NCBI RefSeq assembly: GCF_014201465.1
Contig: NZ_JACHEP010000001.1
Span: 42,833 to 106,832, forward strand
Length of the DNA stretch: 64,000 bases
Direction of reading: 5' to 3'
From: Anoxybacteroides tepidamans
Lineage (GTDB): Bacteria > Bacillota > Bacilli > Bacillales > Anoxybacillaceae
Positions within the stretch are counted from its first letter, which is position 1. Every line of letters begins with the position of its first letter. Below the pieces are notes generated by a model. That model worked only from the letters and a program-made list of their open reading frames with translations, was not told the origin of the DNA and did not search any database. Below are positions 1-64,000 of this stretch, one piece after another. The position numbers were made by a program, and so were the translations under genes.

Positions 1-345
1 TTTCTTCTTCTCGTCTTTGTCTTTTTCTTCGTCCTTTTTCTTTTTTTCATCCTTGTCATCATCTTTTTTCTTCTCATCTTTGTCCTTTTCTTCGTCTTTT
101 TTCTCTTCTTTTTTCTTCTTCTCGTCTTTGTCTTTTTCTTCGTCCTTTTTCTTTTTTTCATCCTTGTCATCATCTTTTTTCTTCTCATCTTTGTCCTTTT
201 CTTCGTCCTTTTTCTCTTCTTTTTTCTTCTTCTCGCCTTTGTCTTTTTCTTCGTCCTTTCTCTTTTTTTCATCCTTGTCATCATCTTTTTTCTTCTCGTC
301 TTTGTCTTTTTTCTCATTGCGTGTCGCTTCGTTCTTTTCAGCTTT
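1..345. repeat. 111-bp in-frame tandem repeat in the cotB tail
   Basis: The unit that begins with the TCGTCTTTGTC-type motif near 11 recurs near 122 and 233, a spacing of 111 bp (37 codons), and the array continues past the left edge. Copies differ by scattered silent or conservative changes. On the minus strand it encodes a block of alternating Lys and Asp/Glu. Repeat number is likely to vary between strains. Confidence 0.9.
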
Positions 346-1158
346 TTCTTTCTCTTTGTTTTGTGTATGTTCAGCTTGATTCTCGTTCTTTTCTTCTGTA
401 TTCGTTGTTTGGAACGCTCCTTTTGGCCCACAGCTTACGCTTTTAATATGATCTAAGTTCATTCGAATGATTTCATCTTGGTTCACTATTGTATAATAGT
501 TACCGCTTCCTTGAACAAGAATGCCTTCGACCGCTTCTAGGCCTCCGCGGTTAATCGAAACCCACGTATGCGTTAGATGATGAAATAAATCATCAAAATT
601 TTGCGCATTCACATAGCTTATTTGCGAGATTGGCTCCTCTACTGCTTCTTCTGTCATTTCTTCAGGCGTTTCGTTTATTGCTTCCGTTACTGCTGTTTCT
701 TCATTCTTCATTTGCACACGAATGCTTTTAATATGATGGATATGATAAAACACGACTCCATCATCTTCTGTTAATAAGACGATATGATCGTTGTTGACAT
801 CTAATAATGTCCCTTGTTTTGATTCGGGTCCTCCTTGATTTACTTTGATGTTGTTATAAACGAGCTCTTTTAATAGTTCGTGAAAACAGCTCGATTGAAC
901 CGATTCAATAGCTGCATGACTCGCAGAGGATGATGGAATGGAATTCGCTTTTGCGTTTTCACTAATACTTTGAACATGATGTAAAAAATAATAAATGATA
1001 GAAGCTTCATTTTCTATAAAAAGAGCAAGATAGTCTGATTGAACATCAAGAAGTTTTCCTGTTTTTGATTCGGGTCCTCCACGATAAACGGTGACTGTTT
1101 TCCCAATTAACGACTTAAATTCATCGTTTCGTTGAGCAGACATGGAATTTTCATACAT
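1..1158 (-). CDS. cotB: CotB-like spore coat protein, C-terminus cut by window edge
   Basis: Outer spore-coat protein of the CotB family. The start at 1158 has a GGAGGAG ribosome site. The first ~250 residues hold three related segments, each with a (R/Q)GG(P/L)E motif (near residues 26-32, 108-114, 204-210) followed by a block ending in H(I/V)(K/Q)S(I/V). This is the layout of B. subtilis CotB. From about residue 250 the protein becomes an almost pure Lys/Asp/Glu tail encoded by a 111-bp tandem repeat, which runs off the left edge with no stop. B. subtilis CotB instead has a Ser/Lys/Arg-rich tail that is phosphorylated with help from CotH. No serine is visible in this tail. Family assignment is strong; total length is unknown. 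A 120-residue plus-strand frame over the repeat is a shadow. Confidence 0.88.
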   Translation of the reverse strand, partial: MYENSMSAQRNDEFKSLIGKTVTVYRGGPESKTGKLLDVQSDYLALFIENEASIIYYFLHHVQSISENAKANSIPSSSASHAAIESVQSSCFHELLKELVYNNIKVNQGGPESKQGTLLDVNNDHIVLLTEDDGVVFYHIHHIKSIRVQMKNEETAVTEAINETPEEMTEEAVEEPISQISYVNAQNFDDLFHHLTHTWVSINRGGLEAVEGILVQGSGNYYTIVNQDEIIRMNLDHIKSVSCGPKGAFQTTNTEEKNENQAEHTQNKEKEKAEKNEATRNEKKDKDEKKKDDDKDEKKRKDEEKDKGEKKKKEEKKDEEKDKDEKKKDDDKDEKKKKDEEKDKDEKKKKEEKKDEEKDKDEKKKDDDKDEKKKKDEEKDKDEKKK

Positions 1159-1259
1159 ATAACACTCCTCCTTGTTTTTTTGTCCATAAGGGGTATTCAT
1201 ATTGTATTTATACGTATCCGGTAAAAATAATGTACCTACCAACAGCCTAACATGAAAAA

Positions 1260-1296
1260 TAAAAATGAGCTGACGGTTTGCGCCAGCTCATAAATC
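1260..1296 (-). terminator. Rho-independent terminator of the thioredoxin-family gene
   Basis: On the minus strand the arms ATGAGCTG and CAGCTCAT are followed by TTTTTATTTTT. It lies directly after the stop codon at 1297. Confidence 0.85.
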
Positions 1297-1854
1297 TTAT
1301 TCTTTCCACTTAATGCTGCAGCCGATGCTCGGTTTTTGCTGTTGTGGTACAGGGTTGCCGCTTAATAACGCATCCAAAGCGGCACGAATGGATTGACCGG
1401 TGACCGGAATGCCGTTATTTGGTCTAGAATCGTCCAGTTGCCCGCGGTATACACATTTTAAATCGCGGTCAAATACGTAAAAGTCCGGCGTGCAAGCCGC
1501 TTGGTACGCTTTTGCTACTTCTTGTGTTTCATCAAACAAATATGGGAATGGATAACCTAATTCTTCCGCTACTTTTTTCATGTTTTCTGGGGAGTCGTCC
1601 GGATATTTTTCTACATCGTTTGAGTTAATCGCAATAAATGCTACTCCTTTTGGCTGATAATCGTTAGCAAGACGAACGAGTTCATGTTGAACATGTTTGA
1701 CAAACGGGCAATGATTGCAAATAAACATAATGACGGTTGCGATATCAGATTTTATTTCTTCTAAACGAACCGTTTTTCCATCTACGACATTCACAAGTTC
1801 AAATAACGGAGCTTGTTTTCCTAGCGGGAACATCGTTGATTCAACAGCCGGCAT
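1297..1854 (-). CDS. Thioredoxin-fold redox protein (AhpC/TSA-ResA-like)
   Basis: About 185 residues with a thioredoxin/peroxiredoxin-like fold. A CNHCP motif sits at residues 46-50 after a strand ending in VIMFI, and a TPDFYVFD segment supplies the cis-proline region. Proteins of this group are annotated as thioredoxin-family or AhpC/TSA proteins; their substrate is usually unknown. There is no signal peptide, so it is probably cytoplasmic. I chose the ATG at 1854 because AAAGGGTG lies upstream at suitable spacing; an in-frame upstream start at 1872 is possible. It appears to be monocistronic. Confidence 0.8.
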   Translation of the reverse strand: MPAVESTMFPLGKQAPLFELVNVVDGKTVRLEEIKSDIATVIMFICNHCPFVKHVQHELVRLANDYQPKGVAFIAINSNDVEKYPDDSPENMKKVAEELGYPFPYLFDETQEVAKAYQAACTPDFYVFDRDLKCVYRGQLDDSRPNNGIPVTGQSIRAALDALLSGNPVPQQQKPSIGCSIKWKE

Positions 1855-1968
1855 ACATTCACACCCTTTCATTTTTTCTTCTCATGTCCATTATAGACAA
1901 CGTGGTGGATTTTTTCACGTTTTGCGGCTACAATCATTGGTAACACGATAATCACGAGGGGGATTTTG

Positions 1969-2616
1969 GTGGAAAAAAAGGCGTATATTGTTTCACTGAA
2001 TGTTGGTCAACCGGCAATTGTCAACATGGATGGAATGGAAGTGACAACCGGCATTTACAAACAGCCGGTCGATACTCCGCTTTGGCTTACAAAAACGAAT
2101 TTTACTGGCGACGGACAAGCCGACCTTGTTCATCACGGCGGACCAGATAAAGCCGTTTGTGCTTATCCGTCTGAACATTTTGCCGCATGGGAACGCCTGT
2201 ATCATCAGCCATTTACCGCAGGAGCTTTCGGAGAAAATGTTACCCTTTCCGGATTGCTGGAAGAAGATGTTTGCGTTGGCGATATATTTGAAGTCGGAAC
2301 AGCGGTTGTTCAAGTATCCCAGCCGCGCCAGCCTTGTTTTAAATTAGCCAAACGGCACGGATTAAAAGATCTTTCGTTAAAAGTGCAAGAAACCGGATAC
2401 ACCGGGTTTTATTTCCGAGTACTAAAGGAAGGAAGCGTGCAGCGTGGCGATTCGTTAACATTAGCCGAGCGCAGCGCGCGTCCTTTATCTATTCGTTATA
2501 TTAATCATATTTATTATGTTGATAAAACGAATGTAGCGGCCATGAAAGAAATTGTTGCCGAACCGGCTTTATCAGAAGATTGGCGCCGCTCGTTTATGAA
2601 GCGAATTAAACAATAA
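1969..2616 (+). CDS. MOSC-domain protein (YiiM/YflK type)
   Basis: About 215 residues matching the MOSC/YiiM family, named from the C-terminal domain of molybdenum cofactor sulfurases. Members bind or handle molybdenum cofactor-related sulfur or detoxify N-hydroxylated compounds. The HHGGPDKAVCAYP motif and the conserved PRQPCFKL segment, with the likely sulfur-carrying cysteine, are visible. The GTG at 1969 lies 6-7 bases after GAGGGGG; a TTG at 1966 is too close to it. It is transcribed divergently from the thioredoxin-family gene. The specific reaction cannot be told from sequence. Confidence 0.82.
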   Translation: MEKKAYIVSLNVGQPAIVNMDGMEVTTGIYKQPVDTPLWLTKTNFTGDGQADLVHHGGPDKAVCAYPSEHFAAWERLYHQPFTAGAFGENVTLSGLLEEDVCVGDIFEVGTAVVQVSQPRQPCFKLAKRHGLKDLSLKVQETGYTGFYFRVLKEGSVQRGDSLTLAERSARPLSIRYINHIYYVDKTNVAAMKEIVAEPALSEDWRRSFMKRIKQ

Positions 2617-2619
2617 GAA

Positions 2620-2660
2620 GAGGGTGTCCCAAAAGTAACGGGGCACCCTTTCTTTTCACC
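2620..2660 (+). terminator. Terminator after the MOSC gene
   Basis: AGGGTGTCCC and GGGGCACCCT form a 10-bp stem (one G-U pair), followed by TTCTTTTC, just past the stop at 2616. Confidence 0.75.
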
Positions 2661-2723
2661 ATATATACGTAACTATATTATTGTATCTTCCTTGAAGAAA
2701 GCCGACCTTTTGAGACAGCCTCT

Positions 2724-4520
2724 TTAGATAATTTCTTTTTTGAACTGTCGATGGTACAGCTCGTAATAAAACCCTTTTTCTTTCAACAAGGAAGCGTGCG
2801 TTCCTTGTTCTACGACCGTTCCTTCGCGAAGGACAAGAATGCGGTCCGCGTTTTGAATCGTATTTAATCGGTGAGCAATGACAAAGCATGTCCGGTTGTT
2901 CATGAGCCGCGCTAGCGCCTCTTGAATAGCTAGTTCTGTCATCGTATCAATGTTGCTTGTCGCTTCATCTAAAATCAAAATAGACGGACGGGCAATCATC
3001 GCTCTTGCAATCGCGAGCAATTGTTTCTGTCCTTGACTAATGCCGCTGCCGTCTTGTTGTAAAACGGTGTCATAACCGTTTGGCAGCTTCATAATAAAGG
3101 AATGCGCATTGGCCCATTTAGCTGCTTCTATCACTTCTTCATCAGTTGCATCAAGCCTGCCGTACCGAATATTTTCAAGAATTGTTCCTTGAAAAAGAAA
3201 AACATCTTGCAAAACAAACGCCATATGTTGCCGAAGACTGAATCGCTTGATTTGGCGAACGTCGTATCCGTCAATCAAAATATGTCCGCGATCTGGATCG
3301 TAAAATCGCATCAATAATTGAATGATCGTCGTTTTTCCAACACCTGTCGGACCGACGAGCGCCACTGTTTCTCCTGGAGAGGTTAAGAAACTAACATCTC
3401 GAAGCGCTTCTTGTTTTTTATCATACGAAAAAGAAACGTGACGGAATTCCACTTCACCGCGAACAACAGGCAAGTCAAGCGCTTCTGCTTCATCGTCCTC
3501 TTCTTTTTCTTTGTCTAATATTTCAAACACTCGCTCCGCCCCTGCTAAAGCGGACAATAATGTATTCCATTGGTTCGCAAGATCGTTCAAGGGGCGAGTA
3601 AACTGTCTTGCGTATTCGGTGAAAATAACAATCACCCCGATCGAAATCATTCCTTTGAAGGCAAAAATCCCGCCGACCCCTGCAATCAAAGCAAAGCTTA
3701 GATTGTTTAAAACGTTCATCAATTTCGGAATAAACCCCGAATATGTTTGCGCCCAAAATCCTGATTGTTTTAATTGTTCATTTTTTATTAAAAATTGGGA
3801 TATCACCGTTTTTTCTTGTGAAAATAGTTTGATTACTTTTTGCCCTGAGATGACTTCTTCAATTAATCCGTTTAATTCGCCTAAGTTTTGCTGCTGTTCT
3901 TTAAATCGCTTTTGTGTTCGGTTCGTAATCCATCTCATTCCTCCGAACATCATCGGCACAATCAATAATGTCACAGCTGTGAGAAGCGGACTTAATGAAA
4001 GCATCACAAATATCGCTCCTATAAGAGTAAGCGTGCTCGAGATGACTTGAATGACAGTACTATTGAACGTTTGGCTCATATTTTCGATATCGTTCGTAAG
4101 CCGGCTCATGAGTTCACCAGATTTTCGCTGATCGAAAAAAGAAATAGGGAGCTGGTGAAACTGACGAAACAGCTGTGTCCGAATCGAATAAATCGTTTTT
4201 TGTGCAATGCCGATCATCCAATAGTTTTGCAGAAAGGTAGAAAGCGAAAGAGCAAGATAAATAAATAAAAGAGTAGCGACGAGTGAAACAAAACCTTCTG
4301 TTTGTTTTGTAACGATATATGTATCAACCGCTTTTCCAACAACATAAGGACCGAGAAGACTTAAACAAGAACTGATCATTACCATCCATATGACAACCGC
4401 CAATCGGCCTTTTTGACCGGAAAGAAATCTCCATATCCGTTTTAATGTTTGGATGTTTTCTTTGACGGTTCGTTTATTTTCTTTCAATATAATCATATTG
4501 TGCCGATGTTTCAACATCAT
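2724..4520 (-). CDS. ABC exporter, fused permease-ATPase (YfiC-like half)
   Basis: About 598 residues. The N-terminal six-helix ABC-exporter membrane domain spans roughly residues 30-330. It is followed by an ATPase domain with Walker A GPTGVGKTT, signature ISQGQ, Walker B ILILDEATS and an H-loop IAHRL. The signature is ISQGQ rather than LSGGQ, so one of the pair's two ATP sites may be degenerate, as in other heterodimeric exporters. The start at 4520 is one of several possible; AAAGGGG precedes it and it overlaps the upstream gene by 47 bp, showing coupling. With the neighbour it resembles B. subtilis YfiB/YfiC. Substrate (drug or peptide) is unknown. Confidence 0.85.
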   Translation of the reverse strand: MMLKHRHNMIILKENKRTVKENIQTLKRIWRFLSGQKGRLAVVIWMVMISSCLSLLGPYVVGKAVDTYIVTKQTEGFVSLVATLLFIYLALSLSTFLQNYWMIGIAQKTIYSIRTQLFRQFHQLPISFFDQRKSGELMSRLTNDIENMSQTFNSTVIQVISSTLTLIGAIFVMLSLSPLLTAVTLLIVPMMFGGMRWITNRTQKRFKEQQQNLGELNGLIEEVISGQKVIKLFSQEKTVISQFLIKNEQLKQSGFWAQTYSGFIPKLMNVLNNLSFALIAGVGGIFAFKGMISIGVIVIFTEYARQFTRPLNDLANQWNTLLSALAGAERVFEILDKEKEEDDEAEALDLPVVRGEVEFRHVSFSYDKKQEALRDVSFLTSPGETVALVGPTGVGKTTIIQLLMRFYDPDRGHILIDGYDVRQIKRFSLRQHMAFVLQDVFLFQGTILENIRYGRLDATDEEVIEAAKWANAHSFIMKLPNGYDTVLQQDGSGISQGQKQLLAIARAMIARPSILILDEATSNIDTMTELAIQEALARLMNNRTCFVIAHRLNTIQNADRILVLREGTVVEQGTHASLLKEKGFYYELYHRQFKKEII

Positions 4521-6237
4521 CAAGCCCCTTTTTTCCAAGCTGTGATTGAACAATTTTGCGATACAACTCGTTCGTTTTTAATAACTCTTTGTGTGTTCCT
4601 TTTGCAAGCAATTGCCCGTCTTTTAAAAGTAAGATGACATCAGCTTCCATAGCGGTCGATATTTTTTGTGTGACAATGAAAGTCGTACATGAATATGTTT
4701 TTAATGCTTGCAGCAGGTTCGCTTCTGTCTTGACATCGAGCGCGCTTGTACTATCGTCTAATAAAAGAATTTTCGGTTTACGGACAAGCGCCCGTGCAAT
4801 GGAAATTCGTTGTTTTTGTCCTCCTGATAACGTGACCCCTTTTTGACCAACAACAGTGTCATATCCTTGTGAAAAATTCATAATCGTATCATGAATTTGT
4901 GCATCTTTTGCTGCTTGGATCATTTCTTCGCTCGATATAGTTTCCATCCCAAAACAAATGTTGTCTCGGATCGTTCCGGAAAACAGTAAAAGATCTTGCG
5001 GAACAAAGCCGATCGCTGCACGTAAATGTTCTTGTTTCAGATGACGAATATCGATTCCGTCAATCTTTATTGTTCCTTCTGTTACGTCATATAGGCGCGG
5101 AATGAGTTGCAATAGAGAAGATTTTCCCGATCCTGTTTCTCCTAAAATCGCCACCGTTTCGTGCGCCTGAACGGAAAATGAAACGTCTTGCAATGCAAGT
5201 GCCTCGCTTTCAGGATAGCGGAAGGAAACGCAATCAAATTGAATTTCACCTTTTTGGATAGTTGTTCCTTCTGCTTGTTCCTCATCGATGATATCAACCG
5301 TTGTAATTAATACTTCCGCAATCCGCTGGGCCGATGCTCTCGCTCTCGAAAAAGCCATCGTAATAAAGGTGAAAATGGATAAAGCAGCAGTCATTCGCGT
5401 CGCATAATTGATAACAGCAACAACTTCCCCTGCTTTAGCGCTTCCTGCATGAATTTCGTTTCGCCCGATGAACAGGATCATAATGATGGCCACATTCATG
5501 ACAAACAACAAGACAGGAGTGATCGTTTCAACGAATCGTAATACCGTCATGGTTCGCGTCATCAATGATTCGTTCGTTTCCGTAAACCGCTGTTGTTCGT
5601 ATGTACTGCGCACCCATGCTTTAATGAGCCTCATGCCGGCTATATTTTCTCTCATGATGCTGTTAACGCGGTCAAGCATTTGTTGAACGCGAGAAAACAA
5701 TGTTGCCGCCTTATTCATCATCCAAATCAAGAAAACTAAAAGCAACGGTACTGCAATAACTAAAATGAGAGCGAGTTTAACATGAACGAACAATGCCATC
5801 ACCATGCCGAAAATAATCAGCAATGGCGCCCGCAGCATAATTCGTAAACTCATAAACACCATATTTTGCATTTGTGTTACGTCATTCGTCATTCGCGTAA
5901 TAAGAGAAGCAGTTGAAAATTGCCCAAAATTAAAAAGCGAAAACGATTGAATTTTTTCAAACAAATGTTTTCGTAAATCAAACCCATACTGTTGACCGAC
6001 GTAGGCCGCAACAAAAGAATTGGCGATGCCGGACGCAAAAGCAAGAAACGATGTCGCGATCATGATCGCTCCCCATTTCCAGATGACGTGTAAATCGTTT
6101 TTCATCACTCCGTCGTCAATGATTTTTTCCATTAATAACGGATGCCATAGCTCTACTAACAGTTCCACAAGCATGAGCGCCCAAGCAAAAATCATCCATT
6201 TCATATACGGCTTTAAATATGATAACACATGCCGCAT
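4474..6237 (-). CDS. ABC exporter, fused permease-ATPase (YfiB-like half)
   Basis: About 587 residues: a six-helix exporter domain, then an ATPase with Walker A GETGSGKSS, a canonical LSGGQKQR signature and Walker B ILLLDDSTSALD. The residue after Walker B is Asp, not the usual catalytic Glu. The partner gene has the Glu but a non-standard signature, the pattern expected of a heterodimer with one consensus and one degenerate site. The ATG at 6237 follows GGGAAGAG; the frame stays open to a GTG at 6258. The pair overlap by 47 bp and form a two-gene operon. Substrate unknown. Confidence 0.86.
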   Translation of the reverse strand: MRHVLSYLKPYMKWMIFAWALMLVELLVELWHPLLMEKIIDDGVMKNDLHVIWKWGAIMIATSFLAFASGIANSFVAAYVGQQYGFDLRKHLFEKIQSFSLFNFGQFSTASLITRMTNDVTQMQNMVFMSLRIMLRAPLLIIFGMVMALFVHVKLALILVIAVPLLLVFLIWMMNKAATLFSRVQQMLDRVNSIMRENIAGMRLIKAWVRSTYEQQRFTETNESLMTRTMTVLRFVETITPVLLFVMNVAIIMILFIGRNEIHAGSAKAGEVVAVINYATRMTAALSIFTFITMAFSRARASAQRIAEVLITTVDIIDEEQAEGTTIQKGEIQFDCVSFRYPESEALALQDVSFSVQAHETVAILGETGSGKSSLLQLIPRLYDVTEGTIKIDGIDIRHLKQEHLRAAIGFVPQDLLLFSGTIRDNICFGMETISSEEMIQAAKDAQIHDTIMNFSQGYDTVVGQKGVTLSGGQKQRISIARALVRKPKILLLDDSTSALDVKTEANLLQALKTYSCTTFIVTQKISTAMEADVILLLKDGQLLAKGTHKELLKTNELYRKIVQSQLGKKGLDDVETSAQYDYIERK

Positions 6238-6324
6238 TGTTCTCTTCCCACCCTTCACTTATGTCTTTTATTGTACATCGCGTGAAGAGTGTTTTACAAT
6301 TTTTTGATATTCAACAAAACGGTC

Positions 6325-6361
6325 AAAAAAGAAAGCGAGCCTTTCGCCCGCTTTCTTTTTA
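6325..6361 (-). terminator. Terminator after the alcohol dehydrogenase remnant
   Basis: GAAAGCGGGC and GCTCGCTTTC pair on the minus strand, followed by TTTTTTGACC. The hairpin has T-runs on both strands. Confidence 0.85.
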
Positions 6362-6365
6362 TCGA

Positions 6366-6698
6366 TTATTCTAATGTTAATACGACACGGCCATTAACTT
6401 GTCCTTTTAACATGCGGTCAAATACGTCGTTAATTTGTTCAAGCGGTTGCACTTCCACGATCGTTTTGACTTTTCCTTCCGCTGCGAATTGAAGCGCTTC
6501 CTGCAAGTCTTTTCTTGTCCCGACGATCGAAACGATCACTTTGATACCGTTCAATACCGTATCAAAAATCGGAATTGGCATTTCTTCTGGCAGCAATCCG
6601 ACAAGAACGCACGCTCCACCACGGCGGAGAGATTTATAAGCTGATTCAAATGCCGGTTTTGATACAGCTGTAACGACTGTCGCGTGAACGCCACCGAC
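6366..6698 (-). pseudogene. adhT: 5'-truncated zinc alcohol dehydrogenase (AdhT/AdhP type)
   Basis: The frame encodes only the last ~110 residues of a medium-chain zinc alcohol dehydrogenase: [14 protein letters not shown], the [11 protein letters not shown] strand, the [10 protein letters not shown] segment and the C-terminal NGRVVL. It reads like AdhT of Geobacillus. The nucleotide-binding and catalytic zinc regions (about two thirds of the protein) are missing. The coding sequence stops at about 6698, where it meets repeat sequence also found at 33.2 kb and then half of a palindromic element. The best reading is an insertion or rearrangement that removed the 5' part. The fragment has no ribosome site of its own at the break and is presumably non-functional. 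Confidence 0.88.
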
Positions 6699-6746
6699 AG
6701 TCGAAAAAATAGGGAGTCAGCTTTTTCGTCAGCGATAAGTTAACCC
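6694..6746 (-). repeat. Repeat family 2, copy 1 (terminator-like hairpin)
   Basis: On the minus strand this ~50-bp piece closely matches 33193-33247 on the plus strand. Both have a GGG(A/G)G-type arm, the core GACGAAAAAG, a TCCC arm, TATTTTTT and CGACTGTCGG. The stem is kept by compensating and wobble pairs. It abuts the break point of the dehydrogenase remnant. Confidence 0.75.
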
Positions 6747-6748
6747 CC

Positions 6749-6854
6749 CCAAATGACATTTGCCCGCTGGCGTTCTTGTTCGAGGAAAAGGCAGAAAAGC
6801 TTATGTTCAGCCATATGATTCTATATTTTTTAGTAAAATAATGGATAATCAACA
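6749..6854 (+). repeat. Palindromic element family 1, right half only
   Basis: Nearly identical to 35137-35238, including CAAATGACATTTGCCC, GGCAGAAAAGCT and the terminal TAATCAACA. It starts exactly at the centre of the long palindrome of the full copy, so the left half is missing. There is no coding capacity. Confidence 0.85.
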
Positions 6855-6889
6855 GTAGTGGCATAATAACTGTCTATTGTTACTGAAAT

Positions 6890-7981
6890 CTACATATGAC
6901 GATTCCGAATGGCAGCGATGATCAATAACAATACCGGGATGACTACTTGCAATGGAATATGCATATATATCGTTACAATGTTTAATCCTTCTTTAATATG
7001 TTCAGCAAAGTTATTGGCAATAGCGATCGACAATAATAATACGGCAAGGCCAAGCGGATAAATAAGCCGCTGATGTTCTTTTATCTGAAACAAATCTGCG
7101 GCACCGATCACACCAGCATAAAAAAAGACGCTGATCTTAAAAAAACCGCCAATGACTAATGCGATCATAAATAATACATCTAGCCGCTCTAAAAAGTTCG
7201 CTATGCGGATTTCTTGAATCGTATTTAAAAGCGGAAACGTTGAACGGGAGACGGCGTCCGCCCCAATCACAGCAATATTCATCGCCATCGTCAGCGCCAA
7301 GTTAATCCCGCTGAGCCATATCGCAAGCCATCCTGCTATTTTCACTTTTTTCCGCTCATTAACATATGGAAAAAGCATCGTAAACACGATCATTTCTCCA
7401 AACGGAACATATAGCGTTTGCGTAAACACCACTTTGAAAACCCGTTTCCATCCTTCTTCAAGAACAGGCTGTAATCGATGAATATCAATTACCCCTACAA
7501 CGATCACAAGAACGAACCCTAAAACAGCGATAAGATAAAGAAAAGCAAAAAATAATTCTCCCGCTCTCGCCAAAACTTCGATCCCTTTATATGCAGCATA
7601 CATAATCGTCAACATCATCACCGCATTTAAAACAAATAGCGGTGTTTCAGGATAAGCAAACGTTAATAACAACTCACCAAAATCTCGCAAAACACGCGCG
7701 GCGATATATAAAAAATACAATACATATACAAGAGCGATTCCTTTTCCAAAAAAAGTGCCAACAATTTGCTGACTGTAAGAAGTGAACGGTACCGTTGGAT
7801 AGTACGTAAAAAGACGGTAATAAACAAGAAAAAGGAGTGACCCGAGCGCCATGCCGCATAAAATCGCAAGCCAGACATCTTGTTTGGCGTCTACTCCAAG
7901 AGGAATGACAATAGCGCTGCCATGTTCGAATAAAATCGCTAACATAAACAGTTGCCTAGCACTTAATTGAACTCGTTCCAT
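6890..7981 (-). CDS. gerKB: Spore germinant receptor subunit B (GerKB)
   Basis: Integral membrane subunit of a GerA-type nutrient germinant receptor in the spore inner membrane. The 363 residues have about ten hydrophobic helices and the LSARQLFMLAI start typical of the GerAB/KB family, which belongs to the amino acid-polyamine-organocation transporter superfamily. The B subunit is thought to hold the germinant-binding site. It is third in the operon after the A and C genes. That A-C-B order is the order of B. subtilis gerK, whereas gerA and gerB have A-B-C. AAGGCGGTG precedes the ATG. No clear terminator is seen after it; a truncated repeat element follows within 40 bp. Confidence 0.9.
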   Translation of the reverse strand: MERVQLSARQLFMLAILFEHGSAIVIPLGVDAKQDVWLAILCGMALGSLLFLVYYRLFTYYPTVPFTSYSQQIVGTFFGKGIALVYVLYFLYIAARVLRDFGELLLTFAYPETPLFVLNAVMMLTIMYAAYKGIEVLARAGELFFAFLYLIAVLGFVLVIVVGVIDIHRLQPVLEEGWKRVFKVVFTQTLYVPFGEMIVFTMLFPYVNERKKVKIAGWLAIWLSGINLALTMAMNIAVIGADAVSRSTFPLLNTIQEIRIANFLERLDVLFMIALVIGGFFKISVFFYAGVIGAADLFQIKEHQRLIYPLGLAVLLLSIAIANNFAEHIKEGLNIVTIYMHIPLQVVIPVLLLIIAAIRNRHM

Positions 7982-7998
7982 ACCGTTTCACCGCCTTT

Positions 7999-9207
7999 TT
8001 ACTTAAGATATGATTTGTTCCGCAATCCTGTCCGGCGAACAAAAGCATCTACTTTTACTTTCACTTGAAGACGTGGAAAATAACGTTCGTTCCATGTTTT
8101 TTTCATTTGTTTCCATTCGTCAGGGTACGAACGATGGATGACTTCTCCAAATCCAAAAATATCACTTTTTTCCTGTTGAACGCGTTGAATCGCTTTTTGG
8201 ACTTCTTTTTGTATTTCTTTTTCTATTTTTTCCTCAAGTTTGGCAATTTGTGTTGGGTTTGTTAAATCGAATGGAACGAGTGTTTCTCCTACATCTCCTT
8301 CCGCTTCAATAAATACGGAAATAACAGGAGTTCCTTTGTTCATCTGAGCGATGACTTTCGTTTTTGCCCGCATCACCTTATACACGACCGCTTCTTTTTT
8401 TTGTTCCCAATCAACACTAAGCGCCGTTTGCCGAATTTTATTTAAAACCCATAAAACACCGCGCGCGTCTTCTCCCGAAATCCAGCCAATGAGTTTTCCT
8501 TTTTTAAAGACGGCCAGCTCATCTGCGTGAAGTTTTGCATATGGCTCGATCGATTGTACATTTTTTTGTTGTTTTCCTGTGTTTTTATTTCCCTCTAAAC
8601 GAAAACTGCTCATCACCACTTCTTTTCCTGTTAGAGAAAGAGCTTCGATTATTTCTCCTGCATGAACATCGAGGTTTTCCCCCCATATTTTTTCCGTCAT
8701 TTGCAATGTTTTAATGATTTGACTTGCTGGGATTTTATCGATCGGAGTAAGCACCGACAACAATTCTTCTGCCGTTTGTTTACGAGCAACAACGACAGTG
8801 GCAGTCGTTCGAAATTGTGGATTTCGCTCAATGGCATCAAACACGTCCATAATTCCTTCCTTTGCTAATTCCTCTCCAATCACTACAAGATTCGTATGGG
8901 CATAATATACAAGGCGAGATATTTTTTTCGAACCTTTTCGGCTTGCCTCTACTAAGTTGTCGCCTGTTGCAGTATATAAAGTGACAGGAATGCCGCCGCT
9001 TCCCCCGCCTCTTTGTGTTGCCCCCGCGACGTTTCCTGGGTTCACGACTTGAAATGTTTCCACATATTTTCCGTCTTCTGTTTTATCAAGTCCTACCGCA
9101 ATGACAAATGCTAAATCAGTTAACTCATTTTTGCTCCAACATCCAGAAAGAATCGTGATATGAATGAGTAAAACAACAAGAAAAAGACACCAACGCTTAA
9201 TGGTCAT
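7999..9207 (-). CDS. gerKC: Spore germinant receptor lipoprotein subunit C (GerKC)
   Basis: 402-residue Ger(x)C-family lipoprotein. A lipoprotein signal peptide ends in LSGC with the lipidated Cys at residue 23, and the mature start (WSKNELTDLAFVIAVGLD) is typical of the family. It sits on the outer face of the spore inner membrane with the A and B subunits. The ATG at 9207 overlaps the end of the A gene by 11 bases (ATGACCATTAA) and has GAAGGGG upstream, so translation is probably coupled. There are 17 bases before gerKB. Family call is very secure; the paralogue name rests on gene order. Confidence 0.92.
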   Translation of the reverse strand: MTIKRWCLFLVVLLIHITILSGCWSKNELTDLAFVIAVGLDKTEDGKYVETFQVVNPGNVAGATQRGGGSGGIPVTLYTATGDNLVEASRKGSKKISRLVYYAHTNLVVIGEELAKEGIMDVFDAIERNPQFRTTATVVVARKQTAEELLSVLTPIDKIPASQIIKTLQMTEKIWGENLDVHAGEIIEALSLTGKEVVMSSFRLEGNKNTGKQQKNVQSIEPYAKLHADELAVFKKGKLIGWISGEDARGVLWVLNKIRQTALSVDWEQKKEAVVYKVMRAKTKVIAQMNKGTPVISVFIEAEGDVGETLVPFDLTNPTQIAKLEEKIEKEIQKEVQKAIQRVQQEKSDIFGFGEVIHRSYPDEWKQMKKTWNERYFPRLQVKVKVDAFVRRTGLRNKSYLK

Positions 9208-10795
9208 CCCCTTCTTTCTTCGATTCGTTAGGTGGCATAGGACGTTGCTGTTTTCCTTGGCGAATCATATTCGTTTCGTTAATCAAACGAGGTCGTTCTT
9301 TTAATGCCCATATCGGAAAACGAAACAGCGTGTCGCCAATGTTTGTCGGGATTAATGGCGCAAGCGGTGACATATACGGGACACCGAAGGAACGAAGACT
9401 GCATAAATGAAGCGTCATAAAAATGACACCGATCATAATTCCGTAAAGCCCAAATAATGTCGCCAAAAACATTAACAAAAAACGAATTAATCGAGCAGAA
9501 ATCGCAATCGCAAATGACGGTGTTGCAAAACTAGCAATGGCGGTAATCGATACGATAATCACCATCGTTGAAGAAACAATTCCAGCTTCCACTGCAGCTT
9601 GACCAATGACGAGCGCTCCAACAATTGAAACGGCTTGACCAATCGCACGCGGCAGGCGCACTCCTGCTTCCCGTAAAATTTCAAATGTTACTTCCATCAT
9701 AAGCGCTTCGACAAATGCAGGAAATGGCACGGACTCACGTTGAGCAGCGATGGCAATGACTAGCTGAGTTGGAATCATCTCTTGATGAAATGTCGTTAGT
9801 GCAATATACAACGCTGGAGCAATTAATGAAAGAAAGAAAATGAGCACTCGCAAAAGGCGAAGTGCGGTCGCAATATCAAAACGTGCATAATAGTCTTCGA
9901 CCGCTTGGAAAAACTGAATAAATACAGCCGGTGCGACTAGAACAAACGGTGTCCCTTCCACTAAGATGGCGATGCGACCTTCCAAAAGGTTCGCTGCTAC
10001 AATATCCGGTCGTTCAGTATGGTAAATCGTAGGGAATGTTGTGAACGTTTGGTCTTCAATTAGCTGTTCGATATATCCAGATTCAAGAATTGCGTCAATA
10101 TGAATGCGTCGCAATCGGGTTCGTACTTCTTCTACAATTTCATCGTTAGCGATTCCTTTTATATACATGAGCGACACATTCGTTTGCGTTACTTCACCGA
10201 TTGTTATCGCTTCTACCCATAGATTAGGGTTTTTTATACGCCGGCGAATCATCGCTATATTTGTCCCGAGTGATTCTGTGAATCCTTCCCGTGGCCCGCG
10301 AATGGCGAGTTGTGTGCTCGGCTCTTCAATCGCCCGATGTTCTCCACCTTTTGTATCTATGCTTAATGCCTCTGAAACACCGTCAACAAAAAGGAGGGTT
10401 TCTCCAGACATAAGCGACAAAAATAGATGGTTCCATTGTTTCATTCGTCTCATTTTGCCCGCTGCCGCTATTTTTTGCTCTACATATAACAAAGCTTCAT
10501 TTGGCAAACAAGAGGATGGGAAGTCGATTTGGACCACTGACTCAAGCAAAAATTGATAGATCATAGATTCATCGACGATTCCGCTCAAAAAGATGATTGC
10601 AGCTTGAATATTCTTCTCTTTTCCTAGCATAAATCGCCGAATAACAACATCTGTGCTGTTTCCTGTAGTTCGTCGAATCGTTTCGATATTCGCATCAAGT
10701 CGGTTGTCGATCTCTCCCGACGGAACCGTTTGTGCTTGCCCACTTTGTTCATTTATCGTGTTTTTTCGTTTGCTTACCTTCCATTGAAACAGCAT
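9197..10795 (-). CDS. gerKA: Spore germinant receptor subunit A (GerKA)
   Basis: About 532 residues with the GerA architecture: a hydrophilic N-terminal half of about 290 residues, then a membrane domain of about five helices and a short basic tail ending KKEGDDH. Motifs such as PREGFTESL, RTRL and the DIVAANLLEGR-type segment near the first helix are family hallmarks. The A subunit helps form the germinant-gated channel. I chose the ATG at 10795, eight bases after GGAGG, over an in-frame start at 10840. It is first in the gerK operon, expected to be expressed in the forespore under sigma-G. I did not find a convincing sigma-G promoter. Confidence 0.92.
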   Translation of the reverse strand: MLFQWKVSKRKNTINEQSGQAQTVPSGEIDNRLDANIETIRRTTGNSTDVVIRRFMLGKEKNIQAAIIFLSGIVDESMIYQFLLESVVQIDFPSSCLPNEALLYVEQKIAAAGKMRRMKQWNHLFLSLMSGETLLFVDGVSEALSIDTKGGEHRAIEEPSTQLAIRGPREGFTESLGTNIAMIRRRIKNPNLWVEAITIGEVTQTNVSLMYIKGIANDEIVEEVRTRLRRIHIDAILESGYIEQLIEDQTFTTFPTIYHTERPDIVAANLLEGRIAILVEGTPFVLVAPAVFIQFFQAVEDYYARFDIATALRLLRVLIFFLSLIAPALYIALTTFHQEMIPTQLVIAIAAQRESVPFPAFVEALMMEVTFEILREAGVRLPRAIGQAVSIVGALVIGQAAVEAGIVSSTMVIIVSITAIASFATPSFAIAISARLIRFLLMFLATLFGLYGIMIGVIFMTLHLCSLRSFGVPYMSPLAPLIPTNIGDTLFRFPIWALKERPRLINETNMIRQGKQQRPMPPNESKKEGDDH

Positions 10796-10863
10796 CTCTT
10801 CCCCTCCACATTCCGATGACTTATTCATTATGATAAGCAATAACTGAATAAACTATTCAGAAA

Positions 10864-10907
10864 GTGTTAATTAACCAATGAAAACCAACTGTACACTTTT
10901 CTGTCAT
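10864..10907 (+). repeat. Palindromic element family 1, left-end remnant
   Basis: GTGTTAATTAACCAATG and the following bases match the left end of the full copy at 35012, and a CTTTTCTG motif recurs a little further in. The rest of the element is absent. With the right half at 6749-6854 it brackets the gerK operon. Confidence 0.6.
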
Positions 10908-11070
10908 AGTCAGTAAAAAAGCGTGAACTATCCTCATTTTATTTTAATTGGCTAACATAGGCTTATTGCTGAGCTATTCCGCTTTTATAACAGATCCATT
11001 ACAACGATGTATGAAAAACAGCATAAGGAAGAAGCTACAAAAAAGAGGTAAATAAGAGGGAGTGGGCAAC

Positions 11071-11283
11071 ATGAAATTAGTCGTTATTTCTCTCCTCATT
11101 TCAATGTTGTTAGCAGGAATCGCGATCAGCATGAATCGTTTATTAGGAATGAACCTATATCGTTCTGTTATGGGGATTCTTAATCCTTTCAAAGTGATGG
11201 AGCCGATCGAGATCGGGATACTGTTTGGACTGTGGGCGATCGAGATGTTTGTCCTATTTATTCAAAGAAAATCAGAGCAATAA
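11071..11283 (+). CDS. Small membrane protein, unknown function
   Basis: 70-residue protein with two hydrophobic segments (roughly residues 2-20 and 47-63) joined by a short polar stretch, and a charged C-terminus. GAGGGAG lies eight bases before the ATG; a GTG at 11062 is a weaker start. I do not recognise the family. It converges on cadA, sharing a bidirectional hairpin terminator. The 275 bp upstream hold the gerK promoter region and the remnant at 10864. Confidence 0.65.
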   Translation: MKLVVISLLISMLLAGIAISMNRLLGMNLYRSVMGILNPFKVMEPIEIGILFGLWAIEMFVLFIQRKSEQ

Positions 11284-11312
11284 AAAAACCTCCTGCATAG
11301 CAGGAGGTCTAT
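11283..11312 (-). terminator. Bidirectional terminator between small membrane protein and cadA
   Basis: ACCTCCTGC-ATA-GCAGGAGGT forms a 9-bp perfect stem, with seven T on the minus strand after it, right at the cadA stop. The plus-strand T-run is poor. Confidence 0.9.
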
Positions 11313-13411
11313 ACGCGCATCAACCGAAGCGAGTTAAAAAGAACAATTAACGTTGCACCCATATCAGCAAAAATCGCCATCCATAGAGTAAGCCACCCAG
11401 GAACGATCAAAATTAAGGCTAAAAGCTTGAGCAAGAAAGCAAACGAGATGTTTTCTTTAATGATCCGCAATGTTTTGCGGCTTAATTGAATCGCATACGG
11501 CAATTGCTGAAGATCATCGGCCATCAACACAATATCCGCCGTCTCTAGAGCGACATCTGTCCCGGCTTTTCCCATCGCAATGCCGACGTTTGCGGCTGCT
11601 AAGGCAGGAGCATCGTTCACTCCATCTCCTACCATCGCAATCCGGCCATATGTGTTTCTTATTTCTTTGATGATGGAGAGTTTGTCATCAGGAAGCAGTT
11701 CTGCCTTTATTTCTGTGGCACCGACAGCACTGCCAATCGCCTCGCCCGTTGCTTGATTGTCTCCAGTGACCATCACAATTTTTTGAATCCCAGATATGCG
11801 CAGTTGTTGCAAAACAGAAGCTGCATGTTCGCGCGGCTGGTCAGAAAGAGCAATAATCCCTAAAAATTGTTCCGCGTTACCTACTCCTACGACGGTTTTT
11901 CCAGCTTGCTGAAGCGCTCGGATTGTGTCGCGGACTTCCTCCGATAGCAGGCGCTCCGAAAATAAGGCAGGGCTTCCGATATAATACGTCATTCCGTTGA
12001 CAGCTGCCGACGCCCCTTTGCCCGTGATCGAGCGAAAGTCAGTCACTTGCGAATCATCTAGTAAAAGACCTTGTTGTTGCGCTTCCCGCACGATCGCCGC
12101 TGCAAGCGGATGTTGCGAATATTTTTCGATGTGCGCAGCGATTCGTAATAATTCTTCTTCACTGTGATCGTTAAATGTGCGAATGTCTGTTACTTCTGGC
12201 GTTCCTTTTGTCAACGTTCCTGTTTTATCAAAAGCGACCGCTTTAAGCTGTCCTAATTCTTCTAAATACACACCGCCTTTGATAAGCACTCCCCGACGGG
12301 CAGCCTGACCAATTGCGGTCACAATCGCAACCGGTGTGCTAATGACGAGCGCACACGGACAACCGACTACTAATACCGCTAACCCACGATAAATCCACGT
12401 TTTCCAATCCTCTGAAAACAATAATGGTGGCAAAATGGCAACAAGCGCTGCAATCGCCATAATTGCCGGCGTATAATAGCGGGCGAACCGGTCGACAAAC
12501 TGCTGTGAAGGCGCTCGCTCGGCTTGCGCTTCTTCAACAAGATGAATAATTTTCGCAATCGTCGAATCTTCGACTCGTTTGGTGACACGTACATCAAGCG
12601 CTCCTTCTTCATTGAGCGTTCCTGCATATACTTCATCGCCGGCCGTTTTATAAACGGGAATCGATTCACCTGTAATCGCAGCCTCATTGACCGATGATGT
12701 ACCGTGCAAGACAACGCCATCAGCCGCAATTTTTTGCCCTGGTTTCACTACAATGATGTCGTTCACCTCTAAATCATCCACATCGATTTCATACTCGCTA
12801 TTTCCTCTGCGAACGAGCGCTTTTTTCGGCGCGAGATCCATCAAGTGCTGAATCGAACGGCGGGCCCGCTCCATCGAATACCGTTCGAGCGCTTCACTCA
12901 CCGCGAATAAAAATACAACAACCGCTCCTTCTTTCCATTCTCCGATAAGCGCTGCGCCGATAATGGCAATTGTCATGAGTGTTTTCATATCAAAACGAAA
13001 GCGCCATAAATTAGCCAACCCAGCCCGAAATAAATCGTACCCGCCGACAGCAATTGACAAGATAAACGCCCCCATCACAAAGACGTCCGCTTCTCCTTTC
13101 ATCACCGAACCAACATATCCTATGACGAGAAAAAATGCTGAAATAAAAGCAAAGATGTTCGCGCGCTTTTTCCAAAACGGAACGTTTGGAATCTCTTTCC
13201 GTTGTTTTTCAGGAATCACTTGAATGCCATCAAAAGCACCGGCTTTTGCAAGCTGCTCTAGCGTAGCTGCGCCGACGACCGTTAATTTTGCTGCTCCAAA
13301 GTTTACGTGCGCATCTTGGACGGTTTTAATCGCTTTGACGTTTTTTTCAAATTGAGCGGCACAATTTGCACAAGAAAGACCTTGAAGGCGATACACTTGT
13401 TTATTCTCCAC
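11309..13411 (-). CDS. cadA: Heavy-metal P-type ATPase (Zn/Cd/Pb efflux, CadA)
   Basis: About 700 residues. An N-terminal metal-binding domain with LSCANC (Cys 15 and 18) is followed by the P1B-ATPase core: the CPC metal-transport motif in VVGCPCALV, the phosphorylation motif DKTGTLTKG, an HP locus (EKYSQHPLA) and the GDGVNDAPALA hinge. It exports divalent soft metals from the cytoplasm at the cost of ATP. The GTG at 13411 has AAGGAG upstream and overlaps the end of the regulator gene by 11 bases, so it is co-transcribed and probably coupled. The CPC and HP motifs with a CadC partner support Zn/Cd/Pb rather than Cu. Confidence 0.92.
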   Translation of the reverse strand: MENKQVYRLQGLSCANCAAQFEKNVKAIKTVQDAHVNFGAAKLTVVGAATLEQLAKAGAFDGIQVIPEKQRKEIPNVPFWKKRANIFAFISAFFLVIGYVGSVMKGEADVFVMGAFILSIAVGGYDLFRAGLANLWRFRFDMKTLMTIAIIGAALIGEWKEGAVVVFLFAVSEALERYSMERARRSIQHLMDLAPKKALVRRGNSEYEIDVDDLEVNDIIVVKPGQKIAADGVVLHGTSSVNEAAITGESIPVYKTAGDEVYAGTLNEEGALDVRVTKRVEDSTIAKIIHLVEEAQAERAPSQQFVDRFARYYTPAIMAIAALVAILPPLLFSEDWKTWIYRGLAVLVVGCPCALVISTPVAIVTAIGQAARRGVLIKGGVYLEELGQLKAVAFDKTGTLTKGTPEVTDIRTFNDHSEEELLRIAAHIEKYSQHPLAAAIVREAQQQGLLLDDSQVTDFRSITGKGASAAVNGMTYYIGSPALFSERLLSEEVRDTIRALQQAGKTVVGVGNAEQFLGIIALSDQPREHAASVLQQLRISGIQKIVMVTGDNQATGEAIGSAVGATEIKAELLPDDKLSIIKEIRNTYGRIAMVGDGVNDAPALAAANVGIAMGKAGTDVALETADIVLMADDLQQLPYAIQLSRKTLRIIKENISFAFLLKLLALILIVPGWLTLWMAIFADMGATLIVLFNSLRLMRV

Positions 13412-13763
13412 GATTTTCCATCTCCTTCGCATGTACAAGAGCAATCGATACTAATTGATGCACGTGTTCATCTTTTAACGAATAAAACACGAGTTTTCCT
13501 TCTTTCCGATGTTTCGCTAGCCCCATATCGCGAAGAAAGCGCAAATGATGGGAAGCGGTCGCAACGGTCGAGCCGATAATGTTGGCCACATCACAAACGC
13601 ATAACTCTTCTTCGAGCGTAAGCGCATAGGCGATTTTTAACCGTGTGGCATCGGATAATGCTTTAAATAGCTGTTCAACCCCCCTAATCTCCTCGAGGCG
13701 CTGTTTGACTGCATTCACCTTTTCTTCATCAAAGCAAAATACTTCGCACGTATCACGGACCAT
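13401..13763 (-). CDS. cadC: ArsR/SmtB-family metal-sensing repressor (CadC)
   Basis: About 120 residues with a winged helix: the ELCVCDVANII segment has the two Cys of the CadC alpha-3 metal site and the next helix (TVATASHHLRFL) recognises DNA. An N-terminal CEVFCF segment supplies further Cys ligands used by CadC for Cd/Pb. It should release DNA when Cd, Pb or Zn binds. It is first in the operon with cadA. Two in-frame ATGs are adjacent; the one at 13763 is better spaced from GAGG. Two matching inverted repeats flank the promoter. Confidence 0.92.
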   Translation of the reverse strand: MVRDTCEVFCFDEEKVNAVKQRLEEIRGVEQLFKALSDATRLKIAYALTLEEELCVCDVANIIGSTVATASHHLRFLRDMGLAKHRKEGKLVFYSLKDEHVHQLVSIALVHAKEMENRGE

Positions 13764-13771
13764 CATCTCAC

Positions 13772-13856
13772 CTCATTCAAACATTCATTTGAATATAGTA
13801 TATGTGAACATAACGATGCGTGTCAATATATTCAAATGAATATTTGAATGTTTGTA
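13772..13856 (-). promoter_or_regulatory. cad promoter flanked by two CadC operators
   Basis: On the minus strand TTGACA is separated by 18 bp from TATACT. An AT-rich inverted repeat built on ATTCAAATGAAT/ATTTGAAT lies at about 13830-13853, upstream of the -35. A second (ATTCAAATGAATGTTTGAAT) lies at 13776-13797, downstream of the -10. Both match the style of ArsR/SmtB operators. Having two could give looping or stepwise repression. Confidence 0.8.
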
Positions 13857-13858
13857 TT

Positions 13859-13901
13859 AAAAAAGAGATGGACATATCAGACGCCCATCTCTTTTTTGAT
13901 C
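13859..13901 (-). terminator. Terminator of the GntR-ABC operon
   Basis: AAAAAAGAGATGG and CCATCTCTTTTTT form a long stem with T-runs on both strands, just past the stop at 13903. Confidence 0.85.
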
Positions 13902-13902
13902 G

Positions 13903-15891
13903 CTACGGGAGCTGGTTGCGAATAAACGAAGGGAGATGATTTTCTTCGAATACGCTCCAAGCCGGTGCAGATTGATCGGTGCGATAAAAAGCGATAATGT
14001 ATAAGGACGTATCTTTAGAAGGTGTGGTTTTTTGCAAACATTCTTCCAATTGCTTTTTATCGGTAATGCGCAATACGTCTGTTCTTGTTGGCAGTTGTTG
14101 TTGAAATTGAGAATCACTTGTTAGTTCGTGTAACGGTTTTCGCTCTTCATTTTTAACGATGATGGCATATTGAATATCGTCGGCGGTTACCCTTGCTTTG
14201 GAAAGCAATCCTTGTTGGTTAAGCCATATTTCTAACTGGGAATACGATTTTTTCCACGAAAGCTGAATTTGGTCGCCATCGCTTTGCAACAGTTCGATAC
14301 TTCCCCACTCGTTTGTCGGTCCCATCATCTCATCAACCGTTTCACGTTCTAATTCTGTTTTTAGAACCGAAACAAACGCCTCAATTTGTTTTGAATCGGC
14401 TATCACCACTGTTTTTTCAAACGGATAACGTGTCCGGATCGTCACTTGACGAATCGGTGAAACGCCTCTGTCATGAAGCAAAAGATAGTAATTTTTCTTA
14501 TACTCCGTCGACTCCATAATAGATTGATAGAAATGTTTATACGGTTGGAACGGAATCGAATAGGTGCGAATAAGCTTTTCACCGTTTTTCAATTCATAGC
14601 CGATGACGACTTGACGTGTATCGGTGCTTGGAACAACCATCATCGGGCGGTCTTCAATGAGCTGGCGATGGAACAAATAGACGTTTTTTATGTTACTTTT
14701 CGTTTGTAAAAATTGATCAGGCTGAACGTACGCAACATATCCACGCTTGTCCTGCTGCTCGAATCCATACACCGATTCGCCAAAATAAACGCGCTGAATG
14801 TCGCCTAAAGCAGGCTGCCGCTTTTCATATCCAGTAACGTCTAAATGGAGGAGACCCCCAACAATAAGCATCACAGCAACAAAAGCGACATAGCCTTTCC
14901 ATTTGTGGAAGACGCGCCACGTTTTTTCGATAATCGCTTCCGCAACGTAAAATCCGATCAATGAAAACGCTACATAACCAAACAAAATCCAACCGATGCT
15001 TCGTTGCGTTTCTCCAAAATATAACCCGCCAAGCAACATAAAACAAAAAGCGACACCAAATAAAAACACCGGCTGCAATACAGAAAAAGCAAGCGCTTGA
15101 TTTGCCGCTTCGCTATGCCGTTTTTTATACAACCAAATAGATAAGCCACAACATAAAACGATAAAAGCGGCATAACTGATGATTTCTTGTATGGTCAGTG
15201 ACCTCTGTGCTAATTCGATAAAGCGAAAAAACGGAACAATCCGTTCTAAATTTGCGCTCAAGTAGTAATCAGCAGCAAAGCCGGACAACAAATATTTCAT
15301 ATTCATTAAAACAAGAACGGAAATCCCAGCTGGAAACAAAAATAAGATGTAAGCAAACGCCCCTTGCAGCACCGATATTCCTGTGAACATACCGACCCAT
15401 ACACTTGCGGAAAACACGAATAATTCCATCAAAAACATTTCTGCTGTCCAGCGGATGACATCAGCGGTTGAAAAAAGGATGTTGTCAAGCGGCAACATGT
15501 TGCATAACACTGCTGTTAAAAGAGCAGTGAACGCGATCGGAACTATAAGCATCAATATCCCAAACACCATATGCTGAAAAAACAGACTCTCACGCCGAAG
15601 CGGCAAACTATGCATATAATCGGCTGATCTTTTTACTTGCATGTAGCGAAATAAAAAGATTGCCAACAAAACAGGAATCGTAAAGACGACCATCCCTTGA
15701 AAAACGTGAGAAATTTCAAAAACGTTATTCCAATTAGGGGAATAATTCCATTTTCTATTTGTATACGCCATCACGATTCGTAACGGTATTACTGCTAACA
15801 AAACAAGAAGATGGACAATTCCGATCCAGCCGACGTTTCGCAAATTTTGCACGAAAATGGAACGATTATACGACAATATTTTCGATGGCAT
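13903..15891 (-). CDS. ABC-2 type transporter permease with large extracytoplasmic C-terminal region
   Basis: About 662 residues. The N-terminal ~350 residues have multiple membrane helices (ABC-2 permease pattern), and the C-terminal ~300 are mostly hydrophilic and probably external. This matches large GntR-operon permeases often annotated with DUF6449. The ATG at 15891 has GGAGG eight bases upstream and overlaps the ATPase gene by 26 bp. With the ATPase and GntR genes it resembles the B. subtilis ytr system, which responds to cell-envelope stress. The substrate is unknown, and the function could be sensing, flipping or export. Confidence 0.78.
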   Translation of the reverse strand: MPSKILSYNRSIFVQNLRNVGWIGIVHLLVLLAVIPLRIVMAYTNRKWNYSPNWNNVFEISHVFQGMVVFTIPVLLAIFLFRYMQVKRSADYMHSLPLRRESLFFQHMVFGILMLIVPIAFTALLTAVLCNMLPLDNILFSTADVIRWTAEMFLMELFVFSASVWVGMFTGISVLQGAFAYILFLFPAGISVLVLMNMKYLLSGFAADYYLSANLERIVPFFRFIELAQRSLTIQEIISYAAFIVLCCGLSIWLYKKRHSEAANQALAFSVLQPVFLFGVAFCFMLLGGLYFGETQRSIGWILFGYVAFSLIGFYVAEAIIEKTWRVFHKWKGYVAFVAVMLIVGGLLHLDVTGYEKRQPALGDIQRVYFGESVYGFEQQDKRGYVAYVQPDQFLQTKSNIKNVYLFHRQLIEDRPMMVVPSTDTRQVVIGYELKNGEKLIRTYSIPFQPYKHFYQSIMESTEYKKNYYLLLHDRGVSPIRQVTIRTRYPFEKTVVIADSKQIEAFVSVLKTELERETVDEMMGPTNEWGSIELLQSDGDQIQLSWKKSYSQLEIWLNQQGLLSKARVTADDIQYAIIVKNEERKPLHELTSDSQFQQQLPTRTDVLRITDKKQLEECLQKTTPSKDTSLYIIAFYRTDQSAPAWSVFEENHLPSFIRNQLP

Positions 15892-16765
15892 ATCCGATTC
15901 CTCCCATTTCATACACAAAAATTTCTTCTAACGTTAGTGGCAGTACATCAAAAATTACCGGTTCAAACTGGTGAATATACGATTCCACTCGTTCTTTTTG
16001 ACCGCGAACGATGCAAAGAAGGACACTACCGCGCTGTTCTTGATACACGACATGCAGGCCGGTAAGAAACGCAGTGGGAACGCCGCCACGGAACGCCACT
16101 TGAATTTTATGCACGTCCGCTTTCAAGTCGTCCAACTCTTTTTCGACGATGATTTCGCCTTTATGCAAAATACCGATATGATCACAAAGATCTTCGACTT
16201 CACGCAAGTTGTGCGAAGAAATCACGACCGTCATGTTTCGCTCTGCGACATCTTGCACAAGCAAATTTTTCACTTTTTGCCTCATGACCGCATCTAATCC
16301 GTCGAGCGGCTCATCGAGAATCAACACTTCTGGCATGGCGGAAAAAGCGAGCCAAAACGCCGCTTGCCGCTGCATTCCTTTCGACATGCGGTGAATTTTT
16401 TTATGAACATCGATCGGAAAAACGTCTTGCAGCCGCCAAAACCTCTCTTCATTCCAAGAAGGATACACATCTTTATAAAACTGTGCCATTTGCCAAATGG
16501 TCGTTTGCGGAAAAAAGTAAAGCGCATCCGGCAAAAAAATAAGTTTTTGTTTCATCGTGGTATTTTCAAAGATCGGCTCTCCGCCGACGAAAATCTCACC
16601 GCTATCTTGTTTGTAAATACCAGCCATCATTTTTAGTAACGTCGTTTTTCCTGCTCCGTTCGATCCAAGCAGGCCATAAATCGAGCCGCGCTGAATATGG
16701 AGGCTGACATCTTTCACCGCTTCCACATCGGCAAACTCTTTCCGGACGTGACGAACGTCGATCAT
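15866..16765 (-). CDS. ABC transporter ATPase of the GntR-linked system
   Basis: About 299 residues. Walker A is GSNGAGKTT, Walker B VLILDEPLDGLD, and the H-loop is in VISSHNL. The signature region reads MSKGMQRQ in place of LSGGQ, a form common in YtrB-like ATPases. The ATG at 16765 follows GGGGG and overlaps the GntR stop (ATGA), so the three genes are tightly coupled. A longer in-frame extension up to 16855 is inside the regulator gene and is unlikely. It powers the permease encoded next. Confidence 0.85.
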   Translation of the reverse strand: MIDVRHVRKEFADVEAVKDVSLHIQRGSIYGLLGSNGAGKTTLLKMMAGIYKQDSGEIFVGGEPIFENTTMKQKLIFLPDALYFFPQTTIWQMAQFYKDVYPSWNEERFWRLQDVFPIDVHKKIHRMSKGMQRQAAFWLAFSAMPEVLILDEPLDGLDAVMRQKVKNLLVQDVAERNMTVVISSHNLREVEDLCDHIGILHKGEIIVEKELDDLKADVHKIQVAFRGGVPTAFLTGLHVVYQEQRGSVLLCIVRGQKERVESYIHQFEPVIFDVLPLTLEEIFVYEMGGIGYAIENIVV

Positions 16766-17148
16766 CGTTTTTCTTCCCCCTTTACGGTTTGTTCCGCTTT
16801 CTCGACTAATGCTAACAGATCTTCTTTTGCCATCCCGATATAGAGCGCTTCGCACAAAAGTTTGAAAATTTGCTGTTTGATCGTTTCCGCTTTTTCATGA
16901 TTGACGGACGGGGATTGCGGTGCGACAAAGCTTCCTTTTCCTAGGATGGAATAAATGTAACCTTGGTGTTCAAGCTCTCGGTAAGCTTTTTGAATCGTAT
17001 TCGGATTAATCGTTAATTCTTTTGCTAAAAGCCGAACTGATGGCAATTGTTCATTCGGCTTCCACACTTCGTGAATGATCAACTCTTTCATTTTTTCAAC
17101 TAATTGTTCATAAATCGGCTGCCGGCTGCGAATATCAAGCTCAAACAT
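16762..17148 (-). CDS. GntR-family repressor, YtrA subfamily
   Basis: About 128 residues: an N-terminal winged helix (RQPIYEQLVEKM, LPSVRLLAKELTINPNTIQKAYRELE) and a very short C-terminal region, the size and layout of the YtrA subfamily of GntR regulators, which control ABC operons in response to cell-wall antibiotics. AGGAGG precedes the ATG at 17148. An inverted repeat lies in its promoter. It probably represses its own operon (regulator, ATPase, permease). The inducer cannot be told. Confidence 0.87.
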   Translation of the reverse strand: MFELDIRSRQPIYEQLVEKMKELIIHEVWKPNEQLPSVRLLAKELTINPNTIQKAYRELEHQGYIYSILGKGSFVAPQSPSVNHEKAETIKQQIFKLLCEALYIGMAKEDLLALVEKAEQTVKGEEKR

Positions 17149-17179
17149 TCCCCCTCCTCCTTCCATATCAAAGTGTACC

Positions 17180-17206
17180 AACTGTACTAATTATTATAAT
17201 ACAGTT
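17180..17206 (-). promoter_or_regulatory. Candidate YtrA-type operator overlapping the promoter
   Basis: AACTGTA and TACAGTT are separated by exactly 13 bp and overlap a TATAAT box. As I recall, B. subtilis YtrA binds a hexamer inverted repeat with the same 13-bp spacing. Confidence 0.65.
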
Positions 17207-17324
17207 AATTCACAAAAGCAACCGTTTCATGTTCCCTATCTCCATATCAGAAAAACCTATTTTCAATCCACTATCTTTTCGTATAATTAGTATTGTTGAA
17301 TGTTCGTTGATTAGGAGATCAAGT

Positions 17325-18604
17325 ATGGGAACATATATTAATCAAAACCTTTTAAATAATTTGTTTTATATTTTATCGAGCATTTTTGTATACTATTTTG
17401 TTTATGATTACGGGAAATGGTGAAAAACAAATATTCGTTATAAACAGCTGCTTTTGATTATTTGTACAGGAGTCCCGCTATTATTGTGCATGATGTTCCC
17501 AATTTACATTGCGGATAATTGTGTTCACGACTTGCGGCAAATTCCATTTTTAATCGGTACGTTATACGGTGGATGGGTTGTTGGAGGCGCATTACTTTTT
17601 ATTTTGCTAGCGGTTCGTTTTTTCTTTTACGGATTTCAGCTCATCACAGTAGTCGTCTACATTACGATGTTTATTATTGCTGCTCTCGTTTCTCCTACCT
17701 TTCGACAGCTCAGTCGAACGGATAAATTATTTACATCTGTTTGGTTGACGCTTTTTCTTGCTGTTTTGGTAACGGTAATTGCGATTGTATTTTTCGATTT
17801 TCAAGTGATCGATTCATATATTTTTGATTTTATTTTAATCCCTCCGATCGGAATGTTGTTTGTTGTCTATATTATAGAAACATTAAAAGAAGCAATGGTA
17901 GCACGTTCTAAACTAGTAAAAGTCGAAAAAATGGAGATTGTAAGCCAATTAGCTGCGAGCATCTCTCATGAAGTGCGAAATCCGTTAACGGTGGTTAAAG
18001 GATTTATTCAATTAATGAAATCACAGTCCGTTCCGAAAGAAATACAAGAACAATATATTCACATCGCTCTTGAAGAGATTAACCGAGCGGAAACGATTAT
18101 TAACGATTATTTAACATTTGCGATGCCGTCACCAAATAAAGTAGAGCCGTTGATGGTCGATCAAGAGTTGCAGATGGTCGCTCATATGCTAGAGCCGCTT
18201 GCCCGCATGCACAATATTCAAATACGGAAAGAATTGCAGCCGGGAACGATCATCGGAAATGCGCAACATTTCCGCCAATGTTTTTTAAAAGTATTGAAGC
18301 GATGCCGTCTGGCGGAACTGTCACTGTTTCTTCTTCTGCTCGCGGAAAAGACGTTATCATTACAATTAAAGACAACGGTATCGGCATGACGAGCGATCAA
18401 ATCAATCGGTTTGGCGAGCCTTATTTCAGCACGAAAGAAAAAGGAACCGGACTTGGGGCAATGGTTGCAGTGAAATTGATCGAAACGATGAAAGGGACAT
18501 GGCATATTGAAAGCGAGGTCCATAAAGGAACGACTATTACTGTCACATTCCCTGAAGCAAGAAAGGCGGAGCCGAAGCTAGACAGCGGTTCAAAATTTTC
18601 TTAG
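17325..18604 (+). pseudogene. KinB-like membrane histidine kinase, broken by a stop and a frameshift
   Basis: The start ATG has AGGAGA upstream. The protein would have about six membrane helices in a 5TM-LYT-like sensor region, then a HisKA domain with the phospho-His in SISHEVRNPLTVV, and an HATPase domain with DNGIGMT and GTGLGAMVA. The layout resembles sporulation kinase KinB. Two lesions break it: an in-frame TGA at 17421-17423 (after residue ~32), and a frameshift near 18280-18290 between QCFL and KSIEAMPSGG. The second is best explained by a short deletion between T-rich direct repeats. Either could be a sequencing error; both together suggest a real pseudogene. The rest is well preserved, so decay is recent. 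Confidence 0.82.
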
Positions 18605-18610
18605 CTAGCC

Positions 18611-18646
18611 AAAAACAGGGATGTAACAAACTTACATCCCTGTTTC
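18611..18646 (-). terminator. Terminator after the first DMT exporter
   Basis: AAACAGGGATGTAA and TTACATCCCTGTTT form a 14-bp perfect stem overlapping the DMT stop; it can also serve the convergent kinase pseudogene. Confidence 0.8.
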
Positions 18647-19552
18647 CATGTTGCGGTACATTTGTTTTTTGGATGGCTGTGACAAAAGAAGAACAGTCAA
18701 AATAATGAATGCCGCTCCAACCGCTTGAAACAATCCAAACGAAACGTGCAAAAAAGCGATTGACGCAAAGACTGCCGATAACGGTTCCACGCTTGATAAC
18801 AGACTGGATTCCGTCGGCGATAAATGGCGGATACTTTCGACAAATAATAAAAAGGCAACTAATGTTCCGAATATAATGACAAATAAAATTAACAACCACG
18901 TATCGATTCCAAAAATAATGTTGGATGGGAAAAGGGAAGGAATGATCCAGCACATAGCAACTCCACCGATGACCATCCCCCAACCAACAACAATCATTGT
19001 GTTCCACTTTTTCAATAGTTGTGCAGAAGATAGCGTATAAAAAGCTAAGGCAATGCCGGAAAGAATCCCCCAGCCGACAGAAACGAGCGAAACGGTAAAT
19101 CGATCGGTTGCACCGTTCGTCATTAATAAAAACGTACCTGTTAATGCGAGCAAGACCGCCATACCCATTTTTTTGGACGGTTTTTGTTTTTCTTTCACCA
19201 CGGAATATAGCACAATATAAATCGGCGCTAAATATTGCAAAAGCGTTGCTGTCGCCGCATTTCCTGTGGCGATGGAAGCAAAATATGTGTATTGCACACC
19301 GAGCATGCCGACAATGCCAAACCATAATAAGTTCCACATACTCTGTTTCTCTTTCCAAATCGAAAGTGGTTCGAGTCCTTTAAAGGAGCTCACAACAAGC
19401 AAAGCAACCCCAGCTAGCACCATTCGCACCGCCACAAGCCATTCGGCGGTCACTTGCTTTTCTTGAAACAACACTTGCGCTGCCGTTCCTGATAATCCCC
19501 AAAGCGCCGCACCAGTCACAACCATGACTAATCCTTTGGCACGACTCGACAT
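18632..19552 (-). CDS. EamA/DMT-family transporter
   Basis: 306 residues with ten predicted helices in two EamA repeats (about residues 7-135 and 150-285), the drug/metabolite transporter layout. ALWGLSGTAAQ and LQYLAPIYIVLY are family motifs. Substrates of this family range from amino acids to drugs, so the substrate is unknown. It is followed on the same strand by no other gene. A second DMT gene lies 29 bp upstream, and the two may be co-transcribed. An 815-bp opposite-phase frame over this gene is a shadow. Confidence 0.85.
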   Translation of the reverse strand: MSSRAKGLVMVVTGAALWGLSGTAAQVLFQEKQVTAEWLVAVRMVLAGVALLVVSSFKGLEPLSIWKEKQSMWNLLWFGIVGMLGVQYTYFASIATGNAATATLLQYLAPIYIVLYSVVKEKQKPSKKMGMAVLLALTGTFLLMTNGATDRFTVSLVSVGWGILSGIALAFYTLSSAQLLKKWNTMIVVGWGMVIGGVAMCWIIPSLFPSNIIFGIDTWLLILFVIIFGTLVAFLLFVESIRHLSPTESSLLSSVEPLSAVFASIAFLHVSFGLFQAVGAAFIILTVLLLSQPSKKQMYRNMETGM

Positions 19553-19581
19553 TGTTTCTCTCCCCCCTTAGATTGCTTCAA

Positions 19582-20457
19582 CTATTGTTTTTGATTGAGA
19601 ACGGCAATAACGACTCCTATTACGATGAGCGACCCTCCGATCCAAAAAGGTTCATTCAGTTGTTCTTGTAAAAACATCCAGCCGAACAACGAACCAACAA
19701 GCGGCTGAAAAAAGAAAAATAACGAGCCAATCCCCGCATCCATCATTTCCATTCCTTTGTTCCAAAGGAAAAACGCTCCCGCCGTCGACACAACACCGAG
19801 GTAAAAAATTCCGAATAGAATGGACGGATTAAAGTGAATGACACGGTATTCGGATATTTCCCACATCATGACAGGCGTCGTACATACGAGTGCAACGAAA
19901 ATCGCATACGTCGTAATGACTAAAATCGGAAGTCGAGCTGAAGCAACCTTTACGAAAACGGACAATAACGCCCACGTCAACGCCGCCCCGACTAACATCA
20001 GATTTCCAAACAATGATGATTTTCCGTCATAATCTAAACCGACCACCACCACAACGCCTGCTGTCGCCAACAAAAGTGCGATCAGCTTTCTTGCTGTGAT
20101 CAATTCATTTAACATCCATCTGGCAAACAGCACAATAAAAGCAGGAGTAGCCGATGTAATGAGAGCTCCCGTGTGCGCATCGGACCATTTTGTGCCGATA
20201 AACTGCAAAGAGATGGAAATAACATACCCGATCACGCCAATCCATCCCACTAGCAGCCAATCGCGCTTTTCGGTGGAAATTCGCACTCGTTGAACTTTCA
20301 AAACTAAAAATAAAACGGCAAAGGCAATCGCATATCGAAGCCATACGAGCGTAAACGGTGGAATATAATCGAGTACGTATTTGCTGACGACGTACATTCC
20401 GCCCCAAATGCTTGCCGCTAGCGATAAATACAGCGATCCTAAAAACGTTTTCTTCAT
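19582..20457 (-). CDS. EamA/DMT-family transporter with attenuator-like leader
   Basis: 291 residues, ten predicted helices, two EamA repeats (residues ~8-138 and ~150-288) with AASIWGGMYVVSKY near the start. Function: export of a metabolite or drug across the cytoplasmic membrane; the substrate is unknown. Its ribosome site GGAGGG lies nine bases before the ATG and forms one arm of a hairpin that competes with an upstream hairpin; a 12-codon leader frame precedes them. It may form an operon with the next DMT gene (29-bp gap). Confidence 0.86.
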   Translation of the reverse strand: MKKTFLGSLYLSLAASIWGGMYVVSKYVLDYIPPFTLVWLRYAIAFAVLFLVLKVQRVRISTEKRDWLLVGWIGVIGYVISISLQFIGTKWSDAHTGALITSATPAFIVLFARWMLNELITARKLIALLLATAGVVVVVGLDYDGKSSLFGNLMLVGAALTWALLSVFVKVASARLPILVITTYAIFVALVCTTPVMMWEISEYRVIHFNPSILFGIFYLGVVSTAGAFFLWNKGMEMMDAGIGSLFFFFQPLVGSLFGWMFLQEQLNEPFWIGGSLIVIGVVIAVLNQKQ

Positions 20458-20465
20458 GTTCTATA

Positions 20466-20540
20466 ACCCTCCGTCTTTTGCAAATATTTTTTCTTGCAAG
20501 ACGGAGCGCGCACCCTCGATGGCTTGCCCCGTCTTAGAAG
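20466..20540 (-). promoter_or_regulatory. Mutually exclusive hairpins sequestering the DMT ribosome site
   Basis: On the minus strand three segments occur in order: AAGACGGGG (20535-20527), CTCCGTCTTGCAA (20506-20494) and TTGCAAAAGACGGAGG (20483-20468). Segment 2 can pair with segment 1 (9 bp, one G-U) or with segment 3 (9 bp plus 4 bp after a bulge). Segment 3 contains the ribosome site of the transporter at 20457. The leader stop codon overlaps segment 1. This is the logic of a translational attenuator. Confidence 0.65.
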
Positions 20541-20572
20541 CAAGCATTTGGTTGATCATTTTCAAACAACAT
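20534..20572 (-). CDS. Putative 12-residue leader peptide (MLFENDQPNACF)
   Basis: The ATG at 20572 has GAGAGGGG six bases upstream, a strong site for so short a frame. The TAA at 20534-20536 overlaps the first hairpin arm. A ribosome at the stop would cover that arm and let the second hairpin hide the transporter ribosome site; stalling or absence of ribosomes would do the opposite. Another in-frame alternative (a 32-residue frame ending just before the transporter) also exists and lacks a good ribosome site. Confidence 0.5.
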   Translation of the reverse strand: MLFENDQPNACF

Positions 20573-20775
20573 ACTTTTCCCCTCTCTTTATTCCAATTTC
20601 TTTTTAATTGTATCAAATAACGCCAAAAGAAACATGTATTTTTCAATTATTCCAACAATAACAGCCATTGTTGTATATTGTGAAGAGTTATGTGGTACGC
20701 AACAGTTCCATAGCGTACTATAAATCGAAACGGTTCTTACGCCAAAGGCAATATGACGCAAGAACCGTTTGTAAA

Positions 20776-20982
20776 TTATCGAACTTCTTCAAAATAATCT
20801 TTATAAAATCCGCCTACTTTTCCTGTATTATCGACGATAAAGTAAAACTCTTCTGTTTCGTTTTTAACGTCATACGTTTTGCCTGGGGTCAATACGCGGT
20901 TCACGACGTATTTTTCCGCATTCGTATGTACACATTTCACTTTCTTCATCGTCGGACGGTTCAGCCAAGTATGATGGATCAT
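20776..20982 (-). CDS. DUF6501-type small protein
   Basis: 68 residues, MIHHTWLNRPTMKKVKCVH at the start, then a beta-rich core with TPGKTYDVKNETEEFYFIVDN and GGFYKDYFEEV. I believe this is the DUF6501 family of Bacillales, function unknown. AAAGGAG lies seven bases before the ATG at 20982; the longer frame up to 21045 overlaps the neighbouring gene. An imperfect stem (ACGGTTCTT/AAGAACCGT) at 20730-20770 could end the transcript, but its T-run is poor. Confidence 0.7.
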   Translation of the reverse strand: MIHHTWLNRPTMKKVKCVHTNAEKYVVNRVLTPGKTYDVKNETEEFYFIVDNTGKVGGFYKDYFEEVR

Positions 20983-21034
20983 CTTCCTACTCCTTTCATC
21001 ATCCGTTGCTCCTTCTATTGTAGCGATCTTTTCT

Positions 21035-21193
21035 TCATTGGGCAATACGTCCTTTTTTCACATATTTTTCGTATAGCCCATACAAAATTGCTGCTTTATA
21101 CGTTTCGAGCTTTTTACGCTCGACAGGATGACGATAAATTCCATTCTTTTTTAATTGCTCCACAAGCCAACCTTTTGATCCGAAATACGCCAC
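21035..21193 (-). CDS. DUF2639 (YflJ-like) small protein
   Basis: 52 residues beginning AYFGSKGWLVEQLKKNGIYRHPVE and ending in a YEKYVKKGR helix. This is the signature of the DUF2639/YflJ family of Bacillus small proteins of unknown function. GTG start at 21193, with AAAGGGGGGAG about nine bases upstream. It lies 52 bp before the DUF6501 gene on the same strand, so the two may share a transcript. Confidence 0.75.
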   Translation of the reverse strand: MAYFGSKGWLVEQLKKNGIYRHPVERKKLETYKAAILYGLYEKYVKKGRIAQ

Positions 21194-21280
21194 TACACTA
21201 CTCCCCCCTTTCTTTTGCTTGTCTTATATGTATGAGAAAACTAGAACGAATATGAAAAAAGCTGACTGGCTTTTCGCCAA

Positions 21281-22930
21281 TCAGCCTTCTTGAACTGGTT
21301 CTTTCTTTTTTCCTTTTAAGAAAAAGGATAAAACGAGCGCTAACAACGCTAACCCTGTTGCGACAATAAACGCGTCGTTAATGCCTTCTACTGCGGAACG
21401 TTGCTGTACTAACCCGTATAGTAATTGCGTGACCGCTTCATCGCTCGGAATGAGCCGTTTCAATTGCGATACGAGGTCGACTGCTGTTGGGTTATTAAGC
21501 GTCAGCTCGTTGCGGTAATTTTCCGCATGAAACTTCGCCCGGTTAGACATCACTGTCACGAGAAACGCTGTTCCTAACGAAGAAGCGACTTGGCGCAACG
21601 TATTAGCGGTTGCCGTTCCATGGCTATACAAATGGCGCGGCAACACATTTAATCCCGCCGTCATAATCGTCATCGATAACATCGACATGCCGAGCATCCG
21701 GAAAATATACAGCCATAAAATATGCCGGTACGGTGTATCTAGCGTCAGTTGGCTAAATTCCCATGTCGTCACAACGGTAATGATAAGCCCAACAATCGCT
21801 AACGCCCTCACGCCAATCCGGTCAAAAATCATCCCTGAAATCGGCGACATAATCGCCATCACAATCGCTCCAGGCAAAAGGAGCAATCCGGAATCAAGCG
21901 GAGTAAAGCCGCGAATGTTTTGCAAATAGACAGGCAACAACACCATTGCGGCAAATAACGCCATATTTAGCACACAGCCAATAATGGTCGTAAGCGTAAA
22001 TACACTATATTTAAAGACACGCAAATTTAAAATCGGGTGTTCGGCAGTAAAACAACGCCAAGTAAACAAAATAAGGAAAAAGACACCAATAACAATCGAA
22101 ATCGCTACTTCTGTACTCCCCCACCCGTTGCTTCCTGCTTCACTAAATCCATACAACACGCCGCCAAAGCCAAGGGTAGAATAGACAGCGCCGCGGACAT
22201 CTAATGTTGGATTGGCCGTCTTTGGCGTATTTTTCAGCCAAATAAACGCTAAAACGATATCGATAATGGCAATCGGCAAGACGATATCAAAAAGAAGTCG
22301 CCACGAATAATGTTCTACTAACCAACCGGACAACGTCGGGCCAATCGCTGGTGCAAACATCATCGCAATCCCAACCGTTCCCATCGCTACCCCTCGTTTT
22401 TCTGGCGGGAAAATCGTTAACATCACAACTATCATGAGCTGCATAATAATTCCCGCGCCGACCGCTTGAATTAACCGACCGGTTAAAATCACAGCAAACG
22501 ACGGGGCGAATGAACAAATGAGCGCTCCGACGGCAAAAAACGTCATGCCCGAAAGAAATAGTTTTTTCGTCGGGAATTTCGCAATTAAAAATGGGCTGAT
22601 GGGAATAAGTACACCATTGACTAGCATATATCCCGTAACAAGCCACTGGATCGTTGATGTTTCAACGTTGAAATCGCTCATCATATGCGGAAGTGCTACG
22701 TTAATTAATGTCTGGTTTAAAATGGCAACAAACGCCCCAAGCATAATAGTGGCTACGACTTTCGCCCGGCTCGCTCCTAACGCCATTTCTCTTGCAGCTT
22801 GAGGAGCAAGTTCTTTTTCCACCACTGTTTCCTCTTCTTGTACGTCTTTTTGTTTTCTCAACATATAATTAAACAACCCTAGCACAAGAAGCGAAAATAA
22901 GATGTACCCCGTTAAAAACGTTGACATCAT
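21281..22930 (-). CDS. DHA2-family multidrug MFS exporter (EmrB/LmrB-like)
   Basis: About 549 residues with 14 predicted helices, the DHA2 layout. Motif A-like GRLIQAVGAGIIMQ and the VALPHMMSDFNVETSTIQWL segment after the first helix are typical of EmrB/QacA proteins. It exports hydrophobic compounds by proton antiport, with the adaptor encoded just upstream. AGGTG precedes the ATG at 22930. It is third in a MarR-EmrA-EmrB operon (6-bp gap). Substrates unknown. Confidence 0.9.
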   Translation of the reverse strand: MMSTFLTGYILFSLLVLGLFNYMLRKQKDVQEEETVVEKELAPQAAREMALGASRAKVVATIMLGAFVAILNQTLINVALPHMMSDFNVETSTIQWLVTGYMLVNGVLIPISPFLIAKFPTKKLFLSGMTFFAVGALICSFAPSFAVILTGRLIQAVGAGIIMQLMIVVMLTIFPPEKRGVAMGTVGIAMMFAPAIGPTLSGWLVEHYSWRLLFDIVLPIAIIDIVLAFIWLKNTPKTANPTLDVRGAVYSTLGFGGVLYGFSEAGSNGWGSTEVAISIVIGVFFLILFTWRCFTAEHPILNLRVFKYSVFTLTTIIGCVLNMALFAAMVLLPVYLQNIRGFTPLDSGLLLLPGAIVMAIMSPISGMIFDRIGVRALAIVGLIITVVTTWEFSQLTLDTPYRHILWLYIFRMLGMSMLSMTIMTAGLNVLPRHLYSHGTATANTLRQVASSLGTAFLVTVMSNRAKFHAENYRNELTLNNPTAVDLVSQLKRLIPSDEAVTQLLYGLVQQRSAVEGINDAFIVATGLALLALVLSFFLKGKKKEPVQEG

Positions 22931-22936
22931 GATCAC

Positions 22937-23575
22937 CTACTTATGAATGCGAACGGTGACGTTCATTCCTGGTACTAGTCCCGCTCCGTTATAGTCATCG
23001 ATCGAAATCGTAATTGGAATGACTTGTGTCACTTTTGTATAATTGCCCGTCGTATTGGAACTTGGCAGTAAGCTAAATGTATTGGCAGTAGCAAACCCCA
23101 GTTTCTCCACTTTCCCTGTAAATTTCCGGTCTGGATAGGCATCGACATAAATATCAACATCTTGTCCTGTTTTGATATCTTCCATTTTTGTTTCTTCGAT
23201 ATTAGCCGTTACCCATAAACGGGATAAATCATATCCCCGCGCTAACGGAACGGTTGGCGCAACGAGCGAGTTCGTGACAGCGCTTTGCTGAACGACCGTC
23301 ATATGATGTGGAACGGTGATCGGAAACGTATTCTTTCCGTCAGATACTGCACCGATTTGGTCACCGCTGTCAAATGTTTTTCCGATATCGCCAGACCAAC
23401 TGACTAACTTTCCTGCCACCGGCGCCACAATCGAAACTGCCTGCCCATCAATGCGAGCGTTGTCTGTCTTAATGTAATTCGTTGTTTCGTTGATGTAATA
23501 ATAAGCCGCAAATCCCCCTGCTACTAATAAAAGCAACACAATGATATTTAACGTAATTAAACGCTTCATGCTCAC
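22937..23575 (-). CDS. HlyD/EmrA-type membrane-fusion adaptor
   Basis: 212 residues: an N-terminal membrane anchor (residues ~5-27), a lipoyl/barrel-sandwich half-motif DNARIDGQAVSIVAPVAGKL, and a C-terminal beta-barrel with TKVTQVIPITISI and PGMNVTVRI. It lacks the long coiled-coil hairpin of EmrA from Gram-negative bacteria, as expected for a Gram-positive with no outer membrane. It partners the DHA2 exporter. GTG start with GGGGAGG nine bases upstream; an ATG two codons on is too far from it. Four-base gap after marR. Confidence 0.85.
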   Translation of the reverse strand: MSMKRLITLNIIVLLLLVAGGFAAYYYINETTNYIKTDNARIDGQAVSIVAPVAGKLVSWSGDIGKTFDSGDQIGAVSDGKNTFPITVPHHMTVVQQSAVTNSLVAPTVPLARGYDLSRLWVTANIEETKMEDIKTGQDVDIYVDAYPDRKFTGKVEKLGFATANTFSLLPSSNTTGNYTKVTQVIPITISIDDYNGAGLVPGMNVTVRIHK

Positions 23576-23579
23576 CGGT

Positions 23580-24020
23580 TTATTCCTCCCCTAATAAAAT
23601 CGTTTTTACTTTTTGTTGTAGCGATAGTAATGTTTCTATCTCCTCTTTTGTGAGCGTTGTCTCTACTTTTTGCAATCGTTGAATAAGGATCGATTCGTCA
23701 TTGAATGCTTCTTGTAATTTTTCTTTCCCTTTTTCTGCAAGCCGAAGCGTCACCGCGCGCCGATCTTCTTTTGACGTTTCCCGAACGACCAATCCGGCGC
23801 TTACAAGCCGATCCACTGTACCGCTGATCGTGCTGTTGCTCATGTTAAGTTTTTCCGCTAGATCATTTAATCGGATATTATCTTTTTTAGCTAACGTATA
23901 AAGGATGATGAGTTGCAATTCGGTAATCCCTGCCCTTGTTGCATCTTCGCGAATCAGCTTGTATAGCGCTTTTCGAATGCGAAAAATCGAGTACATAATT
24001 TCTCGCCCTAATTTTTCCAT
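23580..24020 (-). CDS. MarR-family repressor of the efflux operon
   Basis: 146 residues with the MarR winged helix: LNDLAEKLNMSNSTISGTVDRLVSAGLV, then the wing ETSKEDRRAVTLRLAEKG. AGGAGG precedes the ATG. It is first in the operon with the adaptor and exporter and likely represses it until a drug-like ligand binds. A 20-bp inverted repeat lies between the promoter and the gene. The region further upstream holds the structured RNA at 24114-24340. Confidence 0.9.
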   Translation of the reverse strand: MEKLGREIMYSIFRIRKALYKLIREDATRAGITELQLIILYTLAKKDNIRLNDLAEKLNMSNSTISGTVDRLVSAGLVVRETSKEDRRAVTLRLAEKGKEKLQEAFNDESILIQRLQKVETTLTKEEIETLLSLQQKVKTILLGEE

Positions 24021-24047
24021 ATACTCCCTCCTGTCATTCGAATTAAA

Positions 24048-24111
24048 ATAGTTTCAATGCGAACTATTTGTATACGAATTATGATTATATCATGTTAATA
24101 GGAAAAAGCAA
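24048..24111 (-). promoter_or_regulatory. marR promoter and operator
   Basis: On the minus strand TTGCTT (24111-24106), 16 bp, TATAAT. Downstream, ATAGTTCGCATTGAAACTAT (24067-24048) is an imperfect palindrome and probable MarR site. The promoter begins right after the T-run of the upstream RNA terminator. Confidence 0.65.
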
Positions 24112-24113
24112 CT

Positions 24114-24340
24114 AAAAAACCGATCTCTATGAGAGATCGGGTTTTTCATAAACGCCGCGATTTGCCGTTTGTTGAATGGAGTTTCTCAACCACACTTCAC
24201 TAGGTGGGTGTTCGCAGAAACGTTCTTGTCGTCCTCTTCACACGATTCATGGAGGCATGACATTCCCGTTTCGATGTAGAACTCCCTCTTTACAGCCATC
24301 GGTTGAAACTTCATTCGTTCACGTACAACGCAGCAGGTGA
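24114..24340 (-). ncRNA. Candidate structured RNA with own promoter and terminator
   Basis: A gene-free stretch with a strong promoter on the minus strand: TTGCCA (24374-24369), 17 bp, TATGAT (24351-24346), which predicts a start near 24340. The ~225-nt transcript ends in a perfect terminator (CGATCTCT-CAT-AGAGATCG plus six T, to ~24115). Inside, GAATGAAGTTTCAACC pairs with GGTTGAGAAACTCCATTC (small bulge) and, outside it, GCTGCG pairs with CGCGGC, closing the molecule. The interior can form at least three further hairpins: CGATG/CATCG, TGTC..GCCTC/GAGGA.GACA, and ACAC.CAC/GTG..GTGT. No reading frame fits. It could be a free small RNA or a leader (riboswitch) of the marR operon. I do not recognise it as 6S, tmRNA, RNase P, SRP RNA or a known riboswitch. 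Confidence 0.7.
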
Positions 24341-24383
24341 TTATTATCATACATAATCTTTTTCATTTTGGCAAGTCTGTCGA

Positions 24384-25922
24384 TTACACTGGATAAACCC
24401 CATGTTTTCGTTCAGAAAACGTCATATATTTCGACATGTATGCATCCAAACGGCGAATGAGTTCTTCGCGGAGCGAGTTCGGTGCAATAATGCCATCAAT
24501 CACCATTTCCGAAGCCAGACGGTAAATGTCGATGTCACGCCGGTATTCTTCGCGTTTTTGCTCGATAAAGGAAGCACGCTCTTCTTCCGGTAGCTCGGCA
24601 ATTTTGTTGGCATACACTGCGTTAACAGCCGCTTCCGGACCCATGACAGCAATTTGCGCATTGGGAAACGCTAAGCAACAGTCCGGTTCAAACGCCGGTC
24701 CTGCCATCGCATAAAGACCGGCCCCGTACGCTTTGCGGACGATGACCGAAATTTTCGGAACAGTTGCTTCCGACATCGCGGAAATCATTTTCGCACCGTG
24801 GCGGATAATGCCCGCCCGTTCGACTTTTGTGCCGATCATAAATCCCGGAATATCGGCTAAAAATAAAAGTGGGATATTGAACGCATCGCAAAGCGTAATA
24901 AATTTCGCCGCTTTATCCGCCGAGTCATGGAACAGCACACCGCCTTTCACACGCGGTTGATTGGCAATAATGCCGACCGGTTGACCGTTCAGGCGGGCAA
25001 GCCCTGTAATCAGTTCAGGCGCAAACAATTTTTTAATTTCGCAAAACGAATCTTCGTCAATCAAACGCTCAATTAAATCATACATGTTAAACGGAGCGTT
25101 TTGGTTGACCGGCAAAATGTCTTCAATCGATTTTTCGAACGTTTTCGGCGGTTTCGCTTCACTGATAGGCGGTTTTTCGCTAAAGTTTGCCGGAAAATAC
25201 GATAAATATTTACGCGCAAACTGAATCGCTTCTTCTTCCGTTTTGACAAGTACATCGCCGCAGCCCGATACCGTGCAGTGCATGCGCGCTCCGCCCATTT
25301 CTTCAAGCGTTACTTTTTCGCCAATGACCATTTCCGCCATCCGCGGTGATCCTAAATACATGGATGCATTCCCTTCAACCATGATGACGATGTCGCAAAA
25401 AGCGGGAATGTAGGCGCCGCCTGCTGCGGATGGTCCGAATAATAAGCAAATTTGCGGCACTTTTCCGGACAATTTTACTTGATTGTAAAAAATGCGCCCT
25501 GCCCCGCGGCGGCCCGGGAACATCTCAATTTGGTCCGTAATGCGGGCCCCCGCGGAGTCAACTAAATACAAAATCGGACAGCGAAGCTTTTCCGCTGTTT
25601 CTTGAACGCGAATAATTTTTTCAACGGTGCGCGCCCCCCACGACCCCGCTTTGACAGTTGAATCGTTGGCCATAACACATACCGTTTGTCCGTTGATTTT
25701 GCCAACCCCTGTGACGACGCCATCGGCTGGAAGGCCCTCGGCAAGACAGTTGGCAAACAATGCGTCTTCAAACTGCATGCCGTCATCAAATAATAGCTTC
25801 AAGCGGTCACGGACGAACAACTTCCCTTGTTCCGCATTTTTTCGATGGTATTTTTGTTCTCCGCCTTGTTCAATTTGCTTTGTTCGTTCCACTAATGTTT
25901 CTGTTAACGTTTTTCCGTTCAT
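24384..25922 (-). CDS. yngE: Acyl-CoA carboxylase carboxyltransferase subunit (3-methylcrotonyl-CoA type)
   Basis: 512 residues, two crotonase-like carboxyltransferase halves, with oxyanion-hole glycines in FGPSAAGGAYIPA and KAYGAGLYAM. It moves carboxyl groups from biotin on the carrier protein to an acyl-CoA. With HMG-CoA lyase, an enoyl-CoA hydratase and an acyl-CoA dehydrogenase in one operon, the substrate is probably 3-methylcrotonyl-CoA (leucine degradation); propionyl-CoA carboxylase is the alternative. It is last in the operon, in the order of B. subtilis yngJ-I-H-HB-G-F-E. Nine-base gap from yngF. The next promoter (for the RNA) starts ten bases after its stop. Confidence 0.88.
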   Translation of the reverse strand: MNGKTLTETLVERTKQIEQGGEQKYHRKNAEQGKLFVRDRLKLLFDDGMQFEDALFANCLAEGLPADGVVTGVGKINGQTVCVMANDSTVKAGSWGARTVEKIIRVQETAEKLRCPILYLVDSAGARITDQIEMFPGRRGAGRIFYNQVKLSGKVPQICLLFGPSAAGGAYIPAFCDIVIMVEGNASMYLGSPRMAEMVIGEKVTLEEMGGARMHCTVSGCGDVLVKTEEEAIQFARKYLSYFPANFSEKPPISEAKPPKTFEKSIEDILPVNQNAPFNMYDLIERLIDEDSFCEIKKLFAPELITGLARLNGQPVGIIANQPRVKGGVLFHDSADKAAKFITLCDAFNIPLLFLADIPGFMIGTKVERAGIIRHGAKMISAMSEATVPKISVIVRKAYGAGLYAMAGPAFEPDCCLAFPNAQIAVMGPEAAVNAVYANKIAELPEEERASFIEQKREEYRRDIDIYRLASEMVIDGIIAPNSLREELIRRLDAYMSKYMTFSERKHGVYPV

Positions 25923-25931
25923 GATAGCCCC

Positions 25932-26708
25932 CTACTCTCCTTTGTAGACCGGTTTTCGTTTTTCTTTAAAGGATTGCAGCCCCTCTAAACGGTCTTTTGT
26001 CGGAATCGTGATCTCGTAAGCCATTTGCTCGATTTTTAAACCGGTATATAAATCTACTTCCAGCCCGCGGTTGATGGCGAGTTTCGCCTGGGCAACAGCA
26101 ATCGGTCCGTTTTCCGCAATTTTCTGGGCGAGTTCGCTTGCTTTCGCAAGCAACTGTTCGCGTGGCACGACATCTTCCACAAGCCCAATTTGCAGCGCTT
26201 CAGTTGCTGGAATGCGCTTAGCGGTGAAAATTAATTCTTTCGCTTTTCCTTTACCGACTAAGCGGGGCAACCTTTGCGTTCCGCCAGCCCCTGGAATAAT
26301 GGCGAGTGATGTTTCGGTTAAACCGAGCAGCGCGTGATCGGCTGCGATGCGGATATCGCACGCCAATGCCAATTCCAATCCACCGCCAAATGCAGAACCG
26401 TTCAACGCACAAATGACCGGCTGTGGAAGCTGCTCAAACTCGTTGATCGTGTCGCGAATGAGCGCAACTGTTTGGCGTACTTCCATTTCATTCATTCCCG
26501 CGCGTTCTTTTAAATCCGCCCCTGCACAAAACACTTTTTCTCCGCTTCCTGTGATAATGACGGCACGAATCGTCCGTGCGAATTTTAACTCGTACAACAC
26601 TTGTTGTAGCTCGTTGAGCAACGCTACGGATAAGGCATTGGCTGCTTGCGGACGATTTAGTGTAATAAACGCAATTCCGTTTTCTACTGCATAAAGAACC
26701 GACTCCAT
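25932..26708 (-). CDS. yngF: Enoyl-CoA hydratase, probable 3-methylglutaconyl-CoA hydratase
   Basis: 258 residues of the crotonase family. The CoA-binding AGADLKERAG segment and the catalytic pair region (FGGGLELALACD and ETSLAIIPGAGGTQRLPR) are present, with both glutamates in place. Expected step: hydration of 3-methylglutaconyl-CoA to HMG-CoA, between the carboxylase and the lyase. The operon context supports this more than sequence alone. It lies 18 bases after yngG. Confidence 0.87.
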   Translation of the reverse strand: MESVLYAVENGIAFITLNRPQAANALSVALLNELQQVLYELKFARTIRAVIITGSGEKVFCAGADLKERAGMNEMEVRQTVALIRDTINEFEQLPQPVICALNGSAFGGGLELALACDIRIAADHALLGLTETSLAIIPGAGGTQRLPRLVGKGKAKELIFTAKRIPATEALQIGLVEDVVPREQLLAKASELAQKIAENGPIAVAQAKLAINRGLEVDLYTGLKIEQMAYEITIPTKDRLEGLQSFKEKRKPVYKGE

Positions 26709-26726
26709 CCACCATCCCCCTTTCGA

Positions 26727-27641
26727 TTAAGCGCGACACGAAGCCATTGCTTGCAAATAGTGGCTATTGAGCGCTCGACCGATTTTATGTTGAATAAATA
26801 AGGCTGCTTCCGTTAAACGTTCGAGGTCGATGCCGGTAGAAATGTTCATGCCGTTCAGCATATATAACAAATCGTCTGTCGCGACATTTCCGGACGCCCC
26901 TGGAGCATATGGACAACCTCCTAAACCGCCAAGCGAGCTATCAAATGTGGTCATTCCCATTTGTAATGACATGAGCACGTTCGCTAATGCTGTGCCGCGC
27001 GTATCGTGGAAATGCATCGCTATTTTTTCTTTTGGGAACCGCTTCAATAAAACCCCGAGCACTTCTTCGACTTGGCGAGGGTTGGCCACGCCAATCGTGT
27101 CGCCTAACGACAGTTCGTCAATTCCCATGTCAAACAATTTCTCTGCCACGCGGATGACTTGTTCAACGGAAACAGCGCCTTCATACGGACAGCCGAACAC
27201 GGTTGATACGTAGCCGCGTACCGTTTTTTGTGCGGCTTTCGCTTCGCGAACCACTTCGGCTAACACAGGGAACGTTTCAGCGATCGATTTATTAATATTT
27301 TTGCGATTGTGCGTCTCACTCGCCGACATAAAGACAGACACTTCATCTATTTTGGATGCGAGCGCTTTTTCTAGCCCTTTTTGATTCGGAACAAGCGCAG
27401 CATATGTAACGCCCGGAACTCGCTCAATGCTCGTTGCGACGTCGAAAGCGTCTGCCAATTGTGGAATCCATTTCGGATGGACAAACGAAGTAATTTCAAT
27501 ATACGCAAGCCCTGTTTTCGACAGCTGGTTGATCCAAGCAATTTTATCTTCGGTCGCAATTGAGACCGGCTCGTTTTGCAAGCCATCGCGAGGGCCGACT
27601 TCTTTGATCATGACACGTTCAGGCCATTTCATGCGCTTCAC
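26727..27641 (-). CDS. yngG: Hydroxymethylglutaryl-CoA lyase
   Basis: 304 residues of the HMGL-like TIM-barrel family. KEVGPRDGLQNE at the N-terminus gives the metal-binding and catalytic Arg/Asp residues, HFHDTRGTAL the metal-binding His pair, and GLGGCPYAPGASGN the active-site Cys loop. It cleaves HMG-CoA to acetyl-CoA and acetoacetate, the last step of leucine breakdown. It follows the biotin carrier gene by three bases. Confidence 0.93.
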   Translation of the reverse strand: MKRMKWPERVMIKEVGPRDGLQNEPVSIATEDKIAWINQLSKTGLAYIEITSFVHPKWIPQLADAFDVATSIERVPGVTYAALVPNQKGLEKALASKIDEVSVFMSASETHNRKNINKSIAETFPVLAEVVREAKAAQKTVRGYVSTVFGCPYEGAVSVEQVIRVAEKLFDMGIDELSLGDTIGVANPRQVEEVLGVLLKRFPKEKIAMHFHDTRGTALANVLMSLQMGMTTFDSSLGGLGGCPYAPGASGNVATDDLLYMLNGMNISTGIDLERLTEAALFIQHKIGRALNSHYLQAMASCRA

Positions 27642-27644
27642 CTC

Positions 27645-27857
27645 TTATTCAAGATCAAGTAATACATCTCCTTCGTTGACGAAATCGCCTTCTTGCACAT
27701 GAATTTCTTTGACCGTTCCGCTTGCTTCCGCGGCGATCGGAATCTCCATTTTCATCGATTCTAAAATCACGACGTCTTGTCCCTCTTCTACTTGCTCGCC
27801 AACGGAAACTACAATTTTCCATACATTCCCTGCCATCGTTGCAACTACATGATTCAT
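27645..27857 (-). CDS. yngHB: Biotin carboxyl carrier protein, stand-alone 70-residue form
   Basis: 70 residues, only the biotinyl domain: ESMKMEIP with the biotinylated Lys at residue 36. In many species this domain is fused to the biotin carboxylase; here, as in B. subtilis YngHB, it is separate. It carries CO2 between the carboxylase (yngH) and carboxyltransferase (yngE). GGAGG precedes the ATG. Its biotin need is interesting next to bioB at 60 kb. Confidence 0.93.
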   Translation of the reverse strand: MNHVVATMAGNVWKIVVSVGEQVEEGQDVVILESMKMEIPIAAEASGTVKEIHVQEGDFVNEGDVLLDLE

Positions 27858-28068
27858 TTCACCTTTTCCTCCATTTCTCGATCATTAAGATAAACGGTCT
27901 TCCACTTTTTGCATGGAAAGTGGAAGACATATATTTTACAAAATTATCTGCTAGATGACGATGGACGCTAATTGATCATGTATTTTCCACAGGTCGTAAT
28001 TACACAGCAAATACGGAAAACGCTTGAAAGTAACAAGATTATGACATTCAACGAGCACCACAGGTTAT
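27858..28068 (-). promoter_or_regulatory. 211-bp gap inside the yng operon with a long hairpin
   Basis: All other gaps in this operon are under 60 bp. On the minus strand GTCTTCCACTTT and AAAGTGGAAGAC form a 12-bp stem at about 27899-27930, with no T-run after it. It lies ~40 bp before yngHB. It could be an RNA-processing site or a stabiliser. An ACCTGTGG motif occurs twice further upstream. I see no convincing promoter. Confidence 0.5.
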
Positions 28069-29421
28069 CTATTTTTCAAGAGATTTATATAAATGAGTAT
28101 TAACAAAATGAGTCGTTGTATGTCCGGCTTGAAACTCGGGATGCGATAACACTTCTTTCAGCATCGGAATGTTCGTTTTAATTCCTTCAATTTGATAGTG
28201 ATCAAGCGCCTGTAACATGCGGGAAATCGCTTCTTGACGGTTCTCACCTTTTGTAATCAGCTTCGCAATCATCGGATCGTAAAATGGAGTCACTGCCATT
28301 CCGTTTGTAACAGCGGTTTCATTGCGAACATGTTCCCCTTCCGGCAATTGAAAAACGGTGATCGTGCCGGGTGATGGAAAAAATGTTTTTGGATCTTCCG
28401 CATAAATTCGTACTTCGATGGCGTGACCGCTCCGCTGAATGTCTTTCTGGGTATAACGAAGCCGCTCGCCTGCAGCGATGCGTAATTGTTCTTCGACGAG
28501 ATCAAGCCCGGTAATTTCTTCTGTCACTGGGTGCTCGACTTGAAGTCTTGTGTTCATTTCAAGAAAATAAAAGTTTTTTTGTTCATCGACAAGAAACTCG
28601 ATTGTTCCCGCGTTTGTATAGCCGATGTGTTTCGCGGCCTGCACCGCTGTTTCTCCCATTTTTCGGCGCGTTTCTTCATCCAAAAATGGCGATGGCGCTT
28701 CTTCGATCACTTTTTGATGGCGGCGTTGAATCGAACATTCGCGCTCCCATAAGTACACGTAGTTTCCGTGATGGTCAGCGAGAAGTTGAATTTCGATATG
28801 CCGAGGGTTTTCAATATATTTTTCAAGATACATTGCACCGTCGCCGAAAAAAGAAGCCGCCCGCTTTTGATTTCCTTCAAACGATTTGCGCAATTCTTCT
28901 TCATTTTTGACGATTTGCATCCCGATGCCGCCGCCGCCGGCAGAAGCTTTTAACATGATCGGATAGCCGATCGTTTCCGCTGTTTTGACCGCTTCTTCAA
29001 CGTCTTGCAGCGGAAACGAAATGCCTGGAACGATCGGGACGCCTGCTTCTACCATCGTTTTTCGCGATTCAATTTTGCTTCCCATGCTTGCGATGATGTC
29101 TGCGGTTGGGCCGATAAACACGATTCCTTCTTCTTCGCAGCGACGGGCAAACATCGGATTTTCTGATAACAATCCATATCCCGGATGAATCGCTTCCGCT
29201 TTTGTTTCTTTCGCCACTTCGATGATTTTTTCGATATTTAAATAACTTTCGCTCACGCGCGGTTTGCCGATTAAATACGCTTCGTCGGCCCATTTGACAT
29301 GGAGTGAATCCGCATCTGCCTCTGAGTACACCGCTACTGTTTGAATTCCTAGTTTTTTACATGTACGAATAACTCGAACCGCAATTTCTCCGCGATTGGC
29401 AATTAAAATTTTGGAAAACAT
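28069..29421 (-). CDS. yngH: Biotin carboxylase subunit of acyl-CoA carboxylase
   Basis: 450 residues with the ATP-grasp biotin carboxylase fold: KILIANRGEIAVR at the N-terminus, the glycine-rich ATP loop KASAGGGGIGMQ, FLEMNTRLQVEHPVTE with metal and catalytic residues, and a C-terminal lid domain. It carboxylates the biotin on the separate carrier protein using ATP and bicarbonate. AAGGGGG lies upstream of the ATG, ten bases after the acyl-CoA synthetase gene. Confidence 0.93.
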   Translation of the reverse strand: MFSKILIANRGEIAVRVIRTCKKLGIQTVAVYSEADADSLHVKWADEAYLIGKPRVSESYLNIEKIIEVAKETKAEAIHPGYGLLSENPMFARRCEEEGIVFIGPTADIIASMGSKIESRKTMVEAGVPIVPGISFPLQDVEEAVKTAETIGYPIMLKASAGGGGIGMQIVKNEEELRKSFEGNQKRAASFFGDGAMYLEKYIENPRHIEIQLLADHHGNYVYLWERECSIQRRHQKVIEEAPSPFLDEETRRKMGETAVQAAKHIGYTNAGTIEFLVDEQKNFYFLEMNTRLQVEHPVTEEITGLDLVEEQLRIAAGERLRYTQKDIQRSGHAIEVRIYAEDPKTFFPSPGTITVFQLPEGEHVRNETAVTNGMAVTPFYDPMIAKLITKGENRQEAISRMLQALDHYQIEGIKTNIPMLKEVLSHPEFQAGHTTTHFVNTHLYKSLEK

Positions 29422-29431
29422 ATAATCCCCC

Positions 29432-31078
29432 TTATTCTGTCACAAGTCCAAGACGTTTTTTCGCTTGTTCACGCAATTTGAACTTTTGAATTTTTCCTGA
29501 CGCTGTCATCGGATAGGCATCTGTAAACTCGATGTAGCGTGGAATTTTATGGCGAGAAATCTTTCCGCGGCAAAATTCACGAATCTCTTCCGCAGTGGCC
29601 GTTTGGCCTTCTTTTAAAATAATCCATGCCATCACTTCTTCTCCGTATTTTTCATCCGGGACACCGACGACTTGAACGTCTAAAATTTTCGGATGTTTAT
29701 ATAAAAATTCTTCGATTTCACGCGGATAAATATTTTCGCCGCCGCGAATAATCATATCTTTTAATCGCCCTGTAATGCGGCAGTAACCGTTTTCATCCAT
29801 GACCGCTAAATCCCCTGTATGGAGCCAACCATCTTCGTCAATCGCTTCTTTCGTTGCTTCTGGGTTGTTGTAATATCCTTTCATGACGTGATAGCCGCGC
29901 GTGCATAGCTCTCCTTGTACGCCGCGAGGCACTTCTTTGTTCGTTCCCGGCTCAACAATTTTTACTTCGACGTTTGGAAGAGCACGGCCGACCGTTTCAA
30001 CGCGCAAATGGATCGGATCATCGGTTCTCGTTTGCGTAATCACCGGTGAAGATTCCGTCTGACCGTAGGCAATCGTAATTTCTTTTGCTCCCATTTTTTC
30101 AATGACCGCCTTCATCACTTCAATCGGGCAGTTGGAGCCGGCCATAATTCCGGTGCGTAAAGAGGATAAATCGTATTTTTCAAAGTCAGGATCGTTTAAT
30201 TCAGCAATAAACATGGTCGGGACACCGTGCAAAGCAGTGCATTTTTCGTCTTGGACCGTTTGCAGCACTTGTTTAGCATTAAATTCTTGAAGCGGCACCA
30301 TCGTCGCTCCGACCGAAACGCATGCTAGTGTACCGAGCACACAGCCGAAGCAGTGGAAAAATGGAACTGGAATACATAAGCGATCATCTTTGGTGAGTTT
30401 CATGCATTGCGCGATGTTGTAGGCGTTGTTGACAATATTGTAGTGGGTCAGCATAACCCCTTTTGGAAATCCCGTCGTTCCTGAGGTGTATTGCATGTTA
30501 ATGACGTCATGCGGGTCAAGGGAGTTCATTCTTTCGTCTAGTTCTTCTTCGATTACATCGTAGGACATCGCAAGAATATCATTCCATGAATACGTGCCCG
30601 GATAACGATTGTCGCTAAGAACGATGACATTTTTTAGCTTCGGAAGCCGTTTCGCTTGCAGTTGTCCTGGCTTGCATTCACGCAATTCCGGGGCAATTTC
30701 GTAAATCATATCAATATATGAAGAATCGCGATATTGCTCAATTAAAAGCAGAGTCGTTGAATCTGATTGTTTTAATAAATACTCTAATTCAGCTGTACGG
30801 TAATTCGTGTTGACCGTAACAAGAACAGCCCCCATTTTTCCTGTTGCAAACTGGCAAGCAAGCCATTCCGGCGTGTTCGTTGCCCAAATGGCAATATGTT
30901 CACCTGCTTCGATCCCTAGTTTCATCAATCCGCGGGCAACAAGACGGCAATATTCATCAAACTGTTTATACGTCATTCTTAATCCACGATCTGCATACAC
31001 AACGGCTTCATGTTCAGGATGTGCCTTTGCTTTTTCTTCTAACAACTTCCCAACAGTGATGTTTAACATACTAACCAT
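29432..31078 (-). CDS. yngI: Acyl-CoA synthetase (AMP-binding)
   Basis: 548 residues of the ANL adenylate-forming family: the AMP-binding loop [12 protein letters not shown], the AYGQTESSP motif, the GWLHTGDLA hinge region, and the C-terminal catalytic Lys in TASGKIQKF. It activates a fatty or branched acid to its CoA ester. In this operon it could activate isovalerate or salvage an intermediate; acetoacetate activation is another option. AAGGGGGC precedes the ATG. Confidence 0.9.
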
Positions 31079-31129
31079 AAAATGCCCCCTTGCCTAAATC
31101 TATTTCAATATATGCGGTTTTCCTATCGT

Positions 31130-32272
31130 TTAGCATCCAAGTTGACGGGCGATGACGAGCCTTTGAATTTCCGATGTACCTTCGCCGATTTCCATCAGTT
31201 TAATATCGCGCAAATGGCGCTCAACCCCATACTCTTTCATATATCCATATCCGCCATGAATTTGAATCGCTTGATTGCAGGCGCGAAAACCGGCTTCAGA
31301 AGCAAAAAGTTTCGCGAAGGCTGCTTCTTTTGTAAACGGTTTCCCTTGATCTTTTAACCAAGCGGCTTTATATACCATATTGCGAGCTAGCTCAATTTCC
31401 ATCGCCATATCCGCAAGCTTGAATTGGATTGCTTGGAATTTAGAAATCGATTGGCCAAATTGGGTGCGTTCTTTTGCGTATTGAAGCGCTTTCTCAAAAG
31501 CGGCTTGCGCAATTCCAACAGCAAGTGCGGCGATGGAAATGCGGCCGCCGTCAAGCGTGTATAAAAATTGTTTAAACCCTTTCGTTGGATCACCTAATAC
31601 GTTTTCTTTTGGCACGCGTACATTCTCAAATACGAGTTCACATGTGTTGGATGCGCGGACACCCATTTTGTCGTAATGGCAACGAATTGTAAATCCAGGA
31701 GCGTCTGTCGGAACGATAAGCGCAGAGATGATATTTTTTCCTTTTTCATCTTTCCCCGTCACCGCTGTCACAATCACTTGTCTTGCATGTCCTGCATTCG
31801 TGATCCAGCATTTTTCTCCGTTGATGACATATTCATCGCCATCGAGAACCGCTTTTGTCCTCGTTCCTCCGGCATCGGACCCTGCGTTTGGCTCCGTTAA
31901 TCCAAACGCACCTAACGTTTCTCCTTTCGCCATCGGAACGAGCCATTTTTGCTTTTGTTCTTCGGTGCCGAAATAATAGATCGGGCTTGCGCCTAGGGAA
32001 ACAGCAGCAGCATAGCTCAATCCTGTCCCTCCGCATGCGCGACCGATTTCTTCCACGGCGACTGCATAGGAGATCGTATCGCCCCCTGATCCTCCGTATT
32101 GCTCTGGGAATGGGATACCTAAAAGTCCTAACTCGCCCATCTTTTTGAATACTTCGACAGGAAAATACGCTTCTTCATCCCATTTCGCCGCGTTTGGTGC
32201 AATTTCCTTCTCGGCAAATTCTCGCACCATTTCTTTAATCATTTGTTGTTCTTTTGTGAGTTCAAAATTCAT
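31130..32272 (-). CDS. yngJ: Acyl-CoA dehydrogenase, probable isovaleryl-CoA dehydrogenase
   Basis: About 380 residues with the acyl-CoA dehydrogenase fold: ALTEPNAGSDAGG-type FAD/substrate loop (FGLTEPNAGSD), CWITNAGHA, and the C-terminal QIHGGYGYMKEYGVERHLRD with the flavin-binding helix and R-rich tail EGTSEIQRLVIARQL. It would start leucine breakdown by oxidising isovaleryl-CoA to 3-methylcrotonyl-CoA. First gene of the operon. The ATG at 32272 follows GGGGGAG; an upstream frame start at 32293 is not supported. Two TetR operators lie just upstream. Confidence 0.9.
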   Translation of the reverse strand: MNFELTKEQQMIKEMVREFAEKEIAPNAAKWDEEAYFPVEVFKKMGELGLLGIPFPEQYGGSGGDTISYAVAVEEIGRACGGTGLSYAAAVSLGASPIYYFGTEEQKQKWLVPMAKGETLGAFGLTEPNAGSDAGGTRTKAVLDGDEYVINGEKCWITNAGHARQVIVTAVTGKDEKGKNIISALIVPTDAPGFTIRCHYDKMGVRASNTCELVFENVRVPKENVLGDPTKGFKQFLYTLDGGRISIAALAVGIAQAAFEKALQYAKERTQFGQSISKFQAIQFKLADMAMEIELARNMVYKAAWLKDQGKPFTKEAAFAKLFASEAGFRACNQAIQIHGGYGYMKEYGVERHLRDIKLMEIGEGTSEIQRLVIARQLGC

Positions 32273-32303
32273 GCTCTCTCCCCCATGAATCATATTTTAT
32301 TTT

Positions 32304-32353
32304 AAAACCGACTAGTCGGTTTTAAAATATGTTAAGACCGACTAGTTGGTTTG
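32304..32353 (-). promoter_or_regulatory. Two palindromic operators of the yng operon
   Basis: AAAACCGACTAGTCGGTTTT (32304-32323) is a perfect 20-bp palindrome. A second copy with one mismatch in ACCGACTAGTTGGT lies at 32337-32350. Their centres are 30 bp apart, about three helical turns, so two dimers would bind on the same face. The TetR-family gene just upstream is the obvious ligand-responsive repressor. Confidence 0.85.
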
Positions 32354-32404
32354 TTTTAATTAATCAACAACAAACAACACATTATTTTTTATCCATATAT
32401 TTAC

Positions 32405-33043
32405 TTAAATAACATTTGTTTGTGTTTCAAGAAAAAACAAGCTATTTTCTGCTTTTTGTTTTGCTTCTTCTGTTAAAATCGAATGCAAGATAAAATCGAT
32501 AAAATGGGCAGCGATCTGTTCAATCGTCATCGGGCCATCTGGTTTATACCATTTATATGTCCAGTTCACCATCCCGATAATGCTCATGCCTGTAATTTCG
32601 ACGGAAAGTTCCGGTCGAAACTCCCCTGCTATGATTCCTTCGCGGATGACTTGAAAAATGACTTGTTTAAATTCATCGCGTTTTTCGTTAATTTTTTGCG
32701 AGTATTCCGGTTTTAAATACGTGCTCTCTTGATAGAACACCGTGATGTGCGGTTTATATAAATGGAACACTTTTACAAATGACTGGATAATGGCACACAA
32801 TCGCTCGGTAGGAGTATGATAGTTTTTATATGCATCTTGTGCTTTATTTAATACATACGTAATAAACACATCGTGAATATGATAAAGAAGTTCATCTTTC
32901 GATTTAAAATTATGGTAAAATCCGCCTTTTGATGCGTTGCTCTCTGTAACAATCCGATCTACGGTCACCCCGTGATAGCCATATTGTTCAAAAAGGCGCA
33001 GTGCTGTATCGATAATCCGTTCTTTTAACGTTTTTTCTGCCAT
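32405..33043 (-). CDS. TetR-family repressor, probable regulator of the yng operon
   Basis: About 212 residues. N-terminal helix-turn-helix: ALRLFEQYGYHGVTVDRIVTESNASKGGFYHNFKSKDELL, then a helical ligand domain. Regulators like this for fatty-acid or branched-acid operons bind acyl-CoA. It is transcribed in the same direction as the operon and separated by the two operators, so a separate promoter serves yngJ. The ATG at 33043 is seven bases after GGAG. Confidence 0.88.
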   Translation of the reverse strand: MAEKTLKERIIDTALRLFEQYGYHGVTVDRIVTESNASKGGFYHNFKSKDELLYHIHDVFITYVLNKAQDAYKNYHTPTERLCAIIQSFVKVFHLYKPHITVFYQESTYLKPEYSQKINEKRDEFKQVIFQVIREGIIAGEFRPELSVEITGMSIIGMVNWTYKWYKPDGPMTIEQIAAHFIDFILHSILTEEAKQKAENSLFFLETQTNVI

Positions 33044-33192
33044 GAACAATCTCCTTTTCTCTCATATTAACATAATTTTTAGAAAAGTTAAATATTTTTG
33101 TTGTTGCTATTTATAACATACGGAATGGATATGCGAAATGTCAATCATCATTTTATAATAAATATGGATGAAACTATATAAATACAACTGGG

Positions 33193-33368
33193 AGGTTTAA
33201 CTTATGGCGGACGAAAAAGTAGACCTCCCTATTTTTTCGACTGTCGGAGGCAAGTCTGTGACTGGCCTTCGTCACGCCTTCGCGTGACAGAGGACCGAAC
33301 AACCAACCGCTTCACAGACAAATGCATTTGTCTGGAAGCGGTGTTGTTCGGTCACCCGACAGTCGAAA
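33193..33368 (+). mobile_element. Non-coding palindromic element with 13-bp inverted ends (family 2)
   Basis: TTTCGACTGTCGG (33235-33247) and CCGACAGTCGAAA (33356-33368) are perfect 13-bp inverted ends. Between them lie a hairpin GTCACGC-CTTC-GCGTGAC (33271-33288) and a 57-bp near-perfect palindrome (33295-33351; arms CCGAACAAC, CCGCTT, AGACAAATG). The preceding ~45 bp form a terminator-like hairpin (GGGAGGT/ACCTCCC then TATTTTTT) that recurs at 6694-6746. No transposase is present. A 27-codon frame from the ATG at 33204 has GGGAGG upstream but is probably fortuitous. Confidence 0.65.
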
Positions 33369-33383
33369 CATACCGATTACTCC

Positions 33384-33652
33384 ATGAAAGACGAAAACGT
33401 TAAAGTTCCAAATTGCATTTATATAGAAAGTGATCGATCGAATGACAAAGATATTACCAATTCATATAAGTTCGCGAGAAAACGGAAATATCGAACAAAT
33501 ATGATGTTGCAAAGTATTACACATACGCAGATGAATATAAGAATTTTTTTCATTCAGCCGATTATGACAAACGCCACGAACTAGGCGAATTTACGGAAGC
33601 TGCAGATGATTATAATCAACTCATCGATCTTGTCCGAAAACGCGACATCTAA
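33384..33652 (+). pseudogene. Decayed small gene, reading frame shifted
   Basis: From 33384 a frame encodes MKDENVKVPNCIYIESD and then runs into out-of-frame residues. In another frame, without a start, the sequence from about 33480 encodes a well-behaved acidic helix-rich stretch (YDVAKYYTYADEYKNFF, YDKRHELGEFTEAADDY, LIDLVRKRDI) ending in TAA at ~33652. Together they look like one ~85-residue gene with a frameshift. I do not recognise the family. Confidence 0.45.
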
Positions 33653-33685
33653 ATTTTCGCTACGCCTATTTACACTTTCTTATCA

Positions 33686-33722
33686 TGTAAAAGAAGGATG
33701 ACGTGATAAGTCATCCTTTTTT
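33686..33722 (-). terminator. Bidirectional terminator after threonine dehydratase
   Basis: AAGGATGAC and GTCATCCTT form a 9-bp stem, with T-runs on both strands (TTTTTTATT on plus, TTCTTTT on minus). Confidence 0.8.
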
Positions 33723-34929
33723 ATTGGAAAAATTCGACGTCGTATCCTTCTTTGATTAACATTTGGTGAATGTGGTGAATATGGTCTTGGTTTTTTGTTT
33801 CGAGAGAAAAATGAATTTCCGCTTGACCTGGCAGCACTTTTGCGCCGATTCGTTGATGGTGAATCGACATTACGTTCGCTTCCAACTCGGCAATAATGCG
33901 CAATAGTTTATTGAGTTGTCCCGGCTTGTCGGAAATAACTGTCGTAAACGTGACGAATCTGCCCGACTCGACCAAACCACGCTCAATAATACGGGAGATG
34001 AGTGTGACATCCACATTCCCCCCGCTTAACACAGCGACTACTTTTTTGCCGGTAAACGGCAGTTTATGATATAACAGGGCAGCTAGCGAACACGCCCCTG
34101 ATCCTTCGACTAACAGCTTATTTCGCTCGAGTAAATATAGCATCGTCCGCGAAATTTCCGCTTCTTCGACGCAAACGACTCCATCGACATATTTTTCAAT
34201 ATATTTATACGTTATGTTGCCCGGTTTTTTTACCGCGATTCCGTCTGCGATCGTATCGGAAGAAGTGATCGTCACCGGCTTTTTATGGCGAAGAGCAGCC
34301 GTCATGCCCGGGCATGCCGATGATTCAACCCCATACACTTGAATGGACGGTTTTAACTGCTTTAACGTAAAGGCCAATCCAGCAAGCAGCCCGCCTCCGC
34401 CAACCGGACATAACACAACTTCGGCATCCGGAAGCTGTTCTAAAATTTCTAATCCGATTGTCCCTTGCCCAGCCATTACCGCTAAATCGTCAAACGGATG
34501 AATGAACGTTGCTTGGCGCTGTCTTTGCAGTTCTAACGCATATTCAAGCGATTCATCAAAAACGTCCCCATGCAAAATCACTTCCGCTCCGTATCCTTTC
34601 GTTGCTTGCACTTTGCTTAACGGCGCACCCTTGGGCATCACAATCGTACAAGGGATGCCGATCATCGTGCTCGAGTATGCTACTCCTTGCGCATGATTCC
34701 CCGCCGATGCGGCGACGACTCCGCGCTTCCGCTCTTCTTCGCTTAATGACATAATCTTGTTGAACGAGCCGCGCACTTTAAAGGAACCTGTTTTCTGCAA
34801 ATTCTCCAATTTCATATACACTTCGTTATGGGAAAATTGGCTGAACGTTTGTGAATGTTCAAGAGGTGTTTGGTGAACGACCCTTTTCATTTTTTCTCTT
34901 GCTTGTAAAACATCGTTGAGCGTTAACAT
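33721..34929 (-). CDS. ilvA: Threonine ammonia-lyase with C-terminal ACT domain
   Basis: 402 residues. PLP-dependent fold type II: the Schiff-base Lys is residue 51 in TGSFKVRG, and GGGGLLAG binds the cofactor phosphate. The C-terminal ~70 residues (from about 328) form a single ACT domain (FTTVISDKPGQLNKLLRII). It deaminates threonine to 2-oxobutyrate. The size and the single ACT domain resemble the TdcB/ilvA2 type found in Bacillales more than the long biosynthetic IlvA with two ACT-like domains. No isoleucine genes flank it. Confidence 0.88.
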   Translation of the reverse strand: MLTLNDVLQAREKMKRVVHQTPLEHSQTFSQFSHNEVYMKLENLQKTGSFKVRGSFNKIMSLSEEERKRGVVAASAGNHAQGVAYSSTMIGIPCTIVMPKGAPLSKVQATKGYGAEVILHGDVFDESLEYALELQRQRQATFIHPFDDLAVMAGQGTIGLEILEQLPDAEVVLCPVGGGGLLAGLAFTLKQLKPSIQVYGVESSACPGMTAALRHKKPVTITSSDTIADGIAVKKPGNITYKYIEKYVDGVVCVEEAEISRTMLYLLERNKLLVEGSGACSLAALLYHKLPFTGKKVVAVLSGGNVDVTLISRIIERGLVESGRFVTFTTVISDKPGQLNKLLRIIAELEANVMSIHHQRIGAKVLPGQAEIHFSLETKNQDHIHHIHQMLIKEGYDVEFFQ

Positions 34930-35011
34930 TTTTTCATCACCTAACTATTTGTCGTGTTAAACGTTTGCATTGCCATTATATCGAATCTACAAACTATATT
35001 CTACATCAGGC

Positions 35012-35239
35012 GTGTTGATTAACCAATAAAAACCAGTTGTGCTCAATTCCTAGCTTTTCTGCCGTTGTCGACAAACGTACCGTTTGCCGACTGGGAGTGT
35101 TAGCATGCCCTCCTCGAACAATGAACGCTTTGCGGGCAAATGACATTTGCCCGCCGGCGTTCTTGTTCGAGGGATGTGGCAGAAAAGCTTGTGTTCAGCC
35201 ATATAATTCTATGTTTTTTAGTAAATGGATAATCAACAC
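35012..35239. mobile_element. Full copy of palindromic element family 1 (MITE-like, ~228 bp)
   Basis: GTGTTGATTA (35012-35021) and TAATCAACAC (35230-35239) are perfect inverted ends. Inside are nested inverted repeats: AGCTTTTCTGCC (35052-35063) with GGCAGAAAAGCT (35178-35189), and a 61-bp palindrome (35112-35172) whose centre is GCGGGCAAATG-A-CATTTGCCCGC. A third small hairpin (CGACAAACG/CGTTTGCCG) lies near 35070. It has no coding capacity. Partial copies occur at 6749-6854 and 10864-10907. The remaining flanks (34930-35011 and 35240-35431) show nothing I can name. Confidence 0.8.
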
Positions 35240-35431
35240 TCGTGATTCTACATGCTACTTTTTATCTTCCAACGAATGAGAGGCAACGGAAACCGTCAAT
35301 ATCTTAGTACCACAAGGAAGCCGAATAATTTTATCACTTTCCGACACACTTCATGTAATCTTTATATTTTGAAAATAACGATTCTCTCCATTATGATTAA
35401 AGAAAGTAATATCTCTATAATGGAGGTAATT

Positions 35432-36601
35432 ATGTTGAAAACATATCTTTCTCTTTTATTTGCGGTCATGTTTTTCGTGATGTGTGGCTTTGGCATCATT
35501 ATTCCTGTTCTTCCGTTTTTTGCAGAAAAAGTAGGAGCCACACCGACCGAATTAGGCTTGTTAATGGCCATTTATTCATTGATGCAACTTTTATTCGCAC
35601 CTATCTGGGGCCGCATCTCCGACCGATATGGGCGAAAGCCGATTTTATTTATCGGAATTATTGGGCTGTCTCTTTCTTTCTTTTTGTTCGCTATTGCCAA
35701 AACACTGCCAATGTTATTTGTCGCACGCATTGTCGGAGGGGTTCTTTCTTCTGCTACCATGCCTACTGCCATGGCGTATGTAGCCGATGTCACAACTCCA
35801 GAAGAGCGCGGCAAAGGAATGGGAGCGATCGGTGCCGCAATCGGGCTTGGATTTATTTTCGGCCCGGCCATTGGCGGAATCTTTTCAAAGACGAACTTAC
35901 ATACCCCGTTTTTAATTGCAGGATTTCTTTCGTTGGCTACATCGTTGTTAGTGCTGCTTTTCTTAAAAGAGTCCTTGGCAAAGGAAGAGAGAATGCTCGG
36001 AACTAATGAACGTCCTTCGCTTTGGCAAATATTAAAAGGACCGATTGTGTTTTTATATATTCTTCAATGGTTTATTTCATTTTCGCTATCTGGCTTAGAA
36101 GCAACGTTTGCCTACTACGCAGCGAAACGAGCAGGGCTCCATTCAGCCGAACTAGGCTATATTTTTATGATCATGGGACTTGCAAGCGCCTTCATTCAAG
36201 GCGGATTGATCGGCAAACTCATTCGGTCTTTTGGCGAAGGAAAGGTTATCCAAGGAGGAATCGTTGTTTCCGCCATCGGTTTTGCGCTCATTTTACTCGT
36301 TCACAATTTTTGGACCGCTGCCCTTTATTTATCAATTTTTGGCGTCGGAAATGGTGTCATTCGTCCATGTCTTTCGTCACTGATTACAAAGCAGACAGTC
36401 GGTGGACAAGGAAGCGCAACGGGTTTTCTTTCGTCGTTTGATTCGCTCGGCCGCATTATTGGCCCTCCGGTTGCCGGATGGTTGTTTACGATCACGATCG
36501 ATCTTCCATATATATTTGGGATCATCCTATCTGTTTTCGCTCTTTCCTGTTACTATTTATTTGTCTATAAACAAAAAAGAATTCAACATACCATTTTGTA
36601 A
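35432..36601 (+). CDS. DHA1-family MFS drug exporter (TetA/Bmr-like)
   Basis: 389 residues, 12 predicted helices. Motif A (GRISDRYGRKP) lies between helices 2 and 3, and motif C-like GFIFGPAIGG is in helix 5, marking a proton antiporter of the DHA1 group. The ATG at 35432 has GGAGG five bases upstream; the frame is open 180 bases further but without a ribosome site and into the flank of the repeat element. Likely exports drugs; substrate unknown. Monocistronic, with its own terminator. Confidence 0.88.
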   Translation: MLKTYLSLLFAVMFFVMCGFGIIIPVLPFFAEKVGATPTELGLLMAIYSLMQLLFAPIWGRISDRYGRKPILFIGIIGLSLSFFLFAIAKTLPMLFVARIVGGVLSSATMPTAMAYVADVTTPEERGKGMGAIGAAIGLGFIFGPAIGGIFSKTNLHTPFLIAGFLSLATSLLVLLFLKESLAKEERMLGTNERPSLWQILKGPIVFLYILQWFISFSLSGLEATFAYYAAKRAGLHSAELGYIFMIMGLASAFIQGGLIGKLIRSFGEGKVIQGGIVVSAIGFALILLVHNFWTAALYLSIFGVGNGVIRPCLSSLITKQTVGGQGSATGFLSSFDSLGRIIGPPVAGWLFTITIDLPYIFGIILSVFALSCYYLFVYKQKRIQHTIL

Positions 36602-36632
36602 GGGAAGCGCTTCTTTGCTTCCCTTTTGAACA
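36602..36632 (+). terminator. Terminator of the DHA1 exporter
   Basis: GGGAAGC and GCTTCCC pair, followed by TTTTG, directly after the stop. Confidence 0.85.
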
Positions 36633-36815
36633 TTGTTCGTTAGATGTCTATATAATAAAGTGAATATGATTATTTAGAACATAGTTTTATAAAAAGTAAT
36701 TAAAGTTTAATCATGCGATGAATGTTTGTTTTTAATGTTAAATTTCTCTGGTCGAATCAGCAATTTTCCGATACACTACTAACGAACCTTGTTTTTGGAT
36801 AAGGAGTAGTGACCG

Positions 36816-38075
36816 ATGGTTATGAGTGACAATTTGGAAAAACGAATGGTGGAATTAGAACAAGAATTGCAGCTATATAAGCGATTTGTCAAGCAATTGC
36901 CTTTCCCTTTTCAATTTACAGACTACTCGTTAGGAATGGTCATGAAGAAAAAACGGGGGCAACACGAACCGGAGATCCATTCCATCGTTGCCAATGGCCA
37001 AGATGACGTTGATCTTCATCTTGATATTGACCCGAGCACGGACTTACCGTTTGAGCAAATCGAGACATTCTTAGCACCGATTCTTGATCTTGTACCTCAC
37101 CACATCGTCTTTGTAGATGGCAATGGAATCATTACGCTTTGCAACTTACAGGCGGCAAACGATACGGGTGTTGATCGCGATTCGATGATCGGAAAACATA
37201 TACGTGAACTATTGAAGCTGCCTGATGAATTGATTATGACGCTAAAATCGATCGAAATGAATGAGCCGATTTATAATCAAGAAGTGCTCGACCGCTATTA
37301 TGGGATTATTAATACGCGTTTTATTCGTAACGAAGACGGCTCGATTAAACGCGTCATTAGCATGTTTCAATCGCTCAATCTGATGAAAGAAACGGAAAAG
37401 CTAGCTGTAGCCGGTCGCATTGCTGCAGGTATTGCCCATGAAATCCGCAATCCGCTCACAACCGTTCGCGGATATTTGCAGTTTTTTAAAACCGATCTTC
37501 CTGACCGAATCGTTTCGCTTATCGATAAATTGCTTATTCCCGAATTAGATCGAGCAAACGGCATTATTACAGACTTTTTAAACATCGCAAAACCCGCCGA
37601 AGTGAAAGCAGAAAAAATGAACATCAATCAATTTATCACTGAAGATTTAGGTATTTTATTGCATAGCGAAGCATTGCTTCATAACATTGAAGTTCATTAC
37701 AATTTGGATGAACGGTTAAATGTTTATGACGTAGAAGCAGATAAAAATCAGCTGTTACAAGTGTTTTTGAACCTATTCCATAACGCTGTCGAGGCGAAAG
37801 TCAAAAAAACGATGCGCGTTTCGATTTCTAGCAAGTTATACAACAACATCGTACAAATTTACTTTTGTGATGACGGACCGGGAATTCCTCTGACGATTAT
37901 TGATCATATTTTTGACCCATTCTTCTCAACAAAAGAAACGGGAACAGGACTTGGATTATCGCTATCACGCAAAATTATTGAATTGCATAAAGGAACGATG
38001 AAAGTTCAAAGTAGCGCCGAAGGAACGAGCTTTATCATTGAACTACCTGTTAACAAGCAAGAATCTGCCTCTTGA
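36816..38075 (+). CDS. Cytoplasmic PAS-domain sensor histidine kinase
   Basis: 419 residues without membrane segments: an N-terminal coiled-coil (residues ~5-30), a PAS domain (~88-190, DLVPHHIVFVDGNGIITLCN), HisKA with phospho-His in GIAHEIRNPLTTVRGYLQFF, and HATPase with N-, G1 (DDGPGIP) and G2 (GTGLGLSLS) boxes. No response regulator is adjacent, so it is an orphan kinase. The coiled-coil plus PAS layout and lone gene suggest a phosphorelay kinase feeding Spo0F; that is inference. AAGGAG lies nine bases before the ATG. The 180 bp upstream are AT-rich with no clear operator. Confidence 0.85.
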   Translation: MVMSDNLEKRMVELEQELQLYKRFVKQLPFPFQFTDYSLGMVMKKKRGQHEPEIHSIVANGQDDVDLHLDIDPSTDLPFEQIETFLAPILDLVPHHIVFVDGNGIITLCNLQAANDTGVDRDSMIGKHIRELLKLPDELIMTLKSIEMNEPIYNQEVLDRYYGIINTRFIRNEDGSIKRVISMFQSLNLMKETEKLAVAGRIAAGIAHEIRNPLTTVRGYLQFFKTDLPDRIVSLIDKLLIPELDRANGIITDFLNIAKPAEVKAEKMNINQFITEDLGILLHSEALLHNIEVHYNLDERLNVYDVEADKNQLLQVFLNLFHNAVEAKVKKTMRVSISSKLYNNIVQIYFCDDGPGIPLTIIDHIFDPFFSTKETGTGLGLSLSRKIIELHKGTMKVQSSAEGTSFIIELPVNKQESAS

Positions 38076-38211
38076 TGAGGTGGCTTCTTATTTTTATTGT
38101 GTATTTAGAACAATGTTTTATTTGTTTTTATTTTTTAGTTGTTTATTTCCTGTTTTTCTCGTAATCTATAGTAATAGCGATGCGTTTGGTTGATAAAGGA
38201 AGGAGCTTTTT

Positions 38212-39585
38212 ATGCAGCAGACATTTACTTTGAAGGAAAAACTGATGCAATTATTTCATATTCTTTTTCCTGTTTTTGTTACACAAGTAGGGCTTTATGC
38301 AATGAATTTTGCTGATGTCACGATGTCTGGTCATGCGAGCGCCCAAGATTTAGCTGGTGTGGCGATCGGTTCGAGCATCTGGGTTCCTGTGTTTACAGGA
38401 ATCAGCGGAATATTATTCGCTCTGACACCGGTCGTGGCTCATCATCTCGGTGCCAACCGATATGAGCAAATTCCGTATCACATCATCCAAGCCATTTATT
38501 TAGCGGTCGCCATTGCCTTATCCATTCTTTTGTTTGGTGCACTCGGACTACACGACTTATTAGCAAAAATGAAACTAGAAGAAAGCGTGCGAAACATTGC
38601 TTTCAATTATTTAGTCGCCCTTTCATACGGAATCATTCCGCTATTTATTTATCACGTGCTTCGCTGCTTTATCGACGCGCTCGGACAAACAAAAGTCACG
38701 ATGTTCATTACATTAGCTGCTTTGCCTGTCAATATCGTTTTTAACTATTTGCTCATTTATGGACAGTTCGGTTTTCCGAAATTAGGCGGTGTCGGCGCTG
38801 GATATGCGACAACGATTACGTACTGGTTTTGTTGTGTTCTTTCTTTATGGGTTGTCCGGCGATTCCGGCCGTTTTCCAAATATGGACTCTTTCGCCGCTT
38901 TTATCGCCTTTCGCTTTCAGCATGGAAAGAATTGTTGAAAATAGGAATTCCGATTGGATTGGCGATTTTCTTTGAAACGAGCATTTTTGCTGCTGTTACG
39001 TTGTTGATGAGCCAATTTAATACGACAACGATTGCGGCTCATCAAAGCGCCATCAATTTCGCCTCGCTTCTCTATATGATTCCATTAAGCGTTTCGATGG
39101 CCTTAACGATTGCAGTCGGATTTGAAGTGGGAGCAAGACGCTATCGAGATGCAAAACAATATAGTTTTCTTGGCATCGGAATGGCGGTTGGCACAGCTAT
39201 TGCTACCTCTTTATTTCTTTATTTGTTTCGCGGCGAAGTAGCCGCTATGTATACGAATGACCAAGATGTGCTATTGTTAACAAAACATTTTTTGTTATAC
39301 GCGATCTTTTTCCAGTTTTCTGATGCGATCGCTGCTCCGATTCAAGGGGCTTTACGGGGATATAAAGATGTCAACGCCGCCTTTGTTGCCGCTCTATTAT
39401 CATATTGGGCGGTTGGTTTGCCGTTTGGATACATCTTAGCTAATTTTACATCCGCCCAAGCGTTCGGATACTGGATTGGGCTGATTGCCGGCTTAGCTGC
39501 CGGTGCTCTTTTTCTTTCGATCCGATTGTTTCTCGTTCAAAAGAAATACGAGCATCATGAAAAAAAGACGGAAGAAGCCTGCTGA
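38212..39585 (+). CDS. MATE-family multidrug exporter
   Basis: 457 residues, 12 predicted helices in two halves related by pseudo-symmetry, with the family's GGVGAGYATTITYW-type segment and IAAHQSAINFASLLYMIPLS. It exports cationic drugs by Na+ or H+ antiport. AAGGAGC precedes the ATG. Closest in style to the NorM/YojI branch. Monocistronic; substrate unknown. Confidence 0.9.
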   Translation: MQQTFTLKEKLMQLFHILFPVFVTQVGLYAMNFADVTMSGHASAQDLAGVAIGSSIWVPVFTGISGILFALTPVVAHHLGANRYEQIPYHIIQAIYLAVAIALSILLFGALGLHDLLAKMKLEESVRNIAFNYLVALSYGIIPLFIYHVLRCFIDALGQTKVTMFITLAALPVNIVFNYLLIYGQFGFPKLGGVGAGYATTITYWFCCVLSLWVVRRFRPFSKYGLFRRFYRLSLSAWKELLKIGIPIGLAIFFETSIFAAVTLLMSQFNTTTIAAHQSAINFASLLYMIPLSVSMALTIAVGFEVGARRYRDAKQYSFLGIGMAVGTAIATSLFLYLFRGEVAAMYTNDQDVLLLTKHFLLYAIFFQFSDAIAAPIQGALRGYKDVNAAFVAALLSYWAVGLPFGYILANFTSAQAFGYWIGLIAGLAAGALFLSIRLFLVQKKYEHHEKKTEEAC

Positions 39586-39606
39586 TCTTCTTCCGTTCTT
39601 TTTCCA
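39565..39606 (+). terminator. Terminator of the MATE gene, overlapping its end
   Basis: GACGGAAGAAG and CTTCTTCCGTTC form an 11-bp stem followed by TTTTTCC. The left arm encodes the last codons. Confidence 0.85.
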
Positions 39607-39628
39607 TCTTCCATCTTGTTTGTTTACA

Positions 39629-39775
39629 TTAGCACCATGCTGCACCAACGATAATTAACAAGATGAATAAGACGACAATCAGCACGAAACCACGTCCGTG
39701 GCCGTATCCGCCATAGCCATAGCCGTAGCCATAACCACCATATCCCAAGCCATATCCATATCCAAATGGCATTCT
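39629..39775 (-). CDS. YjcZ-family miniprotein, Gly/Tyr-rich
   Basis: 48 residues. An N-terminal Gly-Tyr repeat region ([15 protein letters not shown]) is followed by one hydrophobic segment ([18 protein letters not shown]). This is the form of the YjcZ/sporulation membrane miniproteins of Bacillales. AGGAGGG lies eight bases before the ATG at 39775. It probably sits in spore membrane or coat layers; function unknown. The next gene upstream encodes a shorter relative. Confidence 0.8.
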
Positions 39776-39815
39776 ATACCCCTCCTTTATTTCTGTTTTT
39801 GTCATGGTTTGATTA

Positions 39816-39914
39816 TTAATACATCCAACCACCAACAAATGCTGCACCAACAATAATTAACAGAATGAACAAAACAACGATTAACGCAAAGCCACCGCCA
39901 TAAGCTGCACCCAT
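39816..39914 (-). CDS. YjcZ-family miniprotein, short form
   Basis: 32 residues: [20 protein letters not shown] then [19 protein letters not shown] lies about eight bases before the ATG at 39914. Its membrane segment is nearly the same as that of the neighbouring miniprotein, so the pair arose by duplication, with the Gly-Tyr arm gained or lost. Likely sporulation-linked. Confidence 0.8.
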
Positions 39915-40076
39915 CTTGAGCACCTCCTTCACTTTTGTACTAGTAGACTATTCATCTAGGGGGGAAATGGTTAGGTATTTTGAAAAAAATAGGTATTTGT
40001 TGAACAAAACGTTCATGAACAAGCTTTGCTCGCCACCCAAGCATGAAAATATTCACACACGGATCGTTATTTTCAC

Positions 40077-40118
40077 AAAAAAATGGACCTTCCAAATCGA
40101 AGGTCCATCATTTTGTCA
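40077..40118 (-). terminator. Terminator downstream of rarD
   Basis: ATGGACCTTC and GAAGGTCCAT form a 10-bp stem with seven T on the minus strand. It lies ~95 bp after the rarD stop. The rest of 39915-40211 shows no gene. Confidence 0.8.
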
Positions 40119-40211
40119 TGGATGTTGGTGATCTATATATTTTACTGTTATATAACAAACTTAATTAAGATAGTCTTTAACTTTTTGTCATCGCCCCCGA
40201 ACAAGAGCCTG

Positions 40212-41144
40212 TTATCTTGCTCCAAATGTGTTGCGTTGCATGAGTTTATGATGCCATCCTTGCATTCGTTTTGTTTTAGAAAATGAAAAAATAATTAGAG
40301 CACACCAAATGAAGCTAAAAGCATAAAAATGCGCTTTCGTAAATGTTTCGCGAAAAAGAAATACCCCTAACACTAAGCTTAACGTCGGAGAAATGTATTG
40401 CAGAAACCCGAGCATCGTTAACGAAATTCGCTTCGTTCCTTTCGCAAAATATAATAGTGGCAAAGCAGTTGCTGGGCCTGCACCGATCAAAAGGAGCGCT
40501 TGCCATATAGAAAGTGAAAGGGTCGCGGAATAATGACTATATAAAAAAATAAGATAAACAAGCGATAATGGTGTGACGATCATCGTTTCCAATGTAAGGC
40601 CGATCGCTGAGTCAAATGATGCCAGCTTTTTCGTTAAGCCATAAAAACCGAACGACAGCGCCAGCGATAAGGCGATCCAAGGAAACTTTCCATATTGAAA
40701 CGTGATGATCAAAACGCCTAAAAAAGCTAACAGAAACGAAATCCACTGCCATATGTTTAAACGCTCTTTCAACACAATCATTCCTAAAACAACGCTAATT
40801 AAAGGGTTAATGTAATAACCTAAACTCGCCTCGACGATATGCCCGTGATTCACGGCCCATATGTAAATAAACCAGTTGACGCTAATTAAACAGGCAGAAG
40901 CAATAACGCCACCCGCTAACTTTGGATGTTTGACCATCTCAAGAAGCTGTTCTCGACATAGTTGTGTTTGCTTAGTCATGGCTAACAACACGATCATAAA
41001 AACAAACGACCAAACGATGCGATGCGCCAAAATTTCAGCAGCCGTGTGGTGATCTAGCAATTTCCAATACAGCGGCAAAATTCCCCATATTAAATAAGCG
41101 ACGACGGTGTAGATGACACCTATTTTTTCGTCATGTCCTTTCAT
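40212..41144 (-). CDS. rarD: RarD-type EamA transporter
   Basis: 310 residues, ten helices. The RarD subgroup is shown by AYLIWGILPLYWKLL near the N-terminus, the NWFIYIWAVNHGHIVEASLGYYINPL block and LQYISPTLSLVLGV in the second half. Substrate unknown (chloramphenicol-sensitivity protein by family name only). The ATG at 41144 has AAAGGGG eight bases upstream; a further in-frame start at 41168 is not supported. Confidence 0.9.
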   Translation of the reverse strand: MKGHDEKIGVIYTVVAYLIWGILPLYWKLLDHHTAAEILAHRIVWSFVFMIVLLAMTKQTQLCREQLLEMVKHPKLAGGVIASACLISVNWFIYIWAVNHGHIVEASLGYYINPLISVVLGMIVLKERLNIWQWISFLLAFLGVLIITFQYGKFPWIALSLALSFGFYGLTKKLASFDSAIGLTLETMIVTPLSLVYLIFLYSHYSATLSLSIWQALLLIGAGPATALPLLYFAKGTKRISLTMLGFLQYISPTLSLVLGVFLFRETFTKAHFYAFSFIWCALIIFSFSKTKRMQGWHHKLMQRNTFGAR

Positions 41145-41268
41145 GTCTGTATCCCCTTTGTTTTCCAAATTGCAGTAGTTTCATTATAAAACGTTTTTGC
41201 TGCTTTTCCAAGAAAAAACACATGTTGAAAAAAACAGTCGTTTCCTTTTTTATACTTGGCGTTCGTTT

Positions 41269-42153
41269 CTATTTCCCCCACCACCCTTTTTTCTTAAAAT
41301 AAAGCGCAACGGAAATCCCTAATCCCGCCATTAATCCTAGTGCGTACGCATATCCATATGTCCATGTCAGTTCGGGCATGATTTCAAAATTCATTCCGTA
41401 CACTCCAGCGACAAATGTCATCGGCATAAAAATGACGCTTACTAACGTTAATGTTTTCATAATGACATTCATATGGTCGGATTTAAGTGAAAGCTGCAAG
41501 TCAAAAATGCTGGATAACGTTTCTTTAAACGTATCGAGTGCCGCGGTAATTCGGGAAAAACGGCTTGTAATATCTTGAATGTACAGGCGGACATCTTCAG
41601 TCATATACGGAAATTCAGGATGATGAACCGATTTCATCATTTCTTCTTGCGCTTCGGCGATTTGCCGCAGTTCATGAATTTTTACTTTCCATCGATATAC
41701 GCTATGGCCGATGTCATTTTCAAACGGTGTTTGAAACACTTGTTTTTCAAGTGTTTGAATATGATTGGCTATGTCATCAACGATATGTAAAAAGTGGAAA
41801 GTGATTACATTTAAAAATTGATACAAGATAAAGCTAGGATGGGAAGCATGTTCTGGGTGATGGTTCAGCTTCTCCCTAATATCCTCAATAATCCGTTCCT
41901 CTTCTTTCGTATAACTAATGACTTGTTGTGCAGTTATGATCAATTGCAGACGGCCTGTTTGCCAATCATCGCGAATAAAAGCAAGCGAAACGAACACACA
42001 CTCATCATACACATCAATTTTTGGAAAATCATTCTCGGACAAAAGCGCGTCTTTGGCTAACGGGTGAAGCTGTATTTGTTCGATAAGCGACTGCAGTTCA
42101 TTTTTTGTTTGTTCCGTAAAATGAATCCAGCGAATTTTTGTTTGTGTTAACAT
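41269..42153 (-). CDS. corA: CorA-family Mg2+/Co2+ channel
   Basis: 294 residues: a long soluble N-terminal domain rich in helices (residues ~1-230), then two C-terminal membrane helices with the YGMNF selectivity motif at the end of the first. The C-terminus is basic. It forms a pentameric Mg2+ channel. A second CorA-like gene lies at 63.5 kb. It precedes a CDF metal exporter on the same strand, but a terminator separates them. Confidence 0.9.
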   Translation of the reverse strand: MLTQTKIRWIHFTEQTKNELQSLIEQIQLHPLAKDALLSENDFPKIDVYDECVFVSLAFIRDDWQTGRLQLIITAQQVISYTKEEERIIEDIREKLNHHPEHASHPSFILYQFLNVITFHFLHIVDDIANHIQTLEKQVFQTPFENDIGHSVYRWKVKIHELRQIAEAQEEMMKSVHHPEFPYMTEDVRLYIQDITSRFSRITAALDTFKETLSSIFDLQLSLKSDHMNVIMKTLTLVSVIFMPMTFVAGVYGMNFEIMPELTWTYGYAYALGLMAGLGISVALYFKKKGWWGK

Positions 42154-42191
42154 CCACTATTTCCTTTCTCTCATCACTATTTATCTATAGT

Positions 42192-42234
42192 ATGAAAAAA
42201 ACCTCAATCGTTTATGAGCGATTAAGGTTTTGGT
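42192..42234 (-). terminator. Terminator of the CDF exporter gene
   Basis: AACCTTAATCG and CGATTGAGGTT form a stem with TTTTTTTC on the minus strand; it overlaps the stop at 42212. Confidence 0.85.
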
Positions 42235-43075
42235 CCGGTTCAATATGGACATGCGTCGTTTCGACATGATGTTGTTGTTTCATCATTCGCTCTACTTCAT
42301 CAGCAATTTCATGGCTTTTTGCGACGGTTAAATCCGCATCGACGCAGATGGTGACATCGAGAATCACTTGATTTCCTACCATTCGCGCCTTTACATCTGA
42401 TACGTGTTTTACTCCTTCGATCGCTGCGATTTCCTGCTCATATGTAGTCAAGGCCTGTTCATCAAATCCATCCGTTAACATATGCGACGTTTCCGAAAAA
42501 ATATGCCAAGCTGTTTTGCAAATCATAATGCCAATGAGAAACGCTGCTAACGGATCAAGCCAAAAAATATGCAATTGTGCACCTACAACGCCGATGACAG
42601 TCCCGATGCTGACAAGCGCATCGGATAAATGGTCTTTCGCCGCCGCCGCAAGCGCTTGGCTGTTCACACGCTCGGAAAGCCGTTTATTAAACCAATATAC
42701 CCCTAACATCATAAATGCAGAAAACACCCCAGCCCATGCCGCGACCCATTGCGGCGCTTCATCACGTTCACCGTTAAAGAGCGACAACGCTCCTTTTCCA
42801 ACAACATCTAACCCGATCGACATCATAATAAAGGCGGCGATGAGCGATGAAATATTTTCGGCGCGTGAATGGCCATACGGATGATTATGATCTCTCGGCT
42901 TTTGGGCAATTTTGATCCCGAATAAAATCGCCACTGAGGCAACGATATCACTGAAGTTGTTCCATCCGTCAGCTGTCACCCCATCCGAATTTGCCATATA
43001 ACCAATGATTAGTTTTATAATCGCTAAGCTAATATAGCTGGCGATACTCACCCAAGCCCCTATTTCTGGTTTCAT
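42212..43075 (-). CDS. Cation-diffusion-facilitator metal exporter
   Basis: 287 residues, six helices and a C-terminal cytoplasmic domain. The metal-site motifs ADGWNNFSD (helix 2) and SDALVS (AKDHLSDALVSIGT, helix 5) are present, as is HPYGHSRAEN. The Asn in NNFSD is the form seen in Mn2+-type CDFs (MneS/MneP), so Mn2+ efflux is likely. The start at 43075 has no ribosome site and is abnormally close to the first helix: relatives usually have some ten more residues. A structured, mobile-element-like segment begins immediately upstream, so the natural start may have been lost. Confidence 0.85.
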   Translation of the reverse strand: MKPEIGAWVSIASYISLAIIKLIIGYMANSDGVTADGWNNFSDIVASVAILFGIKIAQKPRDHNHPYGHSRAENISSLIAAFIMMSIGLDVVGKGALSLFNGERDEAPQWVAAWAGVFSAFMMLGVYWFNKRLSERVNSQALAAAAKDHLSDALVSIGTVIGVVGAQLHIFWLDPLAAFLIGIMICKTAWHIFSETSHMLTDGFDEQALTTYEQEIAAIEGVKHVSDVKARMVGNQVILDVTICVDADLTVAKSHEIADEVERMMKQQHHVETTHVHIEPDQNLNRS

Positions 43076-43084
43076 TCATTTCAC

Positions 43085-43315
43085 GAAACTCGCGCAAGGT
43101 AGCCCCTGCCGAAAGAGTGGGAGGAATTGCGCCTTGCACCTTACGCAAGTTTCATTCCCTCCTTTCGATACGTGTATCCATCCAATCGTTGAATGAGACG
43201 AATATGTGTCATGACATCTAAACGCGCGTTCTGTTTCCAACCTTGGTCTGGTCAACATGGGGCATTCAAGCCCACGACTTGAGTCGTTGGGTTATTGACC
43301 CTTACTTTACCGGTT
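43085..43315 (-). other. Structured, IS200/IS605-end-like region upstream of the CDF gene
   Basis: Minus strand. GAAACTTGCGTAAGGT (43155-43140) can pair over 16 bp (two G-U) with ACCTTGCGCGAGTTTC (43101-43086). Further upstream CCCAACGACT/AGTCGTGGG form a hairpin at about 43270-43292, enclosed by GGTCAA/TTGACC, with CTTGAATGCCCC between. This arrangement resembles the right end and omega-RNA region of IS200/IS605-type elements as I remember them, but no tnpA or tnpB is present. A 60-residue frame here (43076-43258) has no recognisable features. Confidence 0.45.
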
Positions 43316-43490
43316 TGCATGTATTAGTTTATCAGCATATCATCGTGTGGGTCTATAGCAACAAAGTTGACATATGGAACGACTATAGAATCAGACAAAA
43401 TTTTTCTTATTAACGGAACTTTATTGCCTAAGGGCAAAACGAAACCCGCTTGCATAAATTATGGAAAAGGAAAAATTGGAGGACAGAAAA

Positions 43491-44189
43491 TTGACCACAT
43501 ATCTTGATGTATTAGCGGAATTAGGGATCGATGGTGCCCACCCAGGGGGATTTTTGTTAACAAAATATATATTACGTAAACTAAAAATAAAACAAACAAC
43601 CCATCTTCTTGACGTTGGTTGTGGTACTGGGCAGACAGCTACTTATATCTCTGAAAAATACGGTGCAAACGTAACAGCCATTGATATTCATCCGAAAATG
43701 CTTGAGAAAGCGAGAGCTCGATTCTCTTCGTTATCCCGCCCTGTTCATCTGCACAATGCCTCGGTTGAATCGTTGCCATTTCCAGCTGAACAATTTGATG
43801 CGATATTATGTGAATCCGTTTTATCCTTTGTCATCTTGCCAAAAGCTTTACAAGAAATATATCGCGTGTTAAAACCGCATGGAAAACTCATTGGCATAGA
43901 AGCCGCATATTCGCAATTAACAGAAAACGAAAAGAAAGAAATTGCTTCTTTTTATCGATTCCGCCAGCTGCTGACACCGAAAGAATGGAGTGCCCATTTA
44001 TCCAATCATGGATTTCATGGGATTGAAATCGCTTATTGTTCTACAAAACAACGTCCCGTTTCACAAACGCCATTTACGATTACTTCGACTCTTTCCGAAG
44101 AAATGTTAGCGATTTTGAACAGACATGAATATATGAAAAAACGATACGGAAAACAGCTCGGTTATTGCATATTTTCATGTAAAAAGTAG
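43491..44189 (+). CDS. Class I SAM-dependent methyltransferase
   Basis: 232 residues. The Rossmann fold shows motif I LLDVGCGTGQTA, motif II VTAIDIHPKML, and SLPFPAEQFDAILCES. The TTG at 43491 has GGAGG eight bases upstream and gives the N-terminus TTYLDVLAELGIDGAHPGG that relatives share; an ATG at 43461 has no ribosome site. The substrate is not predictable (the family covers quinones, small molecules and nucleic acids). Confidence 0.85.
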   Translation: MTTYLDVLAELGIDGAHPGGFLLTKYILRKLKIKQTTHLLDVGCGTGQTATYISEKYGANVTAIDIHPKMLEKARARFSSLSRPVHLHNASVESLPFPAEQFDAILCESVLSFVILPKALQEIYRVLKPHGKLIGIEAAYSQLTENEKKEIASFYRFRQLLTPKEWSAHLSNHGFHGIEIAYCSTKQRPVSQTPFTITSTLSEEMLAILNRHEYMKKRYGKQLGYCIFSCKK

Positions 44190-44260
44190 ACATCGGTACA
44201 AACCTCTTTTTTTTTCGACACATACGCTATACATATAGCAAAGAAAAAGGAGGGACATAC

Positions 44261-44503
44261 ATGTCGCAACGATGGTACGATGTTTGTTGCCGTTACCATG
44301 GTCAAATCGTCCGCATTCACGATCGTTTTGGCAACGTGCATATAGGCCGGATTACACACGTCACACCAAACCGAGTATATATTGTGCCTGTCGGTCAGAA
44401 AAAACTTGGTGGATTCGGTTACGGCTACATCGGATGGCGCTTCGGCTACGGGATTGCACTCGCAGCAATTATCGGAATTACATTAATCGGATTATTTTGG
44501 TAA
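44261..44503 (+). CDS. Small conserved protein with C-terminal membrane segment
   Basis: 80 residues. The N-terminal half (WYDVCCRYHGQIVRIHDRFG, HIGRITHV) looks like a small beta-barrel, and after a Gly-Tyr-rich hinge a hydrophobic segment (residues ~62-79) ends the protein. AAAGGAGG precedes the ATG. Similar proteins are common in Bacillaceae as spore-related hypothetical proteins; I do not know a function. Confidence 0.7.
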   Translation: MSQRWYDVCCRYHGQIVRIHDRFGNVHIGRITHVTPNRVYIVPVGQKKLGGFGYGYIGWRFGYGIALAAIIGITLIGLFW

Positions 44504-44535
44504 AAAGGTGGCCAGCTTTTTTGCTAGCCACCGAT
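44503..44535 (-). terminator. Terminator of yodJ
   Basis: GGTGGC.AGC and GCT.GCCACC pair with TTTTTACC on the minus strand, just past the stop at 44540; it may also stop the convergent small gene. Confidence 0.8.
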
Positions 44536-44539
44536 GACT

Positions 44540-45400
44540 TCATATTTTTTTTACGATTTGGAAATATTCTTCAAGCGTAATGCCTTTTTCAAAAATCACT
44601 TTTGCCGCTTTTTTGCCGACATACCGTAAATGCCATGGCTCGTATTGGTAGCCGGTGATTGCTTCTTTTCCTTTCGGGTAGCGAATGATAAAGCCGTATT
44701 CATAAGCGTGAGCCGCTACCCATTTTCCTTCTTTTGTATCACCAAATGCGGCTGTAAGACCATTTTTAGCACTTGGACTTGAAATGTCGACAGCTAACCC
44801 CGTTTGATGTTCGCTCTGCCCTGGAATCGCAACAACATGAATCGCTTTTTCTTTTCCACTTTTTTTCACTTCTTCATCAAACAACTCTTTTTGCCGTTCG
44901 TACGACCGATATCCTGACACGGCGACTAACTGAATGCCGACTTGACGGGCAGAGGCAAACAATTGCTCAAGCGCTTTAGCTGCTTCTAGGCGCATATACC
45001 GTTTTTCGACATTCGTTTCGGAAAACGAAAACGGTACGTTCGGAACGACTAAATCGCTCGGTTTATAAGTTGCCGGCAAGTTTTGTTCCTTATTGACAAG
45101 CGCTAAAATATTCGCTGGATTCATAATCACTTTTATTCCATTTTGCACTTCAACAACGTTCCAATATTTCGATTCCAACAGCAAATCCGAATCAACCGCC
45201 GCTTCCGTTCTCGGCTCGTTGTTCGGGTTTTGGACAACGTTCGGCTGCTCAGTCAGTTGCTTCGTTTCCGTTTGTTCATTAGATCGTTCGGTTTGTCTTT
45301 GCACTGTTAACGGCTTTTGAGGCTGCAAATTTTCTTGAATGGGCGCGCAGCCGGCAACGAGGTAGAACGTGGCGATCGTTAGAAATGTGCGTTTCATCAT
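44540..45400 (-). CDS. yodJ: D-Ala-D-Ala carboxypeptidase lipoprotein, VanY/YodJ family
   Basis: 286 residues. A lipoprotein signal ends in LVAGC (Cys 18), followed by a Gln/Glu/Thr-rich linker (to ~80) and an M15B peptidase domain. Zinc and catalytic residues are visible in SEHQTGLAVDIS (His and Asp) and EPWHLRYVG (Glu and His). It trims the stem peptide of peptidoglycan outside the membrane. The ATG at 45400 follows AAGG. It lies beside deoD, as in B. subtilis. Confidence 0.9.
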   Translation of the reverse strand: MMKRTFLTIATFYLVAGCAPIQENLQPQKPLTVQRQTERSNEQTETKQLTEQPNVVQNPNNEPRTEAAVDSDLLLESKYWNVVEVQNGIKVIMNPANILALVNKEQNLPATYKPSDLVVPNVPFSFSETNVEKRYMRLEAAKALEQLFASARQVGIQLVAVSGYRSYERQKELFDEEVKKSGKEKAIHVVAIPGQSEHQTGLAVDISSPSAKNGLTAAFGDTKEGKWVAAHAYEYGFIIRYPKGKEAITGYQYEPWHLRYVGKKAAKVIFEKGITLEEYFQIVKKI

Positions 45401-45415
45401 GTTCACCTTACTTTA

Positions 45416-45452
45416 AACACCCTTGGCTTCCCCAAGGGTGTTTTTGTTTTTA
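45416..45452 (-). terminator. Hairpin between deoD and yodJ
   Basis: AAACACCCTTGG and CCAAGGGTGTTT form a perfect 12-bp stem. The T-run is strong on the plus strand and only TTT on the minus strand, so deoD-yodJ read-through is possible. Confidence 0.7.
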
Positions 45453-46154
45453 CACGCGAATCGCAGCTTCTAAAGCGACTTCGATCATCTCGTTAAACGT
45501 CGTTTGCCGCTCTTGGGCTGTCGTTTCTTCTCCTGTTAAAATATGATCGCTTACCGTTAACACCGAAAGCGCTTTACGGCCAAATTTTGCGGCTAATGTG
45601 TAGAGAGCTGCCGTTTCCATTTCCACCGCCAGTACACCGTAGCGCGCCCATTTTTCAAATTCGGCATTTTCATTGTAGAACATATCTGCAGTAAATACGT
45701 TTCCTACCTTTAATTGCAACTCTTTTTCAACGCCGACTTCATAAGCTGTCCGCAATAAATCAAAATTTGCTGTTGGCGCGTAATCAACTCCCCCAAATGT
45801 GAGGCGGTTCATTTGTGAGTCGGTGGAAGCGCTCATTGCTAAAATGACATCACGCACTTTCACGTCTTTTTGAATGGCGCCGCACGTACCGACACGAATC
45901 AACGTTTGTACGTTATAGCTTTGTATTAATTCATTGACATAAATTGAAATTGATGGAACTCCCATTCCTGTTCCTTGGACAGAAATTCGCTGCCCTTTAT
46001 ATGTACCGGTAAATCCTAGCATACCGCGCACGCGATTATAGCAAGTCGCCCCTTCTAAAAACGTTTCTGCAATATATTGAGCCCGGAGCGGATCGCCTGG
46101 CAATAAAATTTTATTGGCAATCTCATGCTCTTTCGCTTCGATATGAATGCTCAT
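45450..46154 (-). CDS. deoD: Purine nucleoside phosphorylase DeoD
   Basis: 234 residues of the hexameric PNP family: [15 protein letters not shown] with the phosphate-binding motif, [16 protein letters not shown] and [11 protein letters not shown] with the catalytic Asp. It cleaves purine nucleosides with phosphate for salvage. GGAGG precedes the ATG at 46154. Confidence 0.95.
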
Positions 46155-46272
46155 CAACAGTCCTCCAATCTTATTTCACAGTGTGGATTCCCTTTCTCAT
46201 TGTACTCTCTTTATCGTTTATATACAATGGGTTAAATGTTTAAACAAAGGAGACAATACTTAGAGGGACATC

Positions 46273-46380
46273 GTGAAGCACATGCTGGAACAAACGGTTG
46301 AATACGCCAATAAAACCACCCCGTCATCTCGCACAACTCAACAGCCGGCAAGTTCGAAAAAGGAAAAACAAAAATTTTAA
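46273..46380 (+). CDS. Possible 35-residue small protein
   Basis: GTG start with AGAGGG seven bases upstream. The product begins MKHMLEQTVEYANK and ends in a Lys-rich tail (SSKKEKQKF); it is soluble and low in hydrophobic residues, like minor small acid-soluble spore proteins. A clear plus-strand terminator overlaps its end, which argues that something is transcribed here. No family recognised. Confidence 0.45.
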   Translation: MKHMLEQTVEYANKTTPSSRTTQQPASSKKEKQKF

Positions 46381-46405
46381 GGGAGAATCGCTCTCCCTTT
46401 TAAGA
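46380..46405 (+). terminator. Terminator after the small gene
   Basis: AGGGAGA-ATCGC-TCTCCCTTTTAAG: a 7-bp stem with four T on the plus strand, right at the TAA. It overlaps the stop codon of the convergent gene by a few bases. Confidence 0.7.
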
Positions 46406-46786
46406 AGTTTTGGAATGATAATGATCATCCCGCCGTGAGGCTAAATATTTTTGTTTAATATATAACACTTTCTTATCTGCGCTTGTTGTATATTTTTTCG
46501 CTTTTTTCTCTCGTTTAGCAATCCATACACTCACTAACGCATAGACCGGCAGCAAAAGCTGGATGGCTCCAAAATATACATAAAAGAGTTGCTTTCCATA
46601 AAGCGAGATGTTGGCAAGCATATAATAGGAAACGGCGATGATTGCGGCAATTGCCAACACATTGACGGCATGCAAAACCGGAATTTTTCTGCGACGATTG
46701 AATCTTCGCTCGATTTCTGCTTTTGCATACAATGAAGCTACCGTTAACACCACTCCAAGAAACGTAGAAACAATCAATGCCGTCAT
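46400..46786 (-). CDS. Membrane protein of unknown function
   Basis: 128 residues with three hydrophobic segments: residues ~2-20, ~38-57 and ~67-88. A basic linker RRFNRRRK lies between the first two, and a Lys/Arg-rich cytoplasmic tail (REKKAKKY onward) follows. The ATG at 46786 follows AAAGGGG. I do not recognise the family. Its position between deoD and yodL is where B. subtilis carries other yod genes, but the sequence does not look like YodM. Confidence 0.65.
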   Translation of the reverse strand: MTALIVSTFLGVVLTVASLYAKAEIERRFNRRRKIPVLHAVNVLAIAAIIAVSYYMLANISLYGKQLFYVYFGAIQLLLPVYALVSVWIAKREKKAKKYTTSADKKVLYIKQKYLASRRDDHYHSKTS

Positions 46787-46892
46787 GGTCGATAACCCCT
46801 TTCTTGATTGGAATATCCCAAAAATACTCATCGATAACGGAATGCAAATGGCGCATACTAACTAACGATAAATTATGAAGGAGGAACGAACG

Positions 46893-47048
46893 ATGGGCAA
46901 AAAACATCGCAACCGCGTTAATAGCCAGAAAAAGAATAATCATATTCCAAAAGAAGCGCTGCTTTCGGAAGATGCTGCTCATGCGAAAGAATATTCCGCA
47001 ACAGGGCGAAAAAACGGACCGGGACATCACGACAATACAGAAAACTAG
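46893..47048 (+). CDS. Small hydrophilic protein, spore-type
   Basis: 51 residues, very polar: MGKKHRNRVNSQKKNN at the start and EYSATGRKNGPGHHDNTEN at the end. GGAGGAA lies about eight bases before the ATG, and a strong terminator follows. Composition and size are like minor small acid-soluble spore proteins, but I cannot assign a named family. Confidence 0.7.
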   Translation: MGKKHRNRVNSQKKNNHIPKEALLSEDAAHAKEYSATGRKNGPGHHDNTEN

Positions 47049-47082
47049 TCGAAGCGCAGTAAAGCAATCAGCATTGATACGC

Positions 47083-47117
47083 AACAAACCCTTGTTTCAA
47101 CAAGGGTTTGTTTTTAT
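47083..47117 (+). terminator. Terminator of the small hydrophilic protein gene
   Basis: AACAAACCCTTG-TTTCAA-CAAGGGTTTGTT with TTTTTA: a 12-bp perfect stem. Also overlaps the stop of the convergent gene. Confidence 0.9.
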
Positions 47118-47263
47118 GACGATGAATCGACTTCATCGAACGATAATGTAACTACTTTCGTATACTCTCCGCGAGCGATTTCTTCTTTCGACGCCTTTTG
47201 ATTTAATTCTTCATCATCATCAATTCCTGGCGCAATGGTTGGAAATTCATGTTGTTTTTGCAA
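47114..47263 (-). CDS. Small acidic protein, unknown function
   Basis: 49 residues from a TTG with AAGGGGG seven bases upstream: QKQHEFPTIAPGIDDDEE, then an acidic helix and a C-terminal KVVTLSFDEVDSSS. No membrane segment. Not recognised. Convergent with the small spore-type gene; their terminator and stop overlap. Confidence 0.55.
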   Translation of the reverse strand: MQKQHEFPTIAPGIDDDEELNQKASKEEIARGEYTKVVTLSFDEVDSSS

Positions 47264-47386
47264 ATGCTCGCCCCCTTTCTCTTTCTATCCATTCCCTTGT
47301 GCGCCCGAAACTATTCGATTTTTTCTTCATTGTATCATACTCTTCTAATAAACAAAATAAATTATTTTGAATTTTCTAATTTTTTA

Positions 47387-47704
47387 TTAACGAATGTGGA
47401 GGCGATTGATTTTTTTCCATCCTTCGGAACATAGTTTGTAATACGTTTGTCCGTGCACTCCTTCATCGATCAGCACGATGTCTCCTGTGCTGACATAGCG
47501 TGCTTTATAATCTTTTGGACGCAAATCAGCCACGTTAAACATGCGGTAAATTGTAGATAACACTTCGTCATGCATAGAAGCCGCCATCGTTAACCGATAC
47601 ACTTGTTCATATCCTTTCACCTGTCCAAACATTGGAGTTTGAAATAAGGTGACATCATACGTCTGCTTTGTTTTTAGCATTTTTTTCACGAAAAGATAAG
47701 CCAT
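47387..47704 (-). CDS. yodL: YodL-like protein
   Basis: About 105 residues with the YodL domain: YDVTLFQTPMFGQ, the EQVYRLTMAA helix, and the conserved C-terminal block STGDIVLIDEG..GQTYYKL then GWKKINRLHIR. B. subtilis YodL acts on MreB and blocks cell-rod function when overexpressed and is expressed in sporulation. The ATG at 47704 is nine bases after GGAG. Confidence 0.85.
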   Translation of the reverse strand: MAYLFVKKMLKTKQTYDVTLFQTPMFGQVKGYEQVYRLTMAASMHDEVLSTIYRMFNVADLRPKDYKARYVSTGDIVLIDEGVHGQTYYKLCSEGWKKINRLHIR

Positions 47705-47822
47705 CGACATCCTCTCCTTTTAATCGTTTTTTACAACATATTAGCGTTTTTCGATGTCGATTCCTTTAGCAAAATCACAGTTGTTTTGTCGAACAAAAAA
47801 AGATTGGGAAAATCCCCAATCT

Positions 47823-48587
47823 TTAGCAGTATGATTGAATGAGACCGGAAAGCTTTTGCGACAACTGCGGAATGTCTGCGCTTGTGATACGAAAACGAAT
47901 GTGCGATTCGTCCAAATCGAGCGCTTCTGCTAATAAGCTGCTTAAACCGCGGGCGCGGCGGTCGATTTGCATAAAAACGTCCACTTCTTCTTTAGAAACC
48001 GGGAGAAACACGATTTCCACTTCATCGAGCTTTCCACGAAACAGGCCTCTTTTTGGCACATACTCAAACTCTTGCACAAATGGAAGGCGGTGATGCCATG
48101 AAGCCTTTTTGCATTCTGCTTCATGAAGGCGAAAACCGAGCGTTTCCATTGCCGCCAGCACGGCGTTCATCACAGGAGTCGGTTCGACCCGGATATAATC
48201 TTGATCCGTCGGGTCGAGCGCTTGTTTAATATCTAACCCGGTATGAAGCCACACTTTTGTTTTTCCAACGGAAATCGGCGTATCAATCGGGAGCATAAAC
48301 CGAAACGGGATCCGCTTTTTTTCATGAACACTGATCGTCAACTTGTCCGTCACTTTCCATTTTCCAATGAGTGCATGGCCTGTCGTTTTTCGATCATCGA
48401 CTTCCACCGTATACGTTGCATACAGCGACACGTAAATATGGTCAATTTCTTGCTCAATATGCCCACCGGTGATTTCGATGACCCCTTCAACTTCATCGCC
48501 GGCCATCAACCGCTCAGATACGAGTTTGGCATCTACTTTAGCAGCACCGATTCCGATGCTTGCCAACATTTTATGAAACAACGACAT
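47823..48587 (-). CDS. spo0M: Sporulation control protein Spo0M
   Basis: 254 residues of the arrestin-like Spo0M family (258 in B. subtilis): FHKMLASIGIGAAKVDAKL at the start, the KKRIPFRFMLPIDTPIS segment, and the FVQEFEYVP block. It modulates sporulation and possibly cell division at the cytoplasmic membrane. Its start overlaps the end of a Ser/Thr kinase gene by 17 bases, so the two are co-expressed. Confidence 0.93.
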   Translation of the reverse strand: MSLFHKMLASIGIGAAKVDAKLVSERLMAGDEVEGVIEITGGHIEQEIDHIYVSLYATYTVEVDDRKTTGHALIGKWKVTDKLTISVHEKKRIPFRFMLPIDTPISVGKTKVWLHTGLDIKQALDPTDQDYIRVEPTPVMNAVLAAMETLGFRLHEAECKKASWHHRLPFVQEFEYVPKRGLFRGKLDEVEIVFLPVSKEEVDVFMQIDRRARGLSSLLAEALDLDESHIRFRITSADIPQLSQKLSGLIQSYC

Positions 48588-49398
48588 CTTTTTTCATCCC
48601 CTTCTTTTCAAGCATGTGATCGACATCTCTCATCAACTCGTCAACATCGTGATACGGCGAGGTGATTTGCAGCATTTTCTGCAAGATCGAACGAGCCTCG
48701 TCAGAAATGCTCAGTTCTTCTTCCCAGCTTCTCTCTTCGTCTGTTTTTGGTTCATACGAAGAATACAGCAAAAACAGCAGAAAATGCCCTAACGCATACA
48801 GGTCACTTTTTACATCAATTTGACGGCGCAGCTTTTTTTCAAGCACGTACGTTTCAAGATGTGGGACTTGTTCGTGGAGAAAGCGGGCTAATCCAAAATC
48901 GATGACATATACACGGCCATCTCTCAGCAAAATATTCGGAATGCGCAAATCCCGATGAACAATTCCCTTTTTGTGAATATATTCGACAACAGCTAATACG
49001 TCTTTTAGCAGCTGAAATGCTTCTTTTTCAGTATACGTTTTTCCTTTTTCAAAAATCAGCGACTCGACTGTATCGCCGTCGATGTATTCCATGACGAGGT
49101 GAGGCACGCCGTGTTCCGTAAATGTTTCATATAGCGCAGGGATTTGCGGATGTTCGAGCTGCTTCAAAATGTTCGCCTCTCGTTCGAACGACTCCATCCT
49201 TTTTTTTCGCTTCATTTTTCGCATTTGTTTGACAACAACTTGCTTATTTGTCCGCAAATCAGTGGCCAAATACGTAATTCCATAGCTTCCTATGCCAAGT
49301 TCATACAAAATTTGATAGTAGCCGTGCAAAATTGTGCCTTTTTTACAGCGTCGCTCGAATAAGTGCTCAATGACTGGACAAAAATAAGAAAAACGCAT
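48571..49398 (-). CDS. Hanks-type Ser/Thr protein kinase coupled to spo0M
   Basis: 275 residues, a single kinase domain without membrane or PASTA segments. Seen: P-loop GIGSYGITYLA, VAIK-like VVVKQM, catalytic loop HRDLRIPN, DFGLAR, and the C-lobe SDLYALGH. The usual Lys of HRDLK is Arg. All other catalytic residues are present, so it should be active. The size and soluble form resemble B. subtilis YbdM. The start is two bases after the stop of the upstream small gene with no ribosome site, and its end overlaps spo0M; Spo0M is a natural candidate substrate (inference). Confidence 0.88.
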   Translation of the reverse strand: MRFSYFCPVIEHLFERRCKKGTILHGYYQILYELGIGSYGITYLATDLRTNKQVVVKQMRKMKRKKRMESFEREANILKQLEHPQIPALYETFTEHGVPHLVMEYIDGDTVESLIFEKGKTYTEKEAFQLLKDVLAVVEYIHKKGIVHRDLRIPNILLRDGRVYVIDFGLARFLHEQVPHLETYVLEKKLRRQIDVKSDLYALGHFLLFLLYSSYEPKTDEERSWEEELSISDEARSILQKMLQITSPYHDVDELMRDVDHMLEKKGMKKDVVVS

Positions 49399-49400
49399 CG

Positions 49401-49592
49401 TTAACTACCGAAAAAGCTTGAAAAAAAGCTACTTCTATGATGTTTCTTTTTATAATGTCCGTGACCGTAATGCGAAGGATGAACGTGTTTAGAATACTTT
49501 GAGTAATGGTCGCTGCTCGTGTAATGCGGTTTATGATAACGGTGGCGCGAGAGGTTTTCTTTTATAATCGCCTTTATAATTTTTTTTAACAT
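49401..49592 (-). CDS. Small His/Ser/Tyr/Lys-rich basic protein
   Basis: 63 residues: a short amphipathic N-terminus (MLKKIIKAIIKENL), then a low-complexity region rich in His, Tyr, Ser and Lys (HYTSSDHYSKYSKH, GHGHYKKKHH) and a SSFFSSFFGS tail. This composition resembles small spore-coat proteins that are cross-linked at Tyr/Lys. GGAG lies eight bases before the ATG at 49592. First gene of an operon with the kinase and spo0M. Confidence 0.7.
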   Translation of the reverse strand: MLKKIIKAIIKENLSRHRYHKPHYTSSDHYSKYSKHVHPSHYGHGHYKKKHHRSSFFSSFFGS

Positions 49593-49680
49593 GTTCATCG
49601 CTCCTTTTGTGATTAATTACTTAATATATACGTAAAAGGATGATTAGGGTTTCAAAAATTTTTTAAGGAGACATTCATTT

Positions 49681-50802
49681 ATGACCATTTTTGACCGTCT
49701 TCTATTTCAGCTTTCCCATCCGATTCAGTCGTTCTATCGGTATTGGCTGTACCGCCACTCGATTCCGATCGTTTCGCCATCTACGTTAAAACAGCTATGC
49801 CGACAATGGGAACACCACGAACGAAAACAACTACTGACAGCTGAAGAACGGCGCATTGTTGCTTCCATTCAACAACAAACCGAACAGTTCAACCGCGATA
49901 ACGTCACGCGTACAGAGGCTTACTTCTCCTTTTTTCAACGCTGTCCGGAAGTGCATTGGGCGTTTTTGGCGCATCTTGTGTCACGCAACGGCGGCTGGAA
50001 TATGACGGACTTAAAAGGAAGCCTTATTCCATCGATCATAGCGAGTGAACAAATCCAACCGTTGTTTTTATTTTTAGAACGGGCCAATGTCCTCATTTTT
50101 CATGACGCCTATCCACAGCTTCTTTTATACGAAGAAAGTAAACGGCGAAAGAAAAAATTATTTGATTTGTTGCCTTGTTTTTCGGTTTCTTCGTTTATGA
50201 AGCCGTTTTGGGAGCTTTTTTATGAAACAAACGATGCGCCATTATTGACGGTAGCGCTCATCATAAATGAACAGCAATACATTCAGCAAAACGTCGTCAA
50301 AGATCCTTTTTTCCAGCAACATGTCATCGCGACCTTTCCGTTTTTATGCCAACAATGGCTCGGGTTTAATGATGTGCTTATTCCTTATAAAAGCGGCCGC
50401 CACATTCACTTAACCGGCATTACCGTCCGTGATTTTGCCGACGTTTCGCACCGTATAGAAGTTGGCAAAGCACTTTACGGCATGTTGTTTTATCGAAAAC
50501 CGCTTTTTCGGCACGTCTACCACTTTGCGCGACAAACGAAACATAGCGGATCGCGCGCTGATTTTTGGCCGCACGTTTTTTCAACGGAAAAAACAAATGA
50601 AGGAATGCACCTATACAGTCCGCGGCTTTACGACGCTTGGCCTGCAATCATTCATCGCTTTCCTGACCGGCGCGATTGGTTTTGCGACATGTCGATCGTG
50701 CAGGAAATCGAAACGATTCCTTTTATGACGAATCCTGATATGACCCGCCATTATGAGCGAAATTTAGAAACATTGCGCGCAATCGCGTCAGTCACCAATT
50801 AA
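49681..50802 (+). CDS. DUF2515 family protein (YppC-like)
   Basis: 373 residues, soluble, of the DUF2515 family known from Bacillales (B. subtilis YppC). Typical blocks are NVTRTEAYFSFFQRCPEVHWAFLAHLVSRNGGWNMTDLKG and the GFNDVLIPYKSG stretch near residue 235. No catalytic motif is known. AAGGAG precedes the ATG. It is divergent from the kinase-spo0M operon. Confidence 0.82.
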   Translation: MTIFDRLLFQLSHPIQSFYRYWLYRHSIPIVSPSTLKQLCRQWEHHERKQLLTAEERRIVASIQQQTEQFNRDNVTRTEAYFSFFQRCPEVHWAFLAHLVSRNGGWNMTDLKGSLIPSIIASEQIQPLFLFLERANVLIFHDAYPQLLLYEESKRRKKKLFDLLPCFSVSSFMKPFWELFYETNDAPLLTVALIINEQQYIQQNVVKDPFFQQHVIATFPFLCQQWLGFNDVLIPYKSGRHIHLTGITVRDFADVSHRIEVGKALYGMLFYRKPLFRHVYHFARQTKHSGSRADFWPHVFSTEKTNEGMHLYSPRLYDAWPAIIHRFPDRRDWFCDMSIVQEIETIPFMTNPDMTRHYERNLETLRAIASVTN

Positions 50803-50828
50803 AAAACGACGAGCAACTCTCGTCGTTC
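50801..50828 (+). terminator. Terminator of the DUF2515 gene
   Basis: AACGACGAG and CTCGTCGTT pair (with a small loop). The T-run is weak on plus, and TTTTTTAATTGG follows on minus, so it also serves yozD. Confidence 0.75.
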
Positions 50829-50837
50829 CAGCCTTCC

Positions 50838-51014
50838 TTATTCCTCGCCCTCGAGTTCTTCGTCAATAATGCATTTTTCGATTAAGTAATCGAATGTAAT
50901 ATCCGCAATCTCCTCAAGTTCGATTCGCGACGGAACAAAACCGCGGCGAATAAGTTCAAAGTAAAAAAATTCTGCAATTTCTTCCGTATCAATGACGACT
51001 TCGATTTCTTTCAT
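50838..51014 (-). CDS. yozD: YozD-family small protein
   Basis: 58 residues: MKEIEVVIDTEEIAEFFYFEL, RRGFVPSRIELEEIADI, then FDYLIEKCIIDEE, acidic overall. The same length and sequence pattern as B. subtilis YozD, which also lies next to yodN. AAAGGGGG precedes two adjacent ATGs (51017 and 51014); the second is better spaced. Function unknown. Confidence 0.85.
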   Translation of the reverse strand: MKEIEVVIDTEEIAEFFYFELIRRGFVPSRIELEEIADITFDYLIEKCIIDEELEGEE

Positions 51015-51144
51015 CATATCGCCCCCTTTGTAATTGTTTTATGTGCTATGCAACCGATTTATGTCAAAAGAATTTTTTCATTCGTATGTATGCAAAAAAA
51101 GAACCGTTCATACATTAGAAATAACGAAACAAGGGGGGATGGCC

Positions 51145-51270
51145 ATGAATAAAGTCGATGAAAGCATCGACAACGTAATGGAATCAGTTACTAACATTAT
51201 GTTCATCATCATTGTTTTCCTTGGAATACCTTATTTTTTCTATTTGTTAGTGCAGTTTTTACGATGGTAA
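51145..51270 (+). CDS. Single-span membrane miniprotein
   Basis: 41 residues: an acidic N-terminus (MNKVDESIDNVMES) and one long hydrophobic segment (residues ~17-38) ending FLRW. AAGGGGGG lies just upstream of the ATG. Its end overlaps the end of yodN on the other strand by 12 bases. Not recognised. Confidence 0.6.
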   Translation: MNKVDESIDNVMESVTNIMFIIIVFLGIPYFFYLLVQFLRW

Positions 51271-51909
51271 GTTTTTCTTATGGACAAGCTTCTGCAAATT
51301 TATTAATGTCATTTCCATCATTTGCTTGTATTGCTCATCGCCGAACCACTCATATAATCGTTGATAATCGTTATACATATCTAGTAACCGATCAATCGAT
51401 TCATCATCTATCGGTGGAGCAGGAAGCAACTGCAGAAGAGAGAACGGCTCATGTTTACCGATATACCTTAACAATGCAACATCTTGCAAAACAATGACCG
51501 ACGTTTCTTCAGAAGACGCGATGGAAATGACGTCCTCGACATTCGCCTCAATTTCTAATCCGTCCGTTAACCGCTTTAACTCATAAACAATTTCTTCCCA
51601 TCCCTCATCATGATAGCGGTATATTTCTGTCCGCACCCCAATAATTTTAAAAACATCGTTTTCATAGTTTTTCACTCGAACAAGCTCACCAAGAAAAAAT
51701 GGAAATTCGATTTCAATTTCTTCCGTAATCCATACATCTCCAGAAAATTCAGATAATAACACCAACGAATGTTCCATAAATAAGCTTTGACTATGATTGA
51801 TTTCATACAAAAACATGCCGTCAACATGTTGAATATCTGTAATTGTTCCGACCGTTCCATACAGCGTGTTGACCACCACATCACCGAGCGAAAATTTTGG
51901 CCCTTTCAT
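51259..51909 (-). CDS. yodN: YodN-like protein
   Basis: About 216 residues, soluble and acidic. FSLGDVVVNTLYGTVGTITDIQ and the later FFLGELVRVKNYENDVFKIIGVR look like two small SH3-like/beta-barrel segments, with a helical C-terminus. Assignment to YodN is by position between yozD and yozE and by size. GGAGGGG lies eight bases before the ATG. Function unknown. Confidence 0.7.
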   Translation of the reverse strand: MKGPKFSLGDVVVNTLYGTVGTITDIQHVDGMFLYEINHSQSLFMEHSLVLLSEFSGDVWITEEIEIEFPFFLGELVRVKNYENDVFKIIGVRTEIYRYHDEGWEEIVYELKRLTDGLEIEANVEDVISIASSEETSVIVLQDVALLRYIGKHEPFSLLQLLPAPPIDDESIDRLLDMYNDYQRLYEWFGDEQYKQMMEMTLINLQKLVHKKNLPS

Positions 51910-52011
51910 CTCTTTTTCCCCTCCTTTCAAATATTGGTTAGTAAATTATATGCAAATCAAAACAAGTGGACACCGGTTGTTGGATGAATGTGCGCAAATC
52001 TTATGTTAGCG

Positions 52012-52046
52012 CTTTCAAAAAAGAGAGAGCGTTCTCGCTTGAACGC
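52012..52046 (-). terminator. Terminator of yozE
   Basis: AGCGTTC and GAACGCT pair on the minus strand, followed by CTCTCTTTTTT, right after the stop. Confidence 0.75.
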
Positions 52047-52262
52047 TTACGCTTCTTGCAAAAAACGCTCCCATACCTCATCAAAGATCGACATGTTTTC
52101 TAAATAATCGCCATTCATTTCTAAATAACGGCTAATTTCGTCATAATCAGCTGAACTTTTCGGAAAGCTATGATCATGATAAACACTATTGGCAAATCGG
52201 ACAAACGGATCGTCTTTTTTACCATCACGAAACTTAAGCAAATAGTGATAAAACGAACGCAT
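52047..52262 (-). CDS. yozE: YozE-family (UPF0346) protein
   Basis: 71 residues. SFYHYLLKFRD, DPFVRFANSVYHDHSFPKSS and the DYDEISRYLE block define the UPF0346/YozE fold, a sterile-alpha-motif-like helical bundle. Function unknown. Two adjacent ATGs; GGGGAAG precedes them. Confidence 0.9.
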   Translation of the reverse strand: MRSFYHYLLKFRDGKKDDPFVRFANSVYHDHSFPKSSADYDEISRYLEMNGDYLENMSIFDEVWERFLQEA

Positions 52263-52339
52263 CATTTCTTCCCCATCCTTTTTGTCATTCTCTGTTGTTT
52301 GTCATTTTAATCCGTTTTTTAATGTTTGTGAAGGGGTAT

Positions 52340-52612
52340 TTACCTAAAGTAGTTTCGCTTTAATCGACGCGGCTCGTTCATCAGTTCTTCGTACGTGATC
52401 GTTTTCGCTAAATGTGTTGTATCAATGAGAAAGAGCTGATCTTCAATTGCTTCGGCGACCGCTTCCTCCTGATACACCATGCCGCATTCAGCGCATGAAA
52501 TACTTGGTGTACCAGTAATTTTAATGGCGCGAAGCCCATCAGGAAGCTCCCAATAAACGGTTTGTCGTGTGACTGTCACTTGTGGAGAGTCGCACCAAAA
52601 ACATGTTGTCAT
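52340..52612 (-). CDS. yokU: YokU-like zinc-ribbon protein
   Basis: 90 residues. N-terminal CFWC and a second SCAEC form a zinc ribbon, in the style of MqsA/YgiT-like antitoxins, without the C-terminal DNA-binding helix-turn-helix. The ATG overlaps the kamA stop (ATGA), so it is translated after kamA. The same neighbour pair exists in B. subtilis. No partner toxin is seen. Confidence 0.82.
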   Translation of the reverse strand: MTTCFWCDSPQVTVTRQTVYWELPDGLRAIKITGTPSISCAECGMVYQEEAVAEAIEDQLFLIDTTHLAKTITYEELMNEPRRLKRNYFR

Positions 52613-54012
52613 TCGCTCTTCATCTCCGTTCCATCGATTTTTTTCAACATGGCTTGATATTTTTTCTCTTTCCATTCATCTCGTTTTTCACGCAAATCTT
52701 TCAACGATTTATGGTTCGGATCCGCTTCGTACATTTTTCGCCGTTCGATGCGGTCGAGCCCTTCCGGGACAATCGCGAACTTCGTTTCATTAGCAATCGC
52801 AGCGATTCCGATTGTTGATTGTTTTTGATCAAAATCTGGGAAAATTTCTTTAAAATACGCTTCCGCACGATTCGGGACATAATCTTTTGGCTCCGGATAA
52901 AACGTAATCACACCTTCGAAATTGCGTAAAATGACTTTTTCCGGTGTTTGCGAAATCAAATAGTTTGGCTGCAGCGCTATTTTCCCTCCGCCTCTTGGGG
53001 CATCGACGACAAACGTTGGGATTGCATAGCCAGACGTATGTCCGCGCAACCCTTCAATAATTTCTAGCCCTTTCGACACAGGGGCGCGGAAATGGCTAAT
53101 GCCTTCGGATAAGTCACACTGATAAATATAATACGGGCGGACGCGCATTTTCACTAAATCGTGCATCAGCTTTTTCATGATCGGGACACTGTCGTTAATT
53201 CCAGCTAAAATCACCGCTTGATTTCCGACCGGAACGCCGGCATTGACGAGCATCTCGCACGCCCGCTTCGACTCTTCCGTAATTTCAATCGACGTATTAA
53301 AGTGAGTGTTGAGCCAAATCGGATGATACTTTTTCAAAATGTTGCACAAATTTTCCGTAATCCGCTGAGGAAAAACAACAGGAGCTCTCGTGCCGATGCG
53401 AATAATTTCTACATGAGGAATAGCGCGCAATTTTTTCAAAATATATTCTAAAATTTGATCGTTCACTAATAACGCGTCCCCGCCCGATAATAAAACGTCG
53501 CGCACTTGCGGAGTTTGCGCAATGTATTCAATTGCTGCATCGAGCTGTTTTTTAGGCACTCCCATCCCAACTTGCCCGGAAAAACGTCTTCTCGTACAGT
53601 AGCGGCAATACATCGAGCATTGATTCGTAATTAAAAAAAGCACACGGTCAGGATAGCGGTGGGTCAACCCTGGAACGGGCGAATCTTCGTCTTCATGGAG
53701 CGGATCTTCTAAATCGTATTTCGTTTTATATTGTTCTTTCGCAACTGGTACAGACTGCATGCGGATCGGGCAACGAGGATCATCAGGATTCATTAATGAA
53801 GCGTAATACGGAGTGATATTGAGCGGGATCGTTTTCGCCGATAACTTGACTCCTTCTTCTTCTTCCGGTGTTAAATGAATGACCTTTTTTAAATCATCTA
53901 ACGTTCGAATCGTGTTCGTTAACTGCCAAAACCAGTCGTTCCATTGCTCCGCTGTAACGTCTTTCCAAAGTTCAATTTCCTTCCAATGACGTTTTGGACG
54001 ATATACACTCAT
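52609..54012 (-). CDS. kamA: L-lysine 2,3-aminomutase
   Basis: 467 residues, radical-SAM enzyme with PLP. The cluster Cys are at 132, 136 and 139 (CSMYCRYC), and the PLP Lys lies in the C-terminal half (GGGKIALQPNYLIS). It converts L-lysine to L-beta-lysine. I chose the ATG at 54012, whose product starts MSVYRPKRHWKEIELWKD, as known KamA proteins do. AAAGGGG lies 11 bases upstream. The next gene upstream encodes the beta-lysine acetyltransferase. In B. subtilis the cluster is under sigma-E in the mother cell. Confidence 0.95.
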   Translation of the reverse strand: MSVYRPKRHWKEIELWKDVTAEQWNDWFWQLTNTIRTLDDLKKVIHLTPEEEEGVKLSAKTIPLNITPYYASLMNPDDPRCPIRMQSVPVAKEQYKTKYDLEDPLHEDEDSPVPGLTHRYPDRVLFLITNQCSMYCRYCTRRRFSGQVGMGVPKKQLDAAIEYIAQTPQVRDVLLSGGDALLVNDQILEYILKKLRAIPHVEIIRIGTRAPVVFPQRITENLCNILKKYHPIWLNTHFNTSIEITEESKRACEMLVNAGVPVGNQAVILAGINDSVPIMKKLMHDLVKMRVRPYYIYQCDLSEGISHFRAPVSKGLEIIEGLRGHTSGYAIPTFVVDAPRGGGKIALQPNYLISQTPEKVILRNFEGVITFYPEPKDYVPNRAEAYFKEIFPDFDQKQSTIGIAAIANETKFAIVPEGLDRIERRKMYEADPNHKSLKDLREKRDEWKEKKYQAMLKKIDGTEMKSE

Positions 54013-54135
54013 ATACAGCAAATCCCCTTTCTTTACAATATATGCAGACAAAACATTTATAGATGGACGAATATCGTTTTATCAACATATCTAGCAGTGT
54101 TATTACCATATTTATTCAAAATGGCAAAAAAGGCA

Positions 54136-54975
54136 TCATGCACTCGATAAATCTTTTACCCATATATTCATATCTTCTAAATCACTAAAAATATAGCAGT
54201 TATTCGTCAACCTGCCGCTATAACGGTAGCCGAGCTGATAAAAAGCAGTATTCATCCCATACGATTGAGCGCGGGCAAGGGAGTACACACAAAAAACCCC
54301 TTGTCTCTTTAACTCTTGTTCTAGATGGCGCAGTAAATATTTCATCAGTCCGTGTTGGCGATGAGCAGGCAATGTCACGCAATCGGTCAATTCCGCGTTA
54401 TAGTATGTTTCGTTCACTTCCGCAGAGGCAGCGCTAACAATTTGACCGTCATACTCGATCACATAAAACATCGCTCCTTTTTTTAATATGCTTTCTACGT
54501 ATGAAAGGTCGTACAACGGTGAAGGATAAACCGCAAAGATCGAACGGTAGAGATTCACTAACGCAGCCGCATCGGCTTTTTGCGCTTTTCTCATATCATA
54601 TCCCGCCGGAAGCGGAGGCAAAGAAAAGATTCGCGGCTTCATTTGAACCAAGGCGATCATTTGATCTTCCATGCACACATTTTGACTCGTCTTTCGTTCT
54701 GGTTGAAAATAACACGTAAGAAAATGGGCATCGCTTCCGTTGAAATAGCCTTGAATCCATCCTTCATATTGAAATCCTCTTTCAATGAATAATGACAAAT
54801 GTTCGTATCTTGCTTTAATGATTAGCTTCGTATATCCCTTTTGTTGAGCAGTATGTTTGATATAATCAATAAACGCCGGCACATGTCCTCGGTAATCTTC
54901 GACCCGCAGCCGCTCATTAAAATCATCAAAAATAACGGAAGCAACAAATCGTTCTTCGTGAATAAACTGGTCCAT
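54136..54975 (-). CDS. yodP: Beta-lysine N6-acetyltransferase (YodP/AblB)
   Basis: 279 residues. The C-terminal ~160 hold a GNAT fold (motif A CVTLPAHRQHGLMKYLLRHLE), with an N-terminal half that includes a second degenerate domain. Partner of KamA: together AblA/AblB make N6-acetyl-beta-lysine, an osmolyte in methanogens and reported in B. subtilis. The kamA gene follows after 124 bp. A terminator-like hairpin separates it from yodQ upstream, so it may have its own promoter. Confidence 0.88.
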   Translation of the reverse strand: MDQFIHEERFVASVIFDDFNERLRVEDYRGHVPAFIDYIKHTAQQKGYTKLIIKARYEHLSLFIERGFQYEGWIQGYFNGSDAHFLTCYFQPERKTSQNVCMEDQMIALVQMKPRIFSLPPLPAGYDMRKAQKADAAALVNLYRSIFAVYPSPLYDLSYVESILKKGAMFYVIEYDGQIVSAASAEVNETYYNAELTDCVTLPAHRQHGLMKYLLRHLEQELKRQGVFCVYSLARAQSYGMNTAFYQLGYRYSGRLTNNCYIFSDLEDMNIWVKDLSSA

Positions 54976-55002
54976 TTCTTTTCCTCCTCACTACAGAGAA
55001 GA

Positions 55003-55030
55003 AAAGCCTAACCCCTTCGTTAGGCTCCTT
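55003..55030 (-). terminator. Terminator-like hairpin between yodQ and yodP
   Basis: AGCCTAAC and GTTAGGCT form a perfect 8-bp stem, followed on the minus strand by TTTTCTTCTC. It would split yodTSRQ from yodP-kamA-yokU or attenuate the downstream genes. Confidence 0.7.
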
Positions 55031-55046
55031 CTGCTCTACGTATCGT

Positions 55047-56315
55047 TCAATTGTCAATTCCACACCAATCCATCATCATTAACGCAATCATTTCTGCCGC
55101 TTCTAACACACGGTCAATTTCGATATATTCATTTGGATAATGGGCCACTGCGGTCGTTCCCGGCCCAAACACAACAGTTGGAATTGCTCCAACTCGCGTA
55201 AGAAGCCCGCCATCCGTTCCCCAAGGAGCGGCCTCGATGATCGGATCCACTCCTTTTACTTGGCGATATGCCTGGGTGAGAGCATACAGCAGCGGATGGG
55301 TTGTTTCGACAGAACTCGGCAGCCATTGCGCGCCAAACCATTCAAGTTCGATCGTATTTGTCCGAAACCATTCGTCGCGTTCATGGAGGGAGCGAACCAC
55401 TTCTTCCATTTCTCGTTTCGCCTGCTCGATCGTTTCGTTTGGAGCCACGCCCATTCTTCCTTCTAAAATGACACAATCCGGCACGGACGAAGGCCACGTT
55501 CCTCCGCGAATCGTTCCGACATTGATCGGAATCGGGATCGGAACATGCTGGTATAACAGATCGTCTATCCGCTTGTTTCGTTCTGTTTCCAATTGTTGAA
55601 TGCGTTCAAACACGATCCATGCCTTTTCGATGGCACTTACTCCTTCATAGCGGGTACCGCCGTGCGCTGATTTTCCGTAAACAGTAAGGCGAAACCAAAG
55701 AGAACCTTGCTGCTTCGGAAATAGTTTCATATCGGTCGGCTCCGGGATGATCGCACCGTCTGCCCGATATCCCCGTAAAATGGCCGCTAGTGTGCCGGCA
55801 CCGCCGCTTTCTTCTTCAATCACACTTTGAAAAATAACATCTCCTTTTAAACGAATGCCGAGCGACTGCAGCGCCTCGATCGCTAAAAGAAGCGATACCG
55901 TTCCCCCTTTCATATCCGAAGCGCCGCGGCCATATAGTTTCCCGTCTTTGACCATGCCGCTGTATGGGTCGGCCTCCCACTGTTTAACATCCCCTTCTGG
56001 AACGACATCAATATGGCTGTTCAAAATAAGCGAGCGGCCTCCTCCTGTCCCTTTCCATACTGCGACAACATTCGGGCTATTGTGAAATGTCATGCGTGTC
56101 GAAACAAAATACGGATGCTCTTTCAGCTTCTCGATTTCCGGTTCCCATATATCAAGCTGCAATCGCAACTGGCGGCATTTTTCAACGATAATCGCCTGTG
56201 CTGTCGCTTCGTTTACTTGGGTGCTTGCCTCTTGGACAAGTCGTCTTAACAGTTCAATGCACGCTTTTTTCTGCTTTACAAGCCAAAGATGAAGTTTATT
56301 TTGAATGTGTTCCAA
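55047..56315 (-). CDS. yodQ: M20-family peptidase/deacylase (YodQ)
   Basis: About 422 residues of the ArgE/DapE/ACY1 family. Zinc ligands are in SHIDVVPEG, GRGASDMKGG and EEESGG; the dimerisation lid contains SAHGGTRYEG. It likely removes an acyl group from an amino-acid derivative, plausibly acetyl-beta-lysine or a related compound. I chose TTG at 56315, six bases after AAGGGGGG; a GTG at 56342 has no ribosome site. In the yodTSRQ unit. Confidence 0.88.
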   Translation of the reverse strand: MEHIQNKLHLWLVKQKKACIELLRRLVQEASTQVNEATAQAIIVEKCRQLRLQLDIWEPEIEKLKEHPYFVSTRMTFHNSPNVVAVWKGTGGGRSLILNSHIDVVPEGDVKQWEADPYSGMVKDGKLYGRGASDMKGGTVSLLLAIEALQSLGIRLKGDVIFQSVIEEESGGAGTLAAILRGYRADGAIIPEPTDMKLFPKQQGSLWFRLTVYGKSAHGGTRYEGVSAIEKAWIVFERIQQLETERNKRIDDLLYQHVPIPIPINVGTIRGGTWPSSVPDCVILEGRMGVAPNETIEQAKREMEEVVRSLHERDEWFRTNTIELEWFGAQWLPSSVETTHPLLYALTQAYRQVKGVDPIIEAAPWGTDGGLLTRVGAIPTVVFGPGTTAVAHYPNEYIEIDRVLEAAEMIALMMMDWCGIDN

Positions 56316-56329
56316 CTCGTTCCCCCCTT

Positions 56330-56983
56330 CTATTCGATGCACTTTAACATGTTGGAGATACGTAACGGCGCGGCAGTATGGGAAATAACATCTTTCACAT
56401 CATACGGAACCATGATCTCCGTTAATAAAAGCCCTTCGTCTGTCACTTCCATAACCGCCCGATCGGTGATGATCAAATCAACGCAACGGCTAGCCGTTAA
56501 CGGCAGAGAACATGTGGAGACGATTTTCGGTTCGCCGTCTTTGTTAACATGGCTCATCACGACAATGACTTTTTTTGTTTTTTGCGCCAGCTCCATCCCG
56601 CCGCCGACTCCCGGTACGCGTTTTCCCGGAACTAGCCAATTAGCCAAATCCCCTTGTTCGCTTACTTGTAATCCTCCAAGTACCGTGACATCGATCAACC
56701 CTTTGCGAATCATTGCAAAAGCGGTGGCGCTGTCAAAATAGGAAGCACCGCTTACGACCGTGACCGGATAACCGGCTGCATTGCAAAGGTTCGCATCTTC
56801 TTCCCCTTTTGCTGGACTTTTTCCGATTCCAAGGACGCCATTTTCTGCTTGAAACAAAATACGCCTGTTGCGCAAAAAATTCGGAATAAGTGACGGAATG
56901 CCGATGCCAAGATTGACAATCATTCCGTCTATTAACTCTTGTGCTGCACGTTTCGCGATCCGTTCTCTTACTCCCAAATCCAT
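56330..56983 (-). CDS. yodR: CoA-transferase subunit B (YodR)
   Basis: About 217 residues of the 3-oxoacid CoA-transferase B family, with the catalytic Glu in QAENGVLGIG and IVNLGIGIPSL near the N-terminus. It pairs with the next upstream gene product. The acid acceptor is unknown (butyrate/acetoacetate-like). The ATG at 56983 overlaps the end of yodS; GGGGTG precedes it. Confidence 0.9.
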   Translation of the reverse strand: MDLGVRERIAKRAAQELIDGMIVNLGIGIPSLIPNFLRNRRILFQAENGVLGIGKSPAKGEEDANLCNAAGYPVTVVSGASYFDSATAFAMIRKGLIDVTVLGGLQVSEQGDLANWLVPGKRVPGVGGGMELAQKTKKVIVVMSHVNKDGEPKIVSTCSLPLTASRCVDLIITDRAVMEVTDEGLLLTEIMVPYDVKDVISHTAAPLRISNMLKCIE

Positions 56984-57669
56984 TTCCAATTCACCCCATA
57001 ACTTTGCACAATATAGTGGACAAACACACCCGGCGTAACAATTTCTTCCGGATCGAGCTCGCCAAGCGGCACGATTTCTTCCACTTCCGCAATCGTCATC
57101 ACCCCTGCCATCGCGACAAGCGGGTTCGTGTTGCGGGCGCTTTTGTCATAAATTAAATTGCCGAACGGATCGGCTTTTTTCGCATATACAAGGGAAATAT
57201 CTGCGGTAAGCGGGAGTTCCAAAAGAAAACGCTTTCCATCTACTTCGATCGTCTGTTTCCCTTTCGCCAGCCATTCATGGTTGACACCAATATCGACAAG
57301 AATGCCTCCTAATCCGGCTCCGCCTGCACGAATCCGCTCAACAAGAACACCTTGCGGGCAAAATTCCACCTCGAGCGTTCCTTCGTGTAATCGCTTGCCT
57401 GCAATCGGATTGGATCCGATATGGGACACGATCGCTTTTTTTACTCTCCCTTGGCTGACTAACGGTCCGACACCAATATGAGGGAAAGCCGTGTCATTGC
57501 AAATAAGCGTCAACTGTTGCACGCCTTTATCGAAAATCGCTTGCAAAAGAGACGGCGGAGAACCGACACCACCAAATCCTCCGACCATCAATGAACAGCC
57601 GTCCGTAATTTTTTCAACCGCTTGTTCGATGGAAATGATTTTTCCGTATTCATTTCTGACTTTTGTCAT
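56968..57669 (-). CDS. yodS: CoA-transferase subunit A (YodS)
   Basis: About 233 residues, A subunit of the same enzyme: GGFGGVGSP and IRAGGAGLGG are the CoA/oxoacid-binding loops. Complexes with YodR to move CoA between acids. Start overlaps yodT by 20 bp; AAAAGGA nine bases upstream. Metabolic role in spore formation not known. Confidence 0.9.
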   Translation of the reverse strand: MTKVRNEYGKIISIEQAVEKITDGCSLMVGGFGGVGSPPSLLQAIFDKGVQQLTLICNDTAFPHIGVGPLVSQGRVKKAIVSHIGSNPIAGKRLHEGTLEVEFCPQGVLVERIRAGGAGLGGILVDIGVNHEWLAKGKQTIEVDGKRFLLELPLTADISLVYAKKADPFGNLIYDKSARNTNPLVAMAGVMTIAEVEEIVPLGELDPEEIVTPGVFVHYIVQSYGVNWKWIWE

Positions 57670-59023
57670 GGCGATCATTCCTTTTCATCTCATTCGGAAG
57701 ATGTTGTTCAATGCGCGAAAACGTGCGTTCAAGCAGTTCCGCTAATTCGTCGATTTGAGCACGCTCAATGGTGAGCGGTGGAGCGATGATAATCGCCGCC
57801 CCATCTTTTCCGTTTCCTGAGGCGGATGGATAGACGAGCAATCCATGTTCTTGCGCTGTTGCGACGACGGTATCCGTAAACGCAAGATCGCTCGGAATCA
57901 TCGCTTTCGTGTTCGGAGTCACAAATTCGATACCTAGCAGCAACCCTTTGCCGCGCACATCTCCAATCCAAGCAAACTTCTTTTGTAAAGCTTGCAGTTT
58001 CGTAAATAAATAGCTTCCCATTTCGTGAGCGTGTTGAACAAGGTTATGTTTGTCAATGTATTGAAGCACCGCTAACGCTACGGCTGCTGAGAGAGGATTT
58101 GCGCTTAATGTATGCCCGCTCATGATCACTCCTGAACCGTTTAAAATCGGTTCCATGACGCGCTCGCTCGCCAGCGTCGCCGCAATCGGTGTATAGCCTG
58201 CTCCTAATCCTTTTCCGAGCGTGACGATGTCGGCCTGTACATTCCAATGGTCAAGCCCCATCATTTTCCCTGTCCGGCCAAGTCCGGTCATTATTTCATC
58301 GGCAATCAATAAAATCTCATGCCGCCGGCAAATGTCGCGAATGCGCTCATAATATCCGTCCGGTGGTGTCATCGCTGCCCCTGCTGCTCCGATAATCGGT
58401 TCGGCAATAAAAGCGGCAATATGCTCAGCACCGATGCGGACAATCGCCTCTTCTAGTTCGTCAGCGCAGCGCCACTGGCAAGATGGAAACGTCAAATGAT
58501 ATGGACAACGAAAGCAATAAGGCGGAGAAACAATTGGGAAATCTTCGAGCAAGGGAACGAACCGCGCCCTTCTTGCCGGATGGCCGGACATTGACAGCGC
58601 CCCGAGCGTAATGCCGTGGTAACTTAACCATCGCGATAAAATTTTATTTTTTCCTTTTCTGCCTTGCTCTTGCCAATATTGAATGGCGATTTTCATCGCT
58701 GTTTCCGTTGCTTCAGAGCCGCTATTGACAAAAAATGTCCAATACTGAGTGTCACGATCGATTCGCTGGCTTAACGTTTCTGCCAGCATTTCCGCCGCTT
58801 CATTTGTAAACTGGGAGCGATAGACGAACGCCACTTTAGACGCTTGTTTGCTCATCGCCTTGATCACTTCTTGGACGCCATGACCGAGATTGGCGGTTAC
58901 CGCTCCGGAACAGCCGTCAACATATTTTTTTCCGTTCGTATCATATACATATATTCCTTTAGCGAATTTGACAGTCGGATACGTGCGGTGAAGATGCGGT
59001 TTAATGAGATATGTGTGCGCCAT
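57650..59023 (-). CDS. yodT: Class III PLP aminotransferase (YodT)
   Basis: 457 residues. VNSGSEATETAMKIA binds PLP phosphate, LIADEIMTGLGRTG holds the cofactor Asp, and the Schiff-base Lys is in VTLGKGLGAGYTP. Acts on an omega-amino acid; with KamA and YodP a role on a lysine-derived amino acid is likely. GGAGGG lies before the ATG. First in the unit and preceded by a sigma-E-like promoter. Confidence 0.9.
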   Translation of the reverse strand: MAHTYLIKPHLHRTYPTVKFAKGIYVYDTNGKKYVDGCSGAVTANLGHGVQEVIKAMSKQASKVAFVYRSQFTNEAAEMLAETLSQRIDRDTQYWTFFVNSGSEATETAMKIAIQYWQEQGRKGKNKILSRWLSYHGITLGALSMSGHPARRARFVPLLEDFPIVSPPYCFRCPYHLTFPSCQWRCADELEEAIVRIGAEHIAAFIAEPIIGAAGAAMTPPDGYYERIRDICRRHEILLIADEIMTGLGRTGKMMGLDHWNVQADIVTLGKGLGAGYTPIAATLASERVMEPILNGSGVIMSGHTLSANPLSAAVALAVLQYIDKHNLVQHAHEMGSYLFTKLQALQKKFAWIGDVRGKGLLLGIEFVTPNTKAMIPSDLAFTDTVVATAQEHGLLVYPSASGNGKDGAAIIIAPPLTIERAQIDELAELLERTFSRIEQHLPNEMKRNDRHDKSQK

Positions 59024-59058
59024 TCGCCGCTTCCCTCCTTTTCTTTCTCTGTATTGAG

Positions 59059-59087
59059 ATAGTATGCGCGAAAAAACTTTTTCATGA
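59059..59087 (-). promoter_or_regulatory. Candidate sigma-E promoter of yodT
   Basis: On the minus strand CATACTAT (59066-59059) fits the sigma-E -10 well; TCATGAA (59087-59081) fits the -35 loosely, with 14 bp between them. B. subtilis yodT-kamA is known to be mother-cell expressed. Confidence 0.5.
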
Positions 59088-59104
59088 AAAGAAACCGCAC
59101 TTCC

Positions 59105-59142
59105 TTCGTTAACAAAAAAGCGAGCCTAGTCCAATAGGTTCG
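59105..59142 (-). terminator. Terminator of the thioredoxin-reductase-like gene
   Basis: AAAGCGAACCTA and TAGGCTCGCTTT form a 12-bp stem (one G-U), followed by TTTG on the minus strand; the left arm overlaps the last codons. Confidence 0.85.
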
Positions 59143-60043
59143 CTTTTTCTGCCATAATGCTTTTATGAATCCAAATAGCCGCTTGTGCCCCTTCTCCCAT
59201 CGCGATGGCAACTTGTTCGGAATGAACGCCGATGTCGCCGGCGGCCCATACGTTCGTTATGTTCGTTTGTTTCGTTCTCGCATCGGTCGGAATATGTTTA
59301 TTTTCAAGCCGCTCGACACCGAGTTGTTTTGCTAAATCAGTGTTCACTTGATTATGTCCAAACGCAATAAATCCTCGTTCTCCAGTAATGACCGTTCCGC
59401 TTTGTAAGCGAACGCCGCAAAAAAGCGACTCTTCCTTGACTAACACCGATTCAATCGGTTGGCGTATATAACGAATACCTCGCTCTCGTAATTGCTGCAT
59501 CATACCGGCATGCAATTCTTCACCGTCGTGGTTGACGTACGTAATATCGTTTGTCCAATATAATAGCGTCAGCGCCATATTCGCTCCTGTTTTTCCTGCT
59601 CCAAGCACAATCACTTTTTTGTTCGTCACTTCGTACCCATCACAATCCGGACAAACATAAATGCTTATTCCTAAACACGGAATGAGATTTTCGATGGACG
59701 GAATGCGGTCTTTCACGCCGGTTGCCAATAAAATTCGTTTCGCTTCATACGTTTGTCCACTTTTTCCCGTAAGTTGAAACTGTTCTTCTTTTTTGCAGAC
59801 GGCTACTACTTCATCATGGATAAAGCGAACGTTTAGTTTCTCCGCTTGTTGTCTCCCGCACGCCCGCAACGTTTCCCCGCTCACTCCATCCGACCAGCCA
59901 AGCAAATTATGATAGGCGCGGCAAAGCGTCGAACGGCCGTCATTTGCATCGATGACAAGAATGCGATGACGATAGCGGCCGAGCTGAATGGCTGCTTGCA
60001 GCCCGGCAATTCCGCCCCCAACAATAATGCATTCATAGACTTC
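59126..60043 (-). CDS. Thioredoxin-reductase-like FAD oxidoreductase
   Basis: 305 residues. FAD motif VGGGIAGLQAA, NAD(P) motif VLGAGKTGANMA, C-terminal GDIG. Between them the redox pair reads CPDCDG, at the place of the CATC pair of thioredoxin reductase. So it is a disulfide oxidoreductase, probably for a protein or small thiol, not necessarily thioredoxin itself. GGAAG precedes the ATG at 60043; the frame is open to 60091. Confidence 0.82.
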   Translation of the reverse strand, partial: EVYECIIVGGGIAGLQAAIQLGRYRHRILVIDANDGRSTLCRAYHNLLGWSDGVSGETLRACGRQQAEKLNVRFIHDEVVAVCKKEEQFQLTGKSGQTYEAKRILLATGVKDRIPSIENLIPCLGISIYVCPDCDGYEVTNKKVIVLGAGKTGANMALTLLYWTNDITYVNHDGEELHAGMMQQLRERGIRYIRQPIESVLVKEESLFCGVRLQSGTVITGERGFIAFGHNQVNTDLAKQLGVERLENKHIPTDARTKQTNITNVWAAGDIGVHSEQVAIAMGEGAQAAIWIHKSIMAEKANLLD

Positions 60044-60112
60044 CATCTTTCCACTTCCTTCATCATATCGTTCTTTTTTATTGTCGTTCATCGCTTCAAT
60101 TTTGATTCATAA

Positions 60113-60150
60113 AACAAAAAACTGCCTCCAGTGAATCGGAGACAGTTTTA
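60113..60150 (-). terminator. Terminator of bioB
   Basis: AAAACTG.CTCC and GGAG.CAGTTTT pair, with TTTTTTG on the minus strand, six bases after the stop. Confidence 0.85.
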
Positions 60151-60155
60151 GTTGC

Positions 60156-61151
60156 CTAACAAACCGGTTGTGGATGAGCGAAATCAATTTCAAAGCCGAG
60201 ATCCTCAAGCATCCGGTAATCTTCAGATTTTTCTTGGCCGGCCGTTGTTAAGTAGTCGCCGACGAAAATCGAATTCGCCGCATATAAACCGAGCGGCTGA
60301 AGCGAGCGCAAATTCACTTCGCGTCCGCCGGAAATGCGAATTTCTTTTGTCGGATTAATGTAGCGGAACAATGCCAACACTTTTAAACAGTAGCGCGGAT
60401 CGAGTTCATTTGTGCCCGCAAGCGGCGTGCCGTCGATCGCATGCAAAAAGTTGACCGGAATGGAATCGGCATCGAGCACTTTTAAGCTGCGTGCCATATT
60501 GATGACATCTTGCTTCGTTTCTTTCATGCCGATAATGACGCCCGAACACGGAGAAATGCCCGCCTGCTTGACCGTTTCGACTGTTCGGACGCGGTCATCA
60601 TATGTATGCGATGTCGTAATGGTCGGGTGGTGTTCTTTTGATGTATTAATATTATGGTTGTAACGGTCGACGCCGGCTTCTTTTAAGCGAGCAGCTTGTT
60701 CCGGTTTTAAAATGCCTAAACATGCGCATACTTTTAATCCGAACCGTTCTTTAATTTCTTTCACTGCTGAAACGACGGTGTCAATTTCTTTCTCGCTCGG
60801 ACCGCGGCCGCTGGCGACAATACAGTATGTGCCAACTTGCAGGCGATACGCCTCTTCCGCCCCGCGAATAAGCGTGTCTTTATCCACCATTTTATACGTT
60901 TTAACAGACGCTGTTGAAATGGATGACTGCGAACAATAACCACAGTTTTCGGGACATAGCCCTGATTTAGCGTTAATAATCATGTTTAACTTCACTTTGT
61001 TGCCGAAGTACGCTCGGCGAATGTTATAAGCCCCTTGCATCAATAGAAGCAGCTCGTCATCTGGACAATCTAAAATCGCCTCCGCTTCTTCGTTTGTAAT
61101 TTCTTCTCCTGCAAGAACACGGTCGGCTAATGCTAACCAATCTGACATCAT
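60156..61151 (-). CDS. bioB: Biotin synthase BioB
   Basis: 331 residues, radical-SAM. The Fe4S4 Cys are 66, 70 and 73 (CPENCGYC), and SGLC and YNHNINTS are family motifs for the auxiliary cluster and substrate. It inserts sulfur into dethiobiotin. GAGGGGGAG precedes the ATG at 61151. The other bio genes are not in the window, so this is a lone bioB, useful for feeding the biotin-dependent carboxylase of the yng operon. No BirA operator seen. Confidence 0.95.
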   Translation of the reverse strand: MMSDWLALADRVLAGEEITNEEAEAILDCPDDELLLLMQGAYNIRRAYFGNKVKLNMIINAKSGLCPENCGYCSQSSISTASVKTYKMVDKDTLIRGAEEAYRLQVGTYCIVASGRGPSEKEIDTVVSAVKEIKERFGLKVCACLGILKPEQAARLKEAGVDRYNHNINTSKEHHPTITTSHTYDDRVRTVETVKQAGISPCSGVIIGMKETKQDVINMARSLKVLDADSIPVNFLHAIDGTPLAGTNELDPRYCLKVLALFRYINPTKEIRISGGREVNLRSLQPLGLYAANSIFVGDYLTTAGQEKSEDYRMLEDLGFEIDFAHPQPVC

Positions 61152-61230
61152 GCCTCTCCCCCTCGTGTCAACATATTTTTTCATCACTTTCGTCCTTCGA
61201 CTCCCCGTCTCCGCACGTGTGATTACATTT

Positions 61231-61260
61231 ATCGTATGGCAAGGCATAATGAATTGTCAA
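61231..61260 (-). promoter_or_regulatory. bioB promoter
   Basis: TTGACA (61260-61255), 18 bp, TACGAT (61236-61231) on the minus strand, ~85 bp before the start codon. The leader shows no inverted repeat of the BirA type. Confidence 0.6.
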
Positions 61261-61297
61261 CCTTTTTAAAAAATAAGTTTACTATAATTCTCTCCTT

Positions 61298-62737
61298 TTA
61301 TTTCGTTAGTTTTTCTACGATATCACGGGCGATCCAGACGCCGCATGCACTTGCTTGCGCCAAGCCACGCGTAATGCCAGCGCCATCACCGCCTACATAC
61401 AATCCGGAAATTTCTGTTTCAAACCGATCGTTTAGTTTCGGACGGGCGGAATAAAATTTGGCCTCCACTCCGTAAAATAGTGTATGTTCGGAAGCGAGTC
61501 CCGGCGTAATATGGTTTAACGCTTCTGTCATTTCAATTAAACTTTTCATCGTGTTATACGGAAGTACAAGGCCTAAATCGCCCGGAACGGCTTCCTTTAA
61601 CGTCGGTTCAATAAATCCTTCTTTCATGCGTTTTTCCGTCGAACGTCTTCCCTTTAAAATATCACCATATTTTTGTACAATAATGCCGCCATTAGATAGC
61701 GCATTAGCCAACCGCGAAATTTCGTGCGCATATTCGTTCGGCTTGTCGAACGGATCAGAAAATTTATGCGATACTAATAGCGCAAAGTTCGTATTGTTGC
61801 TACCGAGCTTCGGATCTTTGTACGCGTGGCCGTTCGCTAACATAATACCGGAATGGTTTTCGACAACGACATGTCCGGACGGATTGCTACAAAACGTCCG
61901 CACTTGTGTGCCGACCGATGTGTTAAAAATAAATTTTCCTTCGTATAAGTGTTCATTAATTTCTTCCATCACAATGTTCGATGTTTCGACGCGCACGCCG
62001 ATATCAACTTGATTATTGATCATGCGAAGGCGTCGCTTTTTCAAAATTTTTGTGAGCCATGCCGAACCGTCGCGTCCCGGCGCAATTACCACTTTTTCAG
62101 CGGTTATGACATCGCCGTTTTTTAACACGATTCCTTTGACGGCATGGGTATGACCTTGTTTTTCGGTAAGCACGTCTTCCACTTCTGTTTGAAACGCCAT
62201 ATCAATATGTTTGCACAAATATTCGTAAATGCTTTTTAAAATTTCTAAGTTTTGTTCCGTTCCTAAATGCCGAACGTTCGCCCGCAACAATTTTAATCCT
62301 GCCGCATAGGCGCGCCGCTCAATTTCTTTCACTTTTTCTGTCGTCGGATCAGTAATCGATTCCGTTGCCCCGTGCTTCAAGTTGATCGCATCAACATAAC
62401 GGATAAGCTCAAGAACGGTAGAAGATGGCAAATAATCGGTCATCCAGCCGCCAAATTCGCTCGTAATATTAAATTTCCCGTCAGAATACGCCCCCGCACC
62501 GCCAAATCCATTCGTGATCGAGCAAGCTGGCACACAGCCGGCATATTCTTTTTTACCCGCGGGAGGCGGACATTTTTCAATCTTTTTTTGCAAAATAGGA
62601 CAGTGGCGTTTATAAATATCATGGCCTTTATCGATCAGAAGAACGTTTGCTCCTTTTAGCTTCAACGTTAATTCATAACAAGTAAAAATTCCTGCTGGCC
62701 CAGCACCGACAACGATGACGTCATAATGCGATTTCAT
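61298..62737 (-). CDS. FAD-dependent oxidoreductase, COG2509 type
   Basis: 479 residues. N-terminal FAD motif VVGAGPAGIFTCYEL, family blocks GGAGAYSDGKFN and VRTFCSNPSGHVV, and a C-terminal GGDGAGITRG for FAD. These proteins are annotated as uncharacterised FAD-dependent dehydrogenases; the Cys-containing CSNPSG loop is conserved and may be catalytic. GGAGG lies eight bases before the ATG at 62737. It is divergent from the DUF502 gene. Substrate unknown. Confidence 0.85.
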   Translation of the reverse strand: MKSHYDVIVVGAGPAGIFTCYELTLKLKGANVLLIDKGHDIYKRHCPILQKKIEKCPPPAGKKEYAGCVPACSITNGFGGAGAYSDGKFNITSEFGGWMTDYLPSSTVLELIRYVDAINLKHGATESITDPTTEKVKEIERRAYAAGLKLLRANVRHLGTEQNLEILKSIYEYLCKHIDMAFQTEVEDVLTEKQGHTHAVKGIVLKNGDVITAEKVVIAPGRDGSAWLTKILKKRRLRMINNQVDIGVRVETSNIVMEEINEHLYEGKFIFNTSVGTQVRTFCSNPSGHVVVENHSGIMLANGHAYKDPKLGSNNTNFALLVSHKFSDPFDKPNEYAHEISRLANALSNGGIIVQKYGDILKGRRSTEKRMKEGFIEPTLKEAVPGDLGLVLPYNTMKSLIEMTEALNHITPGLASEHTLFYGVEAKFYSARPKLNDRFETEISGLYVGGDGAGITRGLAQASACGVWIARDIVEKLTK

Positions 62738-62923
62738 AACAAAATCCTCCAACACATCATTTTTTCCATTTGTAACTATAACAAGGATCCGCTATAGCGT
62801 CAACTATAAAAACGAACTTTTTTGCTTATATCATTTGTTAATGTTCGTATTTTTCTAAACTTGTATTTTCAAGCGAAACTTGATAAGGTGATAGAGGACG
62901 CGAAAAAGAAAGGAAGTGGGAAT

Positions 62924-63517
62924 GTGAAATTTTTTGTTAAAAATTTTATTAACGGCGTGCTTACGATTGTGCCGATTATTTTAGCCATATATGTGTTTGT
63001 GAAAGTGTTTACCTTTTTTGATGGGTTGTTAGGAAAATATGTTAAACCATACCTTCATGACGCTTACATACCTGGGATCGGCATTTTAGGCACAATCGCC
63101 TTGATTACCGTTTTAGGCTGGCTGTCGACGCAATATATTAGCGGGCAGGTCATTAAACTGATCGATCGTTTATTAGAAAGTATTCCGTTTATGAAAACAG
63201 TCTATTCAGTTTTAAAAGATACAATCGCCTCTTTCGTCGGGGAAAAACGCTCGTTCTCAAAAGTGGTGCTCGTCGAATGGCCGCAAACGGGCATGAAATG
63301 CATTGGCTTTATTACATCCGAAGAAGTCGAAACGCTCTTTCACCCTCTTAAAGACCATGTAGCGGTTTATATTCCGCAGACGTTTCAAATGGCTGGAATT
63401 ACCGTGTTAGTCCCGAAAGCGCAAATCGAAGTGATGGATGTAAAACCGGAAGAAGCGATGAAGTTCGTTCTTTCTGGAGGAATGACATCGGCTAAAACTA
63501 AAGGGCCTTCCCAATAG
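62924..63517 (+). CDS. DUF502 membrane protein
   Basis: About 198 residues. Two hydrophobic segments near the N-terminus (residues ~8-30 and ~48-68), then a cytosolic-type domain. NFINGVLTIVPIILA, SIPFMKTVYSVLKD and VVLVEWPQTGMKCIGFIT are DUF502 hallmarks. GTG start at 62924, seven bases after AGGAAG. Function unknown; widespread in bacteria. Confidence 0.87.
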   Translation: MKFFVKNFINGVLTIVPIILAIYVFVKVFTFFDGLLGKYVKPYLHDAYIPGIGILGTIALITVLGWLSTQYISGQVIKLIDRLLESIPFMKTVYSVLKDTIASFVGEKRSFSKVVLVEWPQTGMKCIGFITSEEVETLFHPLKDHVAVYIPQTFQMAGITVLVPKAQIEVMDVKPEEAMKFVLSGGMTSAKTKGPSQ

Positions 63518-63537
63518 CGGGAGAGCCCTTTTTGTTT
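63500..63537 (+). terminator. Terminator of the DUF502 gene
   Basis: AAAGGGC.CTTCCC and GGGAG.AGCCCTTT pair with TTTTTG on plus; overlaps the last codons and may act both ways. Confidence 0.85.
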
Positions 63538-64000
63538 AAAAATATCGTTTTTTCCAGAAAACAAAAGCAGTAATGCTTGAAAGTAAAGCAGCGATGAACA
63601 TCGCCACCATAAACGCATACGGAGAATGTTGATACGGAATCGGCACATTCATTCCGTAGAAACTGGCAACCATCGTTGGCAGCGAAATGACAATCGTAAT
63701 CGCAGTTAAGAATTTCATCACGATGTTTAAGTTATTGGAGATGACAGAAGCAAAGGCGTCCATCATTCCGCTTAAAATGCTGCTGTATACTTCAGCCATT
63801 TCAATCGCCTGTTTGTTTTCAATAATGACATCTTCAAGCAATTCTTGATCGTCATCATACATGCGCAAATAGTTGAGACGCATCAACCGCTCCATGACAA
63901 TATTGTTCGCCTTCAACGACGTCATGAAATACACTAAGCTTTTTTCCATGCTTAATAATGAGAACAATTCTTGATTTTTCATCGATTGATGCAACTCTTT
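63536..64000 (-). CDS. corA: CorA-family Mg2+ transporter, 3' part
   Basis: The last ~155 residues of a CorA protein: the end of the long helix (LEDVIIENKQAIEMAEVYSS), then FYGMNVPIPY as the GMN selectivity motif, and two membrane helices. The frame is open to the right edge (codons for Lys-Glu-Leu-His-Gln precede the first Met), so the gene continues outside. Separate from the CorA at 41.3 kb and only distantly alike. Confidence 0.88.
   Translation of the reverse strand, partial: KELHQSMKNQELFSLLSMEKSLVYFMTSLKANNIVMERLMRLNYLRMYDDDQELLEDVIIENKQAIEMAEVYSSILSGMMDAFASVISNNLNIVMKFLTAITIVISLPTMVASFYGMNVPIPYQHSPYAFMVAMFIAALLSSITAFVFWKKRYF

Follow-up and report, generated by a model that had tools for sequence, protein, structure and literature searches.

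The window, by which we mean the whole analysed stretch of 64,000 nucleotides of Anoxybacteroides tepidamans DNA, raises the question of what is encoded in a short interval between the end of a yng operon and a marR-emrAB operon. An earlier note, made from the letters, had described there a structured RNA of ~225 nt with its own promoter and terminator, which could not be matched to an RNA class there and was read either as a free small RNA or as a terminator-controlled riboswitch for a drug-efflux operon.

The whole window was scanned against Rfam 15 at gathering thresholds, and RF00013 (6S RNA) was the sole match, found at 24339..24148 on the minus strand with 84.3 bits against a gathering threshold of 46.4 and an E-value of 3.6e-15. 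The alignment was full length, comprising model positions 1-187, and family membership is given by the covariance-model score over the full model. A strong Rfam match is the finding that the earlier note itself had named as speaking against novelty, and the proposal of an unrecognised RNA class is thereby refuted; the RNA is an ordinary 6S RNA of an already known family, and the gene is real. 6S RNA is a well-known bacterial RNA that restrains RNA polymerase as a promoter mimic, and Bacillus and its relatives often carry a second copy (6S-2). Judged from the sequence, the locus is almost certainly a minus-strand 6S RNA gene, namely that of the second paralogue (6S-2, bsrB type), lying between its own promoter and terminator. 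The features of the locus are the following:

24384..25922, minus strand: upstream neighbour, acyl-CoA carboxyltransferase-like gene (yngE-like), from the ORF list and family scoring
24346..24374, minus strand: promoter TTGCCA-17-TATGAT with 10/12 consensus matches
24116..24341, minus strand: predicted primary transcript of about 225 nt, start placed from the -10 box and end from the terminator T-run
24148..24339, minus strand: 6S RNA, most likely of the 6S-2 (bsrB) type, from RF00013 (84.3 bits, full length) and the trees
24154..24334, minus strand: outer closing stem, GCTGCGTTGT (24334..24325) with ACGGCAAATCGCGGC (24168..24154), from fold and covariation
24174..24316, minus strand: bubble-side helix, GAATGAAGTTTCAACC (24316..24301) with GGTTGAGAAACTCCATTC (24191..24174), from the fold (helices 3 and 4)
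24298..24311, minus strand: predicted pRNA template AAGUUUCAACCGAU, from alignment with other 6S-2 RNAs
24120..24140, minus strand: intrinsic terminator with a 9-pair stem, a 3-nt loop and TTTTTT (T6), from the scan
23580..24020, minus strand: downstream neighbour, MarR-like regulator, from the ORF list and family scoring

6S RNA was present in 41/41 genomes searched from the Geobacillus/Anoxybacillus family, and a second copy was found in 31 of these; the resulting 31 second copies, i.e., the window and 30 others fetched, were used for comparison with the window locus. No ORF of at least 60 aa overlapped 24114-24376, in agreement with the reported absence of a reading frame, and the near-consensus promoter and the intrinsic terminator were both recovered as described. 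In the window copy, TTGCCA lies at the 24374 end and TATGAT at the 24346 end of the promoter, with 17 nt between them. Scanning of the region revealed two promoter-like sites, with 1.5 expected by chance, and two terminator-like sites, with 0.8 expected. Promoter-like sites are, thus, about as frequent in the region as by chance, but the same layout recurs throughout the copies: with the top-scoring site taken within the 80 bases searched, TTGNNN-17-TATNAT was found 5-16 nt ahead of the RNA in 31/31 second copies, and a script detected a terminator hairpin free of interruptions, followed by a T-run, in 28/31 (window included in both counts). Based on the -10 box and the terminator T-run, the transcript is predicted to start at 24341 and to end at 24116.

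The yng and marR-emrAB neighbours named in the earlier note were also confirmed. The carboxyltransferase-like gene, which we call yngE-like in line with that note, ends at 24384, marR starts at 24020, and family scoring placed emrA- and emrB-like genes after marR. The EmrA-like protein (22937-23575) has a length of 212 aa only, and its best-scoring stretch aligns to the EmrA models in their C-terminal region; perhaps it is a shortened variant lacking the long hairpin.

The 226-nt strand folded at -68.1 kcal/mol (z = -2.57), with 2/200 shuffles being equally stable, which bears out a structured RNA of ~225 nt. Instead of the proposed branching into at least three interior hairpins, a long rod with internal loops was seen in both the covarying consensus and the minimum-energy fold, and in the latter the terminator formed a separate hairpin beside the rod. 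The long helix GAATG.AAGTTT.CAACC, previously assigned as closing the structure, is present, but it adjoins the central bubble instead of closing the RNA, and by alignment the pRNA template is located there. This bubble-side helix is taken, by analogy, as the counterpart of helix P2 (the downstream duplex) of B. subtilis 6S-1, which, according to a passage of PMC8876501, is disrupted on pRNA synthesis.

For analysis of covariation, 53 sequences were aligned, comprising all 31 second copies of the family plus 22 sequences from other families that fall into the clade described below, the loci L198 and L199 of this clade being left out. Pairing was observed in 97.5% of cells, and in 96-98% of cells of the outer closing stem (helices 1 and 2), while sliding of the partners lowered the overall value to 40.1-55.2%. 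Two-sided changes were found in 17/37 pairs as compared to a shuffled mean of 8.5, a number matched by 0/500 shuffles; in the bubble-side helix (helices 3 and 4), for which covariation among homologues had been suggested as a check, they affected 3/9 pairs. At columns 39-168 and 45-160, two-sided changes in 20 sequences each follow the split between the family and the others. Some of the largest two-sided changes follow this split and may, therefore, be single events, so that independent events are fewer than counted. Fifty-one alignment columns were invariant over the 53 sequences, GGGAGT and CACCCAC included. The RNA, thus, has the long rod of imperfect helices with compensatory pairs that characterises 6S RNA, with a central bubble that is mostly, in fact nearly, closed in the predicted free RNA.

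Two other explanations of the locus were weighed. The first is a riboswitch or leader acting in cis, which would respond to a drug and regulate the marR-emrAB operon through its terminator. It would fit the position of the RNA, which directly precedes marR on the minus strand, ends in a terminator and has the marR start at a distance of at most 500 nt in 25/31 copies (window included). Against it stands the strong full-length 6S match. The lasting linkage to the controlled operon that would be expected of a riboswitch is also not kept in 6/31 copies: marR is 1.1-3.3 kb away in three of them and outside the flank examined in the other three, and the RNA is kept in all six; RNAs of the same clade in other families adjoin other genes. 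Furthermore, marR is preceded by a promoter-like sequence of its own, TTGCTT-16-TATAAT (24111..24084), recognised by eye right after the terminator, where the earlier note had placed the marR promoter; it was missed by the promoter scan because of its weak first hexamer. Between this sequence and the marR start lies the perfect palindrome AATAGTTTCAATGCGAACTATT (24047-24068), which has the look of a MarR operator and perhaps is one; it was the only match to this sequence in the window at up to one mismatch, with 0.01 expected. Since the RNA has its own terminator and marR lies at a distance of over 1 kb, or outside the flank examined, in 6/31 copies, a riboswitch for emrAB is very improbable, and it was rejected on the 6S match, the synteny and the separate marR promoter-like sequence. 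On balance, the sequence speaks for an RNA that is independent of the efflux operon, and, of the two readings offered at the outset, it supports that of a free small RNA equipped with both a promoter and a terminator. A false lead is removed in this way, the locus being neither a new RNA class nor a new drug-efflux riboswitch.

It was also considered whether the window RNA is a decayed, non-functional 6S paralogue, given that its Rfam score is below that of the aspS-linked copy of the same genome (84.3 vs. 105.8) and that the second copy is missing in 10/41 family genomes. Decay is hard to reconcile with a promoter layout kept in 31/31 and an uninterrupted terminator found by script in 28/31 copies, with 51 invariant columns over 53 sequences, GGGAGT and CACCCAC among them, and with the pairing of 97.5% of cells; we give this explanation next to no weight and retain that of an intact 6S RNA gene.

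To which 6S paralogue the gene corresponds was approached from the genome itself. Exactly two 6S matches were found in the genome at E up to 10, one on contig C9 (105.8 bits) and one in the window (84.3 bits), by which a third or unusual 6S copy was rejected; a plasmid search in distant mode gave zero matches. The C9 copy has an AspS-like gene on one side and a TcdA-like gene on the other, and HisS- and RarA-like genes are found nearby (all named by visual inspection of the translations). In B. subtilis, the 6S-1 gene bsrA is flanked by aspS and yrvM, as stated in a section of PMC11077062, and the aspS-linked C9 copy is of the 6S-1 type. This 6S-1 (bsrA) and the window RNA share the Rfam family and the overall structure; however, the C9 copy differs by its aspS/tcdA context, by an identity of 48% to the window copy and by its place outside the clade to which the latter belongs. 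The identity of the window copy to L198 and L199 is 66-68%.

The wider comparison was based on 150 genomes drawn from the order, of which 148 carried 6S RNA above cut-off. The aspS/tcdA context, shared by most of the 6S-1 loci examined in the order, was found in most of the top-scoring loci, and second copies occupied many different genomic places. From these genomes, 38 were chosen for carrying at least two copies, so the tree is without the one-copy genomes of the order. The first tree contained 100 sequences, i.e., 51 stretches and 29 loci, together representing 80 of the 81 matches of the 38 genomes (L110, at a contig end, was left out), plus nine family 6S-1 and 11 of the 31 family 6S-2 sequences; for the second tree, four sequences were added (104). 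In the former, the family copies fell into a 33-tip clade with a support of 98.5/100, and in the latter into a 35-tip clade (SH-aLRT 98.7, bootstrap 100) made up of L198, L199, the 11 copies of the family that had been included and 22 copies from other families. Deeper in the tree, several nodes were under 70. The label 'asp' in the tree denotes aspS or tcdA in the flank examined, with tcdA alone in the case of L106, L109 and L111.

To relate this clade to B. subtilis, the BslA family served as a marker of Bacillus sensu stricto; of the 14 named genomes used as controls, B. subtilis alone had BslA, and 3/31 genomes tested were positive, all of one genus. The second 6S copy lies between RecQ-like and FMN-dependent NADH-azoreductase-like genes in two of these three genomes (L198, L199). 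In the third (L134), RecQ is adjacent, with no azoreductase among the ORFs listed. The azoreductase family was scored for L198 and RecQ (TIGR01389) for L134, not for L198 or L199; in L144, the neighbour is a DEAD-box helicase and not RecQ. The bsrB context was, thus, taken from the BslA-bearing genus, not from an identified B. subtilis sequence, and the argument from context rests on L134, L198 and L199. In B. subtilis, yocI is a recQ gene and yocJ an azoreductase gene, and the context of L198 and L199 is yocI-yocJ-like.

As the window copy clusters with sequences that have recQ/azoreductase neighbours, as B. subtilis 6S-2 does, and not with the aspS-linked 6S-1 sequences (35-tip clade, 98.7/100), it is most likely 6S-2. 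B. subtilis 6S-2, also known as bsrB and BS203, shares with the window RNA the Rfam family RF00013, the rod anatomy and the clade of the BslA-genus copies between recQ- and azoreductase-like genes. BS203 appears in a 2002 item in the reference list of PMC4211561. Unlike B. subtilis 6S-2, the window RNA is located between the yngE-like gene and marR, and the bsrB neighbours of B. subtilis are replaced by these two genes. Since the neighbours of second copies differ between families, shared neighbours do not define 6S-2.

Within the family, the yngE-like gene ends at most 150 nt upstream of the RNA in 27/31 second copies (window included). A pattern scan of named genomes yielded 13 stretches, six of which were from Geobacillus, two from Parageobacillus and five from Anoxybacillus. 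The ten one-copy genomes, G007-G015 and G040, belong to genus g2 (nine) and g9 (one) and are smaller (2.6-2.9 Mb); a second 6S copy was not found in any of them, a laxer search included. A yngE-like orthologue with 91% identity is present in 8/10 of these genomes, G010 and G013 giving only a distant or broken yngE match. The 1.5 kb flanks of the yngE-like gene in the eight genomes contained zero matches to MarR or EmrA and no profile match of note to a 6S-2 remnant, the best being an 18-base stretch in L207 with an E-value of 0.35, compared to 1e-54 for the window, which is itself in the profile. A degraded 6S-2 was, therefore, rejected for the 8/10 one-copy genomes with the orthologue. The window RNA gene, thus, belongs to a known RNA family, is well conserved and occupies a locus that is specific to the Geobacillus/Anoxybacillus family. 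Among the titles retrieved for 6S RNA in Geobacillus or Anoxybacillus, none was devoted to 6S-2 in this family; the locus offers a clear case of 6S-2 at a family-specific position, with 31 copies for a comparison of 6S-1 and 6S-2.

In one family genome, G003, a third 6S copy (L072:1160-1357) was found next to another HisS-AspS-like pair, on a separate contig. It is probably foreign, as the assembly is listed with 5% contamination.

From the aligned template, a pRNA reading 5'-AUCGGUUGAAACUU is predicted with a start nucleotide that is uncertain by 1-2 nt, so that the product would begin AUCGGUUGAAAC, give or take 1-2 bases. The template block AGUUU(U/C)AACC was found in 31/31 family copies and in 20/22 others. 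The bases following AACC separate the two groups: GA in 29/31 and GU in 2/31 family copies, i.e., AACCGA or AACCGU in the Geobacillus/Anoxybacillus family, as opposed to UU, i.e., AACCUU, in 20/22 of the copies from other families. The difference lies where the pRNA would begin, and it is conceivable, if rather unlikely, that the family 6S-2 is a functional variant whose closed-looking bubble might tune the release of RNA polymerase to high temperature.

The assignments of family, paralogue type, conserved anatomy, promoter, terminator and synteny were all drawn from sequence comparison. As to function, by the mechanism established with the 6S RNAs of B. subtilis, the rod with its open centre would mimic a melted promoter, bind sigma-A RNA polymerase and keep the enzyme away from promoters on DNA; given an ample supply of NTPs, the polymerase would copy a short pRNA from the central template, upon which the RNA would refold and the enzyme be released. 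Deletion of 6S-2 reportedly causes a biofilm derepression phenotype, to go by a title of Thuring et al. from 2021. For B. subtilis, 6S-1 and 6S-2 are described in sections of PMC11077062 as associating with sigma-A RNA polymerase in the exponential and stationary phase, 6S-1 more strongly than 6S-2, and as both being templates for pRNA; by analogy, the window RNA would likewise bind sigma-A RNA polymerase and support pRNA synthesis. The separate role of 6S-2 is called unclear in a passage of PMC7726162.

The tree also contains other groups, made up of additional copies whose template is of the GUCUUAAACC type. The 6S copies L136, L146, L147, L159 and L165, from four other families, have one common context: a transporter-like gene immediately precedes the RNA, a SodA-like gene lies 1.5-2.5 kb upstream of it, and a penicillin-binding-protein-like gene follows directly (assigned by eye). 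Three 6S copies were present in 5/38 multi-copy genomes, and there may be more than two types of 6S paralogue in the order.
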